Assembly: GCA_947184155.2 (NCBI GenBank)
Contig: CAMXCT020001482.1
Location: 86,006-150,005, forward strand
Origin: Cladocopium goreaui
Taxonomy: Eukaryota > Sar > Dinophyceae > Suessiales > Symbiodiniaceae
Length of the DNA: 64,000 nucleotides
Direction: 5' to 3'
Made by a program: the position numbers and the translations under genes. The stretch's first letter is position 1, and the number at the start of each line of letters is the position of its first letter. Shown here in pieces: positions 1 through 64,000 of this stretch. The notes beneath the pieces are model-generated. The model saw nothing but the letters and a program-made list of their open reading frames with translations. It was not told the origin of the DNA and ran no database searches.

Positions 1-530
1 GTATTAGGGTGCCCCTAATATTCCAATAAAAACCCTAATAACAAAAATATAACAACTCAATTTCAAATTTGATTCAATCCCTTATCAAAATCTATATAAC
101 ATATTGCCAGAAACTTGATTTCGAAGCCTTACCCTAATATTCCAATGATAACCTTAATGAGGAAAATAAAAGATAAAAACTTGTGAGATGGGACCCTAAT
201 AAAAAACCTCCAGGTATATACCTTTCTATTTTTATGAATAGGGGGTTAAACCCATTGTTTCACCATCCTGTTCTCCTATTGATTCTCAATTACCACAAAT
301 AAGAATCCATTTGTGCCCAACCCAAAAAAAAACGGAAGTGCCAATCCATTCCTATTTTTATTAATTGGGAGGGTTCATGAATGATGGTGAATGAGGATTT
401 TGAAATGCTGCACCCTGGGTTGCCCCTTTGTCAGAAAATGTCAGAAATTGGTCTGCAACATTTTACAACCCCCATTAGGCCCATTAACTATATATGACCT
501 ATCAACAAGTATCTAGCATAAAACTTGAAG

Positions 531-648
531 AAGAAAACCGCAAGATCCCGTGTCAGCCGAAGCAAGTGGTCAAAGGCTGCGACCGTGCAGCCGGCCGCAG
601 CGTTCGCGATCCTCTTAAGGAAAAAGCCAGCGGCAACTTGATAGCCAG
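531..648 (+). CDS. putative internal exon
   Basis: GC- and CpG-rich island in AT-rich surroundings. It runs from an AG acceptor after AAACTTGAAG to a GTGGGT donor and is open for 38 codons (it reads ...NRKIPCQPKQVVKGC...). Two bases are left over at each end. The product is basic and not recognised. A second frame is also open nearly to the donor, so the frame is inferred from both splice sites fitting one reading. Confidence 0.42.
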
Positions 649-1154
649 GTGGGTCCAAACATCACCCAACAATGTTAAGAATGACTGAAAATTATGGGGC
701 ATCTGATTTATAGCAACCCCCAACTAGATCAAAACCTCGAATCCTATACTAAAATGTTTGAACTAGTGGTAAATTACAGTAAAATCAGTAAACATCATTA
801 AACTACTTTTGCATTTGTTTGGAGGTTTATTTTATTTGGTTACATAAGTTAGGTAGATAAAATCCTAATGTTACATGGGTAGATGAACAATGGTTGGTTC
901 GGCAAAGTAGCCACTTCACAACTTCACTATACGTCCATGATGGTTCGAACTCCTTAGGACCATGAAAAATCATCAACATGTACTGGGACCATGTGCACTG
1001 GTGGGTATCAGTATAAGTAATTTTGCCAGGCACTCCTGATTGTAGGCCTATGGCAACATCAAATTTCACAGTCACCATTGAAACATGACCTCTGAAATAT
1101 CGTAGTCTCCCAATGATATAGTCACCCAACAGTTGTTGGTTTCTTGCCAAAAAG

Positions 1155-1294
1155 GCAGCTCCATCCTGCTGCCATGGCAGGGTCAAGAATACGTTTGTCG
1201 AGATTGGGCCGTTGAAGGACGAGGATGTGAAATTCCCCCCAGTGCTGGAGGGTCGTGGAAAACGAAGGGAGGTCCTTCAAAAACGTGGATCGCG
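1155..1294 (+). CDS. putative internal exon
   Basis: AG|G acceptor after TTGCCAAAAAG, then 46 open codons (includes NTFVEIGPLKDEDVKFPPVL) up to a GTAGGA donor, leaving two bases. The next candidate exon at 1979 begins with the single base needed to complete the codon, so the two join in frame. Other frames contain stops. A 119-aa minus-strand frame overlaps its start (827-1186) but has lower-quality composition. Function unknown. Confidence 0.55.
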
Positions 1295-1978
1295 GTAGGA
1301 TGTCACGTGATGTCAACGAGTCATGTTTCTTATTCACTATGTAAATATGCAATGTGAATACTATACGGTAAAAAAATGTGTATATATATATTTGATATAT
1401 ATTCATATATATATATTCAATATACTATATATATATATATAAAATAGCTGCAGCCGTATTTTGTGAATTCGGTTTGGAAATAATTATATACTAATTACGA
1501 CAACTGCACTGTATAGATCGGGGAGAAAATTGTACGTTTAATTGGAATTCTTGGTGGTTGGCAAATAGCGATGAACTTGGACGATATGTTGTTTTCTTGG
1601 TTATCCAAACTGGATATTCCAACCATAGTATTCAAACACATACTGCATTATAGAAAACAACAAATAAACAGGCAACCCCAATTTTGGGAAAAATAGCAGC
1701 TACATTGAATGCAGGGTTGTTTTATCGATCCGACCTGGACCTTGACATTCCAGTCATTCCAGTGACATGAAGTGACATGGCTCACGTTACCTGGCAGGCG
1801 CCAATTGGGTTGGGAATCCAGTGGGTTTGATCAGTTTTTTGCTGCACTTGGGGATTCAAGGGGATATAAACGCCTTGCTGAGATTTTTTTTATGGTACCT
1901 TTTAATGAAACAGCCTAGCTAGGGGTGTATGAATCCAGGCTTGGCATTACAGAAACCATTCCAATTTATCCCGAGCAG

Positions 1979-2108
1979 ATCATACTCGCCGTGTCATAAA
2001 AATCCTTCCGTCTTGGCTCAGTTTGAATCAACTGTGGAGGTTCACCTCCATCAGGGCGGGCTACCTTTTATGAATCTGACCAGTTTCAATAGCATCCGCG
2101 TCAACTGA
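1979..2108 (+). CDS. putative exon, in phase with 1155-1294
   Basis: Acceptor after TTATCCCGAGCAG. The frame that continues the upstream exon stays open for 42 codons (NPSVLAQFESTVEVHLHQGG) and ends at a TGA at 2106-2108. A GTCAAC donor lies just before the stop, so this may be either the terminal or an internal exon. No domain recognised. Confidence 0.48.
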
Positions 2109-2257
2109 CCAGTTCCAGAAGCTTGAACCCTTCACTGAAGGGAAGTGTCTGGTGTTTTTCTTTCGCTTTTCATCCCCGCACACGGCCGTGGGGCCCGAAA
2201 TTTTCCGTCGCGCCCATGGATATGGCAACGGTGCAGGACGGGGCCAGAGACTTCACA
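2109..2257 (+). CDS. putative exon
   Basis: Directly after the previous stop a different frame is open for 50 codons (FQKLEPFTEGKCLVFFFRFS at its start) up to a GTATAA donor. A short direct repeat, CTGACCAGTT, brackets the boundary at about 2087 and 2104, so the frame change could be a small duplication, a frameshift or an unrecognised short intron. Function unknown. Confidence 0.38.
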
Positions 2258-2794
2258 GTATAATTTGGTAATGCAACACTCGGGTGAGTCTGAAAATGGT
2301 GTATACCCATACATTTAAAAACCTAATTACATATTAATTATATACATCCAATGAACAATGTATTTTATAGTGAAATTTTACAACCTAACCGATGAAGGGG
2401 TAGTCGATTCTCAAAGCCAGCAATGGAAAATCCCGAATTTCCATTGGGCCAGCTTGGCCTTGGGGGGTGGTCATCAATCGAAAAATAATATAGGCAATAC
2501 ATGGCAATACAGATTAAGTATCCATGGAATGAGGATTCCCATGGAATGGGATGGATGTCTAGAAGTATATAATATACCATGTTTTCACCCTAGCAGATAT
2601 TTGGAATTTGGACCTTGCAAACCCCAGCTAAAGGGCTAAGAGCGAGGATACAAGTGAAGTGATTGGAGAAACGGTGAGTGATGTCTTGCCAGTCACCCAA
2701 GTGGGAGTTCACTAGAGGTTTCAGGGACAATACTAAACAAATCACCAATGGACCAATTGTTTATTAACTTTACCGTTTCAATGGATTTATCAAA

Positions 2795-2836
2795 GTAGAT
2801 TCCATCTCGATGTCGCCTTGGACATTTTCTCGGTGC
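2795..2836 (+). CDS. weak short exon candidate
   Basis: AG acceptor at TATCAAAG and a GTGCGT donor bracket about 42 bases (DSISMSPWTFSR). The phase would match exon 2109-2257. A longer alternative frame (RFHLDVALDIFSVRG...) runs through the donor, so both the boundaries and the frame are uncertain. The surrounding 2640-3460 stretch otherwise shows nothing recognisable. Confidence 0.25.
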
Positions 2837-3463
2837 GTGGATCATCATGGATGGCTTATGGAACTTTGATGGATGTCCTGAAGTTGGGGTCCCCCAAAAC
2901 CACCAAAATCTGTCATGCCTAAGAAATGCAATGGTTTAGGGGTTCCCTATTCTCAAAACACCTGCACAAGTAAGTAGCTTATCCTTAGAACTGGGGCATC
3001 CCATTGTATCTTAGTGGACATTTATATCCCAGTAACTGGGGTGTATCCTATGACGTGTTACAACTCTCAACTGGGACAAGAAGTGGGATAAATGAGACCA
3101 TCCAGTGGAGAGTAAAAAAAAAGTCTGTTGCCGCACCACTGAACAGAAACACTGAACAGAAATGATATGTTACCAGGAAATGGATGGAAACGATATAATA
3201 CGTGTTCATTCCAATTTGTTGCATATTCATACTTCTTTGGTTGAGGTATTTCATGGCATTTCATTCATCAACCAACTAGAAATTGGATCAAATTGCGAGT
3301 TTCAAGGGATGGTTGGCACACCATGGATCTCCATGGTGTAAATCGCCCAATCAATGGGTATACCCTCCGGTGTCATCAAACGTGGCAATGGAAAATAGCC
3401 CTTTTATACAGTATGTTTCCCATTTAAGGCTCTAGTTGTGGGGGCATTTTCCATGGTGTCCAG

Positions 3464-3515
3464 GTGTCAGTGACGCTGATGGTGCTGGCAGCCCTGACAT
3501 TCAACATGTTTCAAG
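3464..3515 (+). CDS. putative exon encoding a hydrophobic helix
   Basis: Good AG|G acceptor (GGTGTCCAG) and GTGTGA donor enclose 17 codons reading VSVTLMVLAALTFNMFQ, a likely transmembrane helix, with one base left over. The following intron carries a family-B MITE at 3559-3660. Function unknown. Confidence 0.5.
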
Positions 3516-3558
3516 GTGTGACCTGCTGGACCTGTACCTGTACCCTGAGCTGAGGAGA

Positions 3559-3660
3559 TTTACCCTCTGATCATGTCAAAATAGCTATTGAATATGGACA
3601 TTTGATTTTACCCATTAAGGATGGTGATTTTGTATAGCTATGATAGTTTACCAGAGGGTA
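3559..3660. mobile_element. family B MITE (TTACCCTCTGG TIR)
   Basis: Starts TTACCCTCTGA and ends TTTACCAGAGGGTA as its inverted complement. The roughly 100-bp interior contains the family words ATAGCTATG and AAGGATGGTGATTTT. Other copies lie at 22300, 56913, 57555, 58435 and 61211. Confidence 0.8.
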
Positions 3661-4200
3661 TATAAATTTATCCAAAATCTCAGTGGCTGATTCATGTTGA
3701 TTCATGATGTTCATGGTCAATCACTAATGTGAGCAGTGTTCAAAACCCCGGTTGGTTGATAGATGATGGTATCACGATTCATAGGGGAATCCCTATCAAC
3801 TGACGAACCAATGTACCACGACCATACGCATGTTTAAACACTGCTCAGCAGTACGACTAGGATATATCCATGAATATCCATGTATAAGTAGGCTTTATTA
3901 TGGTTATTGGTTATTACCCCCCTGGGATGCACTTTGTCGAAAATTGTCGTCATATCAGACCTGGATCACCCGCCAGGAAGCAAATCATCATCATGGTGGG
4001 GCCGTTTCTCGGATGACTTTGATCAACGGGGTATCAATGGCTTCAGACTCTGGTTTTTTTTCCCTGTTGTTGGGCACTTGTCATAGGGACAATATGGGAC
4101 AATTATGAGAAGTATACTATATAAGTATACCCAATGAACCGCTGGATTTTTTTTTGGGGGGTACCTCATTCCTTGACAAAACTGCATGTTTTTGTTTGCA

Positions 4201-4290
4201 GAGTCTCCAAAACTGTGTCTTGAGAACTGGAAAGGATGTCTAACTCCGCTTTTGACCCACAGAATCCCGCTGACATATCGTTATAGAAAA
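4201..4290 (+). CDS. putative exon with strong acceptor
   Basis: A pyrimidine-rich acceptor (TTTTTGTTTGCAG) precedes an open stretch ([16 protein letters not shown]) that then runs into a TA microsatellite. The true 3' end is unknown; a GA-type donor after GGAAAG would give a 13-codon exon in another frame. Function unknown. Confidence 0.35.
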
Positions 4291-4740
4291 GGCTATATAT
4301 ATATAGATATATATATATATATATATATACTGTCTATATATATATATACATACTGTATATATATATATACATATATATATACATATATATATATATATGT
4401 ATATACATATATATATATATACATATTGTAATCGTTGGTGAATCAAGTGTTGTGCACCTCCCGTGTATAAGCCAAAATAATGGATTTCATTAAGACACGT
4501 AGCTGTTGTCCAACCCAAAATGGTGATGAAAAAACACCAAGGCTACTTGGTTTATCCAGTGACCTACGTCCGGGGCACTCAATGGACACCTGACTGGGGG
4601 CAGACAATGGTGTACATGATATCAATCATGTTATGATATATATATATATGTATAATGTGTGTACTGTATATATATATATATATATATATGTATACATATC
4701 ATGTATATATATATAATAAACATTATTTGTATATATCTTT
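4290..4740. repeat. TA-rich microsatellite blocks
   Basis: Long (TA)n runs at about 4290-4425 and 4630-4740 with interspersed CATA/GTATA. The 4443-4620 segment between them has open frames on both strands but no convincing splice pair. Confidence 0.85.
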
Positions 4741-5086
4741 GTATATATTTAAAATGATGTATGTATGTCTATTTAACATTTATGTTCTGGGATGATGCCT
4801 TGTGATTGATATTTTGGGAAGAAACATATACTGTATATAGATGATTAAGGCAGTGATGATTTACAGTACAAGGACTGGAGAAAAGAAGCAAACATACATG
4901 GTTGATCTTGAGTGAAGCACAGAAGACAAGGCCAAGGCAATAATAGATCCGATGTTGACATTATGAACCATCCAGATTGACCTTTATGATGACATGACAT
5001 ATATATATATATATGCTAACCCCCCCCCTGATACCTACTTTTTACTGTTAATTCCTTCCTTTCTTCGTAACTACATCTGTGCTGGC

Positions 5087-5718
5087 AGCAAGTCATTTGC
5101 AAGAACCATGTGGGTTACATGCTTGAGGGAGCGTGGGTTCAAAAGGATGAAGCTATGAAGGCTTTGCACAAAGTGCTGCGTTACAAGTTCTCACTTGGGC
5201 AAACTACAGCAAGTACTTTGCACGAATCACGGTTACATGCTTGAGGGAGGGCGGGTTCAAAAGGATGAAGCTATGAAGGCTTTGCACAAAGTGCTGCGTT
5301 ATAATTTCTCACGCGGGCAAACTACAGCAAGTACTTTGCACGAACCACGTGGTTCACGTGCCTGAGGGAGGGTGGGTTCAAAAGGATGAAGCTATGAAGG
5401 CTCTGCACAAAGTGCTGCGTTACAAGTTCTCACTTGGGCAAACTACAGCAAGTACTTTGCACGAATCACGGTCACATGCTTGAGGGAGGGTGGGTTCAAA
5501 AGGATGAAGCTATGAAGGCTTTGCACAAAGTGCTGTGTTACAAGTTCTCACTTGGGCAAACTACAGCAAGTACTTTGCACGAACCACGTGGTGCACGTGC
5601 TTGAGGGAGGGTGGGTTCAAAAGGATGAAGCTATGAAGGCTTTGCACAAAGTGCTGCGTTACAAGTTCTCACTTGGGCAAACTACAGCAAGTACTTTGCA
5701 CGAATCACGGTTACATGC
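5087..5718. repeat. tandem satellite, alternating 118/121-bp units
   Basis: Just over five units containing the word GGGCAAACTACAGCAAGTAC at about 5196, 5314, 5434, 5553 and 5673. Spacing alternates between 118 and 121 bp because two versions of the linker (CACGAATCACGG and CACGAACCACGTGG) alternate. Unit lengths are not multiples of three, so the open frames inside are incidental. Confidence 0.85.
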
Positions 5719-5719
5719 T

Positions 5720-6203
5720 CTTGGAAATCTTGGGATAAACCCAAGATCCAAGATCCAAGATTTCCAGAAACTTTTCTTGGATGCACTTGCAGAATCTTGG
5801 ATGCACCCAAGATCCAAGATCCAAGATTCCCAGAATTTTTTTCTTGGATGCAGGCTGGAAATCTTGGATGCACCCAAGATCCAAGATCCAAGATTTCCAA
5901 GATCCAAGATTTCCAGAAAACTTTTCTTGGATGCACTTGCAGAATCTTGGATGCACCCAAGATCTTCTATCTTGGGTTTATCCCAAGATTTCCAAGATTT
6001 TCCAAGAAAAGTTTTCTGGAAATCTTGGATCTTGGATCTTGGGTGCATCCAAGATTTCCAGCCTGCATCCAAGAAAAAAAATTCTGGAAATCTTGGATCT
6101 TGGATCTTGGGTGACTCCCAAGATTCTGCAAGTGCATCCAAGAAAAGTTTTCTGGAAATCTTGGATCTTGGATCTTGGGTTTATCCCAAGATTTCCAAGA
6201 AAA
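5720..6203. repeat. large imperfect inverted repeat (foldback)
   Basis: The left arm (about 5720-5938) and right arm (about 5996-6203) are reverse complements in the same order over more than 200 bp. Both are built from AAGATCCAAG/CTTGGATCTT words with landmarks such as CTTGGATGCACTTGCAGAAT and GGATGCAGGCTGG. Open frames on both strands here (up to 229 aa) are products of the repeat, not genes. Confidence 0.85.
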
Positions 6204-6230
6204 GCTTTCTGGAAATCTTGGATCTTGGAT

Positions 6231-6428
6231 CGAGACTATGACACTCAAGTCTGAAGTCAAGTCTGAACTCAAGTCTGAACTCATGTCTCAAGAAACTCAA
6301 TATAAAAAGCTTTCTGGAAATCTTGGATCTTGGATCTTGGGTAGCAGGAATCGAGACTATGACACTCAAGTCTGAAGTCAAGTCTGAACTCAAGTCTGAA
6401 CTCATGTCTCAAGAAACTCAATATAAAA
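6231..6428. repeat. 120-bp direct duplication next to the foldback
   Basis: The block starting ATCGAGACTATGACACTCAA at 6231 recurs at 6351 with its following CTCAAGTCTGAACT repeats and the AAACTCAATATAAAAA end. The TTCTGGAAATCTTGG arm word lies between the copies, so the unit includes part of the foldback arm. Confidence 0.85.
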
Positions 6429-6815
6429 AACCTATCAAATTCAACATATGAAAATAAGCAAATTATACTGTAATTTACAGTATAAATCAAGGAAAGGTAG
6501 GTACCGGGGGGGGGGTACCATATATATATATATATAAACATGATATGTCCAGCATCCAACAACCAACTTCAGATGCCATGGGGATTGGCCACCAAACGAA
6601 TTGGACTTAAGTGACAATGGTTGTCGCTAAGACTTTAAGATCTAACATCTAATATGCTCTGAAAATCCGATATATATATATAAATAAATATGTCATCCTT
6701 CTTGTGATTGTTGATTGATAGTTATGTCCTTATATATATATATAGTGGTGTCTGCTAAAAAAAAAACTGTGTGCATGAGTCATCTCGTATCATTCATCGT
6801 TAGTCGTGTCCTCAG

Positions 6816-6905
6816 ATTCGACATCCCCCTGGGAGGATGATGGTTCACCAAGCAGTGAACGGGTTAGACATATTGACGGCGCGGAAAATGCTAACGGAAA
6901 TGATG
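6816..6905 (+). CDS. putative exon, frame unresolved
   Basis: Acceptor TCGTGTCCTCAG precedes a GC-rich segment open in two frames. One is an acidic, serine-rich reading (STSPWEDDGSPSSERVRHID), the other RMMVHQAVNGLDILTARKML. The 3' boundary is not clear (GA or GC donors possible). The region from 6430 to 6800 before it holds only TA runs and unassignable sequence. Confidence 0.35.
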
Positions 6906-7242
6906 GCTAGAGGTGGAAGTTGAAGAAGATACATCTACAATGATGGTATTTTTCTTCCTTCGCTGGTGAAGGTCCTTGGTAACAATCTCTTGCTGGTCAA
7001 ACTCCAATTTGTTGGGAAGAATGAACGCCTATTTCTGTTGGTGAAATTGTGTTTTATTCATTCTGAATTGATTACTCGTCGTTTGTCAAGACAATCTTGC
7101 GATCTACAAGTATGTAGTAAGACAATTTAAGACGTACATAGATATACTAGTTGTTGACAAACAGCAGTTCCATTTTTGGATCGTTAATTGAATATCATTA
7201 AATGCCCCAGCAATCCCAAGCGTTCACACCGTGTGACCGCAG

Positions 7243-7337
7243 ATGCTGGCTGTCCAAGTGGGCTCGCAGCACATGATGCCTGGTACTCGTTGTCCTGTGT
7301 GGGGAACTCCATGTGGAGTTGCTATGTGGCCGTGTCA
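7243..7337 (+). CDS. weak exon candidate
   Basis: AG acceptor at GTGTGACCGCAG and a GTGTAT donor bracket a segment open in two frames (one begins MLAVQVGSQHMMPGTRCPVW). No recognisable motif. Confidence 0.25.
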
Positions 7338-7653
7338 GTGTATACTGCCAAAATATGCCAAAATGACAATTTCTTATGGGGAACGTGATGACTGCTGGAT
7401 TTTGGGTGCTATTCTTATATATTTCTTATTTATCCGACTTGAAACTTGCTTGGTTACTACCCAGATCCAGACGCACGACTAACGCAGCCGTCCTCTGTTT
7501 CCGAGTGTTTTCGCCTTTATTTGTGTTGATCGAAACTCCACATTTTTTTCAACTCAAACTCGTATGTTTCCACATGTGTCTTTTCAAAAAAAACATATGT
7601 TGTTCATGTTGTTCATTTTTTCTGATAAAAGAGAGACACACATACCTCTCCAG

Positions 7654-7741
7654 CTTGGATCGCCAAGGCCGGCGTTGGTCTTTGGCACCCTGGTGCGCTA
7701 TGCTGTCCCTTGGAGCTGGTGTTGTCCCTGAATCCGCTGGG
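7654..7741 (+). CDS. putative internal exon
   Basis: Acceptor CATACCTCTCCAG and donor GTATAA frame 88 bases, 28 codons with two bases left at each end (WIAKAGVGLWHPGALCCPLE). A second frame is also open. The product is hydrophobic and not identified. Confidence 0.42.
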
Positions 7742-8146
7742 GTATAACTGGGGTTATAACATGATGTAACCTGTTTACTCTAATTCATTAAACCACAAGG
7801 TATGTATAATATTATTATATACATGATATATATATACACGTAAACATATCATGAACTTATATAGATGTAATAGGATTATCTTGGGGCTTAATCCCGTTAA
7901 GGATTTATACAATCACCAAAAGTGGAGTTGGTAAACATGGGTGGCTAACCATCACCATGATGGGGGTACAACCAGCAAGCAAATGGGTTTGAGCAACAAT
8001 CACCAGCAAATTGACCTCCAGGAATCACCGATTTGGGGTCTAATACCCTCTTATGTGTTTGCCAGTTTGATAGGGATGTATTCACCTAACCAGCCAAAAT
8101 CTTCGCTTTTTTTGCCATGGATATGGGAGTTGCGCGTTGCTTGCAG

Positions 8147-8191
8147 AGCCCCGAACCCCTTGGAGATTGACACGATGAATGAAACACTCAG
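8147..8191 (+). CDS. putative internal exon
   Basis: Acceptor GCGTTGCTTGCAG, 14 codons (APNPLEIDTMNETL) and a GTTGGA donor. The other frames are closed by a stop. Function unknown. Confidence 0.48.
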
Positions 8192-8431
8192 GTTGGATTG
8201 CATAGCTGGGCCAACATGGGGGTATATCCCTAATTACTTAGGTATACAACCAAGACTCATGGGGATACTGGAAACAGAAGCAAGAAATACCAACAACATA
8301 GGTTAAGCCACAGATTCTGGCAATGGTCATGGAAAATTATGATAAACCAGGTGATTTTGGGGGTACTGTACTTTATTGTACTTTTTTGTTGAGACCACGC
8401 CAGATTGAGGAATTCCATTCTACTTACTCAG

Positions 8432-8489
8432 ATGCTCAATCGATGCAACGCCTTTAACTGCGTTGGGGCAGTTTGTTCGATACGTGTTG
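8432..8489 (+). CDS. putative internal exon
   Basis: Acceptor CTACTTACTCAG, 19 codons (MLNRCNAFNCVGAVCSIRV) and a GTAGTC donor. It lies just upstream of degraded family-E MITE sequence at 8595-8712. Function unknown. Confidence 0.42.
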
Positions 8490-8770
8490 GTAGTCATACC
8501 ATACAAAGGAGCATCCCACATGGAAACGTAGGGAGCCCCAATTTACAAAGTTGGGATATCCCCGACGGGAATTGCTGTGACAAGATGTTCAGGCCACTGG
8601 GGTACCCCCAAATTGGAGAGACAAATATGGTTTTCCTAAAATGGCGGTACCCCCAAATCATCCAAACTAAAGGATTTTTTGGTAACCTTGACTTGGGGAT
8701 CACCCATGACTTAAGAAACCACCAAATGGTGGTTTTCTGATTTCACCCTTTTGCCCCAGAAGTTGGGATA

Positions 8771-8806
8771 GCACGCCCAGCACACCCAGCACACCCAGCA
8801 CACCCA
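8771..8806. repeat. 10-bp tandem repeat
   Basis: Three to four copies of CACACCCAGC in the 40 bp after GGGATAG. Confidence 0.85.
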
Positions 8807-9029
8807 ATCCAACTGCAGATACATCCAACATAAATTCCAGTTATGTGGGTTATAATATTATAAAGGAACAATAAACTTCAGATCTGTCCAGCATAGATCA
8901 TGATGTATCATGATGAATCCCAATTACGTGTCGTAATTTTATCATTGTAGTGCCATGACATATTATAGATATTTGTTCATACAATTGTAAAAGCAATCAA
9001 ACTATCACTTGATATATGTATATATTGGA

Positions 9030-9124
9030 GGTTTCCTGAAAATGCAGGTACCCCAAATGGATGGTTTATAAGCGAAAATCCCATTAACATGGATGATTTG
9101 GGGGTACCCCTATGTAAGGAAACC
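9030..9124. mobile_element. family E MITE (GGTTTCC...GTACCCC TIR)
   Basis: Begins GGTTTCCTGAAAATGCAGGT and ends GGGGTACCCCTATGTAAGGA followed by AACC, the approximate inverted complement. The GTACCCC box is an internal landmark of the family. Confidence 0.75.
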
Positions 9125-9208
9125 GCTATATATATATATATAATGCATATAAGTTATATAAATCTCAAACCAACTTCGACACTGCCGCGTTGTGTCCCTG
9201 CCTGTGAG

Positions 9209-9299
9209 GTGAATCTCTTGTTCACGTGCCTCTCTAAGATGGACTCCTTCTCTGAGCCTGCAGCATGGCTGAACTTCAATGACAAGCCGCCATCTGAGG
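9209..9299 (+). CDS. putative internal exon ending at a MITE
   Basis: AG|G acceptor (CTGCCTGTGAG), 30 codons (KMDSFSEPAAWLNFNDKPPS) and one base left over before GTTTCC, which is also the first GT of a family-E MITE. All 30 codons are open and composition is coding-like. Function unknown. Confidence 0.52.
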
Positions 9300-9390
9300 G
9301 TTTCCTAGAATGGGAGTACCCCAAAATGGAGGGTTTATGATGGAAATTCCTACTAAAATTGATGATTTAGGGGTACCCCTCCATGTATCA
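9299..9390. mobile_element. family E MITE supplying a splice donor
   Basis: GGTTTCCTAGAATGGGAGTA ... GGGGTACCCCTCCATGTA. The right TIR is degraded. Its first GT coincides with the donor of exon 9209-9299. Confidence 0.65.
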
Positions 9391-9657
9391 CTTCTGGGAG
9401 ATTAAACAAAGCTGGGATTAATAGGGATATATATTTTGCGATAAAATTTGTGGATTATGTGGGATAAAGCGGCTGTAAAAGGGGGAATATCATCATCATT
9501 CCAAAATGGGGATAACTCATGATAATATTACGGGGATTATATCATTATAACTGATAACCATATATAACTCGTATAATCAACAATAATATGGTGATGTAAT
9601 CGGGACAAATTATCACGACCTCATCGTGACGCCACTGTGAACTTTGCGGTTAGTAAG

Positions 9658-9741
9658 GAGAATGATCCCCAAACAACCTTATTTGTGATTGTGTGGATAA
9701 ACCCAAAGTGGGACACAGCTCTTTGGGTGAAAGGCGTTTGG
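9658..9741 (+). CDS. putative internal exon
   Basis: 28 open codons (ENDPQTTLFVIVWINPKWDT then ALWVKGVW) end exactly at GTGAGC. The frame is also open upstream to about 9602, so the acceptor could be GTTAGTAAG|G or one further upstream. Beta-strand-like composition; not recognised. Confidence 0.5.
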
Positions 9742-10039
9742 GTGAGCACGACTTGATGTTGATGTCGGCCTTGGTAGATCCTAGCACTATCTAGCACTAG
9801 TAATCGTCAGTGCATGTCAGTACGATACTGGCCCACTACTTAGTACGACATGAAGATGTAGATTAGATGATGCCAAAGTATGATTTGAAACTTGGGATAT
9901 ACCATGGTATTTGAAAATATTTGAAGCATTTAAAGTGTGTTGTTCTATAATTATCATTGATTGCCTTTCCCTTTTTGGCATGTCCCATTTCCCATCCTCC
10001 TGGATAGACCCAGGATGACTCAGGATCCGCCCTTCGTAT

Positions 10040-10390
10040 ACCACACATTAATCACAATTGATCACCATTATTAATGCTGAATTAATACTTATGAATGGTT
10101 AATGATGATTCATGGTGATAAATTGATTAATACTATGCTATATGGCATTAATTATAGATTACCAATTACCCCAAAGGTATATCACTATATCACCATTCAT
10201 CGGCATAGTATTACTGATTAACATTGATTCAGATTGATTCACCATTACGAAGCATTAACCGTTGATTAACATTGATTCAGATTGATTATATAACCGTTGA
10301 CGGAGGTGATTACCTTTGATACCACTAACCATTGATAACATTAACCGTGAACCATTGATACCACTAACCATTGATTACCAAGCAATTCAT
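10040..10390. repeat. degenerate ATTGAT/ATTAAC repeat tract
   Basis: Imperfect recurrences of GATTAACATTGATTCAGATT, ACCATTGATACCACTAACC and related words. No coding signal. Confidence 0.65.
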
Positions 10391-10399
10391 ATGTTTTCA

Positions 10400-10515
10400 T
10401 GGACGGCTGCCGGCTGCCGGCCACATCCGGCAACGGAGGTGAAGATCCACCGAGCGAATCCGCCGGCGGAGCAACACGAGCGCGAGCTGGACATCGGGGA
10501 TCAAAGACGCCGATA
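10400..10515 (+). CDS. GC-rich island, probable exon, frame and strand unresolved
   Basis: CpG-rich stretch inside AT-rich repeats. All three plus frames are open across most of it (for example MDGCRLPATSGNGGEDPPSE, or a frame ending ELDIGDQRRR and stop), and the minus strand is open too. No clean splice pair decides between them. Confidence 0.3.
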
Positions 10516-11465
10516 AAAACCATGGGAAAAAAAGTGATGCTTTGAACCAGGGGTCAACCATACCTATATAGTATGTATATGTATGTGCGATATTATACAT
10601 ATAAGGTGTATTTGTACATATATATATATATATTTATTTGATGTATATATATATATATATTAACATATGGTGTATTTGTATATGTATATATGGTCCCGTC
10701 TTTCGTGTTCACGGCTCCCCCCCGCCCCCCCACCCGCAACCCCCCCCCACCACATCCACAGGGGGGGAGGATGGGGGAGGGATACATAGACATATGCATA
10801 TACACATACATATACATACTGTATACATTTGCGCATACAGATACTACATAAGTATAGACGCATTATATATATATATAACTTACCTATACATATAGGGACC
10901 ATCACCTCTCAGGGGGGAGGGGGAGACCACCAGAAGCTGGGCCATATATATATATATATATGCAGATATATACACATAAAGATATATACCCATACATATT
11001 TTGTGTAACATATGTAATACTCTTTCTCCGGAACCAGCCGTACCTTCCTAGGAGGTATGCCCGGTGTTTGGATCCATAGGGCCTGTTGAGAGCCCAAAAA
11101 TCATTCTCATTCGGAACCATGGACAGTTGAACAAGCCAAATATTAGAAGGTGTCCATGGGTTTCCTGAGTTCTTTTTGTTCCTGTAAATAGCAGATGTCC
11201 CAAATTGTCACTAGTAAAGGAGGGGCAGCCCCGATGTGCAATGAGGCTAGGGAAAGGACTGGACAGTCTACCAAACTGGCATGTACTCCTGCAGACTTGA
11301 TATTTTGAAGGACAGAACTGACATTTCGGAATTTCGAGGATTCCCCATGGAAACCCCCATAAATATGACAGGGCATGTGCCTGTGAATATGGGGGTTTCC
11401 AAAAAAAAGGTACCACTAAATCATCCAGGAAAACCATCGGGGATTGCCCATGGAAACCCCTACAG

Positions 11466-11510
11466 GACTGGGATGGGCCCGTGATCCTTTCGCCAACGGC
11501 TTTCGTGTTG
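11466..11510 (+). CDS. short exon after MITE-like sequence
   Basis: AG|G acceptor formed by ACCCCTACAG at the end of family-E-like sequence, then 15 codons (DWDGPVILSPTAFVL) to a GTCCGA donor. Confidence 0.38.
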
Positions 11511-11587
11511 GTCCGATCCTGAGACCGGCCGTAGCGAGTTTTTTTTGGGTCGGGTTGGTGGGACCAGTCTGGTTGATGGTTTCAAGA

Positions 11588-11694
11588 CTTACTGGTGCTA
11601 AACGTAGGGAATGGATGGGAATGAATGGGGGAATGGGATTATTATTAATAGCTATCGTGGGTCATTCCCTCATTCCCTACTAAGCACCAGTAAG
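11588..11694. mobile_element. single-copy MITE, CTTACTGGTGCT TIR
   Basis: CTTACTGGTGCTAAACGTAG at the left and the inverted CTAAGCACCAGTAAG at the right, with the nested inverted word TAGGGAATG. No second copy was seen in the window. Confidence 0.75.
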
Positions 11695-11772
11695 AAGATG
11701 TTTCAATTTACTGTGTTTCCACCATACTTGGGATATCTTGGTAGATCACAACATGCTAAACCCACCAAGCAG

Positions 11773-11810
11773 TAGTGGTTTTGTTGCAATGCCTTGGTGC
11801 GGTTGCAAAC
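11773..11810 (+). CDS. short exon candidate
   Basis: Acceptor CCACCAAGCAG, the same word that ends family-A MITEs, then 12 codons (SGFVAMPWCGCK) to a GTATCC donor. An overlapping 79-aa plus frame continues with a hydrophobic stretch (GVVYTFLAILVLI) that could mean a longer exon. Confidence 0.32.
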
Positions 11811-12071
11811 GTATCCCTCATGACATGACTCAGTTCTTGATGTTTCAACTATCTCTAACGATTGGAGTTGTTTACACTTTTTTGGCAATATTGGTATTGA
11901 TACGACCCAGGTTACAAAGTGGTTTCTTTCACATTACCCATGTACAGATCAGTAATACCCCTAGCAACTTAACATAGCTCCAGAAGCGATGGCGATGGCC
12001 CATTTATAAAGCTCGATGATTGAGTCAAAATGGTGGTTTTCCAGTTCGCAAACTGTCACAAGTTACCACAG

Positions 12072-12229
12072 GGAGCCACAATTCACGTTGGAAAGATACC
12101 TGTGTTGAACCCCCCTCCACTCTCCCAGTGGAGCTCAACATCTTGATGATCACCAAGCCATTCGGGAGTTTGAATATTTATCGTCCTTCAACATGTTCCA
12201 ACCATACTTGGGATATCTTTAAACCCCAG
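12072..12229 (+). CDS. putative internal exon
   Basis: Acceptor GTTACCACAG and donor GTAGAC enclose 52 open codons (WKDTCVEPPSTLPVELNILM and onward to FKPQ). Another frame is open for the first 24 codons. Function unknown. Confidence 0.45.
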
Positions 12230-12644
12230 GTAGACCTCGTGACTCCCTGGCTCCGCACGGTGGAAGCCTTATTTTGGAGTGGCCATGGCCATGTTGTTTT
12301 TTTGGGCCATGGTTAAGTTGGTGTGGATAATACTTCAACCCAGATTTATTGGGGGATGGGAAGATTCCATGTTCAAAGGGATTTATATATCCATGGTCCA
12401 TTATGTCCCATTGTAAGGATTTAGTGGATGACCATGAACCAAAGACATCCTTTTGACATCTTTTGACTATGGTGGACCATGCTACATATGGGAAGATGAT
12501 CATGAAACCATTGGATGAAACCATTGGATGGAACCGGGGGATGAACACATTTCTGATGGACTGGGGATGGCTTTTGTTTGCGGGTTCCCTATTTTGGAAC
12601 TGTTAGCTGGGGGGATTGTTCACTGTTGTGACCCGGAATCCACT

Positions 12645-12960
12645 AGTTGATTCCATATGTATATATATATATAATATTATATTTAGAGAGTATATATATA
12701 TAATATACTTGTATATATAGAACATATATGTTGGGTTGGTAAAATACTTGGGGCTGAAACCACCAATCATATATGGAATTGTTTGAACATGAGGTACCCT
12801 TAATGAAATCCAGAGCTTTATGGGCGAATTTGGAGCATCCCAAGCAAGGGCAGCAAGGGGAAGGGGCCGACATCATTCAACCGGACTTCAATAGTTTGGG
12901 AGTACCCTGATGGATATAATGGGTAGTATTTGATGGGATATAACCATACTTAACACATGT
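12645..12960. other. no gene seen
   Basis: TA runs (12655-12715) then mixed sequence with unsupported open frames on both strands. No splice-bounded exon is convincing. Confidence 0.5.
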
Positions 12961-12965
12961 AACAC

Positions 12966-13372
12966 ACCTATCGATCTATCAATCTATCGATCTATCGATC
13001 TATCGATCTATCGATCTATCGATCTATCGATCTATCTATCTATCTATCGATCGATCGATCTATCGATCTATCGATCTATCGATCTATCGATCTATCGATC
13101 TATCTATCGATCTATCGATCTATCGATCTATCGATCTATCTTAATTATCGATCTATCTATCTATCGATCTATCTATCTATCTATTTATCTATCTATCTAC
13201 CTATTTATCTATCTAGCTATCTATCTATCTATCGATCGATCGATCGATCTATCGATCTATCGATCTATCTATCTATCTATCTATCGATCGATCTATCGAT
13301 CTATCTATCTATTCATCTACCTGCCTATCTACCTATCTACCTATCTATCTATCTATCTAACTATCAATCAAT
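12966..13372. repeat. GATCTATC/TATC microsatellite
   Basis: About 400 bp of perfect and near-perfect CGATCTAT octamers grading into CTAT tetramers. No coding signal. Confidence 0.95.
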
Positions 13373-13379
13373 ATCATAT

Positions 13380-14000
13380 GATTTTTGGGTCTGTTTGGCA
13401 ATGGGGTGTACCCCATAATGGCCGTTTCACTTCAGCAGAGAGGATATTTTCCCCAGTCCGTTTCACCCCGCAATGACCATTGAAAACTCGGGAAAAGGAT
13501 GTTGAACAAACTGGATATACAACTGGATTTATGGTATACAACTGGATTTATGGTAAATAACTGGATATACTTGATTTGCGGTATCGTGTTTGGACAAACC
13601 TGGGGGATCGATGGCAAACCGCCGGATTTTGTTCAGCGTGTCTTTGAGTATATTGCAATTTTATTGAGAAGAGGATGATAGACCTGGGGATCTTTATATA
13701 TTTGGATTTGGCCAAGAATAGGGGGAATACCCCAAAATTGTTTGTTTAAAAGGGAAGCAGTTCTAAGCCATCGAATTTTACTGGTATACCATTTCGGGAC
13801 ACCATTTGGGTTCGGAAAATCGGAATTCACAATGTCGTTTTGTCTATTCTTGTCTCATAATAAATGCCAAATGTAGTTCCTAATATGACTATCCAACAAT
13901 TAGCCAAGTGTGTGTGTCATGACAAACAGCTATATACCCCCCTAGCCTGCTTCATAGATTTAAGGGCTTCATACCCATTCTAGTCTGTAGTTCAAAATGT
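13380..14000. other. no gene seen
   Basis: Contains a small ACTGGATTTATGGTA direct repeat at 13520-13565. The short open frames are on the minus strand without splice support. Confidence 0.5.
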
Positions 14001-14007
14001 CACTCAG

Positions 14008-14064
14008 ATTCTGATGGTTTTGATCCAGCCACTTTGTTTCTATCCCCATGCTGGCATCATGCTG
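14008..14064 (+). CDS. exon upstream of an introner-like MITE
   Basis: Acceptor AATGTCACTCAG, 19 codons in phase 0 (ILMVLIQPLCFYPHAGIML) ending at CTG|GTTGGT, which is the left TIR of a family-A MITE. The downstream exon starts in phase 0 right after that MITE. Together they encode a hydrophobic, probably membrane-spanning segment. Confidence 0.58.
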
Positions 14065-14160
14065 GTTGGTGGTTTCAAACATTTTTTATTTTCCATAATA
14101 TATGGGATGTCATCCTTCCCATTGACTAATATTTTTCAAGATGTTAAAACCACCAACCAG
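14062..14160. mobile_element. family A MITE forming an intron
   Basis: TIRs CTGGTTGGTGGTTT and AAACCACCAACCAG. Removing 14065-14160 (GT...AG, 96 nt) joins two open exons in phase. Because the element is 96 nt and itself open, an unspliced reading also remains open. Confidence 0.82.
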
Positions 14161-14288
14161 TTACAGTATATGTTCCCTTTATTTTTCCTGATGAGTCTAC
14201 CATTTGTCGGATGGTTCAAGGCGCCCAAGAAGTCCTCCCATGAAACCCCGGTGTTGGAAGCGTATCAGAAGCAACGCAGCCTTCGGAG
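14161..14288 (+). CDS. exon downstream of the introner-like MITE
   Basis: Begins directly after CCACCAACCAG and is open for 42 codons. A hydrophobic segment (YMFPLFFLMSLPFVGWF) is followed by a polar tail (KAPKKSSHETPVLEAYQKQR), then a consensus GTGAGT donor leaving two bases. The next exon (14393) supplies the missing base. Probably part of a membrane protein; family unknown. Confidence 0.62.
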
Positions 14289-14392
14289 GTGAGTTATAAC
14301 CCCATTCATCCGTAGTGTAAGTAGGTTTGGTCCAGTTATGACTGAGTAACCCACTTACTAAGGAGCCACCAAGTAGGCACATGTAATTTAAG

Positions 14393-14444
14393 CCGGCGGT
14401 TAGCGGTCGTTCCCACTGAGACCGTTCCTCTGAGCTGGACTAGC
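14393..14444 (+). CDS. putative exon in phase with 14161-14288
   Basis: Acceptor TGTAATTTAAG, one base then 17 codons (RRLAVVPTETVPLSWTS) to GTGGGA. The frame closes at a TGA shortly after if unspliced. Confidence 0.45.
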
Positions 14445-14725
14445 GTGGGAGTGCGGAGCTGAGAGGAGTTTTCCTGTGGGGATGACCAAGAAACGTGGTG
14501 GATTTACCATGCAAAAGTCCAGGGATGCAACCGGTAAATTGTGGAATTTTCAGCCACAAAAATGAAGAGCTGACCAGCAATCATCAAATATATATTGAAT
14601 ATGGGGTTTAATGGTTTTTTTCCGCAACATTGGGGGTTGAGCAAAGTTGAAACACGGGGAGAAAGGAGTCACGACAAATCATCTGGCGAGGGTTTGGGCA
14701 GCCGTGGAGTAAATGGTTGTTTCTT

Positions 14726-14954
14726 TCATGGTTCATGTCCGTCCAGCCCGAGGTTATCCATGAATATACGGCGGAGTACCAACAAATAGGCAAATGCAAT
14801 CCCAAGGCAAACAAAATGTGAACAAATATGAGAATCTTGGATATACTCCCTAATTTCTGGCTGGACATCCATCGTTTCATATGATGATTCATAATCAAAA
14901 CATACAAAAACTACAAGGAATCCTCCCGCAATGCGTAAGTTGTCCTTTTCCTCC
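14726..14954 (-). CDS. putative terminal exon of a minus-strand membrane protein
   Basis: On the minus strand a pyrimidine-rich acceptor (CCCCTCTTTCTAAG|G) opens a 75-codon frame ending in a stop. It has two hydrophobic segments (GGFLVVFVCF and FVCLGIAFAYLLVL) and the end DNLGLDGHEP. An alternative minus frame over the same DNA is also hydrophobic. The gene would be tail-to-tail with the plus-strand exons at 14.0-14.4 kb. Family unknown. Confidence 0.45.
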
Positions 14955-15037
14955 TTAGAAAGAGGGGATGGGGTCAAAGCTATTCCTGAATTCTCAGAAA
15001 ACTTACCTAGTCACCTAGTAACTGTAATTTACCAATA

Positions 15038-15135
15038 CTGGTTGGTGGTTTGGAACATTTTATATTTTTCCATATATTGGGAAAAATAATCCCAACTGAT
15101 TAATATTTTTCAGAGGGGTTGAAACCACCAACCAG
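15038..15135. mobile_element. family A MITE
   Basis: CTGGTTGGTGGTTTGGAACA ... GAAACCACCAACCAG with the usual TTTTTCAGAGG interior. No exon abuts it. Confidence 0.85.
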
Positions 15136-15344
15136 AATAATATGTGTATAATGTATATATTTGTTCTCCAATGTTGTTTTTCGCCATGCTATCGCCGCCG
15201 GAATTCCTCGTCATGGTCAGATTCAGAGGTCTGCTTTTTGGCTCACTACTTGGTGGTGGTCGCAGCCTCGGCTTAGGATGACTGGGGTATGATGCGACTG
15301 GGGGTCCCTAGGACATTCTCAGAAAGTGGTTGGATCTACAGGGA

Positions 15345-15625
15345 CACACACACACACTATATATATAGATATAGATATAGAAATAGATATAGATATACTG
15401 TATATATTTATACAATTATATATATAATATTATATATATAATCATATATATATATATACAGTATATATAATCATATATATATTTATATCGTCATATATAT
15501 ATAATCATATATATATATCATATATATAATCATATATATATATATATAATCATATATACACATATATATATATAATCATATATATATATAATTGTATATA
15601 TATATATACATATTACATATACACA
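15345..15625. repeat. TA/ATCATA microsatellite
   Basis: Continuous TA-rich array with ATAGAT and AATCATA variants. No coding content. Confidence 0.9.
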
Positions 15626-16108
15626 ACAAATAGGTGGACGGATGTATGGATACATATATTCCCAAAATAGGCATATCCAGTGACTGATCCAGTGTGCATG
15701 TTATATGTTATGCGGTAATAATGTATATATATATATATACAGTAACAAAAAAACTTGTTTTGCATTGAACTGTTTTCAACATATGTTGTTTAAACATATA
15801 GCTACCATGAAGTTCCATCCAACGTATTTAGATCTGAATTCAAGCTTGAGATGGCGACCATCCATTGATATCCATTGATCATTGCCGCACTTGGGATGAT
15901 CCCCAATTTGTGGTTGAAATGATGGTTGCGCAATGTAAAAAGCATCTCAAGTAGATGATATAGTCAAGAAGCCTACGAGGTAAACAAAGCATTTGTAGAG
16001 AACATGTAACTATTTAAATTGTTTAAAGTGATGAACAATTCCATAACTATTATTAACTATTAAAAGTTATGATAAGTTCCATTGGCAGCAAACAGAACAA
16101 AGATTCAC

Positions 16109-16213
16109 CGCAACGGTTTTTGGTTGACCCAGGAACCGATCTATTACCTCTTCCACCTCTGGCTTCACAAGCCTGCGATCTACAAGGCACGATTTGGCAT
16201 GATCTGAGAGTTT
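16109..16213 (-). CDS. putative exon (minus strand favoured)
   Basis: On the minus strand, acceptor CCATGACTTCAG and donor GTGAAT enclose exactly 35 codons (VKPEVEEVIDRFLGQPKTVA at the end), charged and helix-like. The plus strand is also open (RNGFWLTQEPIYYLFHLW), so strand is inferred from the paired splice signals and the neighbouring minus exon. Confidence 0.42.
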
Positions 16214-16372
16214 CTGAAGTCATGGGGAATCCCCAGTCGTCACCATGGGTTAACCTATACTAAGTCACGGTCATTCATGACTTGAATGATGACTGGAGGG
16301 GTGCCCCCAGTCATGGAAAGGCCAAGAATCAAGGTTATTCAATGTTATTAATTAACTTAGTGTCAGCTATAT

Positions 16373-16438
16373 GCATTAGATCAAGTTAGATCAAGTTAGA
16401 TCATGTTAGATCATGTTAGATCATGTTAGATCATGTTT
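16373..16438. repeat. 11-bp tandem repeat
   Basis: About six copies of GTTAGATCATG. Confidence 0.9.
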
Positions 16439-16633
16439 CTATTTTCCATGAGGGATGATTGACCCCAATTCTTGACATATCTTGACGGAATGGAACTCAC
16501 CAAACCACAGTCATGGAAAGGCCACAGAAAGCGATTGTTTCCGTCTCAACATGTCCTCATTGTCCTCGCACATGGCTGTCTGTTCGATGTTCCAAGCACA
16601 TTTCTCTGGTGGTCTGGAACATGAATGGATGAT

Positions 16634-16669
16634 TTTTCCAGTTCGTTATGTGAGTTTACCAGAGGGTAT
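16634..16669. mobile_element. family B MITE fragment beside a family A MITE
   Basis: Right half of family B (TTTTCCAGTTCG...TTTACCAGAGGGTA) ending where a family-A element begins. The left TIR is missing. Confidence 0.6.
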
Positions 16670-16797
16670 CTGGTTGGTGGTGACTGAAACCATGGAATTT
16701 GGATTGACTTTCCATATTTTTCCATAGGGAATGTCATTATCCCAACTGACGAACTCACTCCATCATTTTTCAGAGGGATAGGTCAAACACCAACCAG
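16670..16797. mobile_element. family A MITE (long form)
   Basis: CTGGTTGGTGGT ... AACACCAACCAG with a 128-bp body; interior words CATATTTTTCCATAGGGAAT and TTTTTCAGAGGG identify the family. Confidence 0.8.
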
Positions 16798-17270
16798 TGA
16801 TTTTCAGTTCCAATCCCAGGCATCCCACGTTCACCACCACAGCTCTGTGGTGACGGAGGTGGGGATGGGTACACAAAAGATTTCGGAAAAATGGGACCTC
16901 CCAGGTGAAATATGGTGAAATCATCTATAAATCATGGTTTTTCATGGTTTTTCCTTAAATTTTGCCATCTTTATTTTGATGAATAGAAAGATAAATGCTT
17001 TCAAAAGTGGAGGATATTTGGCAGCGGGGATTTCGAACAATTGGTATTTGATGAGCTGAACGTAATAACATTTACTGTCATGGAAGATGGTGAATGGTTC
17101 ATCTGGAACTGTTCCGTGCGGATATATACATGTGATGACTCCTGTTTTTTGACTTCGGAATTGTTGCCGGGGGTTAGAACAGGGTTAGAACATGTTACCA
17201 CCAACCAGCATCCCCATTCCCCAGTAATCAAACATGCTTTTCTCGATTTCAACCTCCATTTCTATATACG

Positions 17271-17405
17271 AAGTTCCCATCCGCCGACCTGGGATCCATG
17301 GGTGCATCCGCCCCCTTTCGCAAGGCCATCTCTGGCACGTCTCATCCCATGCTTGAGACTCTTGGTCAGGGACTCGGAAGCCCGAAATGGAAATATTCGT
17401 TCCAG
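17271..17405 (+). CDS. putative exon
   Basis: After ATATACGAAG a frame is open for 45 codons and beyond (ADLGSMGASAPFRKAISGTS, LETLGQGLGSPKWKYSFQ). The 3' end is unclear; an in-frame TAG follows at about 17447. A second plus frame and one minus frame are also open. Confidence 0.38.
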
Positions 17406-17814
17406 AAAAGTGTTTTAACTGATCTAAAATCCATCGGGAGGATGTAGCTAAACCATGATCAACCATTAAACTACATTAGATATATGTATAGTTATATGAT
17501 TACATTCATATACATATATATATATATAGTTACATTATTTTGTAAATAATTGCATGTCAACATCATTTTATGTAAACATATTCAATGATTGGGCGCATGA
17601 TGCTAAAATATATACATATTGGGTTTTGGAGTGCAACGTTTTGGAATAAATCGCTTGTGTTTGCGATAGCGTACCTCATGTGGGAGGTATGGTCAGATTT
17701 TCCCCCCACATCCCACGCGAGAGGGCAGATACTGTACTGAGGACATGTCCAGCATTGTGCAGCCAAAGATTCTTCCCGTAGATACAACAGTGCGAGTACG
17801 AATGCATAAATCAT

Positions 17815-17921
17815 CTGGTTGGTGGTTTCAAACATGAATTTTATGTTCCATTTCATATATGGGATGTCATCCTTCCCATTTACTTTCATATTTTCAGGAT
17901 GGTTATTGCACCACCAAGCAG
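17815..17921. mobile_element. family A MITE (CAAGCAG variant)
   Basis: CTGGTTGGTGGTTTCAAACA ... GCACCACCAAGCAG. It shares the right-end variant with the copy at 53647. Confidence 0.85.
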
Positions 17922-18379
17922 TAATCATATAGCGCCATGCGGAGAAGTTCGGTCGCCTAGATTTCGAACTGCTTGATGGCTTGATGGCTTGAATGGTTGA
18001 AGGTTTGATGATCTATAGCTGCACCAGAATTTGTTGTTGTGTCAAGACTTTATCAAGATCTCTGAAGATCTCAGCTGATGAAAATGGCTGTTAGTGACTG
18101 CTAGTGATCATCATATGTTTTTTAATGTGGGAAACCCAACAATGAACCAACCATTTAGGGAAGGTTGAAATCCCCATAAAAATGGTGATGGACTCCCCGG
18201 GGGCACCAGATTTGGTGTGCTTGGTATATCACATGGCCACGAAATGAGCTTGGCAGCTTGGCCAACAATGAGTTATCCCGAAATCCACCCGTTTATCTGT
18301 TGAACCGCATTTTTGCTTGTTTCACAACGTTTTTTTTTGAATGGGACAATATGGGACACATGGGACACATGCCCCATTT

Positions 18380-18760
18380 TTGGTCAGCACGCATCCCGTT
18401 TTTACTTCAAGCTCAGCACGCCAAACGCAGGATATTTGGCCAATTTCTCATTCTCGCGGTGTCCTCAGTGAGGAAAATCTCCGCTGGGCGAATCGAAGGG
18501 ATCTCGAATTCGGATCTCGAATTTTGACCATGCAACGGTCCCCCAAAATTCAGGTTGCTTCAGATTTGTGAAGTGATAATTTGCCAGTTAATTTGCCCAA
18601 TCATTTCTGTGAACATGTCAGTTCGAAGATGTGTAGCTGTTTTCCCCGCATGCCAAGTGTGTGAGCATCAGATGCCAGTAGAGAATTCAAAAGTCATATT
18701 TGGACAGGGTTTAGATCCCAAGCGTGGCTGGTTCAACCATATTTTTGATAGGCAAGTACA
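18380..18760 (+). CDS. low-confidence coding region
   Basis: Two plus frames are open over 18380-18527 (one with SEENLRWANRRDLEFGSRI, the other with IPFLLQAQHAKRRIFGQFLI), and another over 18615-18760 (VRRCVAVFPACQVCEHQM). CpG-rich patches suggest exons, but no junction pair is convincing. Confidence 0.25.
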
Positions 18761-18976
18761 GTGATTTTTTCTTGTTAGGTTGTCCATATATGATATATAT
18801 ATATATATATTATTTGCTGGTCAATATCGTCTTGTTTTTCTTGGTTACCCCTGGCTATCTAACAGTTATGGAAACCATGGTCCATGGCAAACCAAAAAAG
18901 TGATTTCTCTTTGATTTTGATGATTTTCCATGGTTTTCCCAGTAGTTGGAATCTCCGTGATTCCTGACTGCTGCAG

Positions 18977-19010
18977 AGGATCAGCATCAGGGTGAACCAA
19001 CTGATGAAGG
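18977..19010 (+). CDS. short exon candidate
   Basis: Acceptor CCTGACTGCTGCAG and donor GTAGGT enclose 34 bases (RISIRVNQLMK or DQHQGEPTDEG depending on phase). Confidence 0.4.
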
Positions 19011-19083
19011 GTAGGTTATGAAAGACATTTGGTTATGCAAATTCTTGTGCGGGAATATATGAATTATATGAATTATATATGTG

Positions 19084-19190
19084 GGTTTCCTGAAATGGGG
19101 GTACCCCTAAAAATCGCTGGATGGTTTCATGGAAAATCCCAATCTAAAATTAAATGGATGATAACTGGGGGGTACCTCCATGAGGAAACC
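19084..19190. mobile_element. family E MITE
   Basis: GGTTTCCTGAAATGGGGGTA ... GGGGTACCTCCATGAGGAAA then CC. Clear inverted ends. Confidence 0.85.
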
Positions 19191-19203
19191 TCGATATATA
19201 TCT

Positions 19204-19303
19204 AGCGGTGGCGATCTGATAGCGATGAGCCAACGACTCACTGGTGGCGTTTTTGGACTCCTGCACAAGCTGAGAATCCAAAGCACCGACTGAAATGATA
19301 TTG
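19204..19303. CDS. probable exon, strand unresolved
   Basis: CpG-rich segment open on plus (SDSDEPTTHWWRFWTPAQAE) and minus (ALDSQLVQESKNATSESLAH) strands, with an AG acceptor on each. Placed between a MITE and TA runs. Confidence 0.3.
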
Positions 19304-19979
19304 TTACCTATGATCCTACAAGTGTATATATACATATATATATATATAGTAACTTATCTAAGTAATTATATATATATATATATGACCGATAGATGGCCTT
19401 TTGCTCATCATTGCGTGCGTGGTTTTTGCGACCAAGAAACACTTAAGTTCAGCTCTTCAAATCTAGGCTAGGCTATCTTTGGTTCTTTTCAAATATGTCC
19501 TTTGGCTACATACTTTCTGTCAAAAAGCCAGGTAGAGGGAACATATACTGTACTAAGCTACGGATGAATAGATGACAACTTGGTGATTTCAAGATAATTG
19601 ACTGTGTATTACCAGTGTACTCTTGTGCGGCTGATCCTTTGCAACGCGGCGCTATGGTTGAAATTCCGTTGACTTAGCCTAGACCTCCGACTTGTCCACT
19701 ACAATTGGTACTTCAATACCATATAAAGATGGGGTCCACCGGGCCAAGGTGGTTGCAAACAAATTTGCCCATCTGATTTGATCCCAAACATAATTATCCA
19801 AGATTTTGGGTACTCCAAAATCAGTTTGAAAGTCATGTTCGCCTTATTTTGCATGCTGTTGACATTGTTTGACATGTTGAATATTCTACTCTCAGGGTTC
19901 CGATTCCTATGATGATACATCATGTATTCATTGTTTGGATTTATTAGCCTATTAGCCCCTGTTGGGCTTCACACCACAG

Positions 19980-20105
19980 CCCTCCCCACGCCGAAGTGAC
20001 GCGTTTCGCCATGGAGCGAGCATTCGAAGTGCAGCTGGATCTGTCTTTGCAATCCTTGCGGCAACATGTCTTGGAAGCCTACCGTGACGGGACCTATGCG
20101 ACAAG
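19980..20105 (+). CDS. putative internal exon
   Basis: Acceptor CTTCACACCACAG and donor GTGGGA enclose 126 bases open as ...VTRFAMERAFEVQLDLSLQ, SLRQHVLEAYRDGTYAT, with one base before and two after. Helical and charged. Function unknown. Confidence 0.6.
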
Positions 20106-20339
20106 GTGGGACCGGGGCCACCAAATATCTTGGTGAATATAGGACAATATTGGTATAAATTGACATATACAATGTTTTTAGATATACGATGCCATATACC
20201 ATGATGTTACACACTATGATTCTAAAATTCTATGATGTTAAATAGTCTGATATACGCGCTCTTTGGGAGTTGGAACATGTCACTTTAACCCAAATGTGTT
20301 AAGTAGTGAACCCCAAAAAGATTTTGTTTGGGGGAGAAG

Positions 20340-20401
20340 TGTTGTTGGAAGCCTGATGGGACTAGCAGGACTTGTTGTTGGACTGCTGCGTTTTAAATAT
20401 G
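20340..20401 (+). CDS. putative exon, hydrophobic
   Basis: In phase with 19980-20105: after GGGGGAGAAG one base completes the codon, then GSLMGLAGLVVGLLRFKY and a GTTCTG donor. Likely a transmembrane helix. Confidence 0.35.
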
Positions 20402-20572
20402 GTTCTGACATGTTAGATCCCAAGTATAAAGGCTTAGATATTTCCATATTTTTTGACTGAAGATTTGTTTATGTTCAGAATCATTCAAGTAATATCAAGT
20501 TATTTGTGTTTTTTCTATCCAAATAGCATTCATTGTTTTAATTGTACATAATTGTCACTACTTGTTCTTCAG

Positions 20573-20680
20573 CAAAACAAGTTGTTTCAGTAATGAAACG
20601 TTTTTATACACGATTTGCCTACACATCACGCATCAACCACGCTCCAGATGGCTTCTGCTCAATGATCAGCAACTATAAAC
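20573..20680 (+). CDS. putative exon
   Basis: Strong acceptor (CACTACTTGTTCTTCAG) whose two leftover bases fit the preceding exon's phase. Open with VVSVMKRFYTRFAYTSRINH. The 3' boundary was not found; the frame stays open to a stop at 20757. Confidence 0.38.
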
Positions 20681-21216
20681 ACAACTATACCATTATTATA
20701 ATTAATCATAAGTATGTTATGTTGCATGTTTACGCACACCTCAGGACTAATAGTTGATAAACATGACTATTAGACTTTGAATGACTTTGATGATTTGATG
20801 ATTCTTCAGTTGTACAAGCGTATTTATTGCTAAACTATGCTAAACTAAGGTTCATAGTAGTTCATGATTATCTATGAAATCATATTCGCAATCACATCAT
20901 TATGTACAGTATACAGCTTATTAATTTCTATGTGATACTAACCATGTGGCTTTTACTTTTAGGATCATCAAGTACTCTAACACTATATTGGTATATATTG
21001 GTATTAATTTGGTACTTTATCGGTACCATATGAGTAATTAATATTATATAAATTCTATGATAATTCCTGTATGTACCACTTCTAGGTGATTATTTGATAT
21101 TATTAGATTTGAAGAGCACTACTATAAACGAATCAATTGAATAAACTTTGGATACTTTTTGGTCCTCGGAAAATGCCCACTCTGCCCATCGACTCCCGTC
21201 GACTCCTGCCATTCAG

Positions 21217-21304
21217 GGATGTGCGAATCGAGACTGAGCCCGATGCTTCCATGAACAGGTCGAACTCATCACAGAGCTTCGTTCGAAGGGAGAAGCATGA
21301 ATAG
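21217..21304 (+). CDS. putative exon
   Basis: AG|G acceptor after TCCTGCCATTCAG. The frame (VRIETEPDASMNRSNSSQSF) ends at a TAG at 21302-21304, with an earlier GTCGAA donor possible. The same frame is open back to an ATG at 21173, so this could instead be a 43-codon first exon or a very small ORF. Confidence 0.45.
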
Positions 21305-21928
21305 ATGGGTATTTAATGGTGATTTAAAGATATTTACTTGGTATTTAACGGAATTTGGGTTCCTTGAGAGGTAAGTTAACGCATTCGTCCTAGACATATG
21401 GAGATTTAGTGTTAACAGATGGGGAGTTTTAATGGGATTTGATGGGAATGTACCCTTTGGTTGCTTAATATAGCGGAAACTCACCCATTTTTGATAGGAA
21501 TCATCTACAAATGGGCCATGTCTTCCATAGCTATGTTAAAATTACATAATTACAGGATAGTATATCATACTACTAACACACAGGGGGGGTTTGGCAATAG
21601 TGTGTGATTGGAATTCACAGCTTCAGTTGCGGTGCCCCATGGTGCCCCCTTAAATGGGACATGTTTGTTGGTGATTTAAGGTGTATAGCTATAGATTATC
21701 TATATGATATCGATATATAATTGCATGATAACACTAACAAAAATAGAAAAGGCTAAGTTTGACAGTGTATATATATATAATATATATATATATAGGTTAT
21801 ATAAGTATGGTTTTATTTTCTATCTTTTCTGGAGTGATATAATACCATAAACCCAACATAACTTAACCCAACACTTAACCTACGGACAGAAAAACTGTAG
21901 CTCACTGGGGCCTATCCCCATCGATAAG

Positions 21929-22001
21929 GACTCGCGAGCTCAACAGAGGTATGAGCAAAGAATTGAAGAGGCGGGCCCAGCCACGATGCAGTCGCCTGAA
22001 G
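21929..22001 (+). CDS. putative internal exon
   Basis: AG|G acceptor (CATCGATAAG), 24 codons (DSRAQQRYEQRIEEAGPATM) plus one base, and a GTTAAT donor. The phase fits the next exon at 22068. Confidence 0.52.
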
Positions 22002-22067
22002 GTTAATCACGATTAATCCAACCTGGGAAGATTGTGAAGATTGTGAAGTCCCGATTTGTTTATTTAG

Positions 22068-22170
22068 TCATGGGAAGAAGTTTAGAAATGGGGGAGTTTT
22101 TCATGAGGCCGGCTTGGATTATCAGAGATGCAGGTTTCAGCATCCGACGTAAACAGAGGCTTTCGAGGGG
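22068..22170 (+). CDS. putative internal exon, GA donor
   Basis: Acceptor TTTGTTTATTTAG, then MGRSLEMGEFFMRPAWIIRD and on to RKQRLSR. It ends at a GG|GATATA non-canonical donor, which would keep phase with 22609. Confidence 0.42.
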
Positions 22171-22299
22171 GATATAAGTGGATTGGCCAGTAAAGACTAA
22201 GATGGGAATGGACTAGTAGAGTCGAGACTAAAGCAATAGTAAACTGACAAGAGATTCTTGATCATTGCACTATCACTTTGGGGTGGTCAACCAGGCTGG

Positions 22300-22419
22300 T
22301 TACCCTCTGGTAATTGAACCTGGCAGTGGGGAATATCACCTTTTTCTGTTGATGATTATCATATCCAATGTATTTGTCACTAATTTGTTGAGATTTCCTA
22401 CTTATATATTACCAGAGGG
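22300..22419. mobile_element. family B MITE
   Basis: GGTTACCCTCTGGTAATTGA ... TATTACCAGAGGGC. It has intact left and slightly degraded right TIRs. Confidence 0.8.
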
Positions 22420-22608
22420 CAAAAGTCATTGTTGCGCAGTTCACTGTTTGGCCAATATCATATTACTTTTGGTGCAAGACTGCCATAGTACCCGAAGACG
22501 GGGTATCAGGATAAACCGGTCTACCGGTCTACCCAAAAAAAATATCACCACTTTAATAGGGAAAATTCTGAATGGTGGTCACCCAATGTCAATACCCATT
22601 GCTGAGAG

Positions 22609-22735
22609 AAGAAGAAACTCAGAGACCAAGAAGCTGAGAGAAAAACTTCGAGACTTTGAGAACAGGCAGCTAATTTCTTCATTCAGTGATGAAAGAACCA
22701 TTGATTTTGCCAGAGTTCATCAATACATACCTTAA
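22609..22735 (+). CDS. putative exon, coiled-coil-like
   Basis: After GCTGAGAG the frame reads NSETKKLREKLRDFENRQLI ... and ends at a TAA at 22733-22735. Rich in K/E/R and likely helical. An in-frame splice before the stop is possible. Confidence 0.42.
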
Positions 22736-22785
22736 TTCATTACTTAGTTATCATAGTTATCTCATCAATCAATTGATTCATTCAG

Positions 22786-22890
22786 GCGCCGTGATGAATT
22801 CAATGAACTTTTTCGGCCAATGGGATGAGACTCAGTCTGGGACCCTCTGGGACCCAGATCTTCCATGGATTTTCTGGAGAAAGATGGAGG
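22786..22890 (+). CDS. exon candidate, frame unresolved
   Basis: Acceptor TTGATTCATTCAG|G. Two frames are plausible (RRDEFNELFRPMG, or FGQWDETQSGTLWDPDLPWI and beyond). Confidence 0.35.
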
Positions 22891-23090
22891 TGTCCTTAGT
22901 GGGTCATGGGGGTAGTTACAGTTACCATCTATCTATTTTTGGTTGGGGATTTTCCATGAAATAAAGCAGTTACACAAACCGATTTTGGTTTGGGATTTTC
23001 GGATTTTCCATTAAATAAACCAACTGTGGCAGCTATTGGGGTACCCCCATTTATGGAAACCATCACATGAAAACACATCCATTGCTTCAG

Positions 23091-23194
23091 GTTTGACTCC
23101 AATCTCCCCTTGGTGCTCGAAGATGACGATGGCAGTATTCCTGTGACGACTGAGCTGTGGCAAACTGTTGGGACTCAGCCGGTTCCTTGGCAGG
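23091..23194 (+). CDS. exon 1 of a phase-consistent chain
   Basis: Acceptor ACATCCATTGCTTCAG|G; reads FDSNLPLVLEDDDGSIPVTT then ELWQTVGTQPVPWQ, with one base left at a GTTTGA donor. The following exons at 23831, 24527 and 24895 continue the phase exactly. Acidic and soluble-looking; no family recognised. Confidence 0.65.
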
Positions 23195-23696
23195 GTTTGA
23201 AACTAAAATTGTAGCCTGTTTTGTGTGTGTGTGAAAAAACAAAGGGCCTTGAATCAAGCATAAATGGGGATGTTACCCAAGAAAGATGGGATGTATCTGA
23301 TGTATCCATACCAAAAGGCGGGGATGCAGGATGATATGCATGCATGTGCTGGTACATTACAGGCACACCAGGACCCCCAAAGACACTTCTTTTGGAGTCA
23401 GGTTTGGACCCATGAGCGGTTTGTTTTTTTGATTATAATTATAACTCAGTTGAGAACAACATGTCATATTCCGAGCATATTCCTTCTTGCCATATTCCGA
23501 TTCCCCATGATGGTGGTATCCTGGTCGATTTGAAGGGGAGCATACAACAGATTCCCAATTGGAGTTTCCACAACACCACTATTGTGTATCCTTAGGATTC
23601 CTTAGGTAGGTATGTATAGCTGTAGTAGAAATTGTTCACAGAGAAAGAGAGGGAGGGAGATATATTTTGGCCAAACATAAACATACACATGGACGT

Positions 23697-23805
23697 TTCC
23701 TATTAAAATGGAGATAGCCCCACACCATCCAAAATTAGACCATTTTAGTATTGAAACCTATGGTTTTTGGGGATCCCACACACATTTTAAGAAATCACGA
23801 TAATT
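23697..23805. mobile_element. family E-like MITE (long form)
   Basis: GTTTCCTATTAAAATGGAGA ... GGGGATCCCACACACATTTT. Same interior (CCAAAATTAGACCATTTTAG) as the copy at 25999. Confidence 0.65.
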
Positions 23806-23830
23806 GTTCCTTAAACTCTTCACCTGGCAG

Positions 23831-23867
23831 GCAACTTCGCATGGAAATGCTACATGGTTGAGCCGAG
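23831..23867 (+). CDS. exon 2 of the chain
   Basis: Acceptor CTCTTCACCTGGCAG|G and donor GTTGAA. 37 bases encode NFAWKCYMVEP with two bases before and after, matching the flanking exons. Confidence 0.62.
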
Positions 23868-24526
23868 GTTGAATCAGATCCCAATCCCCGGAAATCACAT
23901 GGCAAATTCATGGAACATATTGAAGCCATATCATGTTTGGTGGTATCATTTACTGACATTTACTGTATTTTTTTTGACATATCATGTAAATTAATGTAAA
24001 TTATGGTACCATGCAAAATCATGTAAATTCCATATCATCAGTTCATGTTGTTTAAATCCATTAGAATCCACTAAGGTGGTACCATCTCGCAGTCTGAAGA
24101 GTGTCGGTTCTCGGCGGACCGCTGCTTGGCACAAAAGGTGAACGGTAGGGTACGCGGTCCACAGTGGTTGCAGAGTGGCAACGCCAAGGCAGAAAAAAAG
24201 GAGGTACTGTAGACATCTGTAGACCCAACGTCACAATAGAAACATGTTATAATTTTGTGGGCTAGATTTTTTCTGGATAGAATATGGCTTATTGTGAACC
24301 CTAAGTTAGTGCCATACACCATATTCTTGGCTGATCTTTTTCTGCCCGGGTATATGCACAGGTCACCACAGGCACACCAACTACAATTGGGGGTAAGGTG
24401 AAGTTGGTGGTTCATGCCCTAGGATAAACATACAAATAGATGGTAAACCCATCAGGAACTCCGTTGCGAAAATAACCTGTAAATGTTGGGTTTTCCACTT
24501 TTCCACATTTTTTTGTATGTTTACAG

Positions 24527-24627
24527 GAGGGTACTCGACGATATGGATCCTGCGGGTTCAACCAAGTATTTTTCTCACATTTCCACGATGCTTGCCCCAA
24601 AAACGGGACACTTGAAAGAAGCCAAAG
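24527..24627 (+). CDS. exon 3 of the chain
   Basis: Very good splice sites (TTTTTTGTATGTTTACAG|G and GTAAGC). Reads RVLDDMDPAGSTKYFSHIST then MLAPKTGHLKEAK, one base left. Other frames contain stops. Confidence 0.7.
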
Positions 24628-24894
24628 GTAAGCTTCCACAACCATGCCAGTTGAGGACGAAATGCATATTTGCCAATGCACAAAAAAAAACGCACCGGCA
24701 TTGATCCAACACTATGCTGATGTAGATTCATTTGGACCCGTCAGGCTGATCCAAAAAACTTGTGTGGAGCATGTAGATTGCTGAAAAAACCATTTAAAAA
24801 ACAATTCCTCGATCATAATAACCTCCGGTCCTAAACCTGAACAATTCCAAAACAGAACCAGGAATTCTGGTGGGATATCTTTAGAAAAGGGATT

Positions 24895-24985
24895 AGCTCG
24901 CGACGACTTCACCAAAATGTTGTTGGGACTTCAGCCAGATGAAATCATTTCACAGCTGTTTCTCCTGCGATTTTATAGAGAATAA
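24895..24985 (+). CDS. exon 4 of the chain
   Basis: Acceptor GGGATATCTTTAG. The frame required by exon 3 reads KGLARDDFTKMLLGLQPDEI, ISQLFLLRFYRE and a TAA at 24983-24985. A GC donor after TTTCTCCT would let it continue in phase into 25065. Confidence 0.55.
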
Positions 24986-25064
24986 TCATGAATAAACGGA
25001 CTAAATAATTCTTGAAGGGATGGACATCCATTGATTTATGGGATAACAAAGACCATTGTGAGAG

Positions 25065-25164
25065 GCTTCATGTCCAGTCAGAGGACGCCGGGATCAAACC
25101 CGTCTTCGGCGAGCGAAAGAACTCATTCCAGCTCAAAGGGATCATGCTCACTATGCTGATGTGA
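25065..25164 (+). CDS. possible exon 5 of the chain
   Basis: AG|G acceptor (CATTGTGAGAG); reads LHVQSEDAGIKPVFGERKNS, FQLKGIMLTMLM and a TGA. CpG-rich. Phase fits only if the preceding exon uses a GC donor. Confidence 0.45.
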
Positions 25165-25189
25165 TATTTTAAAATGATTACTATATATA

Positions 25190-25930
25190 CATATTCCTAT
25201 GTATATATATATATACATTTTCCTATGTGTATATAAATATATACATGATTATATATGCATAGATATATATATATATATACAACTATGTATAGAGATGATT
25301 ATATATATAATACACATACATATTTCTATGTGTATAATATATATATATATACCCAAACATAATACATATATATATGTACATACAACCATGCACACGCACA
25401 CATACATACATGCATGCATCCCCACCTCTGTATATCCAAACATCCGTACATTTGTACATCCATATGTCCATATGTTCATACTCCCATACGTCCATACTCC
25501 CATCCATCCATACATCCATACATCCATCCATACATTACATACATTACATTACGATACGCTACGTTACCTTAAGTTCCGGTGCATCGCATTACATTACATA
25601 CATTACATACATTACATAAATTACATTCATTTCACATAGATTACTTACATTGCATACATTGCATACATTACATACATTCCAGACATTCCAGACATACAGA
25701 CATACATACATACAGACATACAGACATACAGATATGCAGACATACGGACATACGGATAGACATACATACATGATATTATATTATATAATCATATAATAAT
25801 ATATATAATATATATATATACGGTATACATACATATACACACTTTTTTTTTTACATATACATATACATACAAACATACACACATGCATACATGCATGCAT
25901 GCATATATATATATATAAATACGTCCGCAT
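25190..25930. repeat. TA, CATA and TACAT microsatellites
   Basis: TA runs to 25370, then (CATA)n/(TACATTACAT)n to about 25775, then TA and CATGCATA again. Open frames of 60-146 aa here are low-complexity artefacts. Confidence 0.9.
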
Positions 25931-25998
25931 ATGGTTTACGTACTCCACATATCCAACTACCCGGTGAGATATGGTACCTCAAATTTGATGGTTGATCA

Positions 25999-26095
25999 AA
26001 TGGAGATTTCCCAAAGGAGGTACCCCCAACTAATCCAAAATTAGACTGTTTTAATTTTGAAACCCTTGGCTTTGGGGATCTCCCATTTTAAGTTT
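25999..26095. mobile_element. family E-like MITE (long form)
   Basis: GGAGATTTCCCAAAGGAGGT ... GGGGATCTCCCATTTTAAG; interior matches 23697-23805. Confidence 0.7.
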
Positions 26096-26178
26096 AAAAA
26101 AAAAAAAAACGAATCCATGTTCAAAGCCTATAAGCTACTGACCAAGCACCTAAGAGTTCCACAAGTTTTGTCGCTTAG

Positions 26179-26237
26179 GGCAGCTTTGACTCGCACTATG
26201 CCAAGGGTCCACTTGCTTCTTTGCCTCGGTTGCACAG
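26179..26237 (+). CDS. putative internal exon
   Basis: AG|G acceptor (TTTTGTCGCTTAG) and donor GTTTGT; reads GSFDSHYAKGPLASLPRLH with two bases left. The next candidate exon at 26458 supplies one base. Confidence 0.52.
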
Positions 26238-26457
26238 GTTTGTAGCAGGGAATCTTGTGGGAATAATTAGTGGTGATTCAAAAGGATATATATATATATT
26301 TAAAGATAGGGGTTTAGCGGGATTCAATGTGGATTTTATTGGAATATCATGGGGAATCACTTGGAACATGAAAAAATCATCGAGTTTGATGCAATCGAAC
26401 TGGAGTTGTTTTTCTCTGATGGCTGGTGATGGTTGGTAATGTGGCAAACCCGAAGAG

Positions 26458-26500
26458 TGCAAACGCGGATGGTTCGTGTTTCGCTATTGGGTCCACATTG
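26458..26500 (+). CDS. putative internal exon in phase with 26179-26237
   Basis: Acceptor ACCCGAAGAG, one base then ANADGSCFAIGSTL, donor GTACTG. Confidence 0.45.
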
Positions 26501-27335
26501 GTACTGTAGGGTCAACGAGGATTTGGAACATCTGGTGATTTGAACCGGAAAAGAAAGGCAGGTTGGCAGCTGAAAAGAAGAAACGCTGGCCCCCAGGCCC
26601 CATATAGATATCAATATTTAAGAATGGGCCAACATATGTGTCCTTTTTGGAGATATTTGCTACTTCTTCCAGGATTGGTTGCCTAATATCTCAACTGCTT
26701 TGACTTCAAACATAGTTAATTAGCAACAATCTACAATCAATCTGTCAACATCAAATGCAATCCAACTTTGAGGCAGTTTTCGCCTCCTTGAACTGGGTGA
26801 TGGGAACATGTCCAAGTGTCACCCCAAAAAATCGGATGGTAAACAACAACAAGTGTTTTCCGTGGGCTTTCCATGGAACATCAATCCCTTGATAGATAGG
26901 GTCTAATAATTCTAAAATACTCCAAACACATACACACACACATGTGTACTAAACAAAATGAAAAGCAGGTGTTTCTGTGTATTTGTCATCATCAGATATT
27001 CCTTTTTGTGTTTTCTTTCATGTCTTTGTGTTCTATGGTCACGGACAAAATGATCGAAATGGTCCAAGTGAGGAATTGCAGCAAGTTGATCAACTTCCTC
27101 ATTCAACATTATGTTGCAGTTTAACCAATCCACAGTTATTGTTTCTCCATAAGGGTATATAAGGGTCCATCCTGGATATCCCACACGTCCACAAATTACC
27201 TTCAGGTCATTTGACATATCCAAAATCCCCAGTTTTGATTGGTAAATCCTCCATAAAATTAATAAATGGTCCACTTTCCTCCACTTTCCATAGCTACAGT
27301 ATGTGAAAATTCCGGATTGTATGTTTTATTGCAAG

Positions 27336-27448
27336 TCGTGGGCCAACTTCACTTCCATGATTCCAGACCTGCCGAGGATTCCAGAGCCATGCGGAGCCGG
27401 CTGCAACTGCGCTTGGGTCTCTTGGACCTGAACGGACCGCAACTTTAG
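27336..27448 (+). CDS. putative terminal exon
   Basis: Acceptor GTTTTATTGCAAG; reads HFHDSRPAEDSRAMRSRLQL, RLGLLDLNGPQL and TAG. The minus strand is also open here, but the plus frame ends cleanly. CpG-rich. Confidence 0.45.
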
Positions 27449-28442
27449 CCAACAAAAAGATGGTGGATTCACCAGAAGTTCCAGTGGTGATTCACTTGCC
27501 GTGATCAAACCAATCAAACCACCTCAACTTATCTTAAGATCCTCAACCATCAAACATGGTGATATGATTTGTGGTACGGGGAGATGATGGGGATATGATG
27601 GGGATATGATGAGGATTCTGCAATGAGTCATTAATTAAAAATCGACCTCACTGTGACTTCACTGAATGGGAATTGGATTCGGGGAACCATCCTCACATGG
27701 CCGAACGTTTCAGCAATGTTCAGGTTATGCAGATTTTTATAATTCAGCCAATGTTCTTGATATAGTGATATAATTTGGGCTATTTACCATGATGATTGGG
27801 GATATAATTTGGGAAATACAATTTCAAGCATGTACAATCATCAGCATCGGGCATGGACTGAGATACGAATCGGAATATGTTTGGAGCTCATTTTATATCT
27901 GTGTTCAAATAGATAGGGGGCTCCACGTTCCATCCAAAAGGTGTGGTGTTTTCAATGGGTAGACCATGTGATTTTAGGCTATGCTATCCACCTGATAGCC
28001 GGTATCCAGCTAAGTTGTGTAAATGGGGCAGCACCATGGCTGGAAAATCACCCTTAAAAAGTTCGAGAATTTTCCGAAGGATTTCCCTGCCGGCCACGTT
28101 TGATTACCGGAGGGTGTTTCTACTGAGCACCGCAAAATGCAGATCTAAGTACTTAGTCTTAAAAAAATACTCACACCAGTGTAGACAATGAAATCAGAAC
28201 CTTGTTTGGGACATATCCATGTGGCTCCTTGAAATGATTGAAGCCCATTTCTATCCATGTCTCGATGTTTCAAATCCATCAAAAATCCATGTTGTTTGAT
28301 TTAAGATATCTCAAAGATATGGCTATTGGTCAAAACCCTGGCACCTAGTGGACCCCAAAATAGCTGGTAAATGGATGTTCATCCCATTAGAATTGATAAT
28401 AATAGGTTTTGACCCACCCCCATATAAGCACACTTTGAATAG

Positions 28443-28593
28443 TCGTTGGCCGAAACTTTCCACGCGTCTATCATGGCTTTTGGTGGCTGAATCCACCATG
28501 GATCGCTTTTTTATCCGAGGTGCTGCGGTGAAGAGCGAACTGCTGAACGGTAAGCAGCTGCTTGAAGCTGTGGAGGCGGATGGGGAGACATGG
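28443..28593 (+). CDS. putative exon ending at a MITE
   Basis: Acceptor CACTTTGAATAG, then LSWLLVAESTMDRFFIRGAA, VKSELLNGKQLLEAVEADGE and a donor GTTACC. That donor is also the start of a degenerate family-E element (28591-28680). A consensus donor GTAAGC inside, at 28550, could end it earlier. Confidence 0.5.
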
Positions 28594-28799
28594 GTTACCC
28601 CAAATCATCCAAGTCAGACAATTTCAGTAGTGAAACCCATGGCTTTAGGATGCATTAGGGATGAGCCATTTTTTTAAGATCATTTTAAATATCACCATAT
28701 ATATATATATTATAATATAGATATAGATTACAATATATATATATATATATTGGTTTGGACTATCTCATGACAAGATGTTCTTTGGCAATAAGGTTCAAG

Positions 28800-29260
28800 T
28801 AGAAGTTGCACACATGGCTGACGCTATGCTACTTGAAGCGCGCTTTGAATTTGCACTTGAAAGTTCACTTAGAAGTTACAGACACATAGAATGTGTAGAG
28901 TACATGCGAGATTTGTAAACAAAGTGCGTGACCAGCTGCCAAGTCGTAGTGGTAGCGAAGACATCACCACGAGTGTAAAGAGATCCTGAGACTGTTCAGT
29001 ATCGGCTTAGTAAAGTTTGTTCCAACGTTATACAGTAGACATACCGAAGACGAAGAAAAAGAAAGATGAGACATGATAATCGCAGTGTCGCTGAAGCGAA
29101 ACTAACAAATCTCAACAAAATTCACGACCTTTCCAGCACAAAATCATGTGACATGACGATGGTTCCAAGTCAAAACGTTGAAACAAACAGCATTTTGCGC
29201 TCTTAGCAGGACATGAATTTATCAATGATTAACACGTGGGCCTATGACGTCGCCATTGTT
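28800..29260. other. non-coding stretch of unusual composition
   Basis: No TA runs, CpG present, no frame open beyond about 30 codons and no splice pair. It could be a retroposed RNA or old repeat; nothing recognisable as tRNA, 5S or snRNA. Confidence 0.3.
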
Positions 29261-29739
29261 TTTTTTGGTCCCATGGTCATGGTCCCCACCCTTAAATGAA
29301 TGTCATATGGATCCGCTGGAAGTAACAAAACAAATGTGTTTTGGACTGGTAGCGTCTAGGACACAGGTACAAGATGTGTAGTATGTGTATGTGAATGTAT
29401 ATATAATTAAAATATACATCGAACTACATCTATGTGGTTATACATGCATATGTAAGTATATGCACATTTACTTGACTAAGGTAAGGGTGAACGCATGGTG
29501 GTTTATCCTAATTGGTATGTGGATTATTTTCCCGGTTTGTTGGTAATCGGGATTAGGTCATCTTCATATAAAAGGGTTTTTAAGAAAAGGTACTAAACGG
29601 CTGAATTGCCATGTATCATATTACATGATGAGTTCCACTAATTATCAGTTAAGTTGCCATTGAATAAATTCACTAGCATATGTCAATGATTCATCAATGA
29701 TTCGTTATTATTGATAGTCCATTAATCATGGGATACCGG

Positions 29740-30070
29740 GGGGCTATGGGGGGGCTATGAGCTCAGCATTTAAGGTCCTGATAAGGCCGGGTAATGATAA
29801 AGCCTCATTAAGGGGTTATCCCTTTAAGGCCTTTTCCAAATGGATGGATGATGTAAGCCACAACCCATAAAGGGCATTGGGATTATTGCAGATTTTGCTG
29901 CGTGTTCACCATGTTTGCTCAATTTGGCAATTTTGGGGATCTGGGGTCCTGAGGAGTCAATTTGTTTTGGGATGCAGAATAATAAAAGGCTTATCATTTA
30001 AGGCCTGGATAGGCTTTTATTAAGCCCTTATTAAGCCCTTATTAAGCCTTAACGAGCCCTTAGTCCCCCA
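29740..30070. repeat. AAGGCC/TTATTAAGCC imperfect repeat tract
   Basis: Repeated words TTATTAAGCCC and CATTTAAGGCCT in both orientations. No gene. Confidence 0.6.
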
Positions 30071-30141
30071 ACCCCCCAAAATCCAGGTCGAGACTCTTGG
30101 ACCCGAAAATGATCTATCCCCCCCGACTTGTGGCCCCACAG

Positions 30142-30233
30142 GCCCTGGGCCTCACGAAATATACCTTGGAGGCGGGGGTGCTATGCCGCTATGCCGGTGC
30201 TATTTTTGATGGTGCAATGGTGGTAGAAAAGGG
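30142..30233 (+). CDS. putative exon (start of chain 30.1-31.5 kb)
   Basis: AG|G acceptor (TTGTGGCCCCACAG); reads ALGLTKYTLEAGVLCRYAGA then IFDGAMVVEK with two bases left at GTGATG. The next exon begins with one base. Confidence 0.52.
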
Positions 30234-30467
30234 GTGATGACTTGAGCAAACCAGCAGAAATATGGATGTCAACCACCAAGCATGTTTGTTTGATGGTTGA
30301 AATCCTTTTTTTTTGCTGGTTACATGCCAATGTTTGGCTGGCTAAATCAACAAATTTTCTCCCAGTTGTGTTTGCTTTGTTTACAACCACATCTATAAAA
30401 CTAGTTTGATGTATGCACCATAAATGCAACATTTGTACTGTAGTCGTAAACCAAACTACTTATCTAG

Positions 30468-30565
30468 GGTAGCCCTTCCTGTGCCGCCAGCATCCAATGA
30501 GTTTTGGTCCTGGAAGCCAATGGATCTGGTTAAGCTACAACGGCACCACGACATCACCAACAATG
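30468..30565 (+). CDS. putative internal exon
   Basis: AG|G acceptor (CTTATCTAG) and a consensus GTAAGT donor; reads VALPVPPASNEFWSWKPMDL then VKLQRHHDITNN. In phase with 30142-30233. Confidence 0.62.
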
Positions 30566-30956
30566 GTAAGTGGAACCATCCCAACATGAACTTATATCAT
30601 CTTATTTCTGCTTGGCGAATTGTTGGAATTCAGCCAGACAAAGTGGATTAGTATACAACATATGTGATTATATATATATATATTATAATTGTTCCAACAA
30701 TGTGTATAATATATATACATATATACACATACGTGTATATAGGTATATGCAAAGACACATATATATATATACACATTATATACATATATTCATATATACA
30801 CATATACACATATACACACACTACAATGGATATCCAAATATGTATATACTATAGACATCATACACATGATTATTCACAGAAACTAGTACAACATCTATAT
30901 GTCATACAAACATTGGACATTTATCTCCTGCGCTTGGCTTGCGGCGGTCGCTTCAG

Positions 30957-31081
30957 GAGATGTGCGACTTTGTCCACCAGCTTGCCAACTACATCAACTT
31001 GGCGTTTCTGGATTCTTGGATAAACAAGAATTCATGGATGATTGAATTGACAAAAAAAGCAAGTCTCAGAAATATATAAAG
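30957..31081 (+). CDS. putative exon with apparent homopolymer frameshift
   Basis: AG|G acceptor (GGCGGTCGCTTCAG); reads EMCDFVHQLANYINLAFLDS then WINKNSWMIELTKK. A run of seven A at 31052-31058 is followed by a TAA (31077) just before a consensus GTGAGT donor at 31082. A one-base change in the A run would keep the frame open to the donor. The frame is also open upstream of the acceptor. Confidence 0.5.
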
Positions 31082-31115
31082 GTGAGTAAATTCATGTTTA
31101 TTCATGTTTCCCAAG

Positions 31116-31145
31116 GTAAACACCGTTTTTGTGAGTTCCCAAAGG
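31116..31145 (+). CDS. 30-nt micro-exon candidate
   Basis: Acceptor TTCATGTTTCCCAAG|G and donor GTAAGA enclose ten codons (VNTVFVSSQR). Phase 0 fits 31196. Confidence 0.42.
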
Positions 31146-31195
31146 GTAAGATTGAGGATGACATGTGGCTTGAGTTTGGCTTATCTTCCTTGCAG

Positions 31196-31247
31196 TTTCA
31201 CGGTGAACTAAAAATCGGAAACCAAGAGTGGAAATGTGATGTTCCCG
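31196..31247 (+). CDS. internal exon
   Basis: Strong acceptor (GGCTTATCTTCCTTGCAG) and GTAACG donor; only one frame is open (FHGELKIGNQEWKCDVP), with one base left over. The terminal exon at 31380 provides the other two bases. Confidence 0.68.
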
Positions 31248-31379
31248 GTAACGACCGATCATGCTATCTTACATAATATACATATATAATTAAATATATG
31301 TATATATATATATAATGCTCCCGGAAACTGAAAAATCACTCAAGGATTCCCATATCTTATTTTTAGTCACCATTCTCAG

Positions 31380-31516
31380 GGCTGTTTGTTAAGCTACTGC
31401 CACACGGGGGGGAAATCCGTGCCTTCACCTGTGCATTTGGCGCTCAGGAAGATTCGGCCCGATCGGTGACAGGAACTCACAGCCATAGACGCTTGGCCAG
31501 TGATGTACCCCAATAG
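31380..31516 (+). CDS. terminal exon
   Basis: Acceptor TTTTTAGTCACCATTCTCAG|G; reads LFVKLLPHGGEIRAFTCAFG then AQEDSARSVTGTHSHRRLAS and a TAG at 31514-31516. Phase agrees with exon 31196-31247. No domain recognised. Confidence 0.65.
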
Positions 31517-31701
31517 CTGGATGGGTTTTTCTATTGGAACATCCCATTAAAATGGATGATTTGGGGGTAAACCTCCATTATAATATATATACATAACCAA
31601 CCAATTGGGGATGTAATAGGATACAATTGGATTGAATGAGATAAAACCAACCAAATTCACCCAGCGCAACCCAACAGCTGTAAGGGTTCCACTGGTTCCA
31701 G

Positions 31702-31796
31702 GGGTTCTTTTGGGCTTGATTCCAGCAGAGTATTGAAGATTGGTCGTGATGAGCAGACGAGCAACCGGCATGCATTTCAGCATTACTCAGAGAGAT
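31702..31796 (+). CDS. putative internal exon
   Basis: AG|G acceptor (TTCCACTGGTTCCAG) and GTGAGA donor; reads GSFGLDSSRVLKIGRDEQTS then NRHAFQHYSER. Minus frames over the same DNA lack splice sites. Confidence 0.58.
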
Positions 31797-32012
31797 GTGA
31801 GAAGATTGATTATATATGATTGTATATATATATATATGAATGATTATACAATGTAAATATATAATTAGTCATAATCCTTTTAGATAGAAAAATGACATTG
31901 TTGATGACAGATTGTAGAGATATGTGTTGGGGTTTAGGTGTTTCGACCATCTGACAACTAATCCTATCACCCGATCACCATGGATGGATGTGGATGACTT
32001 GCATTTTTCCAG

Positions 32013-32078
32013 CAACTGGGTGAGCTTATGGGGAGTATGGGGGACATCGAAGGGATGAGTTTGGCATTTTTTATGACG
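32013..32078 (+). CDS. putative internal exon
   Basis: Acceptor GACTTGCATTTTTCCAG, 22 codons (QLGELMGSMGDIEGMSLAFF), donor GTGAAA, phase 0. A minus-strand 101-aa frame overlaps without splice support. Confidence 0.55.
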
Positions 32079-32259
32079 GTGAAAGCCTCTGGTTGATGGG
32101 TAAAGTCCTGAAAATCGTGGTGAAATGGAACCTAAGCCAGTTGGGTTATCTGAAAAACTGATCCCAGCCAGCAAACATGGCCGGCAATGGAAACTTCATG
32201 TCGATAAGAACCTTGTTCATGAATAATGCAATTCAATTTTGTTGTAGGGGAAATTTCAG

Positions 32260-32361
32260 CAGGCCATATGTGATTGCCACATGGGTTTGGGACATGAGTA
32301 TTGTCGGCAGCCCCCCAAATGTCAGTTGTTTATCGTCAAATTCCATAGCAAATTGCCATGA
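32260..32361 (+). CDS. putative exon
   Basis: Acceptor GGGGAAATTTCAG, phase 0 as required by 32013-32078. Reads QAICDCHMGLGHEYCRQPPK, CQLFIVKFHSKLP and TGA. Cysteine-rich. Confidence 0.42.
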   Translation, partial: QAICDCHMGLGHEYCRQPPKCQLFIVKFHSKLP

Positions 32362-32874
32362 ATAGTGAATAGTGCTATCCGGCATGTTTGGACAAACCCA
32401 AATTGTAATCCCCATGATGTGTTGGCAGCAAGATATCCTCACGTTGCCCATCGTTAGGTGGTGAATGTCTATTTTGGACGCACAACTTCCCGGATTATAT
32501 TCATTTACAACGGATTTTCCAATGAATTCACTATGTTGAGGTTCATATTTCTAGGCTATGTTTCAATCACACATTGGCATCATATATATATAACTATGCG
32601 TGCATATGTATATATATACAAATAATTACAAATACACATACATATCCCAAAATGGGTATGGGTCAAGTTGGCTAATTAGATGTAGTTACCCTTAAAAGGC
32701 ATGGTTTTTAGGAGTCCATTTGTGGTCCCCAGAGTCGCTGAAATGTGTGAAATGGCTTCACTCTTACCAATATTCCCATACCCCATTGTATCCCATTAGA
32801 TCGCCTTTTAATCTTCTTATACCACCCTAGAATGATTACTCATAATTCCCAACATTTGCTGGTTACCCATGCAG

Positions 32875-32942
32875 CTCCTTGGCTCCTCCTTTAGAGATTT
32901 CTGGATACCAATAGCTCCTCAGCTGCCTCCCAACCACCTGAA
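32875..32942 (+). CDS. exon candidate
   Basis: Acceptor GGTTACCCATGCAG; reads LLGSSFRDFWIPIAPQLPPN. The 3' boundary is uncertain (GA donor possible). Confidence 0.38.
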
Positions 32943-32944
32943 AT

Positions 32945-34130
32945 TATATATATATATAGTCATCGTGGTGTAGATAGAATGTGAACATAAGAAAACAACT
33001 AACTAAGATTATCATATCATTGAACCAAGATATTTTATCTACTTCAAGAGGATTACTTTGTTTGGCTATAATACTGTTTGACCATTGTATCATTAGAATA
33101 GTCAACGCATTAGAACATACTCGTATCATTATATATACCTGTATTTATAGATTCAACATTGTCATAGCCATCATTGGCCATCTCTCTCTCTCTCTCCATA
33201 TATATATATATATATCTATAGGGATGATGGTTGGCAGGGGTAACTATCCCCAAATAGCAGATATTTTCAGGTCAGTGAATTGTGACATTTATCCAGAAGT
33301 ATACCTTTTATAGATGTAATGTGGTAGACCCAATCATGAACCTTCAGTTCTTGATGGTTGATATCCAACCGTTTCTGGTGATATTGGGGATGGTTTATTA
33401 TTGAGTTTATCACCTACTATTATAGATATCTCATACCCACATACAAAAGAACACAGGTTGAGAACGGGATTCCCCATGGATTGTGATATTCCCCGGACAT
33501 TGGTTAGTACAATGCACAAACTAATCATCACCTAACCGGTCTTTTGAAGACATATATATACAGTTTTCATAGCAAGTCATAGTATTGGTAACATGTTTTA
33601 TATTCCCATTGTGTCCTCGTGAAATATTCCCATTTAATGTTGGGTTTAATTCCCTGTCCAAACTGTGTTTTGAACTGTCAATTATGGGGCACCATACCAT
33701 ATCTCCTTTTGATGAATGAATCACCAATTCTCATAGTACGTGCCAAGGTAAATCATCTCAAATTCCCATTGGCTACACCATCTAGCATCATATAACTTAA
33801 CCATCTCAAAACTTTAGCCATCTGACCCCTTTATGGCTTATCATGCCATCGTATAACCATTTTATAACCATATCATACCATCTTATAATAACAATCTTGA
33901 AATTATAACCATATAATATCATATGGGGATTTCCAAAAATGAGGGATCCCCAAAATGGTTGGTTTGTAGTGGAAAATCTCAATCTAAGATGGATGATAAC
34001 TCGGGGTACCCCTATTTATGGAAACCCCCATGGATAATAATGGATTCATCATAGTAGATCCATTATTAGATGAAACAGTATGACATTCATCATAGTACAT
34101 AGTATATCATTCATCATAGATATCATAGAT
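32945..34130. other. intronic or intergenic, MITE and TA runs
   Basis: No supported exon. Contains a TCTC microsatellite at 33181 and a family-E MITE at its end (33925). Confidence 0.5.
33925..34030. mobile_element. family E MITE
   Basis: GGGGATTTCCAAAAATGAGG ... GGGGTACCCCTATTTATGGA then AACCCCC. Confidence 0.8.
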
Positions 34131-34149
34131 ATCCGCAGTTTTTCACAAT

Positions 34150-34262
34150 TTTGAGATGATGGAATCTCCCTTCGCTCAGGAGGTGAAGCTTCCTGGACCT
34201 GGCCGAAGGAGGTCTCGAAGCTTTCCGCCGCGATGTCTGATTTACCATAAAACCTATGATTG
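34150..34262. CDS. probable exon, strand unresolved
   Basis: Minus reading SDIAAESFETSFGQVQEASP has an acceptor and donor. The plus reading EVKLPGPGRRRSRSFPPRCL follows a good acceptor (CTCCCTTCGCTCAG|G). Neither can be excluded. Confidence 0.32.
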
Positions 34263-35169
34263 ATCTTTGAAATATGGGATTTTCGAGTGACATCTTGGAT
34301 TTTACCCATCAAATGATCAACTCTTTGAGTGTAACAAACATGGTGATTCAACCATCAATTGATGAGGATTTAAACCAGAGTGAAATTCTGTGTGTTCACC
34401 TAAAAAACAAGAGAGATGGGTTACCCAACCAAGATGGTGGGTCTAAAACAGATTTGTGGCATTTTATGACCCAAAAAATCAGCAACATTGAGAACATGTT
34501 TTTCTTCAGCAATTGAGTTTTTGTTTAAACCAAGCACAATTGAGCTACAATGATATCGACATGATGGGATATGATGGGATATTTACATTATATGCAACAT
34601 ATGGCGAATTGGATATATATATATATATAGTTGTAACTTGTAACCAATAGAATTTGGATTTGTTGGGATATTTGGTATACCCCCAATTCATGCCGATGAT
34701 CTCAGAAGCTGTTTGTGCATTTTTCCCCATATAATCAAAATGGAACCCCAACAAAAACATGACCAGAAATGATATCATTGTTTGGACCCCAGTCTTGAAA
34801 CTTCTTGTTAAATCTACATAAATCTACTTGGGACTTGTAGCAAATTCCGGACATATTAATATAGTTTCAAATGATTTGGATTGCTATTTGAATAGGATAG
34901 TGACAAACCAGACCATCTTGTTTAAAGCCATGATCTTTAACCCACCCATTTCATAGGAATAGCTGGTCGATGGTGTATTGCTTTGATTTCATCATGGGTC
35001 GTGCATCTACCTGGTTTATTGAGAACAATGATAAGCCGTAGTGGAGGGGTGCCTCTGAACATTTTTTATGTTATAGTTACAAGTTGAATCAAATAGTATA
35101 TCTGAATTATCCCATAATTATAGGGTTTTTTTCCATAACATCTCATTTTTTATTGGTATTTCATGGGAG

Positions 35170-35307
35170 AAAATGGAGCTGTTGTCAGCTCAACACGGCA
35201 GATCTGTTCACGAAAAAACACGGCAGGATGCCTGCTTGGTGAACATCCGTTCCTCCGTGGAGTCCCCATCCTACTCCGAAAAAGGCGACCGGGCGTGGTC
35301 TGACTAT
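35170..35307 (+). CDS. putative internal or first exon
   Basis: 46 open codons: an ATG as second codon ([20 protein letters not shown]), then [20 protein letters not shown] and AWSDY, ending at GTACCT. The acceptor TTTCATGGGAG is plausible. Mixed-charge composition. A different plus frame is also open. Confidence 0.48.
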
Positions 35308-35309
35308 GT

Positions 35310-35359
35310 ACCTATCTATATATCTATATATATATAGAGTGAGTGTATATATATATATG

Positions 35360-35406
<47 letters not shown>

Positions 35407-35830
35407 GTCTAGATATACATCTGCGTGTGTATGTATAAATATATACATGTATATACATATATATATATATATACATATACTTATACTGTACTTATATGCA
35501 TATGTACATGTGTATATATTATAATAAAGCTAGGTAGTGCGGTAGAATACATCAACATGTATTTTATATATGTATACACAAAAATACACATGCATATGTA
35601 AATGTGAACTATTCTATGCATATACTGAGTGCAAATACGTACACATGTACTGAGTATGGATGTAGTACTGGTAATTTGCATATATTGCAATTATATACAC
35701 ATGTATATAGCTATATGTATGTAGGTTATGTTATGTTATGGTATGGTATGGTATGGTATGTCATGTCATGTCATTTCATGTCATGTGTATATATATATAT
35801 ATACATATTCATATACACATCTACGTACGC
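35310..35830. repeat. TA microsatellite and pentamer repeats
   Basis: TA/GTATA runs at 35310-35535 and 35785-35815, and (GGTAT)n followed by (CATGT)n at 35722-35785. No gene. Confidence 0.85.
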
Positions 35831-36004
35831 ATTCTTGTGCGACTGTGCGCCCTTTTCCTCAATTCATGAAAACACCTCAATGCATCCATCCTGGTGATAT
35901 CGTTTGCCTTTCCAGCCAGTGTAGACTCTATAGGTTCTAAATGCTTTCGTGTCTGGGTCCGTATGGTTGTATCTATGTTATTTTATAATTTTATTTGTTC
36001 ATAA

Positions 36005-36170
36005 ATCGTAGATTAATTTGATTTGATTTGATTCCATTCGATTCGATTCGATTCGATTTGAAAGATAGATGGCTAGATGGAAGCTGAAGGATACATACAT
36101 CAGATTGGGTTGATCGGCTCAGTCAGATAGGATTAGATCAGATCATATTGGATCAGATCAGATCAGCTAG
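36005..36170. repeat. GATTT/GATTC and GATCA short repeats
   Basis: Tandem GATTC/GATTT pentamers at 36012-36060 and GATCA pentamers at 36125-36168. Confidence 0.85.
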
Positions 36171-36233
36171 ATACAAACACAGACCCATGTACATACACAG
36201 ACACATTGACATGCATTAGTGCGTCATATTCAG

Positions 36234-36369
36234 CACTCTGTACCTGGGCCCCTTTAGCCATCGATCAGATGGCGGCTTGGATATCTGGATTTCTACATCG
36301 GATCATGTTCGCCTTTTTTGGGGATGGATTCCTGAACTGGGATATATCATACGTTTCGAAATGTCTGCT
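36234..36369 (+). CDS. putative internal exon
   Basis: Acceptor GCGTCATATTCAG; reads TLYLGPFSHRSDGGLDIWIS then TSDHVRLFWGWIPELGYIIR and a GTACAT donor, phase 0. An overlapping frame is also open but lacks a matching junction. Confidence 0.48.
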
Positions 36370-36505
36370 GTACATCATATGTATGTGTGTAATTGTGTGT
36401 ATGTATATGGTCCCGGCCAGCGGCCGGCAACCCTCCGGAATGCTATCCCCACCAGCAACCACCCCCATTGGGTGGCCTAGCCACGTGGCTACACCCTGCA
36501 TAGAA

Positions 36506-36800
36506 TCTATTTACAACGTATTACTGCCCATAAAGCACTTTATTTTAAAATAGTAACCATACACTAGCAACTGTCAAGATCATTTTTGCTATACAGTACA
36601 TATGTGCTACCCACGTACCACTTATGTACTACCTACATGATACCTGCAGGGTTCACTACCTGAATGCCCATACAATACAATCTATTTACAGCCTATTACT
36701 GCCTATGCAGTGTCTTCATAGTAGCCATGTACTAGCTACTGTGAAGATCTCATATGCTATACATACGTGCTAGCCATGTGTTACCTATGCCTATACTCTA
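36506..36800. repeat. divergent tandem duplication
   Basis: ATCTATTTACAACGTATTAC at 36506 recurs as ATCTATTTACAGCCTATTAC at 36679, with collinear similarity through the TGCTATACA...GTGCTA words. Unit about 173 bp. Confidence 0.7.
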
Positions 36801-37327
36801 TCTACATGGTACCTCCATAACACCCCACCCATTCCACGGGGGGGGGGGGGGCATGGAGCATGCTAGCATATGCTAGCTACCCACTTTTTGCCTTACATGA
36901 AAGCGACACACTACCTAGCCCCCACCCATCCCACAGGGGGGGCGGGGTGTGTAAACTATACTATATCATACATAGAGCCTCCTATATAAAGCCTGCATAC
37001 AGGACCATAACCATGACGTGGCGGGGTGGGAGGGTTGGCCTGGGCCATATATATATGATTATATATATGTCGATTTAATTTATATATATATATATACGGT
37101 AGCACCATTTAAATATATGGAGGGCAGGCCAGACCACGCGGTCCCGGAGGTAGTATGAAATACCATTTCCGTTCGTATTTCCACATGGCTGTTCTCATAT
37201 TTGGAATTCGTATATTGAAATGGCAGGGCGGGCCAAGGAAAATCTTCCCGGAGGTAGTCGTTACGGTACCAGTTCGTATATGTTAAAATCCGTATTTTTA
37301 AATGTAGTTACCGTGTATATATATATA

Positions 37328-37426
37328 CTGGTTGGTGGTTTGGAACATTGTTTTTTCCCCATAATATATGTTGATAATCATCCCAACTGACTAATATTTT
37401 TCAGAGGTGTTGAAACCACCAACCAG
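37328..37426. mobile_element. family A MITE
   Basis: CTGGTTGGTGGTTTGGAACA ... TTGAAACCACCAACCAG. Confidence 0.88.
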
Positions 37427-37484
37427 ATATAATATATTACATACACAAGAAAACATCAATGGACATATTGTGGGGATCTTCCAG

Positions 37485-37560
37485 ACCTTGAGCCCTCGAG
37501 GAGACTCCTTTGCCTTGACATGGCCTATGGGACCCCTGTACTGCGATACCGTCATAAATC
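37485..37560 (+). CDS. exon candidate, frame unresolved
   Basis: Strong acceptor (TGGGGATCTTCCAG). Two frames are good: TLSPRGDSFALTWPMGPLYC, or EPSRRLLCLDMAYGTP ending at a GTACTG donor. Confidence 0.45.
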
Positions 37561-37820
37561 CCAATGTTTGTTGTATTTTCTAATTGTTGATGGTTAACAT
37601 CAGTTGTATCACCAATTTGTGTTGGTTCAATCCCTATTTTGTAGCCGCTAAAATCCCAGTGCCTAATAGTTGCCAAAATCCAAAGTCTTAATCATGCAAT
37701 GGCTAGAATGAAAAAACATGGTAAACATGTAAAAACCTGAAATATTGATTGCCAAAAAGACAGGTCTTAATGGCAACAAACCAAAGTCTTATGTAATGGC
37801 TTGTTTTTTTCCTTGCCTAG

Positions 37821-37908
37821 AATCACCATCATTGGGTTCCCCTCAGCTGAAACCGGCCTTCAGTTTCTCCGCCGAAGAGACAGTTCAACAGCTCTCTGAG
37901 TTACGCCG
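37821..37908 (+). CDS. internal exon
   Basis: Very strong acceptor (TTTTTTTCCTTGCCTAG) and GTGATG donor enclose 28 codons with two bases at each end (SPSLGSPQLKPAFSFSAEET then VQQLSELR). The next exon at 38086 supplies one base. Function unknown. Confidence 0.66.
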
Positions 37909-38085
37909 GTGATGTGGCTCCTGGGTTAAGCAGATTTCAGGACTGAAACTCCGATAAGTGGGTAACGTTTTATGGATCTTTAAGTGACACCCCAAAAGGC
38001 GACCCCGCTAAAGAATAAGGTCTTCTCAAGGGCTTAACCACCAACCACAAAAAATGCGGGCCTATCAACCATCCAATGTTTTTAG

Positions 38086-38119
38086 GTCAGCTGTGGGGGA
38101 GGTGGTTGAATCCAGATGA
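38086..38119 (+). CDS. exon in phase with 37821-37908
   Basis: Acceptor CAATGTTTTTAG|G; reads SAVGEVVESR then TGA, with a GA donor (TCCA|GATGAC) just before it. A minus frame overlaps. Confidence 0.45.
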
Positions 38120-38663
38120 CACTTGAGCCATTGTTGGTGGATTTATTTTGGTGAACATTCCATCCATCGAGCATCTGAGGGGATATGAATGTAACTTGGG
38201 CCACTGGGTGCACCAAAAACAATTGGTTTCCGCACCAGAAATGACAACTATGGGGTCTCCAATGCTAAGACACATTCAAAGCAGGATACCACACTTGCCA
38301 AGGTCAATCCCTTGGGTGATGTGTTAAAACTCGATTGAAACAACTATACCCCACAAGTGGGTGTTACTACATGGGTGTACGGTGTACCACGTTAGCTCAT
38401 AGCCACGAGAATATCACCAAATTCATCCCAATTTCTCCCAGTACATTGTATATGAATTATATTTCACCTGTGTTGAATTATCAATGCAACAACAGTATAA
38501 ATCTAAACATCCTTTGGTCCGGTAATCAAACATGGCTAGCTACAAACATCACCATTTAGTTCCATATCTTTCCCAGCGATAAACCTTCATTTATGGGGGA
38601 TTTTCCCATCAGCCACGTTTGATGACACCGGTTGATCCACCGTCCCTACTTGCATCTTTCCAG

Positions 38664-38757
38664 GATGGAGACAGCAGAATATTTTTTTCCTAGCCTTGGA
38701 ATGTTTTTTGTTGGGCGATACCCCAAATGTCATTGTCATGGTGTGAAATTGTCATGA
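38664..38757 (+). CDS. putative exon
   Basis: Strong acceptor (CTTGCATCTTTCCAG|G); reads METAEYFFPSLGMFFVGRYP, KCHCHGVKLS and TGA. A GTGTGA donor lies before the stop. It is the last plus-strand candidate before the 12.9-kb element. Confidence 0.45.
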
Positions 38758-39000
38758 CCAATTGATCAGCAATGAGATTTTGCGTGACACAGATTTCAAT
38801 CCCATGCTTTTTTGCATGATGAAATATGATTTTGCGTGAGTCGCATGTTGCCCACAGAAGCATAAGTTGTCTTTGCGGCTGAAAACCATGGGCAACATAG
38901 AGGCCCTTCCGTACCCTTTTATCATAAGTGGAATGACTTTTGGAGTTTCCGATTTCATGAGTGTTTGTAGATGCTTTGTATCTCCCGCAATCACCACATA
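38755..39000 (-). CDS. possible minus-strand coding region
   Basis: Two minus frames are open over this stretch. One reads HLQTLMKSETPKVIPLMIKG and ends ISLLINWS and stop; the other contains LMLLWATCDSRKIIFHHAKK. Neither has a confirmed start or splice pair. Just outside the 12.9-kb element. Confidence 0.3.
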
Positions 39001-39149
39001 TATATATATATTATATATATATATATTATATATACAAAACACGCCGACACGCACATACATATAACAATATTTACTCTGCATATATAGATAGAGCGGTTGC
39101 GGTTTATTTATATGTAATGATTATACTGTATATACATATACTTTGCTTG

Positions 39150-39176
39150 GATCAGCTGTGGCCTTACTAGTAGGTT
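39150..39176 (+). repeat. left terminal inverted repeat, 27 bp
   Basis: Starts GATCAGCTGTGG and ends TAGTAGGTT; exact reverse complement of 52013-52039. Followed inward by GGTTAACATGGTTAAGATGG and TTAGCTAAG subterminal repeats. Confidence 0.92.
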
Positions 39177-39226
39177 AACATGGTTAAGATGGTTAGCTAA
39201 GTATTTAGCTAAGGGTGCTAAGTATG

Positions 39227-39424
39227 CTAACTGTTTGTTTTCTGCATTAAGCAATTGCATTTCAAAATGTAACCCTGCTGGCAAAAAAATGAAAAGATAA
39301 AGGATTGTTTCTGGATTCTTTGGAAATGTTTGGCTATTTTTTCTTGATGCGAAGAAACAAATTCATGGCAATCAGTGTTTGGGCATCTCTTTGGATGCTT
39401 GCTGGCCAGGCATGCTTTTGACAT
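39227..39424 (-). CDS. possible 3' exon of the element
   Basis: Open minus frame with a CPNTDC motif and HFQRIQKQSFIFSFFCQQG, ending in a stop. The ORF's first residues come from the spacer repeat, so only the later part could be coding. No confirmed splice site. Confidence 0.25.
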   Translation of the reverse strand: MSKACLASKHPKRCPNTDCHEFVSSHQEKIAKHFQRIQKQSFIFSFFCQQGYILKCNCLMQKTNS

Positions 39425-39665
39425 TTAATAACAGCAGTGTGCTGAGCCATGCAAGGCTTGCAGAAACAAAAGCAGCCATGAGAGGCTTAGCATCATTGAA
39501 GCCATGGAAGGCTTGCATGTCAGGTAGCCATCAAGGCTTGCACACATGTGCTGAGCCATGCCAGGCTTGCCAGAAAAAAAGAGCCATAAGAGGCTTATCA
39601 TCATTGAAGCCATGGAAGGCTTGCATGCTAGGCAGCCATCATGAAAGGCTTGCATCTTGCAGCCA
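39420..39665. repeat. AGCC-N-GGCTTGCA spacer repeats, block 1
   Basis: About eight copies of AGCCATGNAAGGCTTGCA in 240 bp. The AGCC and GGCT arms can pair. Confidence 0.9.
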
Positions 39666-39708
39666 AATGCTTTGCCCTCCCCCAGGCTGCAAGCTTGTTT
39701 TGGGCACT

Positions 39709-41766
39709 TCACCGCAGATGGTATGGGACCAGGGTCATCAATCCAGCCCTGGTTCTTGTATATGTGACAGAACACAAGATGTCTTTGGCTGGCAAAATGC
39801 AGATGCCTGCATGTTCTGTCCAATTGGCATTCCCCAAGCATGGGTCATATGTCAGAAGACTGAGTTGATCAGCCAAAGCGAAAGCACATTGTGAAAAGCT
39901 GAAATTGACCAAAATCTGGGCTGCATCCCATTTGTTCAAGGCATTGATGAGGACCACATCTCCTTGAGCTGCCAGATTTCCAGAAGACAGCACCAGGTTC
40001 TTACTGATAAAGATGTCATTGCTGGTAATTCCAAGGTGCTCTTTCAAAAATTCCTTCAACTTGCAAGGTGCTTTGGATTCTTTTTCCAATGCATTCAGAA
40101 GCTTCTGGTTCGACTCTAAGTTGTGGAGCTGCTGGGAAAGAATCTCTGTATACAAGCTGTCCTCAAAAAACTTCAAATTTTGGATCCTGGTTGCCATGGC
40201 AGTCACCTCCTTATGCTTTCTCTCCATTGTCCAAGCTGGCAAGAGCATATTGTGGCACTCCAAGGAATCACCATAATGCAAATTCCAATGAAATTTCCTG
40301 ATACAGAATTGGCCCCATTTGGCAACTTTGAAAAAATGCAAAGTTTCTTCAGCACATTTGTCTAACTGCTGTCCTGACACCACACCATGCTGTGTAGCCA
40401 GGAGGAGATCCATCATCTCACAAAGCTTCAAAAAGGCAGTTGTCTCTGGGCCACCAGCACCTTGCTTTTCCATTTTCTGGACATAATGTTGAACAATGGG
40501 GTAAACGCACAAAATCTCACTGGCAGGAATCTTGACTTTGAAAGCTTTTCTGTAAGAATCCACTTTGGCAGTTGCAAACAATGAAGGCAAATTGCAGACT
40601 TTCTTGAAGGCAGCAGGCAATGTCCATAGGCTGCAATAAGTGCCCATGTTTTTCCAAGACTGCAAGCCCATTGTGTTGAGGTGCTCCAAAACTAGGTAAA
40701 TACCAATATTGAGACATCCATTGGAGCACATACCATGCATGTAGTCATGATGGAATTGTGAGATGGGCTTTAGCCATGGCCTCAAGGCAGCAGAGCTCAA
40801 GATTCCTTGGGTAGAAAAATTCCACCCAGTAGCTTGCTGCCAATCTTGGAATTCTGCTGGTGAGCAACTTGATCTTCTTGCTGCTGATCGATCAAAAGAA
40901 TTCAGTGCATCATTGTCAGTGGCCAGCACCAAATCCTTTTTGCTTATTGCTCTGATAACAGCATTGTCAGGGTCATCATCCTGCTCAGTCAAAAAAACAA
41001 TTTGATTGCAGCATTTCAAGCAGTAATTGCTACCTGCATCTCCTTTCAAGCCAAAAGTGATTTTTTGGCTGGCTCCATCTTGAACAAAGAAGCCAAGCTG
41101 GTAGTGAACTCTGAACTTTTGGCCTGCTGGCCCATGCAATACCAAACCAATCTCTGGTGGTGTTTCAATCGACACAAATATCATCTCCATGATGACCCTC
41201 ATGACTTGGCCCATGTGGCCTTCCAATGTTGCCACTATGGAACTCCTGCAAATGAAGAGAGGCAACCAATGTTGAGTTTGGGATATGGCATGCCTTCCAA
41301 TTTCTTTGAAAGTGCCATACACTACCCAAACTTTTTTGGCAGCTTTGCCTAAAGCATTGGCTGGCAAACATTCATCGCTGTAAAGGATCAAATTCCACAT
41401 CATGTTTGGTGATGAAGGCTGTGCAGTGAGCCCTGCAGCCATGCATTGAAAGAAGCTGCCCCCCAGCTTGAAGCTGGCATGCAAAAGGCTTTGAAAATTC
41501 ACCACTTGCAACTGAATACTTGTTCCATCAGTTTTGAAGAATTCATGTGACACTAAGAGGCTGCCATAGGTGAAGAACTGGGCCAAATGCTGCTTAGCAG
41601 CTTCAGTCATTTGCTTTGGATTGTTCAGCTCAGGCACACCATGCTTTTCAATATCTTTCAAAATGCCATGCAGGCTTGCTTTGCTACAATTCGGAATTGA
41701 TCTTCTCAAGTTGTTGAGTCTCTGAAGCTTGGCAGGCCTTTCTGCAAATTCATCTACTTTTCCCAT
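39709..41766 (-). CDS. 685-aa transposase-like protein
   Basis: Single uninterrupted ORF with a true ATG at 41766. Candidate catalytic and metal residues lie in the order expected of a DDE/D transposase with an inserted zinc knuckle: D131 in YSDECLPANAL, D230 and D243 in VQDGAS and KGDAGSNYCLKCC (C249, C252, C253), D341 with H344 in FHHDYMHGMCSNGCLN, and E515 in WTMERKHKE. The order and spacing recall CACTA/Plavaka-type transposases (SDE..., CxxC, DxxH, ERxH), but this is remote and from memory. It lies nearest the left TIR. Nothing suggests it is broken. Alternative: another dinoflagellate-specific nuclease or integrase. Confidence 0.72.
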   Translation of the reverse strand: MGKVDEFAERPAKLQRLNNLRRSIPNCSKASLHGILKDIEKHGVPELNNPKQMTEAAKQHLAQFFTYGSLLVSHEFFKTDGTSIQLQVVNFQSLLHASFKLGGSFFQCMAAGLTAQPSSPNMMWNLILYSDECLPANALGKAAKKVWVVYGTFKEIGRHAISQTQHWLPLFICRSSIVATLEGHMGQVMRVIMEMIFVSIETPPEIGLVLHGPAGQKFRVHYQLGFFVQDGASQKITFGLKGDAGSNYCLKCCNQIVFLTEQDDDPDNAVIRAISKKDLVLATDNDALNSFDRSAARRSSCSPAEFQDWQQATGWNFSTQGILSSAALRPWLKPISQFHHDYMHGMCSNGCLNIGIYLVLEHLNTMGLQSWKNMGTYCSLWTLPAAFKKVCNLPSLFATAKVDSYRKAFKVKIPASEILCVYPIVQHYVQKMEKQGAGGPETTAFLKLCEMMDLLLATQHGVVSGQQLDKCAEETLHFFKVAKWGQFCIRKFHWNLHYGDSLECHNMLLPAWTMERKHKEVTAMATRIQNLKFFEDSLYTEILSQQLHNLESNQKLLNALEKESKAPCKLKEFLKEHLGITSNDIFISKNLVLSSGNLAAQGDVVLINALNKWDAAQILVNFSFSQCAFALADQLSLLTYDPCLGNANWTEHAGICILPAKDILCSVTYTRTRAGLMTLVPYHLR

Positions 41767-42004
41767 ATTCCCAAGTCAAAAAGCAAGCCAGGACATGGCA
41801 GCAAACAATGACTCAATCAAGAACTGTTCTTGTAAATGAATAGTGGCAGGTTGCAAAAGAGTTGGGCCACAAAACATGTGAATAGTGGAAAGGTAGAAAT
41901 GTCTGCTTGCTGGGAAGCTGTATGTATACATTGTCAGTGAAGTGCTTGGCCCAAAAGGCAGGACACATGTTTTCCATGAGCTGAATGGCAGGCAATGAAA
42001 TATT

Positions 42005-42290
42005 TCAACCAGAAGCCAGTGCAGGCTTGACACACATTGCAGGCTTGACACCCAGAAGCCATGCAAGGCTTATTGGTGAAGCAGCCATGGCAGGCTTGCC
42101 AAACTTCAGAAAGCTATTAAAGCTTGCAAGTGCACACCTACATTAGCCATGCAAGGCTTGTTGGGAAAGCAGCCATGGCAGGCTTGCCAAACTTGAGAAA
42201 GCTATCAAAGCTTGCAAATGCAGAGCTACATGTGTCAGCCATGTCAGGCTTGAAGCAAGAACAGAGCCATAAAGGCTTGAAACAGAGTGA
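42005..42290. repeat. spacer repeats, block 2
   Basis: About ten AGCCATGCAAGGCTTG-type copies between the 685-aa and 450-aa genes. A short minus frame at 41813-41995 is not convincingly coding. Confidence 0.9.
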
Positions 42291-42455
42291 GGCCCAGCTT
42301 CCTTATCCTTTTTCCATTTTCCTGCCACAGACTTGAACTCCAAGATTGGTTCCTGAGTTTTCCCAAGAAGCACAGCATCCAATGTTTCTCATTGAATTTG
42401 TGCAAACCCCAAAAAAAGAAACACAAAGCTGCTGCTTCAAAGCAGCTTGCAGCAC

Positions 42456-43808
42456 CTACTTCTTGCCAGTGGCTTCAGCCCAGTCCTTCCATTCTTCCCT
42501 TGAGTAGAACTTTCTACCTTGAAAGGTAGGTTTGGAGCAGGATGCACAACCCCTCACATTTCCCCTGCAAGAGCTACACCCCCAGCCTTGAACTTTCTTC
42601 TTGGCTGGTTTGCCTTTCTTGGAAGCACTGCTGCTGGCTTTGGCAACTGGCTTCACTTGGGAAGGGGCAGCAGCTGGCCTTTTCATCCCTTTGCCAGCAG
42701 CCCTTCTGCTTGCCAACTTCTTGTAAGCTTCATCCTCGAAATCTTCCAAGCTAGCTGTGCCCAAATGTGTTTCCACAGGCACCAGAGCATGGGGAAGTTT
42801 TTCTGCCACACTTCCACACTCAGCAGCATGGCAGCCTCCATCCACAGAAGGAAGTTGCTCAGAAGCTCTGCCATTGGAGACTGGTTGGCTGCCTTGCAAG
42901 CCTGTAGCTGGAGGCCTGCCAACAGAGCCACCCAAGTGGCTCCTTTTCTCAGCAAGTTGGTTTGCGGTTTCTCTGTCACACCACTTCTCCATGAACTGCT
43001 CCATCTTCTCCAGCAAGCCATATCCTTGGTCAGCTACAGGAACTGGTTCTGAAGCAGGAGGCTTCTTCTTGCTAGCCTTTGCCTTGGGCTCCTCTTTGAG
43101 CAACTTATTTGTATCCCTCAAAGAAATTGCATGGTGCAAGTAGCTTAAGGACAGCTCTTGCATGGCTGGTTTCTCAGTGCCATAGGCCTTCTCCAGGAAA
43201 GTAGGGGACAGCTGGCTAGGAGACATTGGGTATGTCTTCAAGCCAGACACTTGGCATCCTGCAGAAGAAGTGGAAGCAAAAACACTCACCAAGTCAGTCA
43301 CCATGTAGTAGACAGCCCAGTTGCTTGGAAGTGGCTGCTTCTGCACAGTGGGTTTCACATGCAGGAGCAAAGCTATGACACACTTCTTGGTGTCTTCCTT
43401 CATACTCTTAATGCCCAATGCTTTCAACCTTTCACACAACACCCTCATGCCATCCAAGAAGGACTGTGAAGCATTGATCTTTTCCCAGTCAGCCAAAGTG
43501 AGGTAGGGAGGCAAATTGGTAAGGCTTTGGGCCTTCATCTGCAACTGCAAGTTGCTTTCTTGTGACACAGACAGGGCATCCATGACCTGCATGATCTCTT
43601 CTTTCAACTTCTGAGGAAGAGCAGCTGCTTTGACTTTGGCATAGAGCTCTGTCAGGCCAGAGGCAGTCCATCCAGGAACCCCTTGAAGCCTTTGCTTCAA
43701 AGCTCCCAAGGCAGAATGGCCAACAACAGAGTTAGGTCTTTCTGCCAAAAGGTTAGCCACATGCTCCAGTTCTGAGCAAAAATCTTCATTGGACCATTGA
43801 TGGCTCAT
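42456..43808 (-). CDS. 450-aa protein with WGCSxCR...GCxxC tail
   Basis: The first ATG of the open frame is at 43808. The N-terminal half is helical (LAERPNSVVGHSALGALKQR, LADWEKINASQSFLDGMRVL). The middle is a lysine/alanine/proline-rich linker (KGMKRPAAAPSQVKPVAKAS). The C-terminus is WGCSSCRGNVRGCASCSKPT, then FQGRKFYSREEW, a likely zinc-binding module of four cysteines. I recall this tail from many dinoflagellate repeat-family proteins. It is probably the DNA-binding or accessory partner of the transposase, encoded immediately upstream in the same orientation. Confidence 0.7.
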   Translation of the reverse strand: MSHQWSNEDFCSELEHVANLLAERPNSVVGHSALGALKQRLQGVPGWTASGLTELYAKVKAAALPQKLKEEIMQVMDALSVSQESNLQLQMKAQSLTNLPPYLTLADWEKINASQSFLDGMRVLCERLKALGIKSMKEDTKKCVIALLLHVKPTVQKQPLPSNWAVYYMVTDLVSVFASTSSAGCQVSGLKTYPMSPSQLSPTFLEKAYGTEKPAMQELSLSYLHHAISLRDTNKLLKEEPKAKASKKKPPASEPVPVADQGYGLLEKMEQFMEKWCDRETANQLAEKRSHLGGSVGRPPATGLQGSQPVSNGRASEQLPSVDGGCHAAECGSVAEKLPHALVPVETHLGTASLEDFEDEAYKKLASRRAAGKGMKRPAAAPSQVKPVAKASSSASKKGKPAKKKVQGWGCSSCRGNVRGCASCSKPTFQGRKFYSREEWKDWAEATGKK

Positions 43809-43904
43809 GTTGGCCACCAATGAAGAAAAAGGTGACTACAGCTTGAGTTTGGCAAATGCTACCAGAAACTTATTTTTGAAGCAATGCAGTGCTGTAAGAA
43901 CTTT

Positions 43905-44195
43905 ATGGCAAGCATGCAAGATGGCAGCCAGTAAGGCTTGAATATGATTTGGCCACAATCAGACCTGAAGCATGAATAGCCATCAAGGCTTGCATGTGGA
44001 ACAATGGCTGTACAGAAGATTGTTGTCTAGCCATAAAGGCTTGCCACACAAAGCCAGTGAGACTTACAATACATAGCAATGCAGGCTTGCAAGCACAAAG
44101 TGGCCATGAAAGACCTGCATAAAAGCCACAAAGGCTTACAAATGCTGAACAGCCATAAAGGCTTGCAAGAAAAGCCACAAGGGCTTGAAATTCTG
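43905..44195. repeat. spacer repeats, block 3
   Basis: About eight copies between the 450-aa gene and the split gene at 44.3-45.1 kb. Confidence 0.9.
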
Positions 44196-44285
44196 ACATG
44201 TCCATGGTGATATTTTTTTCTCTCAGGGCAAAGCTGGAAGATCCAAGTCTCATACCATGGAAGGCAGCCAGATCACATCCAAGGA

Positions 44286-44379
44286 TCAGTAGTACTTCCT
44301 GTACTTGTCAAAGCCATTGGTTCTCATCTCCCCATCATGGATGGTGTAGATTTCCTGGAAGGTCCTGTTCTTCATGAAC
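44286..44379 (-). CDS. terminal exon of an accessory gene
   Basis: Minus-strand acceptor CTGATTCCACCACAG|G followed by FMKNRTFQEIYTIHDGEMRT, NGFDKYRKYY and TGA. Too short to be found as a long ORF. It continues the exon at 44487-44685 through an intron whose donor is not certain (GC or GA type). Confidence 0.55.
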
Positions 44380-44486
44380 CTGTGGTGGAATCAGAAATCA
44401 CCATGGGCCAAATCATTTGGAACACTTTCATCCAGTTTTAAATACATTTGCTTTTCTTTAGGTAGTGTTAAAAAAATACATAAGTA

Positions 44487-44685
44487 TCATCCAAGGTGCG
44501 CATCCACTAGCTTGTCGCACTTTTCCCAATCCTTCTCCTTGTAAGCCCTGGCAAGGACCACAGCCTTATTGATGCCACCAGACCTGTGCTGCTTATCTGT
44601 TTTCACCTGCAAGTGTTCATAGTGCTTCTTCTCCTCAGCACTCATGGGTTCCTCTATGAGCTTGAAGCAGCTGTCCTCAACACAT
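44487..44685 (-). CDS. internal exon of the accessory gene
   Basis: After the minus-strand acceptor CCACTCCACACCCAG the frame reads CVEDSCFKLIEEPMSAEEKK, HYEHLQVKTDKQHRSGGINK, AVVLARAYKEKDWEKCDKLV and DAHLG, then TGA. Very coding-like, highly charged. The upstream 165-codon frame is different, so a splice (or frameshift) is needed to join them. Confidence 0.58.
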
Positions 44686-44699
44686 CTGGGTGTGGAGTG

Positions 44700-45068
44700 G
44701 TAGGTGGTGGTAGTGGTGGAAGTTTCTCTGGCTCTGGCACTTTCTGCATGTTCATCCTCCAGGGTAGTTCTGAAGATTTCCTTTTTTTGTGAACAGGATC
44801 AGGAAGTTTCCTTCTCTTTTTTTCCTTAGCCTCCAAGTTCTCACCCTTGATGTTCTTGGACTCCAGCTTGTCCTTCTTGTCTTCCTTGGAGACCACCTCT
44901 GATTCATGCAGTGGTGACTGCAGGATACTCTTCAAGGCTGAAAAGTTCTGGTCCTCATTCTCTTCTTCCACCATTTCATAGTCGCATTGTTCTGAATCTC
45001 CAAGGACTTCCACTGGTTGAGCAAGTTCATGATCACTGGCCTGGGTGTCTGAATCTGCATCATCATGT
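44700..45068 (-). CDS. 5' exon of the accessory gene
   Basis: Acidic then basic low-complexity protein (DDADSDTQASDHELAQPVEV; EDKKDKLESKNIKGENLEAK; KKRRKLPDPVHKKRK with a possible nuclear signal). The open frame begins further upstream inside spacer repeats (to 45151), which is probably intronic. An AG acceptor sits just before HQRTHDD. The C-terminal proline run may be the intron's pyrimidine tract. Confidence 0.5.
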
Positions 45069-45358
45069 GTCCTTTGATGTTGGAAAAGCCATTGAAGGCT
45101 TGCAAAAAAACATGAAGTTATGACCACAGTGAATGCCATAGAGGCATGCAATGCTGATTTGATAAAGCCTCATGGGCTTGGGAAAAGAAAAGCATGACAA
45201 TAAACATACCACCCAAGAGGCTCTTCATCCTTCACAGTCTTGTAGCCCAGCAAACTCCATGCCAAACCAGGAACTGCAAAACATCCTTCTTCATCATCCA
45301 TGGCTCTGAGTTGGCTGATCAATTGCGAAATCCTAAATTCTGCAAGATCATTATCAAA

Positions 45359-45632
45359 AAGTTAGATTCATCTGATGAACCTAAAATTTAGTACCTAGAT
45401 TTTAGGTTCATCTGATGAACCTAAAATTTCATATCTAGATTTTAGGTTCATCTGATGAACCTAAAATTCAATATCTAGATTTTAGGTTCATCTGATGAAC
45501 CTAAAATTGAAAATATATGATTTAGGTTTATCTGATGAACCTAAAATTGTAAATATATGATTTAGGTTTATCTGATGAACCTAAAATTGTAAATCTAATA
45601 TTTAGGTTTATCTGATGAACCTAAGACCTAAT
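45359..45632. repeat. seven-copy 40-bp palindromic minisatellite
   Basis: The word TCTGATGAAC recurs at 45371, 45411, 45451, 45491, 45531, 45571 and 45611, exactly every 40 bp. Each unit carries the palindrome AGGTTCATCTGATGAACCT (or AGGTTTATC...). Lies inside the element between accessory genes. Confidence 0.95.
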
Positions 45633-45959
45633 ACTTGTTGTATTGATTTTTTTTGCTAAATTTGATTGTTTTTGAAATACCATGAGTGTTTCATTCTGAA
45701 ATATTAATATATGCTTTAAGATAATATAATATGAATTGATAATATATATGTATATACATACATGTATGGCTAATTCATATATATGCCCATGAGTATTTAT
45801 TATTCTTGTGAAAACATAACATAACATATATGTATGATTGATGTGGCAACCTTCACAGTTAGTTGAATGATCATTGACCCTTTGGGTACTGGTTGATCTT
45901 GATCCACACACAAACATCAAAGTGATTATACAATCTTTCAAAACTACATGAAGATTGAA

Positions 45960-46395
45960 CCCATGTTTGATGGCCATGACAAACCTGAATAAACATGACC
46001 ATTGAAGGCCTGCACAAGAACTAGCCACAAGGGCTTGCATACAGATGGCCAGTAAAGACCTGCATCAAACTAGCCACAATGGGCTTGCAAAGCAAGTGCT
46101 TGCATGTGAATGTTTCAAATTTAAATGCAAATATCTAGCCACCATGGGCTTGCACAGCTACAGGAGCTTGCATATGGATGGTCAGGAATGACCTGCAGAA
46201 GTTTAGCCACAAAGGGCTTCAAAAGCAACATGTGCTTGCAAAAGAATGCTAGCCACATTGGGCTTGAAGAGCATCAAGTGCTTGCAACTGCATAGTCATG
46301 ACAGACCTGCAGAAATCTAGCCACTATGGGCTTGCACAGACACAACCCAAATGAGCTTGAAGCAAGATAGCCAGGATGGCTTGCAAAAGTCAAAC
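45960..46395. repeat. spacer repeats, block 4
   Basis: About a dozen diverged copies (AGCCACAAGGGCTTGCA and GGCCAGTAAAGACCTGCA types). Confidence 0.85.
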
Positions 46396-46625
46396 TTTGC
46401 AAACGTGACAATATAGATATGTTGTCATTCAAATTTGTATTCCTGCATCATAGGTACATCCTTAGCAATCTATATTGTTTGGTTCCATGCAATCTCCAAC
46501 AAAACAATTATCATGCAAGTCAATTTGAAACATTTCATAGAGAACTTGACATGCAATGGCCACAAGGGACCTTCTCAAGCCAAGCCTGCACTTTTTTTAA
46601 AGCTGCTGCATTGGATCTGGGATGT

Positions 46626-46847
46626 TTATGGCAAAGTTGGCCCCACTACAGTGTCCATGATGACATCTACCTGTGTTTTCATCACAGTGTTCTTCTCCCT
46701 GATCTCTGCCACCACCAGCATGATCTCCTGCAGCTGCTGATATATCATGTGCAAGGCTTTGAGTAGATCCTTGAGGACCATCAAGCACAGCAGCAGCAAA
46801 AGGCACAGAGTCCAGCATGACATCACAAGAAGGAATTGCCACACCAT
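46626..46847 (-). CDS. possible small membrane/coiled-coil exon
   Basis: Minus frame with a hydrophobic start (FLLVMSCWTLCLLLLLCLMV) and a heptad-like helix (LLKALHMIYQQLQEIMLVVA; EIREKNTVMKTQVDVIMD). A GTAGAT donor follows MKTQ. A second minus frame is also open, so this is tentative. Confidence 0.4.
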   Translation of the reverse strand: MVWQFLLVMSCWTLCLLLLLCLMVLKDLLKALHMIYQQLQEIMLVVAEIREKNTVMKTQVDVIMDTVVGPTLP

Positions 46848-47581
46848 CTTCTATTTAGCTTGCCAGAGCCAAAACTACCACAAATAATGAAGCTGGGCAT
46901 CACCTTAGAAGGAAAGCAAGCTTTTGTGATATAGCCACATTGGGCTTGACCATATGAGCCATAGTAGGCTTGCAACAAGTGCAAAAGCATGGTGGCCACT
47001 TGGGGCCTGAGAGGCAAGTATCAGCTACAGTGAGCTTGCTTACAGGAAAAGCCATGAAAGACTTATAATGGCCACCATGGGCTTGATGTCTGCTTGGCTT
47101 CCTTTTATCACTATTCTTTTAAAACATGCAGTTTAGATTTAATTGCTTGTGGTTGCATCCTGCTTGGCAAGATAGCAGTACCCAGACTCAGCACATATGA
47201 ATACAGAAATTTGATGACTGCTGTCAGTGATGACCATGGTATTAACATTGAATCACACACAAACAGCTACCTTACATAAAAAATAAGCCCACATCAATAG
47301 GAAATAATCTAAACTGGTGGCAAGAAACCAGTGCTTGTGCAACATGCTCCATGCCAGCTTAATTCACAAAGTGACAATTACAGCATTTGAAGCCCAGAAG
47401 CCACACAAGGCTTGCAAAAAGTCAGAGCCATGACAAGGCTTCCTTGTGTCAAAGCCATGCAAGGCTTGCAGGAGGCTGCTGAAGCAAACTTTTTTTGGTG
47501 CCCTTGTGTCAGCAGCTCTGGTTTGACATCAGCAATGCCAAGGCTTCACTTGCCAATGGCTGCAAGCATGCCATGACCACA

Positions 47582-48100
47582 TCACTTCTTTTTGTAGGCT
47601 TTGGGGGTTGCACCCAAGCAAGAGTCAATGTCTTCCTCCAAAAACCTGACCACAGCTGTCAATTGCTCAGGCACAAGCTGGATCAGCAAGTCTGACTTGG
47701 AAGGCCTCTTTCCACTCACCATGCAAATGATCTTCTCATTGAGCACTTCAAATTCCACCAAGTAGGAGCCAGCAGGAACTTTTCTTTTCTTTTGGCTTTC
47801 AGAATTTGCACTTTCTGCCTGAAAAAGGTCTTCCTTCTCTTCTCCTTCTGCATCTTCATCTGGCAAATCAAGCTTGGCTGCAGCTTCATTCCTGAGCTGC
47901 AAAAGTTCCTGCAGCTTGGCACTTGTAGTCAAACCAGCATTCTTCTTGTACTTGTCTTTCATGACCAGCTGACAGATCATTGGGAAAGTTGGCCTGAACC
48001 TCAAGAAAGATTTCTCTTCAAAGGTCTCCTCCAAAGAATGTGGCACATTGAGCCATTTGTCGCCATTTTTGATAGCCCAAGAAGATCTCACATCCACCAT
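47582..48100 (-). CDS. 172-aa accessory protein
   Basis: True ATG at 48100, single exon. N-terminal MVDVRSSWAIKNGDKWLNVP, middle acidic stretch (LPDEDAEGEEKEDLFQAE), C-terminal KRKVPAGSYLVEFEVLNEKI, VSGKRPSKSDLLIQLVPEQL and AYKKK. Flanked on both sides by spacer repeats (47.39-47.47 and 48.2-48.37 kb). No family known to me; I believe similar small proteins occur in dinoflagellate repeats, but that is memory only. Confidence 0.6.
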   Translation of the reverse strand: MVDVRSSWAIKNGDKWLNVPHSLEETFEEKSFLRFRPTFPMICQLVMKDKYKKNAGLTTSAKLQELLQLRNEAAAKLDLPDEDAEGEEKEDLFQAESANSESQKKRKVPAGSYLVEFEVLNEKIICMVSGKRPSKSDLLIQLVPEQLTAVVRFLEEDIDSCLGATPKAYKKK

Positions 48101-48199
48101 GTGAAGGTAGGGCTAAGTTGTGGTGTCACACTTCTGCTTTGGGCCAAACTCCTCAATTGCAAAGCCTTTCCATGGTGCAAACACAAGGCAAAGAAGCAA

Positions 48200-48370
48200 T
48201 CAAAAAGCCATGCAGGCTTACAAGCATAACAAGCCATGAAGGCTTGCACAAAGAAGGCTACCAGCCATGAAGGCTTGCACACAGAAGGCTACCAGCCAGT
48301 TACAAAGGCTTGCACACCCACCAGCCATGACAGCTTGCACCCTACAGGAGCCACAAGAAAGGCTTGGCAA
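48200..48370. repeat. spacer repeats, block 5
   Basis: About seven copies, two of them near-identical (AGCCATGAAGGCTTGCACA then AAGAAGGCTACC). Confidence 0.9.
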
Positions 48371-48472
48371 TGAAGATCTTCATGGGAGACAGCTGTTTTG
48401 CATGCTGCAGAAATGAGTACTCCTCTGCAGTGTGACACCTATACCCTTGCTATTGCAGTAGCAACCAAAAGT

Positions 48473-49165
48473 TCAGCTTTCAGTCTTGGCCTTCTTCTTG
48501 GGCTGAATCTCTTTCTTTCCATTGTCAGTGAGCAATTTGTCATGAGTAGCCACAGGAGAGCTGTTTGTCAAGATAGGGATCTTGCAAGCATCAACCACAA
48601 TCTCACTGGCAGACATGTTGCCATCTTCACCTTGCCCAGCTGCCTTTACCCACCAAAATGGTGACAGGACACCATCATCTTTGCTGAAATCACTCAATGC
48701 CTTGTAAGGCTGCACTTGCCAATCATGACCAAATGCCTTGATGTAGATCTTGTCCTTAACAGGCTCACCTTTGAGCTTGGAGACAGTTCCACAAGGCACA
48801 AACTTCAGTGCACCTTTCTTCATTTTCTGCAAGGACCAAACATGGTTGGGGTGGTTGGTGAAAGCGACCTGGTCAGCAGTCACAGCATGGTCCATGCATG
48901 CTTGCAGCAAAGCCTTCTGAACATGGCTCCTCTGCATGTCTGCTTGCACCAAAGGATTATGCTGTGGCACATGTTGGTCCTGCTTTGCTCCTTCACATTT
49001 TTCAGGAGGGTGCATTTTGGTCAGCTTCCACAACTTGAGCTGGTCAAATGGCACATGCACTTCTTCTTTGGGATGAAACAAAGGCTGATGCACCATGATG
49101 CAAGCTGTCTGTGTGCAAGAGATGTGCTGGAATATCTTGTGGCCATGGTCTTTGGCATTGAGATA
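48473..49165 (-). CDS. 3' exon of a second split accessory gene
   Basis: Begins at a minus-strand acceptor (GTACTATTGCCAG|G); reads YLNAKDHGHKIFQHISCTQT, HQPLFHPKEEVHVPFDQLKL ... and a basic tail EIQPKKKAKTES then stop. The 246-codon frame extends 5' of the acceptor but that part is likely intron. No recognised domain. Confidence 0.58.
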   Translation of the reverse strand, partial: YLNAKDHGHKIFQHISCTQTACIMVHQPLFHPKEEVHVPFDQLKLWKLTKMHPPEKCEGAKQDQHVPQHNPLVQADMQRSHVQKALLQACMDHAVTADQVAFTNHPNHVWSLQKMKKGALKFVPCGTVSKLKGEPVKDKIYIKAFGHDWQVQPYKALSDFSKDDGVLSPFWWVKAAGQGEDGNMSASEIVVDACKIPILTNSSPVATHDKLLTDNGKKEIQPKKKAKTES

Positions 49166-49249
49166 CCTGGCAATAGTACCAATGTGAAGCTTCAAAAGAA
49201 ACTTTGCAAACAATCCAAAAGAAACTCATTCAAAAGGCTTCAAAAAATC

Positions 49250-49620
49250 ACACCAAGATGCATCTCATTGACTTTGATGTGTTTGTTTTGCAGAAGGGCC
49301 AACTCAGCTTTGCTGGCAGACAACACATTGCTCACCTGGATGTCAGTGCTAGAAGGAGAGACTGCAGCTTGCACCTGTGCCATGCCTTGCAAGTCTTCTG
49401 TAAACTTTCCAGCAATCTCCTGCAAATCTTCAAATCCATCTGGCTCTCTGCCTGCTTTCTCTTTGTTGAGAACATGCAGGCAAACCCTGACACACAGTCG
49501 ACCAAAGGCACCAACAGTCTGGCTTTCAGTAGCTTTGGAAGCCACATATAAAGCCCAAGCATCTTGAAGAACTTGCCTCAGATGCTGGCTTCCACAAGTG
49601 CCAAAAAAGAAATTGACTTT
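49250..49620 (-). CDS. middle exon of the second split gene
   Basis: Open minus frame FFGTCGSQHLRQVLQDAWAL, SQTVGAFGRLCVRVCLHVLN, GREPDGFEDLQEIAGKFTED, ending near KHIKVNEMHLG at a GTGTGA-type donor. It has no ATG start; an acceptor after CACCTTGCAAAG fits. The phase to the 3' exon was not resolved. Confidence 0.52.
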
Positions 49621-49656
49621 GCAAGGTGGAATCAAGTCAAAAATTGCTAATGTATC

Positions 49657-49775
49657 CTGGCCAGCTGCTCTGCTTCAAGCACCTTCTGCCTCATTGCAAG
49701 GCTTTTGACTCTTTCTGTGTCGCCTCTGACCAAAATCTTGGAGACACCATCCACAGCTTTCTGTGAAGACATCAT
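49657..49775 (-). CDS. first exon of the second split gene
   Basis: ATG at 49775; reads MMSSQKAVDGVSKILVRGDT then ERVKSLAMRQKVLEAEQLA. Helical. It ends near a GA donor (GGCCAG|GATACA) just before an in-frame TAG. Not visible as a long ORF. Confidence 0.52.
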
Positions 49776-50311
49776 TGTTGCCCACCTCAGATGCAAAGGA
49801 AGAAGGCAGTGGCTTGAGGAAGGGTTGCACAGCCACAGAGAGCTTGAAACAACCAGAACAGAAGGTAGCCATCAAGGCTTGGCAAGGCTACAACAAGAAC
49901 CTGCATGATTAACTAGCCACAAAGGCTTGAATCTGTAGGCAACAGCAACCAACCAACAGGCAGCCATAGAGGCTTGAACTTGCATGGGCACAAAGCCTTT
50001 GCAACTAAAAGTCAGCCATGCAGGCTTGAAAGAACCACTTGATGCTGCCAAGAGGCATGGAAGCTCTCAAGAAAGGTAGCACATGATCACCACCCTTCAG
50101 CTCAAAATAGGTGATAGCTTTCATCATCTCTTCACCCACCATGACAGTGCCATAGGTCTTGCCTAAGGTCTCTAGCTATGTGGTGCCCATTGCCATCTTT
50201 GAAAGGGCAGGATAAACACTCAAGCTGTTAACACCACAGTCAAGACATTGAAGGTAATATGAGTGCTATGAATGCACCTTCCAAAATGCACTTCACACAC
50301 CAAATTTTGAA

Positions 50312-51161
50312 TCAAGCTGAGAAACCGAATTTGGAGAGGAAATTGATGATTGGACAATCCATGCCACCACCAAACTTGCCCACATAGTGAGCAATGCAAT
50401 CCAAGCTAGGCTTGCAAGCTGGGTCACATGCTTTCAAAATATCCAAAGAGTTCTTGAGCTGTTGCCCATGCTTCAGGCCTTGGGCCAGCTGTGCAGCACA
50501 TTCCACTTCAGAGAGCTGCTTGGAGTTGCTGTTGGTGCTGTTCAAAGCAAGTTGCAGCCAGCTGGGCAAGTCTTTCCACTCTGATTCCACTGAAGCTGAC
50601 AGCACACACCAAGACCATCCCTGGCTTAGCAGCTCCAGAATGCTATTTGACCTCTCCTCTCCTTGCCTGAGCTGAAGCACATGCTGAGGTCCAGGTCCTT
50701 GGCATCCTGCTTCCAATGCTTTCAGCCAAGCAGTTGTATGAGAACTGCTTACACTCAAGAACCTCTCCTTGCAAGTGACAGGGGCCAGTAAGGATGGAGT
50801 CTGCTCAACCAAAGCCTTGTTGGCTGCCAGCTGCATTTCTCTGGCTTGAGGTTCTAAGGCCATCTCAAAGGCAAAGGAATCTGTAAGCAGCTCTTTCCTC
50901 ACACCCACATTCCACATTCTCAAGCCCTTGCTCCAGCAGTCTACACTGCTCAGCATCTGCCCAGATCTATTCTGGGGATGCACAAGAACATCGCATGGTT
51001 TCAGCTCTGTCCTGTAAGCCAGCCCACATTCCAAAAGCACACTGGTGAGCTTTTGCACCTTGACAAGCACAGGGTCAACACTTTTAAGCACCCCATTCAC
51101 TTCTTTCTTCACTTCTTCTGAAATGGCAGCCATTGCTACCTTTTGCGTTTGGGCCAAGCAC
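50312..51161 (-). CDS. accessory protein of about 280 aa at the 5' end of the gene array
   Basis: The open frame reaches an ATG at 51190. An AG|G acceptor (GCACTTGCAG) and a second Met (VAMAAISEEVKKEVNGVLKS) suggest a start near 51161 or just downstream. Mostly helical, with cysteines near the C-terminus (LKACDPACKPSLDCIAHYVG) and a stop after FLSKFGFSA. Unrecognised. First gene from the right TIR. Confidence 0.55.
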
Positions 51162-51214
51162 CTGCAAGTGCACAGCATAACCAAAGCCATCAATGAGGAG
51201 GTGCAAGATCCAAA

Positions 51215-51440
51215 GAGCCATGGAAGGCTTGGTCAAAACAGCCATTATGGCTTGCATCAATTAGCCATGACAATCTTGCATGGAAATCAAGAAGCCATGG
51301 ATAGGCTTGAAACACCACAGAGCTGGACAGCTTGCATGGGCTTACAACCACAGCCATGGAGGCTTGCAAGCACAGCTATGAAGGCTTGCAAGAACAGCTA
51401 TGAAAGCTTACACAGCAGCAGCCATTGTCAGGCTTGATCA
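51215..51440. repeat. spacer repeats, block 6
   Basis: About eight copies next to the rightmost gene, for example AGCCATGGAGGCTTGCAAGC. Confidence 0.9.
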
Positions 51441-51819
51441 AGCAGTTCCAGAAGCAGTTTTTTGCAGCTTCTTTGATTGTTTTATTCCACATTTCATTGC
51501 CAAGATGATTTTGGGCTTTGCTCAATTTTTGGCAAGTCATAGCAAACACTGCTGTTAGCAGGTCACAATTGAAATCTTAACCACAATGGTCCAATGCTGG
51601 GGACAAGCTATCAGCACCCCACATGGAAAACACATGGCAAACCATGCTCTGATTGCCTGAACATGTTCTTGGCTCATGGTGAATTTGAAAAAATGTTCAT
51701 TGGTATATCTGGCATATATTTTTTTGAAAAGTTGTTTTTTCTGCATTGAAACACAATTTTCTTTAGAGCAGATTGCATCCAGAAATGTGTTTGCTGGAGC
51801 TTAAAATGATCATTGCTAG

Positions 51820-52012
51820 ACCATGAAGTTAAGCCATCTAACTTGCCTAAACCTTTACAACTTTTAAGATAGTTAGGTTTGCACTAGCTAAAAATTATAA
51901 AGTTTAGCTAACCTGCCTAAACCTACTAAAAGGTTACTACATAGTTACAACAGATTTAAGACAGTGTTGTCACATACTTAGAATAGTATTAGCTAAAGCA
52001 CATAACCCTATC
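51820..52012. repeat. right subterminal repeats
   Basis: Several short words (GCCTAAACC, TTTAGCTAA, GGTTACTAC) recur and mirror TTAGCTAAG words inside the left TIR, as subterminal transposase-binding repeats of class II elements often do. Confidence 0.6.
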
Positions 52013-52039
52013 AACCTACTAGTAAGGCCACAGCTGATC
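52013..52039 (-). repeat. right terminal inverted repeat, 27 bp
   Basis: AACCTACTAGTAAGG...CAGCTGATC; exact reverse complement of the left TIR. Confidence 0.92.
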
Positions 52040-52156
52040 ATAGTAAGGATTACTCCCTGACTTTTTAAAGTTCAAGTTGGCTGAAGCACTTAAAATTACA
52101 TCAAGCGAACTTATGCTACTTATGTTATAAGTAGAAATTAGTAGAATTAAGTTAGT

Positions 52157-52294
52157 TACAATGTGAGGCCCCCAAGATAGCTAAGTTGGTTTATAAGCCC
52201 CAGTAACTAGTTCGTTATAAGTACCATAAACCATAGTGACATTGGAATTATGTTCACCAACTGAACGCTATCGAACGGGGGCCTCACATTGTAG
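52157..52294. mobile_element. family D MITE (CTACAATGTGAGGCCCC TIR)
   Basis: TACAATGTGAGGCCCCC at the left and GGGGGCCTCACATTGTAG at the right. The right end is immediately followed by an open exon. Sits about 120 bp outside the 12.9-kb element. Confidence 0.88.
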
Positions 52295-52475
52295 GCTATT
52301 TCTGTTGGTCCCTGAGGCTATTGTGGTTGCTCCTACTTCATCAACGCAGCCAGTTTGATCCGCATTTCGGCCATTGGTTTTGGCGTTGCTTGGCGAATGC
52401 TTGGCGAAGCATGGTTCGCCAGCCCCAGCGAACCATGAAGCGTCGAAAAAAAAGCCAAGAAAGAGAATCGCAAAG
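52295..52475 (+). CDS. putative exon beginning at a MITE end
   Basis: Starts right after TTGTAG of family D and is open for 59 codons (YFCWSLRLLWLLLLHQRSQF ... RTMKRRKKSQERESQ) to GTGTGA. The minus strand is also open (GAGEPCFAKHSPSNAKTNGR) and has a GTGAGG donor in the same TIR, so strand is not certain. Confidence 0.42.
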
Positions 52476-52645
52476 GTGTGAAAAACCAATCTGAAAGAAT
52501 TACATGTTTTTTTCGGTCAGTTTTTTGGTGACATCTGAAATCACCATTCAGAATCTGAAGACAGAAATATCAAAGTAATATCTAAAGCACAAATCCTATA
52601 GTGAACCACTGACCTACATTGAAACCTCTGTGCCGCGCCACCAAG

Positions 52646-52795
52646 GTCACCTTTTCCTCGTGTTTGTCGGCCTTCCGGTGCTTGAAGGGCTTACGAAGGG
52701 CCCAGTGGGCCAATTTGATGTATCTTGGCGACCTACCTTTTCCCCCCGCCCTCAGTACCAAAAATCTCAAAAAAATGTGGGAAAAGGAACGACAG
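52646..52795 (+). CDS. putative exon in a region open on both strands
   Basis: AG|G acceptor (GCGCCACCAAG), 50 codons (LKGLRRAQWANLMYLGDLPF, then STKNLKKMWEKERQ) and donor GTGAAT. Another plus frame and a 109-aa minus frame (RYIKLAHWALRKPFKHRKAD) are open over the same GC-rich DNA. Confidence 0.38.
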
Positions 52796-52920
52796 GTGAA
52801 TGATGGAAGGGATCCCCGGAGATCCCCCGATTTTTCGCCAGATATTTCTGTAGATAGGCCGTTTCTATCCGTTGGGGTCAGAATTCTCCCCCCCAAAAAA
52901 ATTGACTGCAAACTTCATAG

Positions 52921-53075
52921 CTGACTTCACCGGGTCTTGGGCTGAGGTCAGTGTTGTGTCTTGGCTCCACGTGGATCCAGTCCGCGGTGATGGGGTGATG
53001 GGCCATTTTTATCCATTTTTCGGAAAGCACGAATGGCAGTGGAGGAATGTGATATCCGTTCCATGGCCATTCCAG
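52921..53075 (+). CDS. exon ending in a family C MITE
   Basis: Acceptor GCAAACTTCATAG; reads DFTGSWAEVSVVSWLHVDPV, GHFYPFFGKHEWQWRNVISV and PWPFQ, ending at CAG|GATCCT. Splicing out 53076-53173 continues in frame. Confidence 0.55.
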
Positions 53076-53195
53076 GATCCTAAATTGGAGGTACCTACCA
53101 TATATAAGGCCTATATATAAGGCCTATGTAAGGGAATATCCCCACAAAATATGGTACAGTACCTCCATTTCAGGATCCTGAAGATCTCCCATTGA
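53061..53195. mobile_element. family C MITE forming a probable GA-AG intron
   Basis: TIR CCATGGCCATTCCAGGATCC ... TTTCAGGATCCTGAAGAT...CATTGATGG. Both ends carry CAGGATCCT, so removing 53076-53173 joins CAG to GATCCT. The second copy is at 56493. Confidence 0.72.
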
Positions 53196-53242
53196 TGGTT
53201 TGTTGGTTTTTTCGACCGTGTGAATCCCTGCGACTCAAGTAA
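53174..53242 (+). CDS. exon following the family C intron
   Basis: Continues the previous frame as DPEDLPLMVCWFFRPCESLR, LK and TAA. Phase 0 on both sides of the MITE intron. Confidence 0.52.
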   Translation, partial: DPEDLPLMVCWFFRPCESLRLK

Positions 53243-53646
53243 TGATTTCTTGCGTAAGTCCATTCATGAAGCCTGATGGATGAACCTCCTGGCTCTACTA
53301 GGCTCAAGTATAGAATGAAGCGTATTGGCAATTTCAATGATGGGTTGGTTGGTTCCGCCAGTTAAAAAATGAAGGCTGTCGATGTGTGAGGTCGTGGAAT
53401 TGAATATGTCAAACACATATAATATTTATATATACAGTTTATATAGAGGGGTTATATCCACCCTGATCATACCCAGATAAATCAACCTGCAGATATCCTT
53501 TGGTAATTTAACACCAAATATGGAAAATCACCTATGTCTAATTGGTAAATCACCAAACAACAAATGGGCCATCTATACCATTGGACCATAGCTTCGTTAA
53601 AACTTGTTAAAGTTAAAGTGCCAGAACTGGATGTTCTCCCTACTTG

Positions 53647-53754
53647 TTTGGTTGGTGCTTTCAAACATGAATTTTATTTTCCATATATGAGATGTCATCC
53701 TTCCCATTGACGAAGTCATATTTTTCAAGATGGTGAAATTGCACCACCAAGCAG
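53647..53754. mobile_element. family A MITE (CAAGCAG variant)
   Basis: TTTGGTTGGTGCTTTCAAAC ... GCACCACCAAGCAG. Confidence 0.85.
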
Positions 53755-54215
53755 TGATCTATATATCCTCTAAATCACCTTTTTTTTAATGGGAAAACTC
53801 ACTATTTCTATGGCAATTTTCCAGTTCGCTATGTTAAAGTAATTGCGGATAATCCTTCCTTTCCCATTGACTTTCATATTTTTAAATTCAAAAAAAAAAT
53901 CAATAAAATTTCCAAATCAAACAAACATTCAAATTCAAACCAAACCAAACAAAAAAAAATTCAAAAAACAAAAAAAAAAAATTCACATTCATCACAAAAC
54001 AAAAAAGTTTTCAACTCCAAAGATTCAAAAAGCGACAACACACATTTCAAACAAAATCCAAAGATGGTGAAATTGCACCACCAAGCAGTGATCTATATAT
54101 CCTCTAAATCACCTTTTTTTTAATGGGAAAACTCACTATTTCTATGGCAATTTTCCAGTTCGCTATGTTAAAGTAATTGCGGATAATCCTTCCCATTGAC
54201 TTTTTTTAGATTTTT
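53727..54215. repeat. 133-bp direct repeat flanking an A/C-rich tract
   Basis: 53727-53859 and 54061-54193 appear identical (both start AAGATGGTGAAATTGCACCA), offset 334 bp. The roughly 180 bp between (53883-54060) is almost devoid of G, made of AAAC, CAAA and TTCA words; its 75-codon open frame is low complexity. Confidence 0.85.
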
Positions 54216-54307
54216 CAAGATGGTGAAATTGCACCACCCACCAGTTATAAATTCATTGCCATGGTTCTATCGATTTTGCCATGGTTTAAGAGGTGATTTT
54301 TGGGGGT

Positions 54308-54478
54308 GGCCTCGGTGCCATGGCTTCACCGCGAATCGCCGAACCCGACAGGTTCCCGGTGCCTGTGACCGTGTACTCCGTCTTTTGGACGACACCTTCA
54401 GGAGATCCCATCCAGCATCGGAAGGACGAAATGGCGACGCCAAGTCGCAAGTCGCGTCGCCATGGAGATCTTTATTTA
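54308..54478 (+). CDS. GC-rich island, probable exon, frame unresolved
   Basis: Two plus frames are open: MASPRIAEPDRFPVPVTVYS ..., and TRQVPGACDRVLRLLDDTFR .... The minus strand is partly open as well. No decisive splice pair. Confidence 0.38.
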
Positions 54479-54503
54479 TGGCGATCAAAACCGGCCATTT
54501 TTT

Positions 54504-54900
54504 TGGGGATTTAAATGGATTGATGGAAATGATGATGATGGAAATGATGATGATTTATGGGATTTATGATTGATGATGGTTTATGTACCTTTTTATGGGA
54601 TTTAAATGGATTGATGGAAATGCATTGATGGAAATGATGATGATTTATGGGATTTATGATTGATGATGGTTTATGTACCTTTTGGAGGGTTAAATGGATT
54701 GATGATGATTTATTGAATTGGATTTAAGCCTCCAAAAAAACAAAATGGAAATCTATCCGTGATTTATGGGATTGACGGGATGAAATACCCTCCAGAAAAT
54801 TGGATTGTTGGCATCCAAAAATGAGATTGGACCTTGCAAAAATGAGATTCCACTATCCAAGATGGGATTTCACATTGCAAGAATGGTGGATTTAACTAAC
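54504..54900. repeat. ATGATGATTTATGGG tandem repeats and AAAAATGAGATT repeats
   Basis: A roughly 92-bp unit (GGGATTTAAATGGATTGATG ... GGTTTATGTACCTTTT) is present at 54508 and 54599 with a decayed third at 54690. Then three GAGATT/GGATTTCA units. Confidence 0.75.
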
Positions 54901-54987
54901 TACCATGGGTATATGGTTAATAAATGTTAATAAACCCCTGTTGATTTATATGGGGTTCCTCAAAAATAGTGAGAATCTGGTACTCAG

Positions 54988-55131
54988 ATGGCACGTTGCC
55001 GGTAGACCTTTCCCTATGGATCCAGGTATTTCCTGAGAAGGAACCGCTGACCCCGGAGAGGAATGGCTGGATCCATAGGACTTGGAAAGAACTAACCCAG
55101 CTGTCAGGAAGGGTCCTTGATAGATCAGTTG
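54988..55131 (+). CDS. putative internal exon
   Basis: Acceptor TCTGGTACTCAG and donor GTAAAC enclose 47 codons (GTLPVDLSLWIQVFPEKEPL, TPERNGWIHRTWKELTQLSG, RVLDRSV). It contains an inverted repeat CTATGGATCCA/TGGATCCATAG. Function unknown. Confidence 0.55.
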
Positions 55132-55370
55132 GTAAACAACAAAAATGCAATCACTCGGCTTTCAGTGCTATATAAGATACAATATCTTTTAGTTAGATTG
55201 GGTTTCAGACCAACAAAAAACACTGGGGGACCTTTCCTGCAAGATTGGTCATCTTAAGTGACCATGTAATTGAGCAACATGGCGTTTGAATTTACGGGAT
55301 ATGATGGACCAGCAGTCGGCCATTGCTGTCTCTGCAAGGGCCAACGTCTTGACGATGTTTTGTGGTCAAG

Positions 55371-55409
55371 GTGTCAAGCTCGCCTTGCTCCAATGCTCTG
55401 AGCTACAAT
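55371..55409 (+). CDS. exon upstream of the family D introner-like MITE
   Basis: AG|G acceptor (TTTTGTGGTCAAG), 13 codons (VSSSPCSNALSYN) ending at CTACAAT|GTGAGA, the left TIR of family D. Phase 0 into 55538. Longer alternative frames upstream do not splice in phase. Confidence 0.48.
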
Positions 55410-55537
55410 GTGAGACCCCCCAGTTATAAGTTGGTTTATAAGCCCCAGTAACTATAGTTATTTTCGTACCATAAACCATAGTTATTGGAGTTATTTGCAC
55501 CAACTTAGCTATCTAACGGGGGCCTCACTAATTGTAG
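55404..55537. mobile_element. family D MITE forming an intron
   Basis: CTACAATGTGAGACCCCC ... GGGGGCCTCACTAATTGTAG. The GTGAGA of the left TIR and TTGTAG of the right TIR define a 128-nt intron (55410-55537). Confidence 0.82.
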
Positions 55538-55687
55538 GAATCTGTGTCTGAGAACTTTGAACTTGGATATGTCCTTCGCTTGGAATTTCATGGTGGATAC
55601 AGTGGATACACGGTTTTCGTAGATCGGGATCTGTTAGGTCAACGCACCATGGACACCAGTTGCCACCTAACTCTGGGGATCATCCCA
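55538..55687 (+). CDS. exon downstream of the family D intron
   Basis: AG|G start; 50 codons in phase 0 (ESVSENFELGYVLRLEFHGG, YSGYTVFVDRDLLGQRTMDT, SCHLTLGIIP) to a GTAAAT donor. Beta-strand-like, soluble. No family recognised. Confidence 0.58.
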
Positions 55688-55833
55688 GTAAATCTTGCTT
55701 TGGTTGGAGATGATTTTTTGATCACGGTGTGATATATCTCATATCCAACTCAAAAAATAGCTCAGCCATGGTTCCCCTATGTCTAAGGTCAGTCATGTGT
55801 TTCCTTTATTTTCCTTTAGTTTCTTTTTCTAAG

Positions 55834-55976
55834 AACATGTTAGAGAAGTGTTGCTAAAGATGGTGCTGAACATTCCTATGAATCAAACAACCAACCGGAT
55901 TGCCGCGTGTTCCCGTTTCTTCTTAGGCTACCTCGCAGGCACCTCGACTAATCTAGAATCGACCATGGTCCCTTGA
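55834..55976 (+). CDS. putative exon with very strong acceptor
   Basis: Pyrimidine-rich acceptor (TTAGTTTCTTTTTCTAAG); reads HVREVLLKMVLNIPMNQTTN, RIAACSRFFLGYLAGTSTNL, ESTMVP and TGA, with a GTCCCT donor possible before the stop. Confidence 0.58.
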
Positions 55977-56197
55977 CAACCTGTTCCCACTGGTTGTTTA
56001 CTCAGAGATGGACTTGGTGGTTCATCATGTTCATCCCAGTAAGTGGCTTATTAGCAGTGGTTATAAACATGTTATAACATGTTATAACCTTGTTACAACC
56101 CCAGTTTTAGGGTAAGTATCACTAAGTAGGCTTAGTCCAGTGACCACTGGGGTGATTCGACCCACCATCCGGAAATTTTCGTCGCAGACTGTCGCAG

Positions 56198-56491
56198 GAG
56201 GGAGAGCCAGTACAGAGCGAGATGGCGTTCGATCCCTTCGCACTCATGGATGAACAACCTGAGAGTAGCAGCTTGGAGCCACCACGTGGGGCCCCAACCA
56301 ACTTTGGGACGGTCAAAAATTACCCAATCAATGGTGGCAATGGAACACCCCGAACGAAATCGAACTTGATATCTGGGAACATCTATGAGGATTGTCCATT
56401 GCCACATATTGCCACGATCGATTGCTGGAGGGCAACTTCCAAAGTCGAGTTCAAACGTGTACCAGATGTAATTCAATGTGCAATCCGATAA
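56198..56491 (+). CDS. putative long exon
   Basis: AG|G acceptor (CAGACTGTCGCAG); reads EGEPVQSEMAFDPFALMDEQ, PESSSLEPPRGAPTNFGT ... to a TAA at 56489-56491. The first 40 codons are the most coding-like; a GTCAAA donor after GGGACG could end it there. A 114-aa minus frame overlaps without support. Confidence 0.55.
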   Translation, partial: EGEPVQSEMAFDPFALMDEQPESSSLEPPRGAPTNFGTVKNYPINGGNGTPRTKSNLISGNIYEDCPLPHIATIDCWRATSKVEFKRVPDVIQCAIR

Positions 56492-56492
56492 A

Positions 56493-56631
56493 CAATGGCC
56501 ATTTCAGGAACCTAAATTGGAGGTACCTACCATATATATGGCCTATATAAGGCCTATGTAAGGGAATATCCCTAGAAAATATGCCCTTATATGGTACAGT
56601 ACCTCCATTTTAGGATCCTGAAATTCCATTG
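56493..56631. mobile_element. family C MITE
   Basis: CAATGGCCATTTCAGGAACC ... CATTTTAGGATCCTGAAATT then CCATTG; inverted ends of about 33 bp. Confidence 0.85.
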
Positions 56632-56711
56632 AACCCAGTTTTTTTTGCTAAAAGGGTTGTCTCTATATCATGTGCCAGGGATTGAACAATATTGAACATG
56701 GCCACATGCAG

Positions 56712-56775
56712 GACTAAAGCCCTACGAGAGAGGTGGACTTTGCCCGGAAATTTGGGCTTTGAATAATTATCGCAG
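56712..56775 (+). CDS. internal exon
   Basis: Acceptor GGCCACATGCAG|G and donor GTGCGG; reads LKPYERGGLCPEIWALNNYR with two bases at each end. Confidence 0.6.
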
Positions 56776-56851
56776 GTGCGGGTACTCCCGATGAAACTAC
56801 ATTTGTTTGTCCAAAAATTAATGGATCAGAAGATCAGAATGAATCAGAATG

Positions 56852-57044
56852 GAGGTTCCCTAAAATACGGATACCCCAAATCATCCAGTCATTAGGTCAG
56901 TATTACCCTCTGGTAAATTAACTTGTTGACCCTGAAAATAACCCATGTTTAGTGGAAACTAATCTTCCAGCCCCGATGACTGCCAGGGTCTATGTTAATT
57001 TACTGGAGAGTAAAACTTTTGTTTTGGGGATCCCCCATTTTTAG
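56852..57044. mobile_element. family E-like MITE interrupted by a family B MITE
   Basis: GGAGGTTCCCTAAAATACGG ... ACTTTTGTTTTGGGGATCCC with a family B element (56913-57013, TTACCCTCTGGTAAATTAAC ... TTTACTGGAGAGTAAA) inserted in the middle. The end CCCCATTTTTAG serves as the acceptor of the next exon. Confidence 0.72.
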
Positions 57045-57105
57045 ACGCCCCGGCAAGGTTCATGTGGAAGGATGAAGCAAGGACCAATCAAGGCCCATCA
57101 GTTTA
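57045..57105 (+). CDS. putative internal exon
   Basis: Acceptor CCCATTTTTAG (MITE end) and donor GTGAGA. Two frames are open: TPRQGSCGRMKQGPIKAHQF, or APARFMWKDEARTNQGPSV. Confidence 0.45.
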
Positions 57106-57494
57106 GTGAGAGCAAGCGCCAACTAAAGTCATTTTTGGGTTTGATACATATATGTAATTTATTTATGTAATTCGAATATCGTTAGTTGCTAAATTTGAAT
57201 ATTAATTGTTGATGTTAGTTGATTGGGTGTGGTCTTGTTTTGGTGTGAATGTTTTGTTTTTTGTGCGAGTGCATGGTGATACAGGAGGTCTTTGTCAATA
57301 TTGAAGGGTGTTTCATGCAGAAGCAAGTTGGTGAATCATTATTTTCCAATTTTCGGCATGGAATATGATCAGCCTTGAAATATGGGTAAGATTTTGCTAG
57401 ATTTATATGTTCATTTTGAAGGGACAATAAAAAACCCCATATTAATGGCTATTTTTTACATGGGAAATCCATGAACATCCTCTGAAAAAACAAG

Positions 57495-57554
57495 GCGCCT
57501 TGTCCTGGCTGCACTGGGGATGCTGCTTGGGGGCCAACCAACCCTACTATGATA
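57495..57554 (+). CDS. putative internal exon ending at family B
   Basis: AG|G acceptor (GAAAAAACAAG) and donor GTACCC, which is the start of a degraded family B element (57555-57660). The reading APCPGCTGDAAWGPTNPTMI is in phase with 57742; other frames are also open. Confidence 0.45.
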
Positions 57555-57741
57555 GTACCCTCTGGTAAACTAACATAACTTTGGAAATTTTGGAAAAACA
57601 CCATGTTCAATGGGAAAATCCACTATAGTCACTGGTCATTTTCCAGTTCGCTATGTCTGACATAACCAGGCCGGGTATTACTTTTTATCTGTTGGATTTT
57701 TTTTGGGGACCATTGAATGGATCACACACAAAAATCCCCAG

Positions 57742-57855
57742 AGCTGCCGAACGCGCCGCACTAAAGGTGTTCCTTTCACGCCGGGGGAGGGTTGGACGAC
57801 TGCATCAGATCCTTTGAAATATGCCAGAACAAAAACCCTTCTCAAAATAGCATAG
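57742..57855 (+). CDS. putative exon
   Basis: Acceptor CAAAAATCCCCAG; reads SCRTRRTKGVPFTPGEGWTT, ASDPLKYARTKTLLKIA and TAG. A 128-aa minus frame overlaps. Confidence 0.52.
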   Translation, partial: SCRTRRTKGVPFTPGEGWTTASDPLKYARTKTLLKIA

Positions 57856-58073
57856 AGATAAAGATAGTGATATATGATCTGATATGATGTAAATACGTAT
57901 GGTATACAGTAGATATGATATAGATATAAATAGTGATATGATATAGATATAGATGATATGATATAGATATAGATGATTATAAATAGTGATTCTCTCGAAA
58001 AATGAGCTACAATTTGCTTGGTGTTCCATATGTTCGATGGTAATTTACTGGGTTTTCTCCTCACTGGTCACAG

Positions 58074-58142
58074 ATGTCATCCGCACTTAGGATACACAAC
58101 GGAATCTTGGCAAAAATCAGCCCGACAAAGCGATGTGGTTTG
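58074..58142 (+). CDS. internal exon
   Basis: Acceptor CTCCTCACTGGTCACAG and donor GTAATT enclose 23 codons in phase 0 (MSSALRIHNGILAKISPTKR). It could also be a first exon since it starts with ATG. Confidence 0.6.
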
Positions 58143-58434
58143 GTAATTTAATGAGATATGAATGGGATGGAACGGGAATGCGATGGCAATTGGGATATTT
58201 TGAAATATTTAATGTGATATTAATTGTAATTTATATAATGAGATACCATTTACAATGGTATATATTGGTGGAATAGAGTGGGGTTGGGATTGAACCATGA
58301 ATCAATCATGAATTCGTATGGATTTATATTATCCAATGCTGTTTGGAGCGTTTGGGGTAGCCATATTCCCGAAATAAAATAGGGAGCCAAGCAGCTACGA
58401 AGAGTTTATCCAACCACATGATTTTGCATTTGAC

Positions 58435-58544
58435 TACCCTCTGGTAATGACTACAGTAACATAGCTATGGTATAGATGGCCCATTTAGTTCGTTGATTTA
58501 CCTATTAAAGATGGTGATTTTAACTGTTAGTTTACCAGAGGGTA
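58435..58544. mobile_element. family B MITE
   Basis: CTACCCTCTGGTAATGACTA ... TAGTTTACCAGAGGGTA, in the intron just before exon 58573. Confidence 0.88.
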
Positions 58545-58572
58545 AACCATTGTTTTTTCTTTTTGTTTGCAG

Positions 58573-58733
58573 TGATGGAAGACGTTCAACCTTCAAGAAT
58601 AGAACGTCATGTTTCAGCTGCAGCTTGTGTAGGAAAAATGGCTGGGGTATTTGTTTTTTCTTCATGTTCAACGATGATTCGGAGAAACCTCCAAGTCGAA
58701 CAGTTGAGTGGGGTGTAACTTTCAGTCGCTCAG
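58573..58733 (+). CDS. exon 1 of a three-exon phase chain, cysteine-rich
   Basis: Very strong acceptor (TTTTTCTTTTTGTTTGCAG); reads RRSTFKNRTSCFSCSLCRKN, GWGICFFFMFNDDSEKPPSR and TVEWGVTFSRS, with one base left at a GTGACG donor. The cluster CFSCSLC...C might bind zinc. If unspliced it ends at 58750. Confidence 0.62.
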
Positions 58734-58846
58734 GTGACGCTCAAGCCTGAGTATGCCTATGTCTCTTGGCTGCCGGTGACGCTAAAATCTGAATGGCATT
58801 GGAAGGGTAATTCATTTGGAATGGAATTCTGTCCTTATTTTTTTAG

Positions 58847-58917
58847 GTTGGGCTCCATACCCAAAAAATGTATATAAACGTTTCGTTGCAACATGTTCAA
58901 CCATTGATACAGCAGAT
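58847..58917 (+). CDS. exon 2 of the chain
   Basis: Strong acceptor (CTTATTTTTTTAG) and consensus GTAAGT donor; reads WAPYPKNVYKRFVATCSTID TAD. Two leading bases complete the previous codon. Confidence 0.68.
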
Positions 58918-58972
58918 GTAAGTATAATTTGGATTCCGATTGATTTTGCATTTGTTTATTGTTGCGTCTTAG

Positions 58973-59077
58973 TCCCCAAACACTGAATGGCTGACCACAA
59001 AAAAAAGTTACTGCAAGTGTTTTTTCTTTCATCGTTGTTCAATAGAAAACCATAGTATCACAGGGCCCCCAAGATAG
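58973..59077 (+). CDS. exon 3 of the chain
   Basis: Acceptor TTATTGTTGCGTCTTAG, phase 0; reads SPNTEWLTTKKSYCKCFFFH, RCSIENHSITGPPR and TAG. The last codons overlap a fragment of family D (GGGCCCCCAAGATAG at about 59063). Confidence 0.55.
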   Translation, partial: SPNTEWLTTKKSYCKCFFFHRCSIENHSITGPPR

Positions 59078-59210
59078 TTCCACTTTTTCCGGAGCCCCTC
59101 AAACAAGTGATGCGGAAATACCCGCGGAAATAGGAACCTTGGAGGAAGCGGACGCTCAGCCTTTGAACATGATAGACCTTCCTAACCTTGTGTCACCCCA
59201 TATCCAATAG
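59078..59210 (+). CDS. putative exon, new frame after a MITE fragment
   Basis: Open as STFSGAPQTSDAEIPAEIGT, LEEADAQPLNMIDLPNLVSP and TAG, acidic. It begins at GATAG, the remains of a family D element, so a decayed introner between this and the previous exon is possible. Confidence 0.42.
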
Positions 59211-59249
59211 TTAATCAATGTTTGTCTTCGTCCTTCTGGGCTCTTGAAA

Positions 59250-59345
59250 AGGCTTGCATTGCAGACATGCAGGGTGAAGATTGGATAGGGATTCAGCATG
59301 AGCGGGAATCGATGATCCATGTCAGGAATCCATATCCACCAATCA
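59250..59345 (+). CDS. weak exon candidate
   Basis: AG|G after CTCTTGAAAAG; reads ACIADMQGEDWIGIQHERES then MIHVRNPYP. No clear donor. Confidence 0.32.
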
Positions 59346-59569
59346 CTATACAATCGCCTCACAATATCACGATATCTAGTGACTACATTATCCCGATTGT
59401 TTTTGTTTGGTTTGTAGGTTTTATCATGTGTCTATGTTCTTCCCCTTTTTTTTGGCCCTAGTGCTCGAAATACCCTTTTCTCGAAGGTGTTTGGACATGT
59501 TTCGACCCAAAAAACAACCCTCAATTACTTCACTTCGAATGATCCCCACCATGGCATTTATACATTTTC

Positions 59570-60560
59570 TTACTGGCAAATCTTCTGGCATTCTATCTGA
59601 CATATCTTCTGGCATTCTATCTGACATATCTTCTGGCATTCTATCTGACATTCCATCTGGCATATCTTCTGGCATATCTTCTGGCATTCTATCTGGCATA
59701 TCTTCTGGCATTCTATCTGACATATCTTCTGGCATTCTATCTGGCATATCTTCTGGCATTTCTTCTGGCATTCTATCTGGCAAATCTTCTGGCATTCTAT
59801 CTGGCATATCTTCTGGCATTCTATCTGACATATCTTCTGGCATTCTATCTGGCATATCTTCTGGAATATATTCTGACATATCTTCTGGCATTCTATCTGA
59901 CATATCTTCTGGCATATATTCTGACATATCTTCTGGCATATCTTCTGACATATCTTCTGGCAAATCTTCTGGCATTCTATCTGGCATATCTTCTGGCATT
60001 CTATCTGACATATCTTCTGGCATTCTATCTGGCATTCTATCTGGCATATCTTCTGGCATATCTTCTGGCAATATGTTCTGGCATAGCTTCGCATATCTTC
60101 TGGCATTCTATCTGCAAATCTTCCTCTGCACTTTCGATCTGGCATATATAATTTCTGGCATTCTTCTGGCCTATCTTCCTGGCTAAATCCTTCAATCTTC
60201 TATCTCTGTATCTTTCTGAAACCTTTTACCATTTCCATGGCATTCTATCTGACGCATATTTGTCCTGACATCTAATCTGACATATCTTCTTCTGTCTTAA
60301 TTCTTTTCTGAAAAAATTCGTTCTGCTTTCTCTTTTCTATATCTGCTGTGTCTCTGGCAACTCGTCGTTGCCTTCTGACATTTTTTCTGGCATTCTATCT
60401 GGCATATCTTCTGACATTCTATCTGACATATCTTCTGACATTCTTTCTGGCATATCTTCTGACATTCTGTCTGGCATATCTTCTGACATTCTTCCTGACA
60501 TTCTTTCTGGCATTCTATCTGGCATATCTTCTGACATTCTATCTGACATCTTTTCTGACA
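59570..60560. repeat. 12-bp TCTTCTGGCATN/TCTATCTGACAT satellite
   Basis: About a kilobase of 12-bp units, decayed in the middle (60070-60370) and regular again to 60560. Because 12 is a multiple of three, long frames are open on both strands (SSGILSDI repeats on plus, MPEDMPDR on minus). These are treated as artefacts. Confidence 0.92.
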
Positions 60561-60566
60561 TTCTTC

Positions 60567-61005
60567 CCGTTGAGGTCCGGCAGTGCCCACTGCGATCTGG
60601 AAGTCGCGGTTGAGGTCCGGCAGTGCCCACTGCGATCTGGAAGTCGCGGTTGAGGTCCGGCAGTGCCCACTGCGACCTGGAAGTCGCGGTTGAGGTCCGG
60701 CAGTGCCCACTGGGATCTGGAGCTCACGGTTGAGGTCCGGCAGTGCCCACTGGGATCTGGAGCTCGCGGTTGAGGTCCGGCAGTGCCCACTGCGACCTGG
60801 AAGTCGCAGTTGAGGTCCGGCAGTGCCCACTGCGATCTGCAACTCGCGGTTGAGGTCCGGCAGTGCCCACTGGGATCTGGAGCTCGCGGTTGAGGTCCGG
60901 CAGTGCCCACTGGGATCTCGAGCTCGCGGTGGAGGTCCGGCAGTGCCCACTGGGATCTCGAGCTCGCGGTGGAGGTCCGGCTGTTGCCCACTGGGATCTG
61001 GACTG
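60567..61005. repeat. 40-bp minisatellite, 11 copies
   Basis: TTGAGGTCCGGCAGTGCCCA recurs every 40 bp eleven times with GCGATCTGGAAGTCGC/GGGATCTGGAGCTCGC variants. It ends in GGA/GAG triplets (61010-61065). Minus frames reading GTAGPQPR.. and HCRTSTAS.. cycle through the unit. Abuts the 12-bp satellite. Confidence 0.95.
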
Positions 61006-61100
61006 CGAGGAGGAGGAGAGGAGGAGATGGAGGAGGAGGATGCGGAGGCGGAGGAGGAGGAGAACAGCTCTGATAAAATCTAACAACCCTCACCTGGCAG

Positions 61101-61210
61101 GTGGGGAAATATAGTTTCAGAAGGTATTTGGAGTTGTTATCAGATTCTTCTCCCCCTAAACAAGTTTTTTTTTGGTTCACTGTTGGTCAAACCAATAGCA
61201 TTTTTTGCCG
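61101..61210 (+). CDS. exon upstream of the family B introner-like MITE
   Basis: AG|G acceptor (CCCTCACCTGGCAG); reads VGKYSFRRYLELLSDSSPPK, QVFFWFTVGQTNSIFC, with two bases left at GTTACC, the start of family B. Confidence 0.55.
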
Positions 61211-61319
61211 GTTACCCTCTGGTAAACATACAAAAAACTATGGAAAATCACCATGTTTTATGGGAAAATCAACTGTAAATGGCCATTTTCAATAGCTATG
61301 TTGGTTTACCAGAGGGTAG
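61211..61319. mobile_element. family B MITE forming an intron
   Basis: GTTACCCTCTGGTAAACATA ... GTTTACCAGAGGGTAG. The 109-nt GT...AG span fits phase between 61101-61210 and 61320. Confidence 0.75.
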
Positions 61320-61349
61320 GTTCCCAGTGGTGAATCAGTTTAGACCCAG
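61320..61349 (+). CDS. short exon after the family B intron
   Basis: One base completes the codon, then FPVVNQFRP and a GA donor (CCCAG|GATGTA). Confidence 0.4.
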
Positions 61350-61677
61350 GATGTAGATGCGGCCGGGCGTTGGAAGCCTCTGGGCGATCGCGTCATGGAT
61401 GGCCCCACATTGATCCTTGGCACAGTGGGCGCTTAATGCGCGTGGGCATTGGGGATGGCTACAACTAACCCATAAAATGATTTACATGGAGATTTTGGAG
61501 TTTGGAGTTTTCCAAATATCCCAAAAGATCCCCAAATCAATTTCTCTATTTCTAATGGAGCTTCATTTTGGAGAAATCATAAAATGTGGGGTTTTCCATT
61601 GACAGGTTTGAGTAGCTGAGGGTAAGCGGATGTAAACTGGCTCAAAACTGCGTTGCTATCATCATCATGACCAGCCT

Positions 61678-62390
61678 ATGTGCAGACCAATCCTTAAAGG
61701 GTTACATTGCTTGCCGGTGCTTGGTAGCGGGAATTACCAATTCTTAGATGCGGTTCGGGTTTTTTTTGATGCCAAGATAATGAGAGAAACACAATTACGG
61801 CCAGAACTTGTGCTATCCCAGGCCTATGGGCAATCAGACCAAGAGATCAGCAGATGGCGAGCCAAAACCACAGCCGGGCGGACGACCGAAGCCTTCACCA
61901 AAGGGCAAGGGAGCTGGAAAAGGATGTGTGGCAAGGGCGGCAAGAGCAAATCCAAGACAACCAGGACACCGATGCCGAAGGAGCTTTTAGGCCACTCCAA
62001 TGTCACCCGCTCTGGAGAACCGATTTGCTTCGACTACAACTTGTCCCAGGGATGCACACGTGCAAAAGCTGGTCAGAGATGCAACAAAGGGTTGCATGTT
62101 TGTTGCAAAAAGTCCTGCGGAAAGCCCCCCCCACACACGAGGGGAGCACTCTGATTGACTACCCCATGACAAACCCCTCCGTGCCCTCTTTTGCATAGAG
62201 CTGTTCAGTGGCACGGCGGGGTTAACAGCAGCACTACGAAAGGCCGGCCCGATCCAAGAGGCCCAAAGCCACAGTTTTGAAACAAAATCTGTTGAAGAAA
62301 GTCGTGGGGGACGTGGTTCATGGCCCTGTGCGGGGAATCGGCTGATTTTCAAAAGCTGCTTTCAGCCCCTTTTACATAAACTCTAAAGAA
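61678..62390 (+). pseudogene. dinoflagellate retroelement fragment (C3H1-type finger plus FSGTAGLT motif)
   Basis: A 158-codon frame ends ELLGHSNVTRSGEPICFDYN, LSQGCTRAKAGQRCNKGLHV, CCKKSCGK. The Cys/His spacing matches the C3H1-like finger I know from dinoflagellate retroelement polyproteins. After its stop, another frame (62163-62389) reads LFCIELFSGTAGLTAALRKA, the FSGTAGL motif that follows the finger in such polyproteins. Upstream, the lysine/proline linker (EPKPQPGGRPKPSPKGKGAG) is in yet another frame. At least two frameshifts and stops, with no reverse transcriptase present: a truncated relic. Confidence 0.65.
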
Positions 62391-62394
62391 AACC

Positions 62395-63015
62395 TACAAA
62401 ACACCAGGAAAACCCCTAAATGAACCCTGAAGAATCCCTAAAGGAACCCCAAAGAAGCCCTGCAAATATGACAGTGTATATATAGTGAAGTACCTGTGGG
62501 CGTAGCGCACGTGCTGCGGGAACAATGAGAATAGCCGATTAACATATATTACAACATATTATTCATGTTATCCCTCAAAGAGTCAAGTTGGTTTGCGATC
62601 TAAGATTGGCCATGAGGTTGACGGGTGCCTCACGGGGTTACATAAATCGCAGACTGTGGTCATTGTTTTGTTCCCTTTTTCATGAGGTATGAAAACATTG
62701 ATTTAAGCATAATCATATAATCAAAAAATCTAATGTAGATACTGATGTACCACGACCAATTCCAATGGTAATGAACTGACGTTCATATTCACCAGATGAT
62801 GATTTTATGTGGGGAAAGTCATGTTTGCATGGTCCATGGAGGCTCTAGAGTCACCAGCCAATTGGTAGTGTTGCTTCAGATGAGTGGTTTGGAATCCAGC
62901 GAACTCCTGTAGATTCAACATGGTTCAACCACCTGGTGACCAAGAACATCCAACAGCCATCGTTTTTCATAATTAATCGTTCCTATTTTAAAGGGGCTTA
63001 CGAGGCTTACTAACA
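62395..63015. other. no gene seen
   Basis: A tract of AAACCCT/CCTAAA/GAACCC words (62380-62465) directly follows the retroelement relic, then mixed AT-rich sequence without supported exons. Confidence 0.5.
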
Positions 63016-63019
63016 TATT

Positions 63020-63119
63020 CTGGTTGGTGGTTTCAAACATTTTTTATTTTCCATAATATATGGGATAGTCCTTCCCATTGACTTTCATATGTTTCAAGAT
63101 GGTTAAAACCACCAACCAG
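63020..63119. mobile_element. family A MITE
   Basis: CTGGTTGGTGGTTTCAAACA ... TTAAAACCACCAACCAG, nearly identical in sequence to the copy at 14062. Confidence 0.9.
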
Positions 63120-63169
63120 TATTTGTCAAGCATGTCTGTCTTTTGGGGGTTCACTCAGTTCACTCTCAG

Positions 63170-63236
63170 ATGGCTTCATCCCACCAAGGCCAGAGTTGAA
63201 AAAGGGTGAATTCTTCAAGCTGCTCAGCGAAAATCC
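63170..63236 (+). CDS. internal exon
   Basis: Acceptor CAGTTCACTCTCAG and donor GTGAGC enclose 21 codons with two bases at each end (GFIPPRPELKKGEFFKLLSE NP). Function unknown. Confidence 0.62.
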
Positions 63237-63923
63237 GTGAGCCGAAAGCAGTGGCGAATAAAAGCTGTGGAGTTGAGTTTTTTTTGGATCATTGGGATAC
63301 ATATCATTAACAGAAATGTGGGGTTTAATAACACTTTTATCATGGCTTAACCATCAGAACATAATATATAACATTATATAACAAAACTCTGAATTTGACC
63401 AAGCAGTTGGCTGAATGGCACGTGGTTTCGGCCACACCACAAGCAGTTGAAGTACTACTATAGAATCCCATTCTGATGATTTGTCTCTTGTTCCACATCT
63501 AAAGAAAAGTCATCTTCCAATTCTCAGCTCATTCCAGGGCCTGTGATAGTTTTTTCTTCTTATACGCCATGCGTCCATCAACGTAAAAAGAAAAGACGAT
63601 AGAACTCTTAAATTCAAATTGGACGAAGAACATCAATCAACATGGGGGTTGAACCAAGCAAACCAAGTAGTGTCACTGATTAATTAGTAGACCCATGGGT
63701 TGTTTTTTAAATTTGTGGGGCATCGTATTTTAGAATAGTTTACCTATTTAACGCAGCCATGGAAAATCACCATTTTTAATAGGTACAGTAAATCATCATA
63801 AATCATCTATAAATGGGCCATTTTCCATAGCTATGTTAAATAACCAAAGGGTAAAAAAAAAAATATATATAAGGATATTAGGACACCCCCGGCACTCAAG
63901 AACTTTTGGTGTAGACGGTATAG

Positions 63924-64000
63924 ATCTCCTCATCCTTCGTTGGTCCGCGGAGGCAACCGACAGAGGTCATCGGTTGCTGCGGTTTTCCATGTCTCACCGG
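63924..64000 (+). CDS. partial exon at the window edge
   Basis: After GACGGTATAG all three frames are open to the end of the window. The one in phase with 63170-63236 reads SPHPSLVRGGNRQRSSVAAV. CpG-rich, so probably coding. Confidence 0.38.
   Translation, partial: MSSSFVGPRRQPTEVIGCCGFPCLT

Follow-up and report, generated by a model that had tools for sequence, protein, structure and literature searches.

The stretch of Cladocopium goreaui DNA analysed here (64,000 nucleotides, hereafter the window) contains at positions 39146–52043 an element that reads on the minus strand and whose borders were set by comparison of copies. Its transposase-proximal (3′) end is at 39146 and its transposase-distal (5′) end at 52043, the part to the right of 51811–51931 probably being derived from another copy (see below). 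The largest protein, of 685 residues (39709–41766), is likely a transposase with a predicted RAG1/Transib-like fold. The other minus-strand features are a 454-residue protein (42456–43820) with a conserved Met at about 43808 and, C-terminally, a Cys-rich GCxxCRGNxxGCxxC segment; one or more acidic/proline-rich segments (44490–45151, overlapping frames 44490–44798 and 44654–45151); a 172-residue protein (47582–48100); segments of 246 (48473–49213) and 131 residues (49240–49635); a small internal exon GKTYG...PFLR (50046–50163); and the 293-residue protein p1 (50312–51193, conserved Met at 51133). Conservation of the genes other than p1 and the 454-residue gene was judged from one relative, on contig C6042, in which the acidic segment is weakly conserved, the 172-, 246- and 131-residue products show 40%, 48% and 43% identity, respectively, and the small exon is conserved. 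The original prediction counted at least seven minus-strand coding units; at least seven such open reading frames were found, but some resemble exons of one gene, and the 131-residue segment may be one of the exons of the p1 region. A 40-bp palindromic tandem repeat of 6.6 copies occupies 45362–45624, and an Rfam scan of 39100–52100 gave no match at the gathering score.

Exact 27-bp terminal inverted repeats (TIRs) had been predicted as the ends of the element. Both repeats were found (39150–39176 and 52013–52039), within a 58-nt pair that is 81% complementary, but the ends lie four bases farther out, the termini of the element being CTTGG...CCAAG. The conserved left terminus CTTGG starts at 39146, where the match to contig C4668 begins too, and the close copies of relatives lose similarity directly after CCAAG. 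The 3′ terminus (39146–39200, in gene sense) consists of the TIR CTTGGATCAGCTGTGGCCTTACTAGTAGG and the first TTAGC subterminal repeats. The 5′ terminus (51989–52043) carries the TIR with CTATG instead of CTTGG as its outermost five bases, as in C4668; CTTGG was present at nine of the 11 5′ ends read, and C4668 and the window have CTATG. TTAGC/GCTAA repeats crowd the element ends, with 11 in 500 bp, whereas the interior averages 0.32 per 250 bp and the left flank 0.22. The change at the borders, also predicted, is sharp in repeat content: the palindrome AGCC-N4–6-GGCTTG occurs 37 times on the plus strand of the element and once on the minus strand, and is absent from the window's remaining 51 kb. 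The shift in GC is modest, with 1-kb bins of 0.41–0.50 inside (one at 0.33) and mostly 0.31–0.46 to the left.

The Predicted Transposase

When an AF2 model of the 685-residue protein was compared using Foldseek and VIA-align, RAG1, the vertebrate recombinase of antibody genes, was the best match, followed by Transib, with alignments covering about 460 and 420 residues, respectively. The fold is of the RNase H-type DDE class and catalysis is predicted, with candidate catalytic and motif residues D131, D230, C249-x2-C252, H493-x3-H497 and E515. The predicted structure ends in a BAH-like domain (residues ~556–680). At sequence level no match to RAG1, Transib or CACTA was detected, the link being the predicted fold and motif order only, and searches of Pfam, PDB sequences and PHROG gave nothing usable. 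Predicted structure and motifs together support a place for the putative transposase in the RAG1-fold group.

In a set of 5.8 billion proteins, 27 matches reached E ≤ 1e-3, and a precomputed Pfam domain is assigned to none of them. Only two carry an organism name, both Symbiodinium sp. CCMP2592, which indirectly supports the earlier attribution to dinoflagellates.

Copies, Target-Site Duplications and Empty Sites

The 151 bases of the left end were found at six places in the 1.17-Gb genome, namely at the left ends of the window element, C589 and C4668, and, over 51 bases, at the right ends on C4668, C1482 (the window contig) and C1655. The termini recur in the genome and are not confined to a single occurrence, and neither of the outcomes named in advance as refuting the original prediction was obtained. 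A search of the same genome with the transposase gave 69 matches of 100% to 29% identity, which became 65 loci after removal of four second fragments; these are the best-scored 65 of 756 candidates. Near-identical copies and many copies with open transposase frames are present in the family. Two-ended relatives on C6042, C4376, C743, C3180 and C176 span 14.4–15.4 kb, and that on C2741 spans 21.8 kb.

A 2-bp target-site duplication (TSD) flanks six of the seven copies in which both ends were read: TG/TG in C6042 and C4376, AA/AA in C743, TA/TA in C3180 and C4668, and CA/CA in C589, the case of C4668 presupposing that CTATG is the altered terminus of that copy. This count leaves out C176, whose 5′ end was missed by the search pattern, and the chimeric window. 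The single copy with unequal dinucleotides is C2741 (AA/CA), which only slightly weakens the chance estimate of about 6e-8 for the six matches alone.

Empty counterparts were found for three insertions. C743 was inserted in a 79-bp tandem array, three 3′-flank units of which are uninterrupted at the target (empty GAGACCCAAGGGACG, occupied GAGACCCAA-element-AAGGGACG). In C3180 the adjoining unit is empty (CACTTTTACCTCAG, compared with occupied CACTTTTA-element-TACCTCAG). The joined flanks of C6042 align along their entire length of 160 bases with C1071:138144–138303, showing two mismatches and a gapless junction, and four more places match bases 1–107 at 78%, spanning the junction. Since the empty sites match the joined flanks, insertion is precise and accompanied by a 2-bp duplication. 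The prediction of a large multi-gene DNA transposon is thus borne out by full copies, homologous ends, TSDs and empty sites, and the sequence comparisons make a mobile multi-gene family well supported.

The size of 13–15 kb and the many genes on one strand would also suit an endogenous virus, Polinton-like or other, with the extra genes serving virion or replication functions. Polintons and Polinton-like viruses carry PolB, capsid, ATPase or integrase genes. Among the seven open reading frames scanned, none of DNA polymerase, capsid, ATPase or integrase exceeded the Pfam cut-offs and no PHROG match was informative, a Pfam/PHROG test that divergent proteins could escape. A viral fold library gave no match at E ≤ 1e-3 to the transposase model, one of two element proteins modelled. 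Polinton-like viruses are reported in protists, including one dinoflagellate, in the accessible parts of the literature; the transposase-type fold and the 2-bp TSD nevertheless make a viral origin extremely unlikely, and the element is treated below as a transposon.

Assembly of the Window Contig

The copy on C589 (locus A) is 99.9% identical to the window across 21.7 kb, the match ending at the right end of the element. The copy on C4668 (locus B) matches the window at about 98% within the element and has its right flank in common with it, at 100% in each 500-bp bin except at ~53.5–54.5 kb; this comparison reaches window position 59207, the limit of the C4668 sequence used. In a three-way comparison of the window, C589 and C4668 over 46001–52043, 83 sites up to 51811 (gap columns counted) are common to the window and C589 alone, against two shared with C4668. 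From 51931 on, the window equals C4668 at all five substitutions inside the originally predicted borders, and beyond. Since the sequence switches from allele A to allele B at 51811–51931, the right end and right flank of the window belong to another copy, and the perfect 27-bp repeat pair joins the left end of A with the right end of B. At its own right end, A has CCAAG, one mismatch within the 27 bp and CA/CA flanks, and B has CTATG and TA/TA flanks. The window has CTATG and unequal flanks (TA/CA), a mismatch expected of a chimera.

These alignments make it probable that A and B were joined during assembly, so that the window contig is chimeric. A genuine third copy, arising where A and B recombined ectopically or underwent gene conversion, would fit a switch within homologous sequence. 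This is improbable given that the window reaches the end of its contig (150,005) and C589 begins inside the shared stretch, and given the 99.9% identity of the 21.7-kb overlap and the 100% identity of the C4668 right flank over more than 5 kb. With chimerism as the preferred reading, the locus is a warning that elements of this kind can join unrelated contigs in assemblies.

Accessory Genes

On the same strand and upstream of the transposase, the p1 gene was found at 57 and the 454-residue gene at 58 of the 65 loci, and the recurrent order is p1 ... 454-residue gene ... transposase. Second fragments were excluded by hand from the 139 matches of p1 and the 107 of the 454-residue protein, and the loci, as the best-scored 65 of 756, represent the nearer members of the family in this test of the cassette. 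Among the eight loci lacking p1, those on C3788, C3651 and C863 begin less than 9.3 kb from the contig start. Since order and strand are kept at so many loci, the two genes look like a fixed cassette and apparently part of the element's own machinery, contrary to the earlier suggestion of cargo genes. The p1 model (pLDDT 76.4) shows a weak likeness to ParB/sulfiredoxin in its predicted fold, and no Foldseek match at E ≤ 1e-3.

Palindromic Motif

Palindromes of the form TGCA-AGCC-N5/6-GGCT (sense strand, minus) extend from 39439 to 51420 in clusters that occupy most of the non-coding interior, with few in coding DNA. The clusters lie at about 39.4–39.7, 42.0–42.3, 43.9–44.2, 45.1–45.2, 46.0–46.4, 46.9–47.5, 48.2–48.4, 49.8–50.1 and 51.2–51.4 kb. 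Five-bp hairpins of any sequence are in moderate excess in the non-coding DNA of the element (60, compared with 33 ± 7 after shuffling) and number 57 in that of C6042 (38 ± 5 after shuffling). The analysis was centred on AAGCC because it is the commonest arm among these hairpins; among 49 AAGCC...GGCT cases with a loop no longer than 11 bases, 43 have a loop of 5 or 6.

The motif recurs in relatives at 72% and 54–57% identity, where its orientation is kept with few exceptions (one reversed copy each in L023, L024 and L025). Several relatives near 31% keep the AGCC/GGCT arms with different flanks. Beside transposases of about 31% identity AGCC arms number 77, against 0–22 for 11 control arms (17 for CAGC), a count over 17 loci of which some are near-identical. 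The exact form TGCAAGCCTTNATGGCT has 31 matches in the 1.17-Gb genome and its reversed control none. All 31 lie on contigs with a family transposase, p1 or end match; those on C553, C1129 and C5438 were assigned by contig, not by element borders, C1129 and C5438 being tied to the family through p1 matches only, and the one on C1129 lies on the strand opposite the p1 match of that contig.

Of 70 non-AGCC arms that follow TGCA in the window element, 15 pair, compared with 3 of 91 in antisense (p = 6e-4); the comparison with coding sense is weaker (7/80, p = 0.04). These counts suggest that pairing may be under selection. The palindromes could instead be neutral, hairpin units having spread by local duplication and owing their one orientation to one ancestral array. 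They are contained in tandem duplications with units of 31, 54, 88 and 108 bp, and are present in the first p1-region intron of C6042 and absent there in the window element. Arm covariation in C6042, moreover, is not significant (6/76 compared with 3/94, p = 0.30). Neutral spread accounts less readily for clusters in nine separate non-coding stretches, for the absence of palindromes within 250 bp of either end of the window element, for their presence between coding segments of C6042 (57% identity in the transposase), for the covariation in the window element and for the AGCC enrichment beside the ~31%-identical transposases. On balance we find it a possible but somewhat doubtful explanation. 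The C6042 covariation result, the weaker contrast with coding sense, the non-CA..TG termini, the unmatched dinucleotides of C2741 and the lack of a sequence-level match of the transposase to RAG1, Transib or CACTA run against the best overall explanation given below.

Relationship to Known Elements

From its modelled transposase, we take the element to represent a new lineage within the CACTA/Mirage/Chapaev/Transib (CMCT)-RAG1 group. Transib and RAG transposons make 5-bp TSDs; CACTA/EnSpm elements have TIRs, subterminal repeats and an accessory gene for a DNA-binding protein, and to that extent resemble the element. With RAG1, ProtoRAG and Transib the element shares the predicted fold and the order D, D, C(2)C, H-x3/4-H, E; it differs in lacking detectable sequence similarity and in its BAH-like C-terminal domain, CTTGG ends and 2-bp instead of 5-bp TSD. 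Among the seven open reading frames no kelch/RAG2-like protein was recognised by Pfam.

According to the accessible text of PMC12730594, the CMCT clade comprises CACTA, Mirage, Chapaev, Transib, Plavaka, ESTA and Lanisha, its members have C(2)C and H(3–4)H between the second D and the last E, and the termini are 5′-CA..TG-3′ in most cases. In the element, C249-x2-C252 and H493-x3-H497 lie between D230 and E515, and the 2-bp TSD, seen in six of seven copies and at the empty sites, falls within the range of 2 to 5 bp; its termini, CTTGG..CCAAG, do not conform. A 2-bp TSD is also made by PlavakaA of the fungal Plavaka lineage, which has the C(2)C/H(3–4)H motifs too but whose ends, TGT..ACA or CATCA..TGATG (same source), are absent from the element. 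One of the 27 relatives matched Pfam Plavaka (PF18759) at E 0.076, below the cut-off, and ten relatives rescanned against Pfam gave no Plavaka match.

The earlier statement that the element is unlike typical CACTA elements stands as to gene number, CTTGG ends and the 2-bp TSD, with the proviso that the transposase is predicted to fall in the wider CACTA/Transib/RAG1 fold group. Subterminal repeats are present, and the C(2)C and H(3–4)H motifs are common to CACTA transposases (PMC12730594, accessible text), as would be expected of a CACTA/EnSpm element grown by captured host cargo genes. That origin is very unlikely, since CACTA ends are CAC..GTG with a 3-bp TSD (same text) and two accessory genes of the element recur, unlike cargo, at 57/65 and 58/65 loci. 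A further difference from CACTA is the number of conserved coding segments, at least six in the element. Since its ends or TSD differ from theirs, the element should be kept apart from CACTA, Transib and Plavaka. The introners of Symbiodinium microadriaticum are TIR-bearing DNA elements too, but the example in the accessible text of PMC9860276 is far smaller (~115 bp) with a 4-bp TSD.

A description of the family was not found in the literature consulted, including the accessible parts of PMC12730594, PMC9860276, PMC9087856, PMC8101967, PMC12704722, PMC8110479 and PMC8045281, subscription papers, preprints and Repbase being outside its scope; within these bounds the family appears undescribed, as had been proposed.

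Proposed Mechanism and Significance

The element very probably belongs to a large family of autonomous cut-and-paste DNA transposons that is apparently undescribed. The RAG1/Transib/CACTA-like DDE transposase would bind the TIRs and subterminal TTAGC repeats, excise the element and join it to the target with a 2-bp stagger, and its BAH-like domain may guide it to chromatin or keep it there. The Cys-rich 454-residue protein and the p1 gene region could provide DNA-binding or complex-forming helpers. The interior palindromes would most likely work on the transcribed strand, as RNA hairpins in introns, UTRs and spacers, or alternatively as binding sites of an element-encoded protein. A bolder version, which we regard as quite improbable, is a new giant-transposon superfamily in which the RAG1-fold, BAH-tipped transposase is joined by a ParB-like protein that loads on the palindromes and coats, clusters or partitions the element DNA; if true, this would be a plasmid-like maintenance system within a eukaryotic transposon.

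The exact form of the palindrome, confined to family contigs in the 1.17-Gb genome, and a transposase that is BAH-tipped, in cells whose chromatin is unusual, are both directly testable. The family would identify a set of dinoflagellate proteins that have had no name, and would add to the fold group that gave rise to RAG1 a gene-rich lineage with near-identical copies, in organisms distant from animals.

Tandem Repeats and Related Copies

A 40-bp tandem repeat with self-complementary units lies inside the element (window 45362-45624) and is distinct from its AGCC palindromes. Three large tandem arrays, with units of 118 bp (window 5086-5719), 24 bp (window 59573-60114) and 40 bp (window 60569-61002), were found outside the element, and some of these three have several open frames.

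Within the C. goreaui assembly (G000), copy B (C4668:270145-283014) bears marks of decay: its matches to the transposase and to the accessory protein p1 are each interrupted by one stop and its terminus is altered. An isolated 5' end of the same subfamily as the window's element was observed at C1655:99613 (111 bp, 99%). The element body was absent from the 20 kb of sequence looked at around this end, which would be a truncated copy or an end fragment.

A relative of 21.8 kb is located at C2741:15274-37063. Its 5' flank is the same as that of the C743 copy (25 bases compared), whereas its 3' flanking dinucleotide, CA, differs and is the same as at the C3725 5' end. This copy is perhaps a second assembly chimera or a nested insertion.

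The insertion of the relative in C6042 hit coding-like sequence, as seen in the 3' flank of this locus (L019). The target contains a CCHC-type knuckle, YKCLRCGGSHKTSQC, and we presume from its resemblance that it is perhaps a retroelement. An uninterrupted copy of the target sequence is present at C1071:138144.
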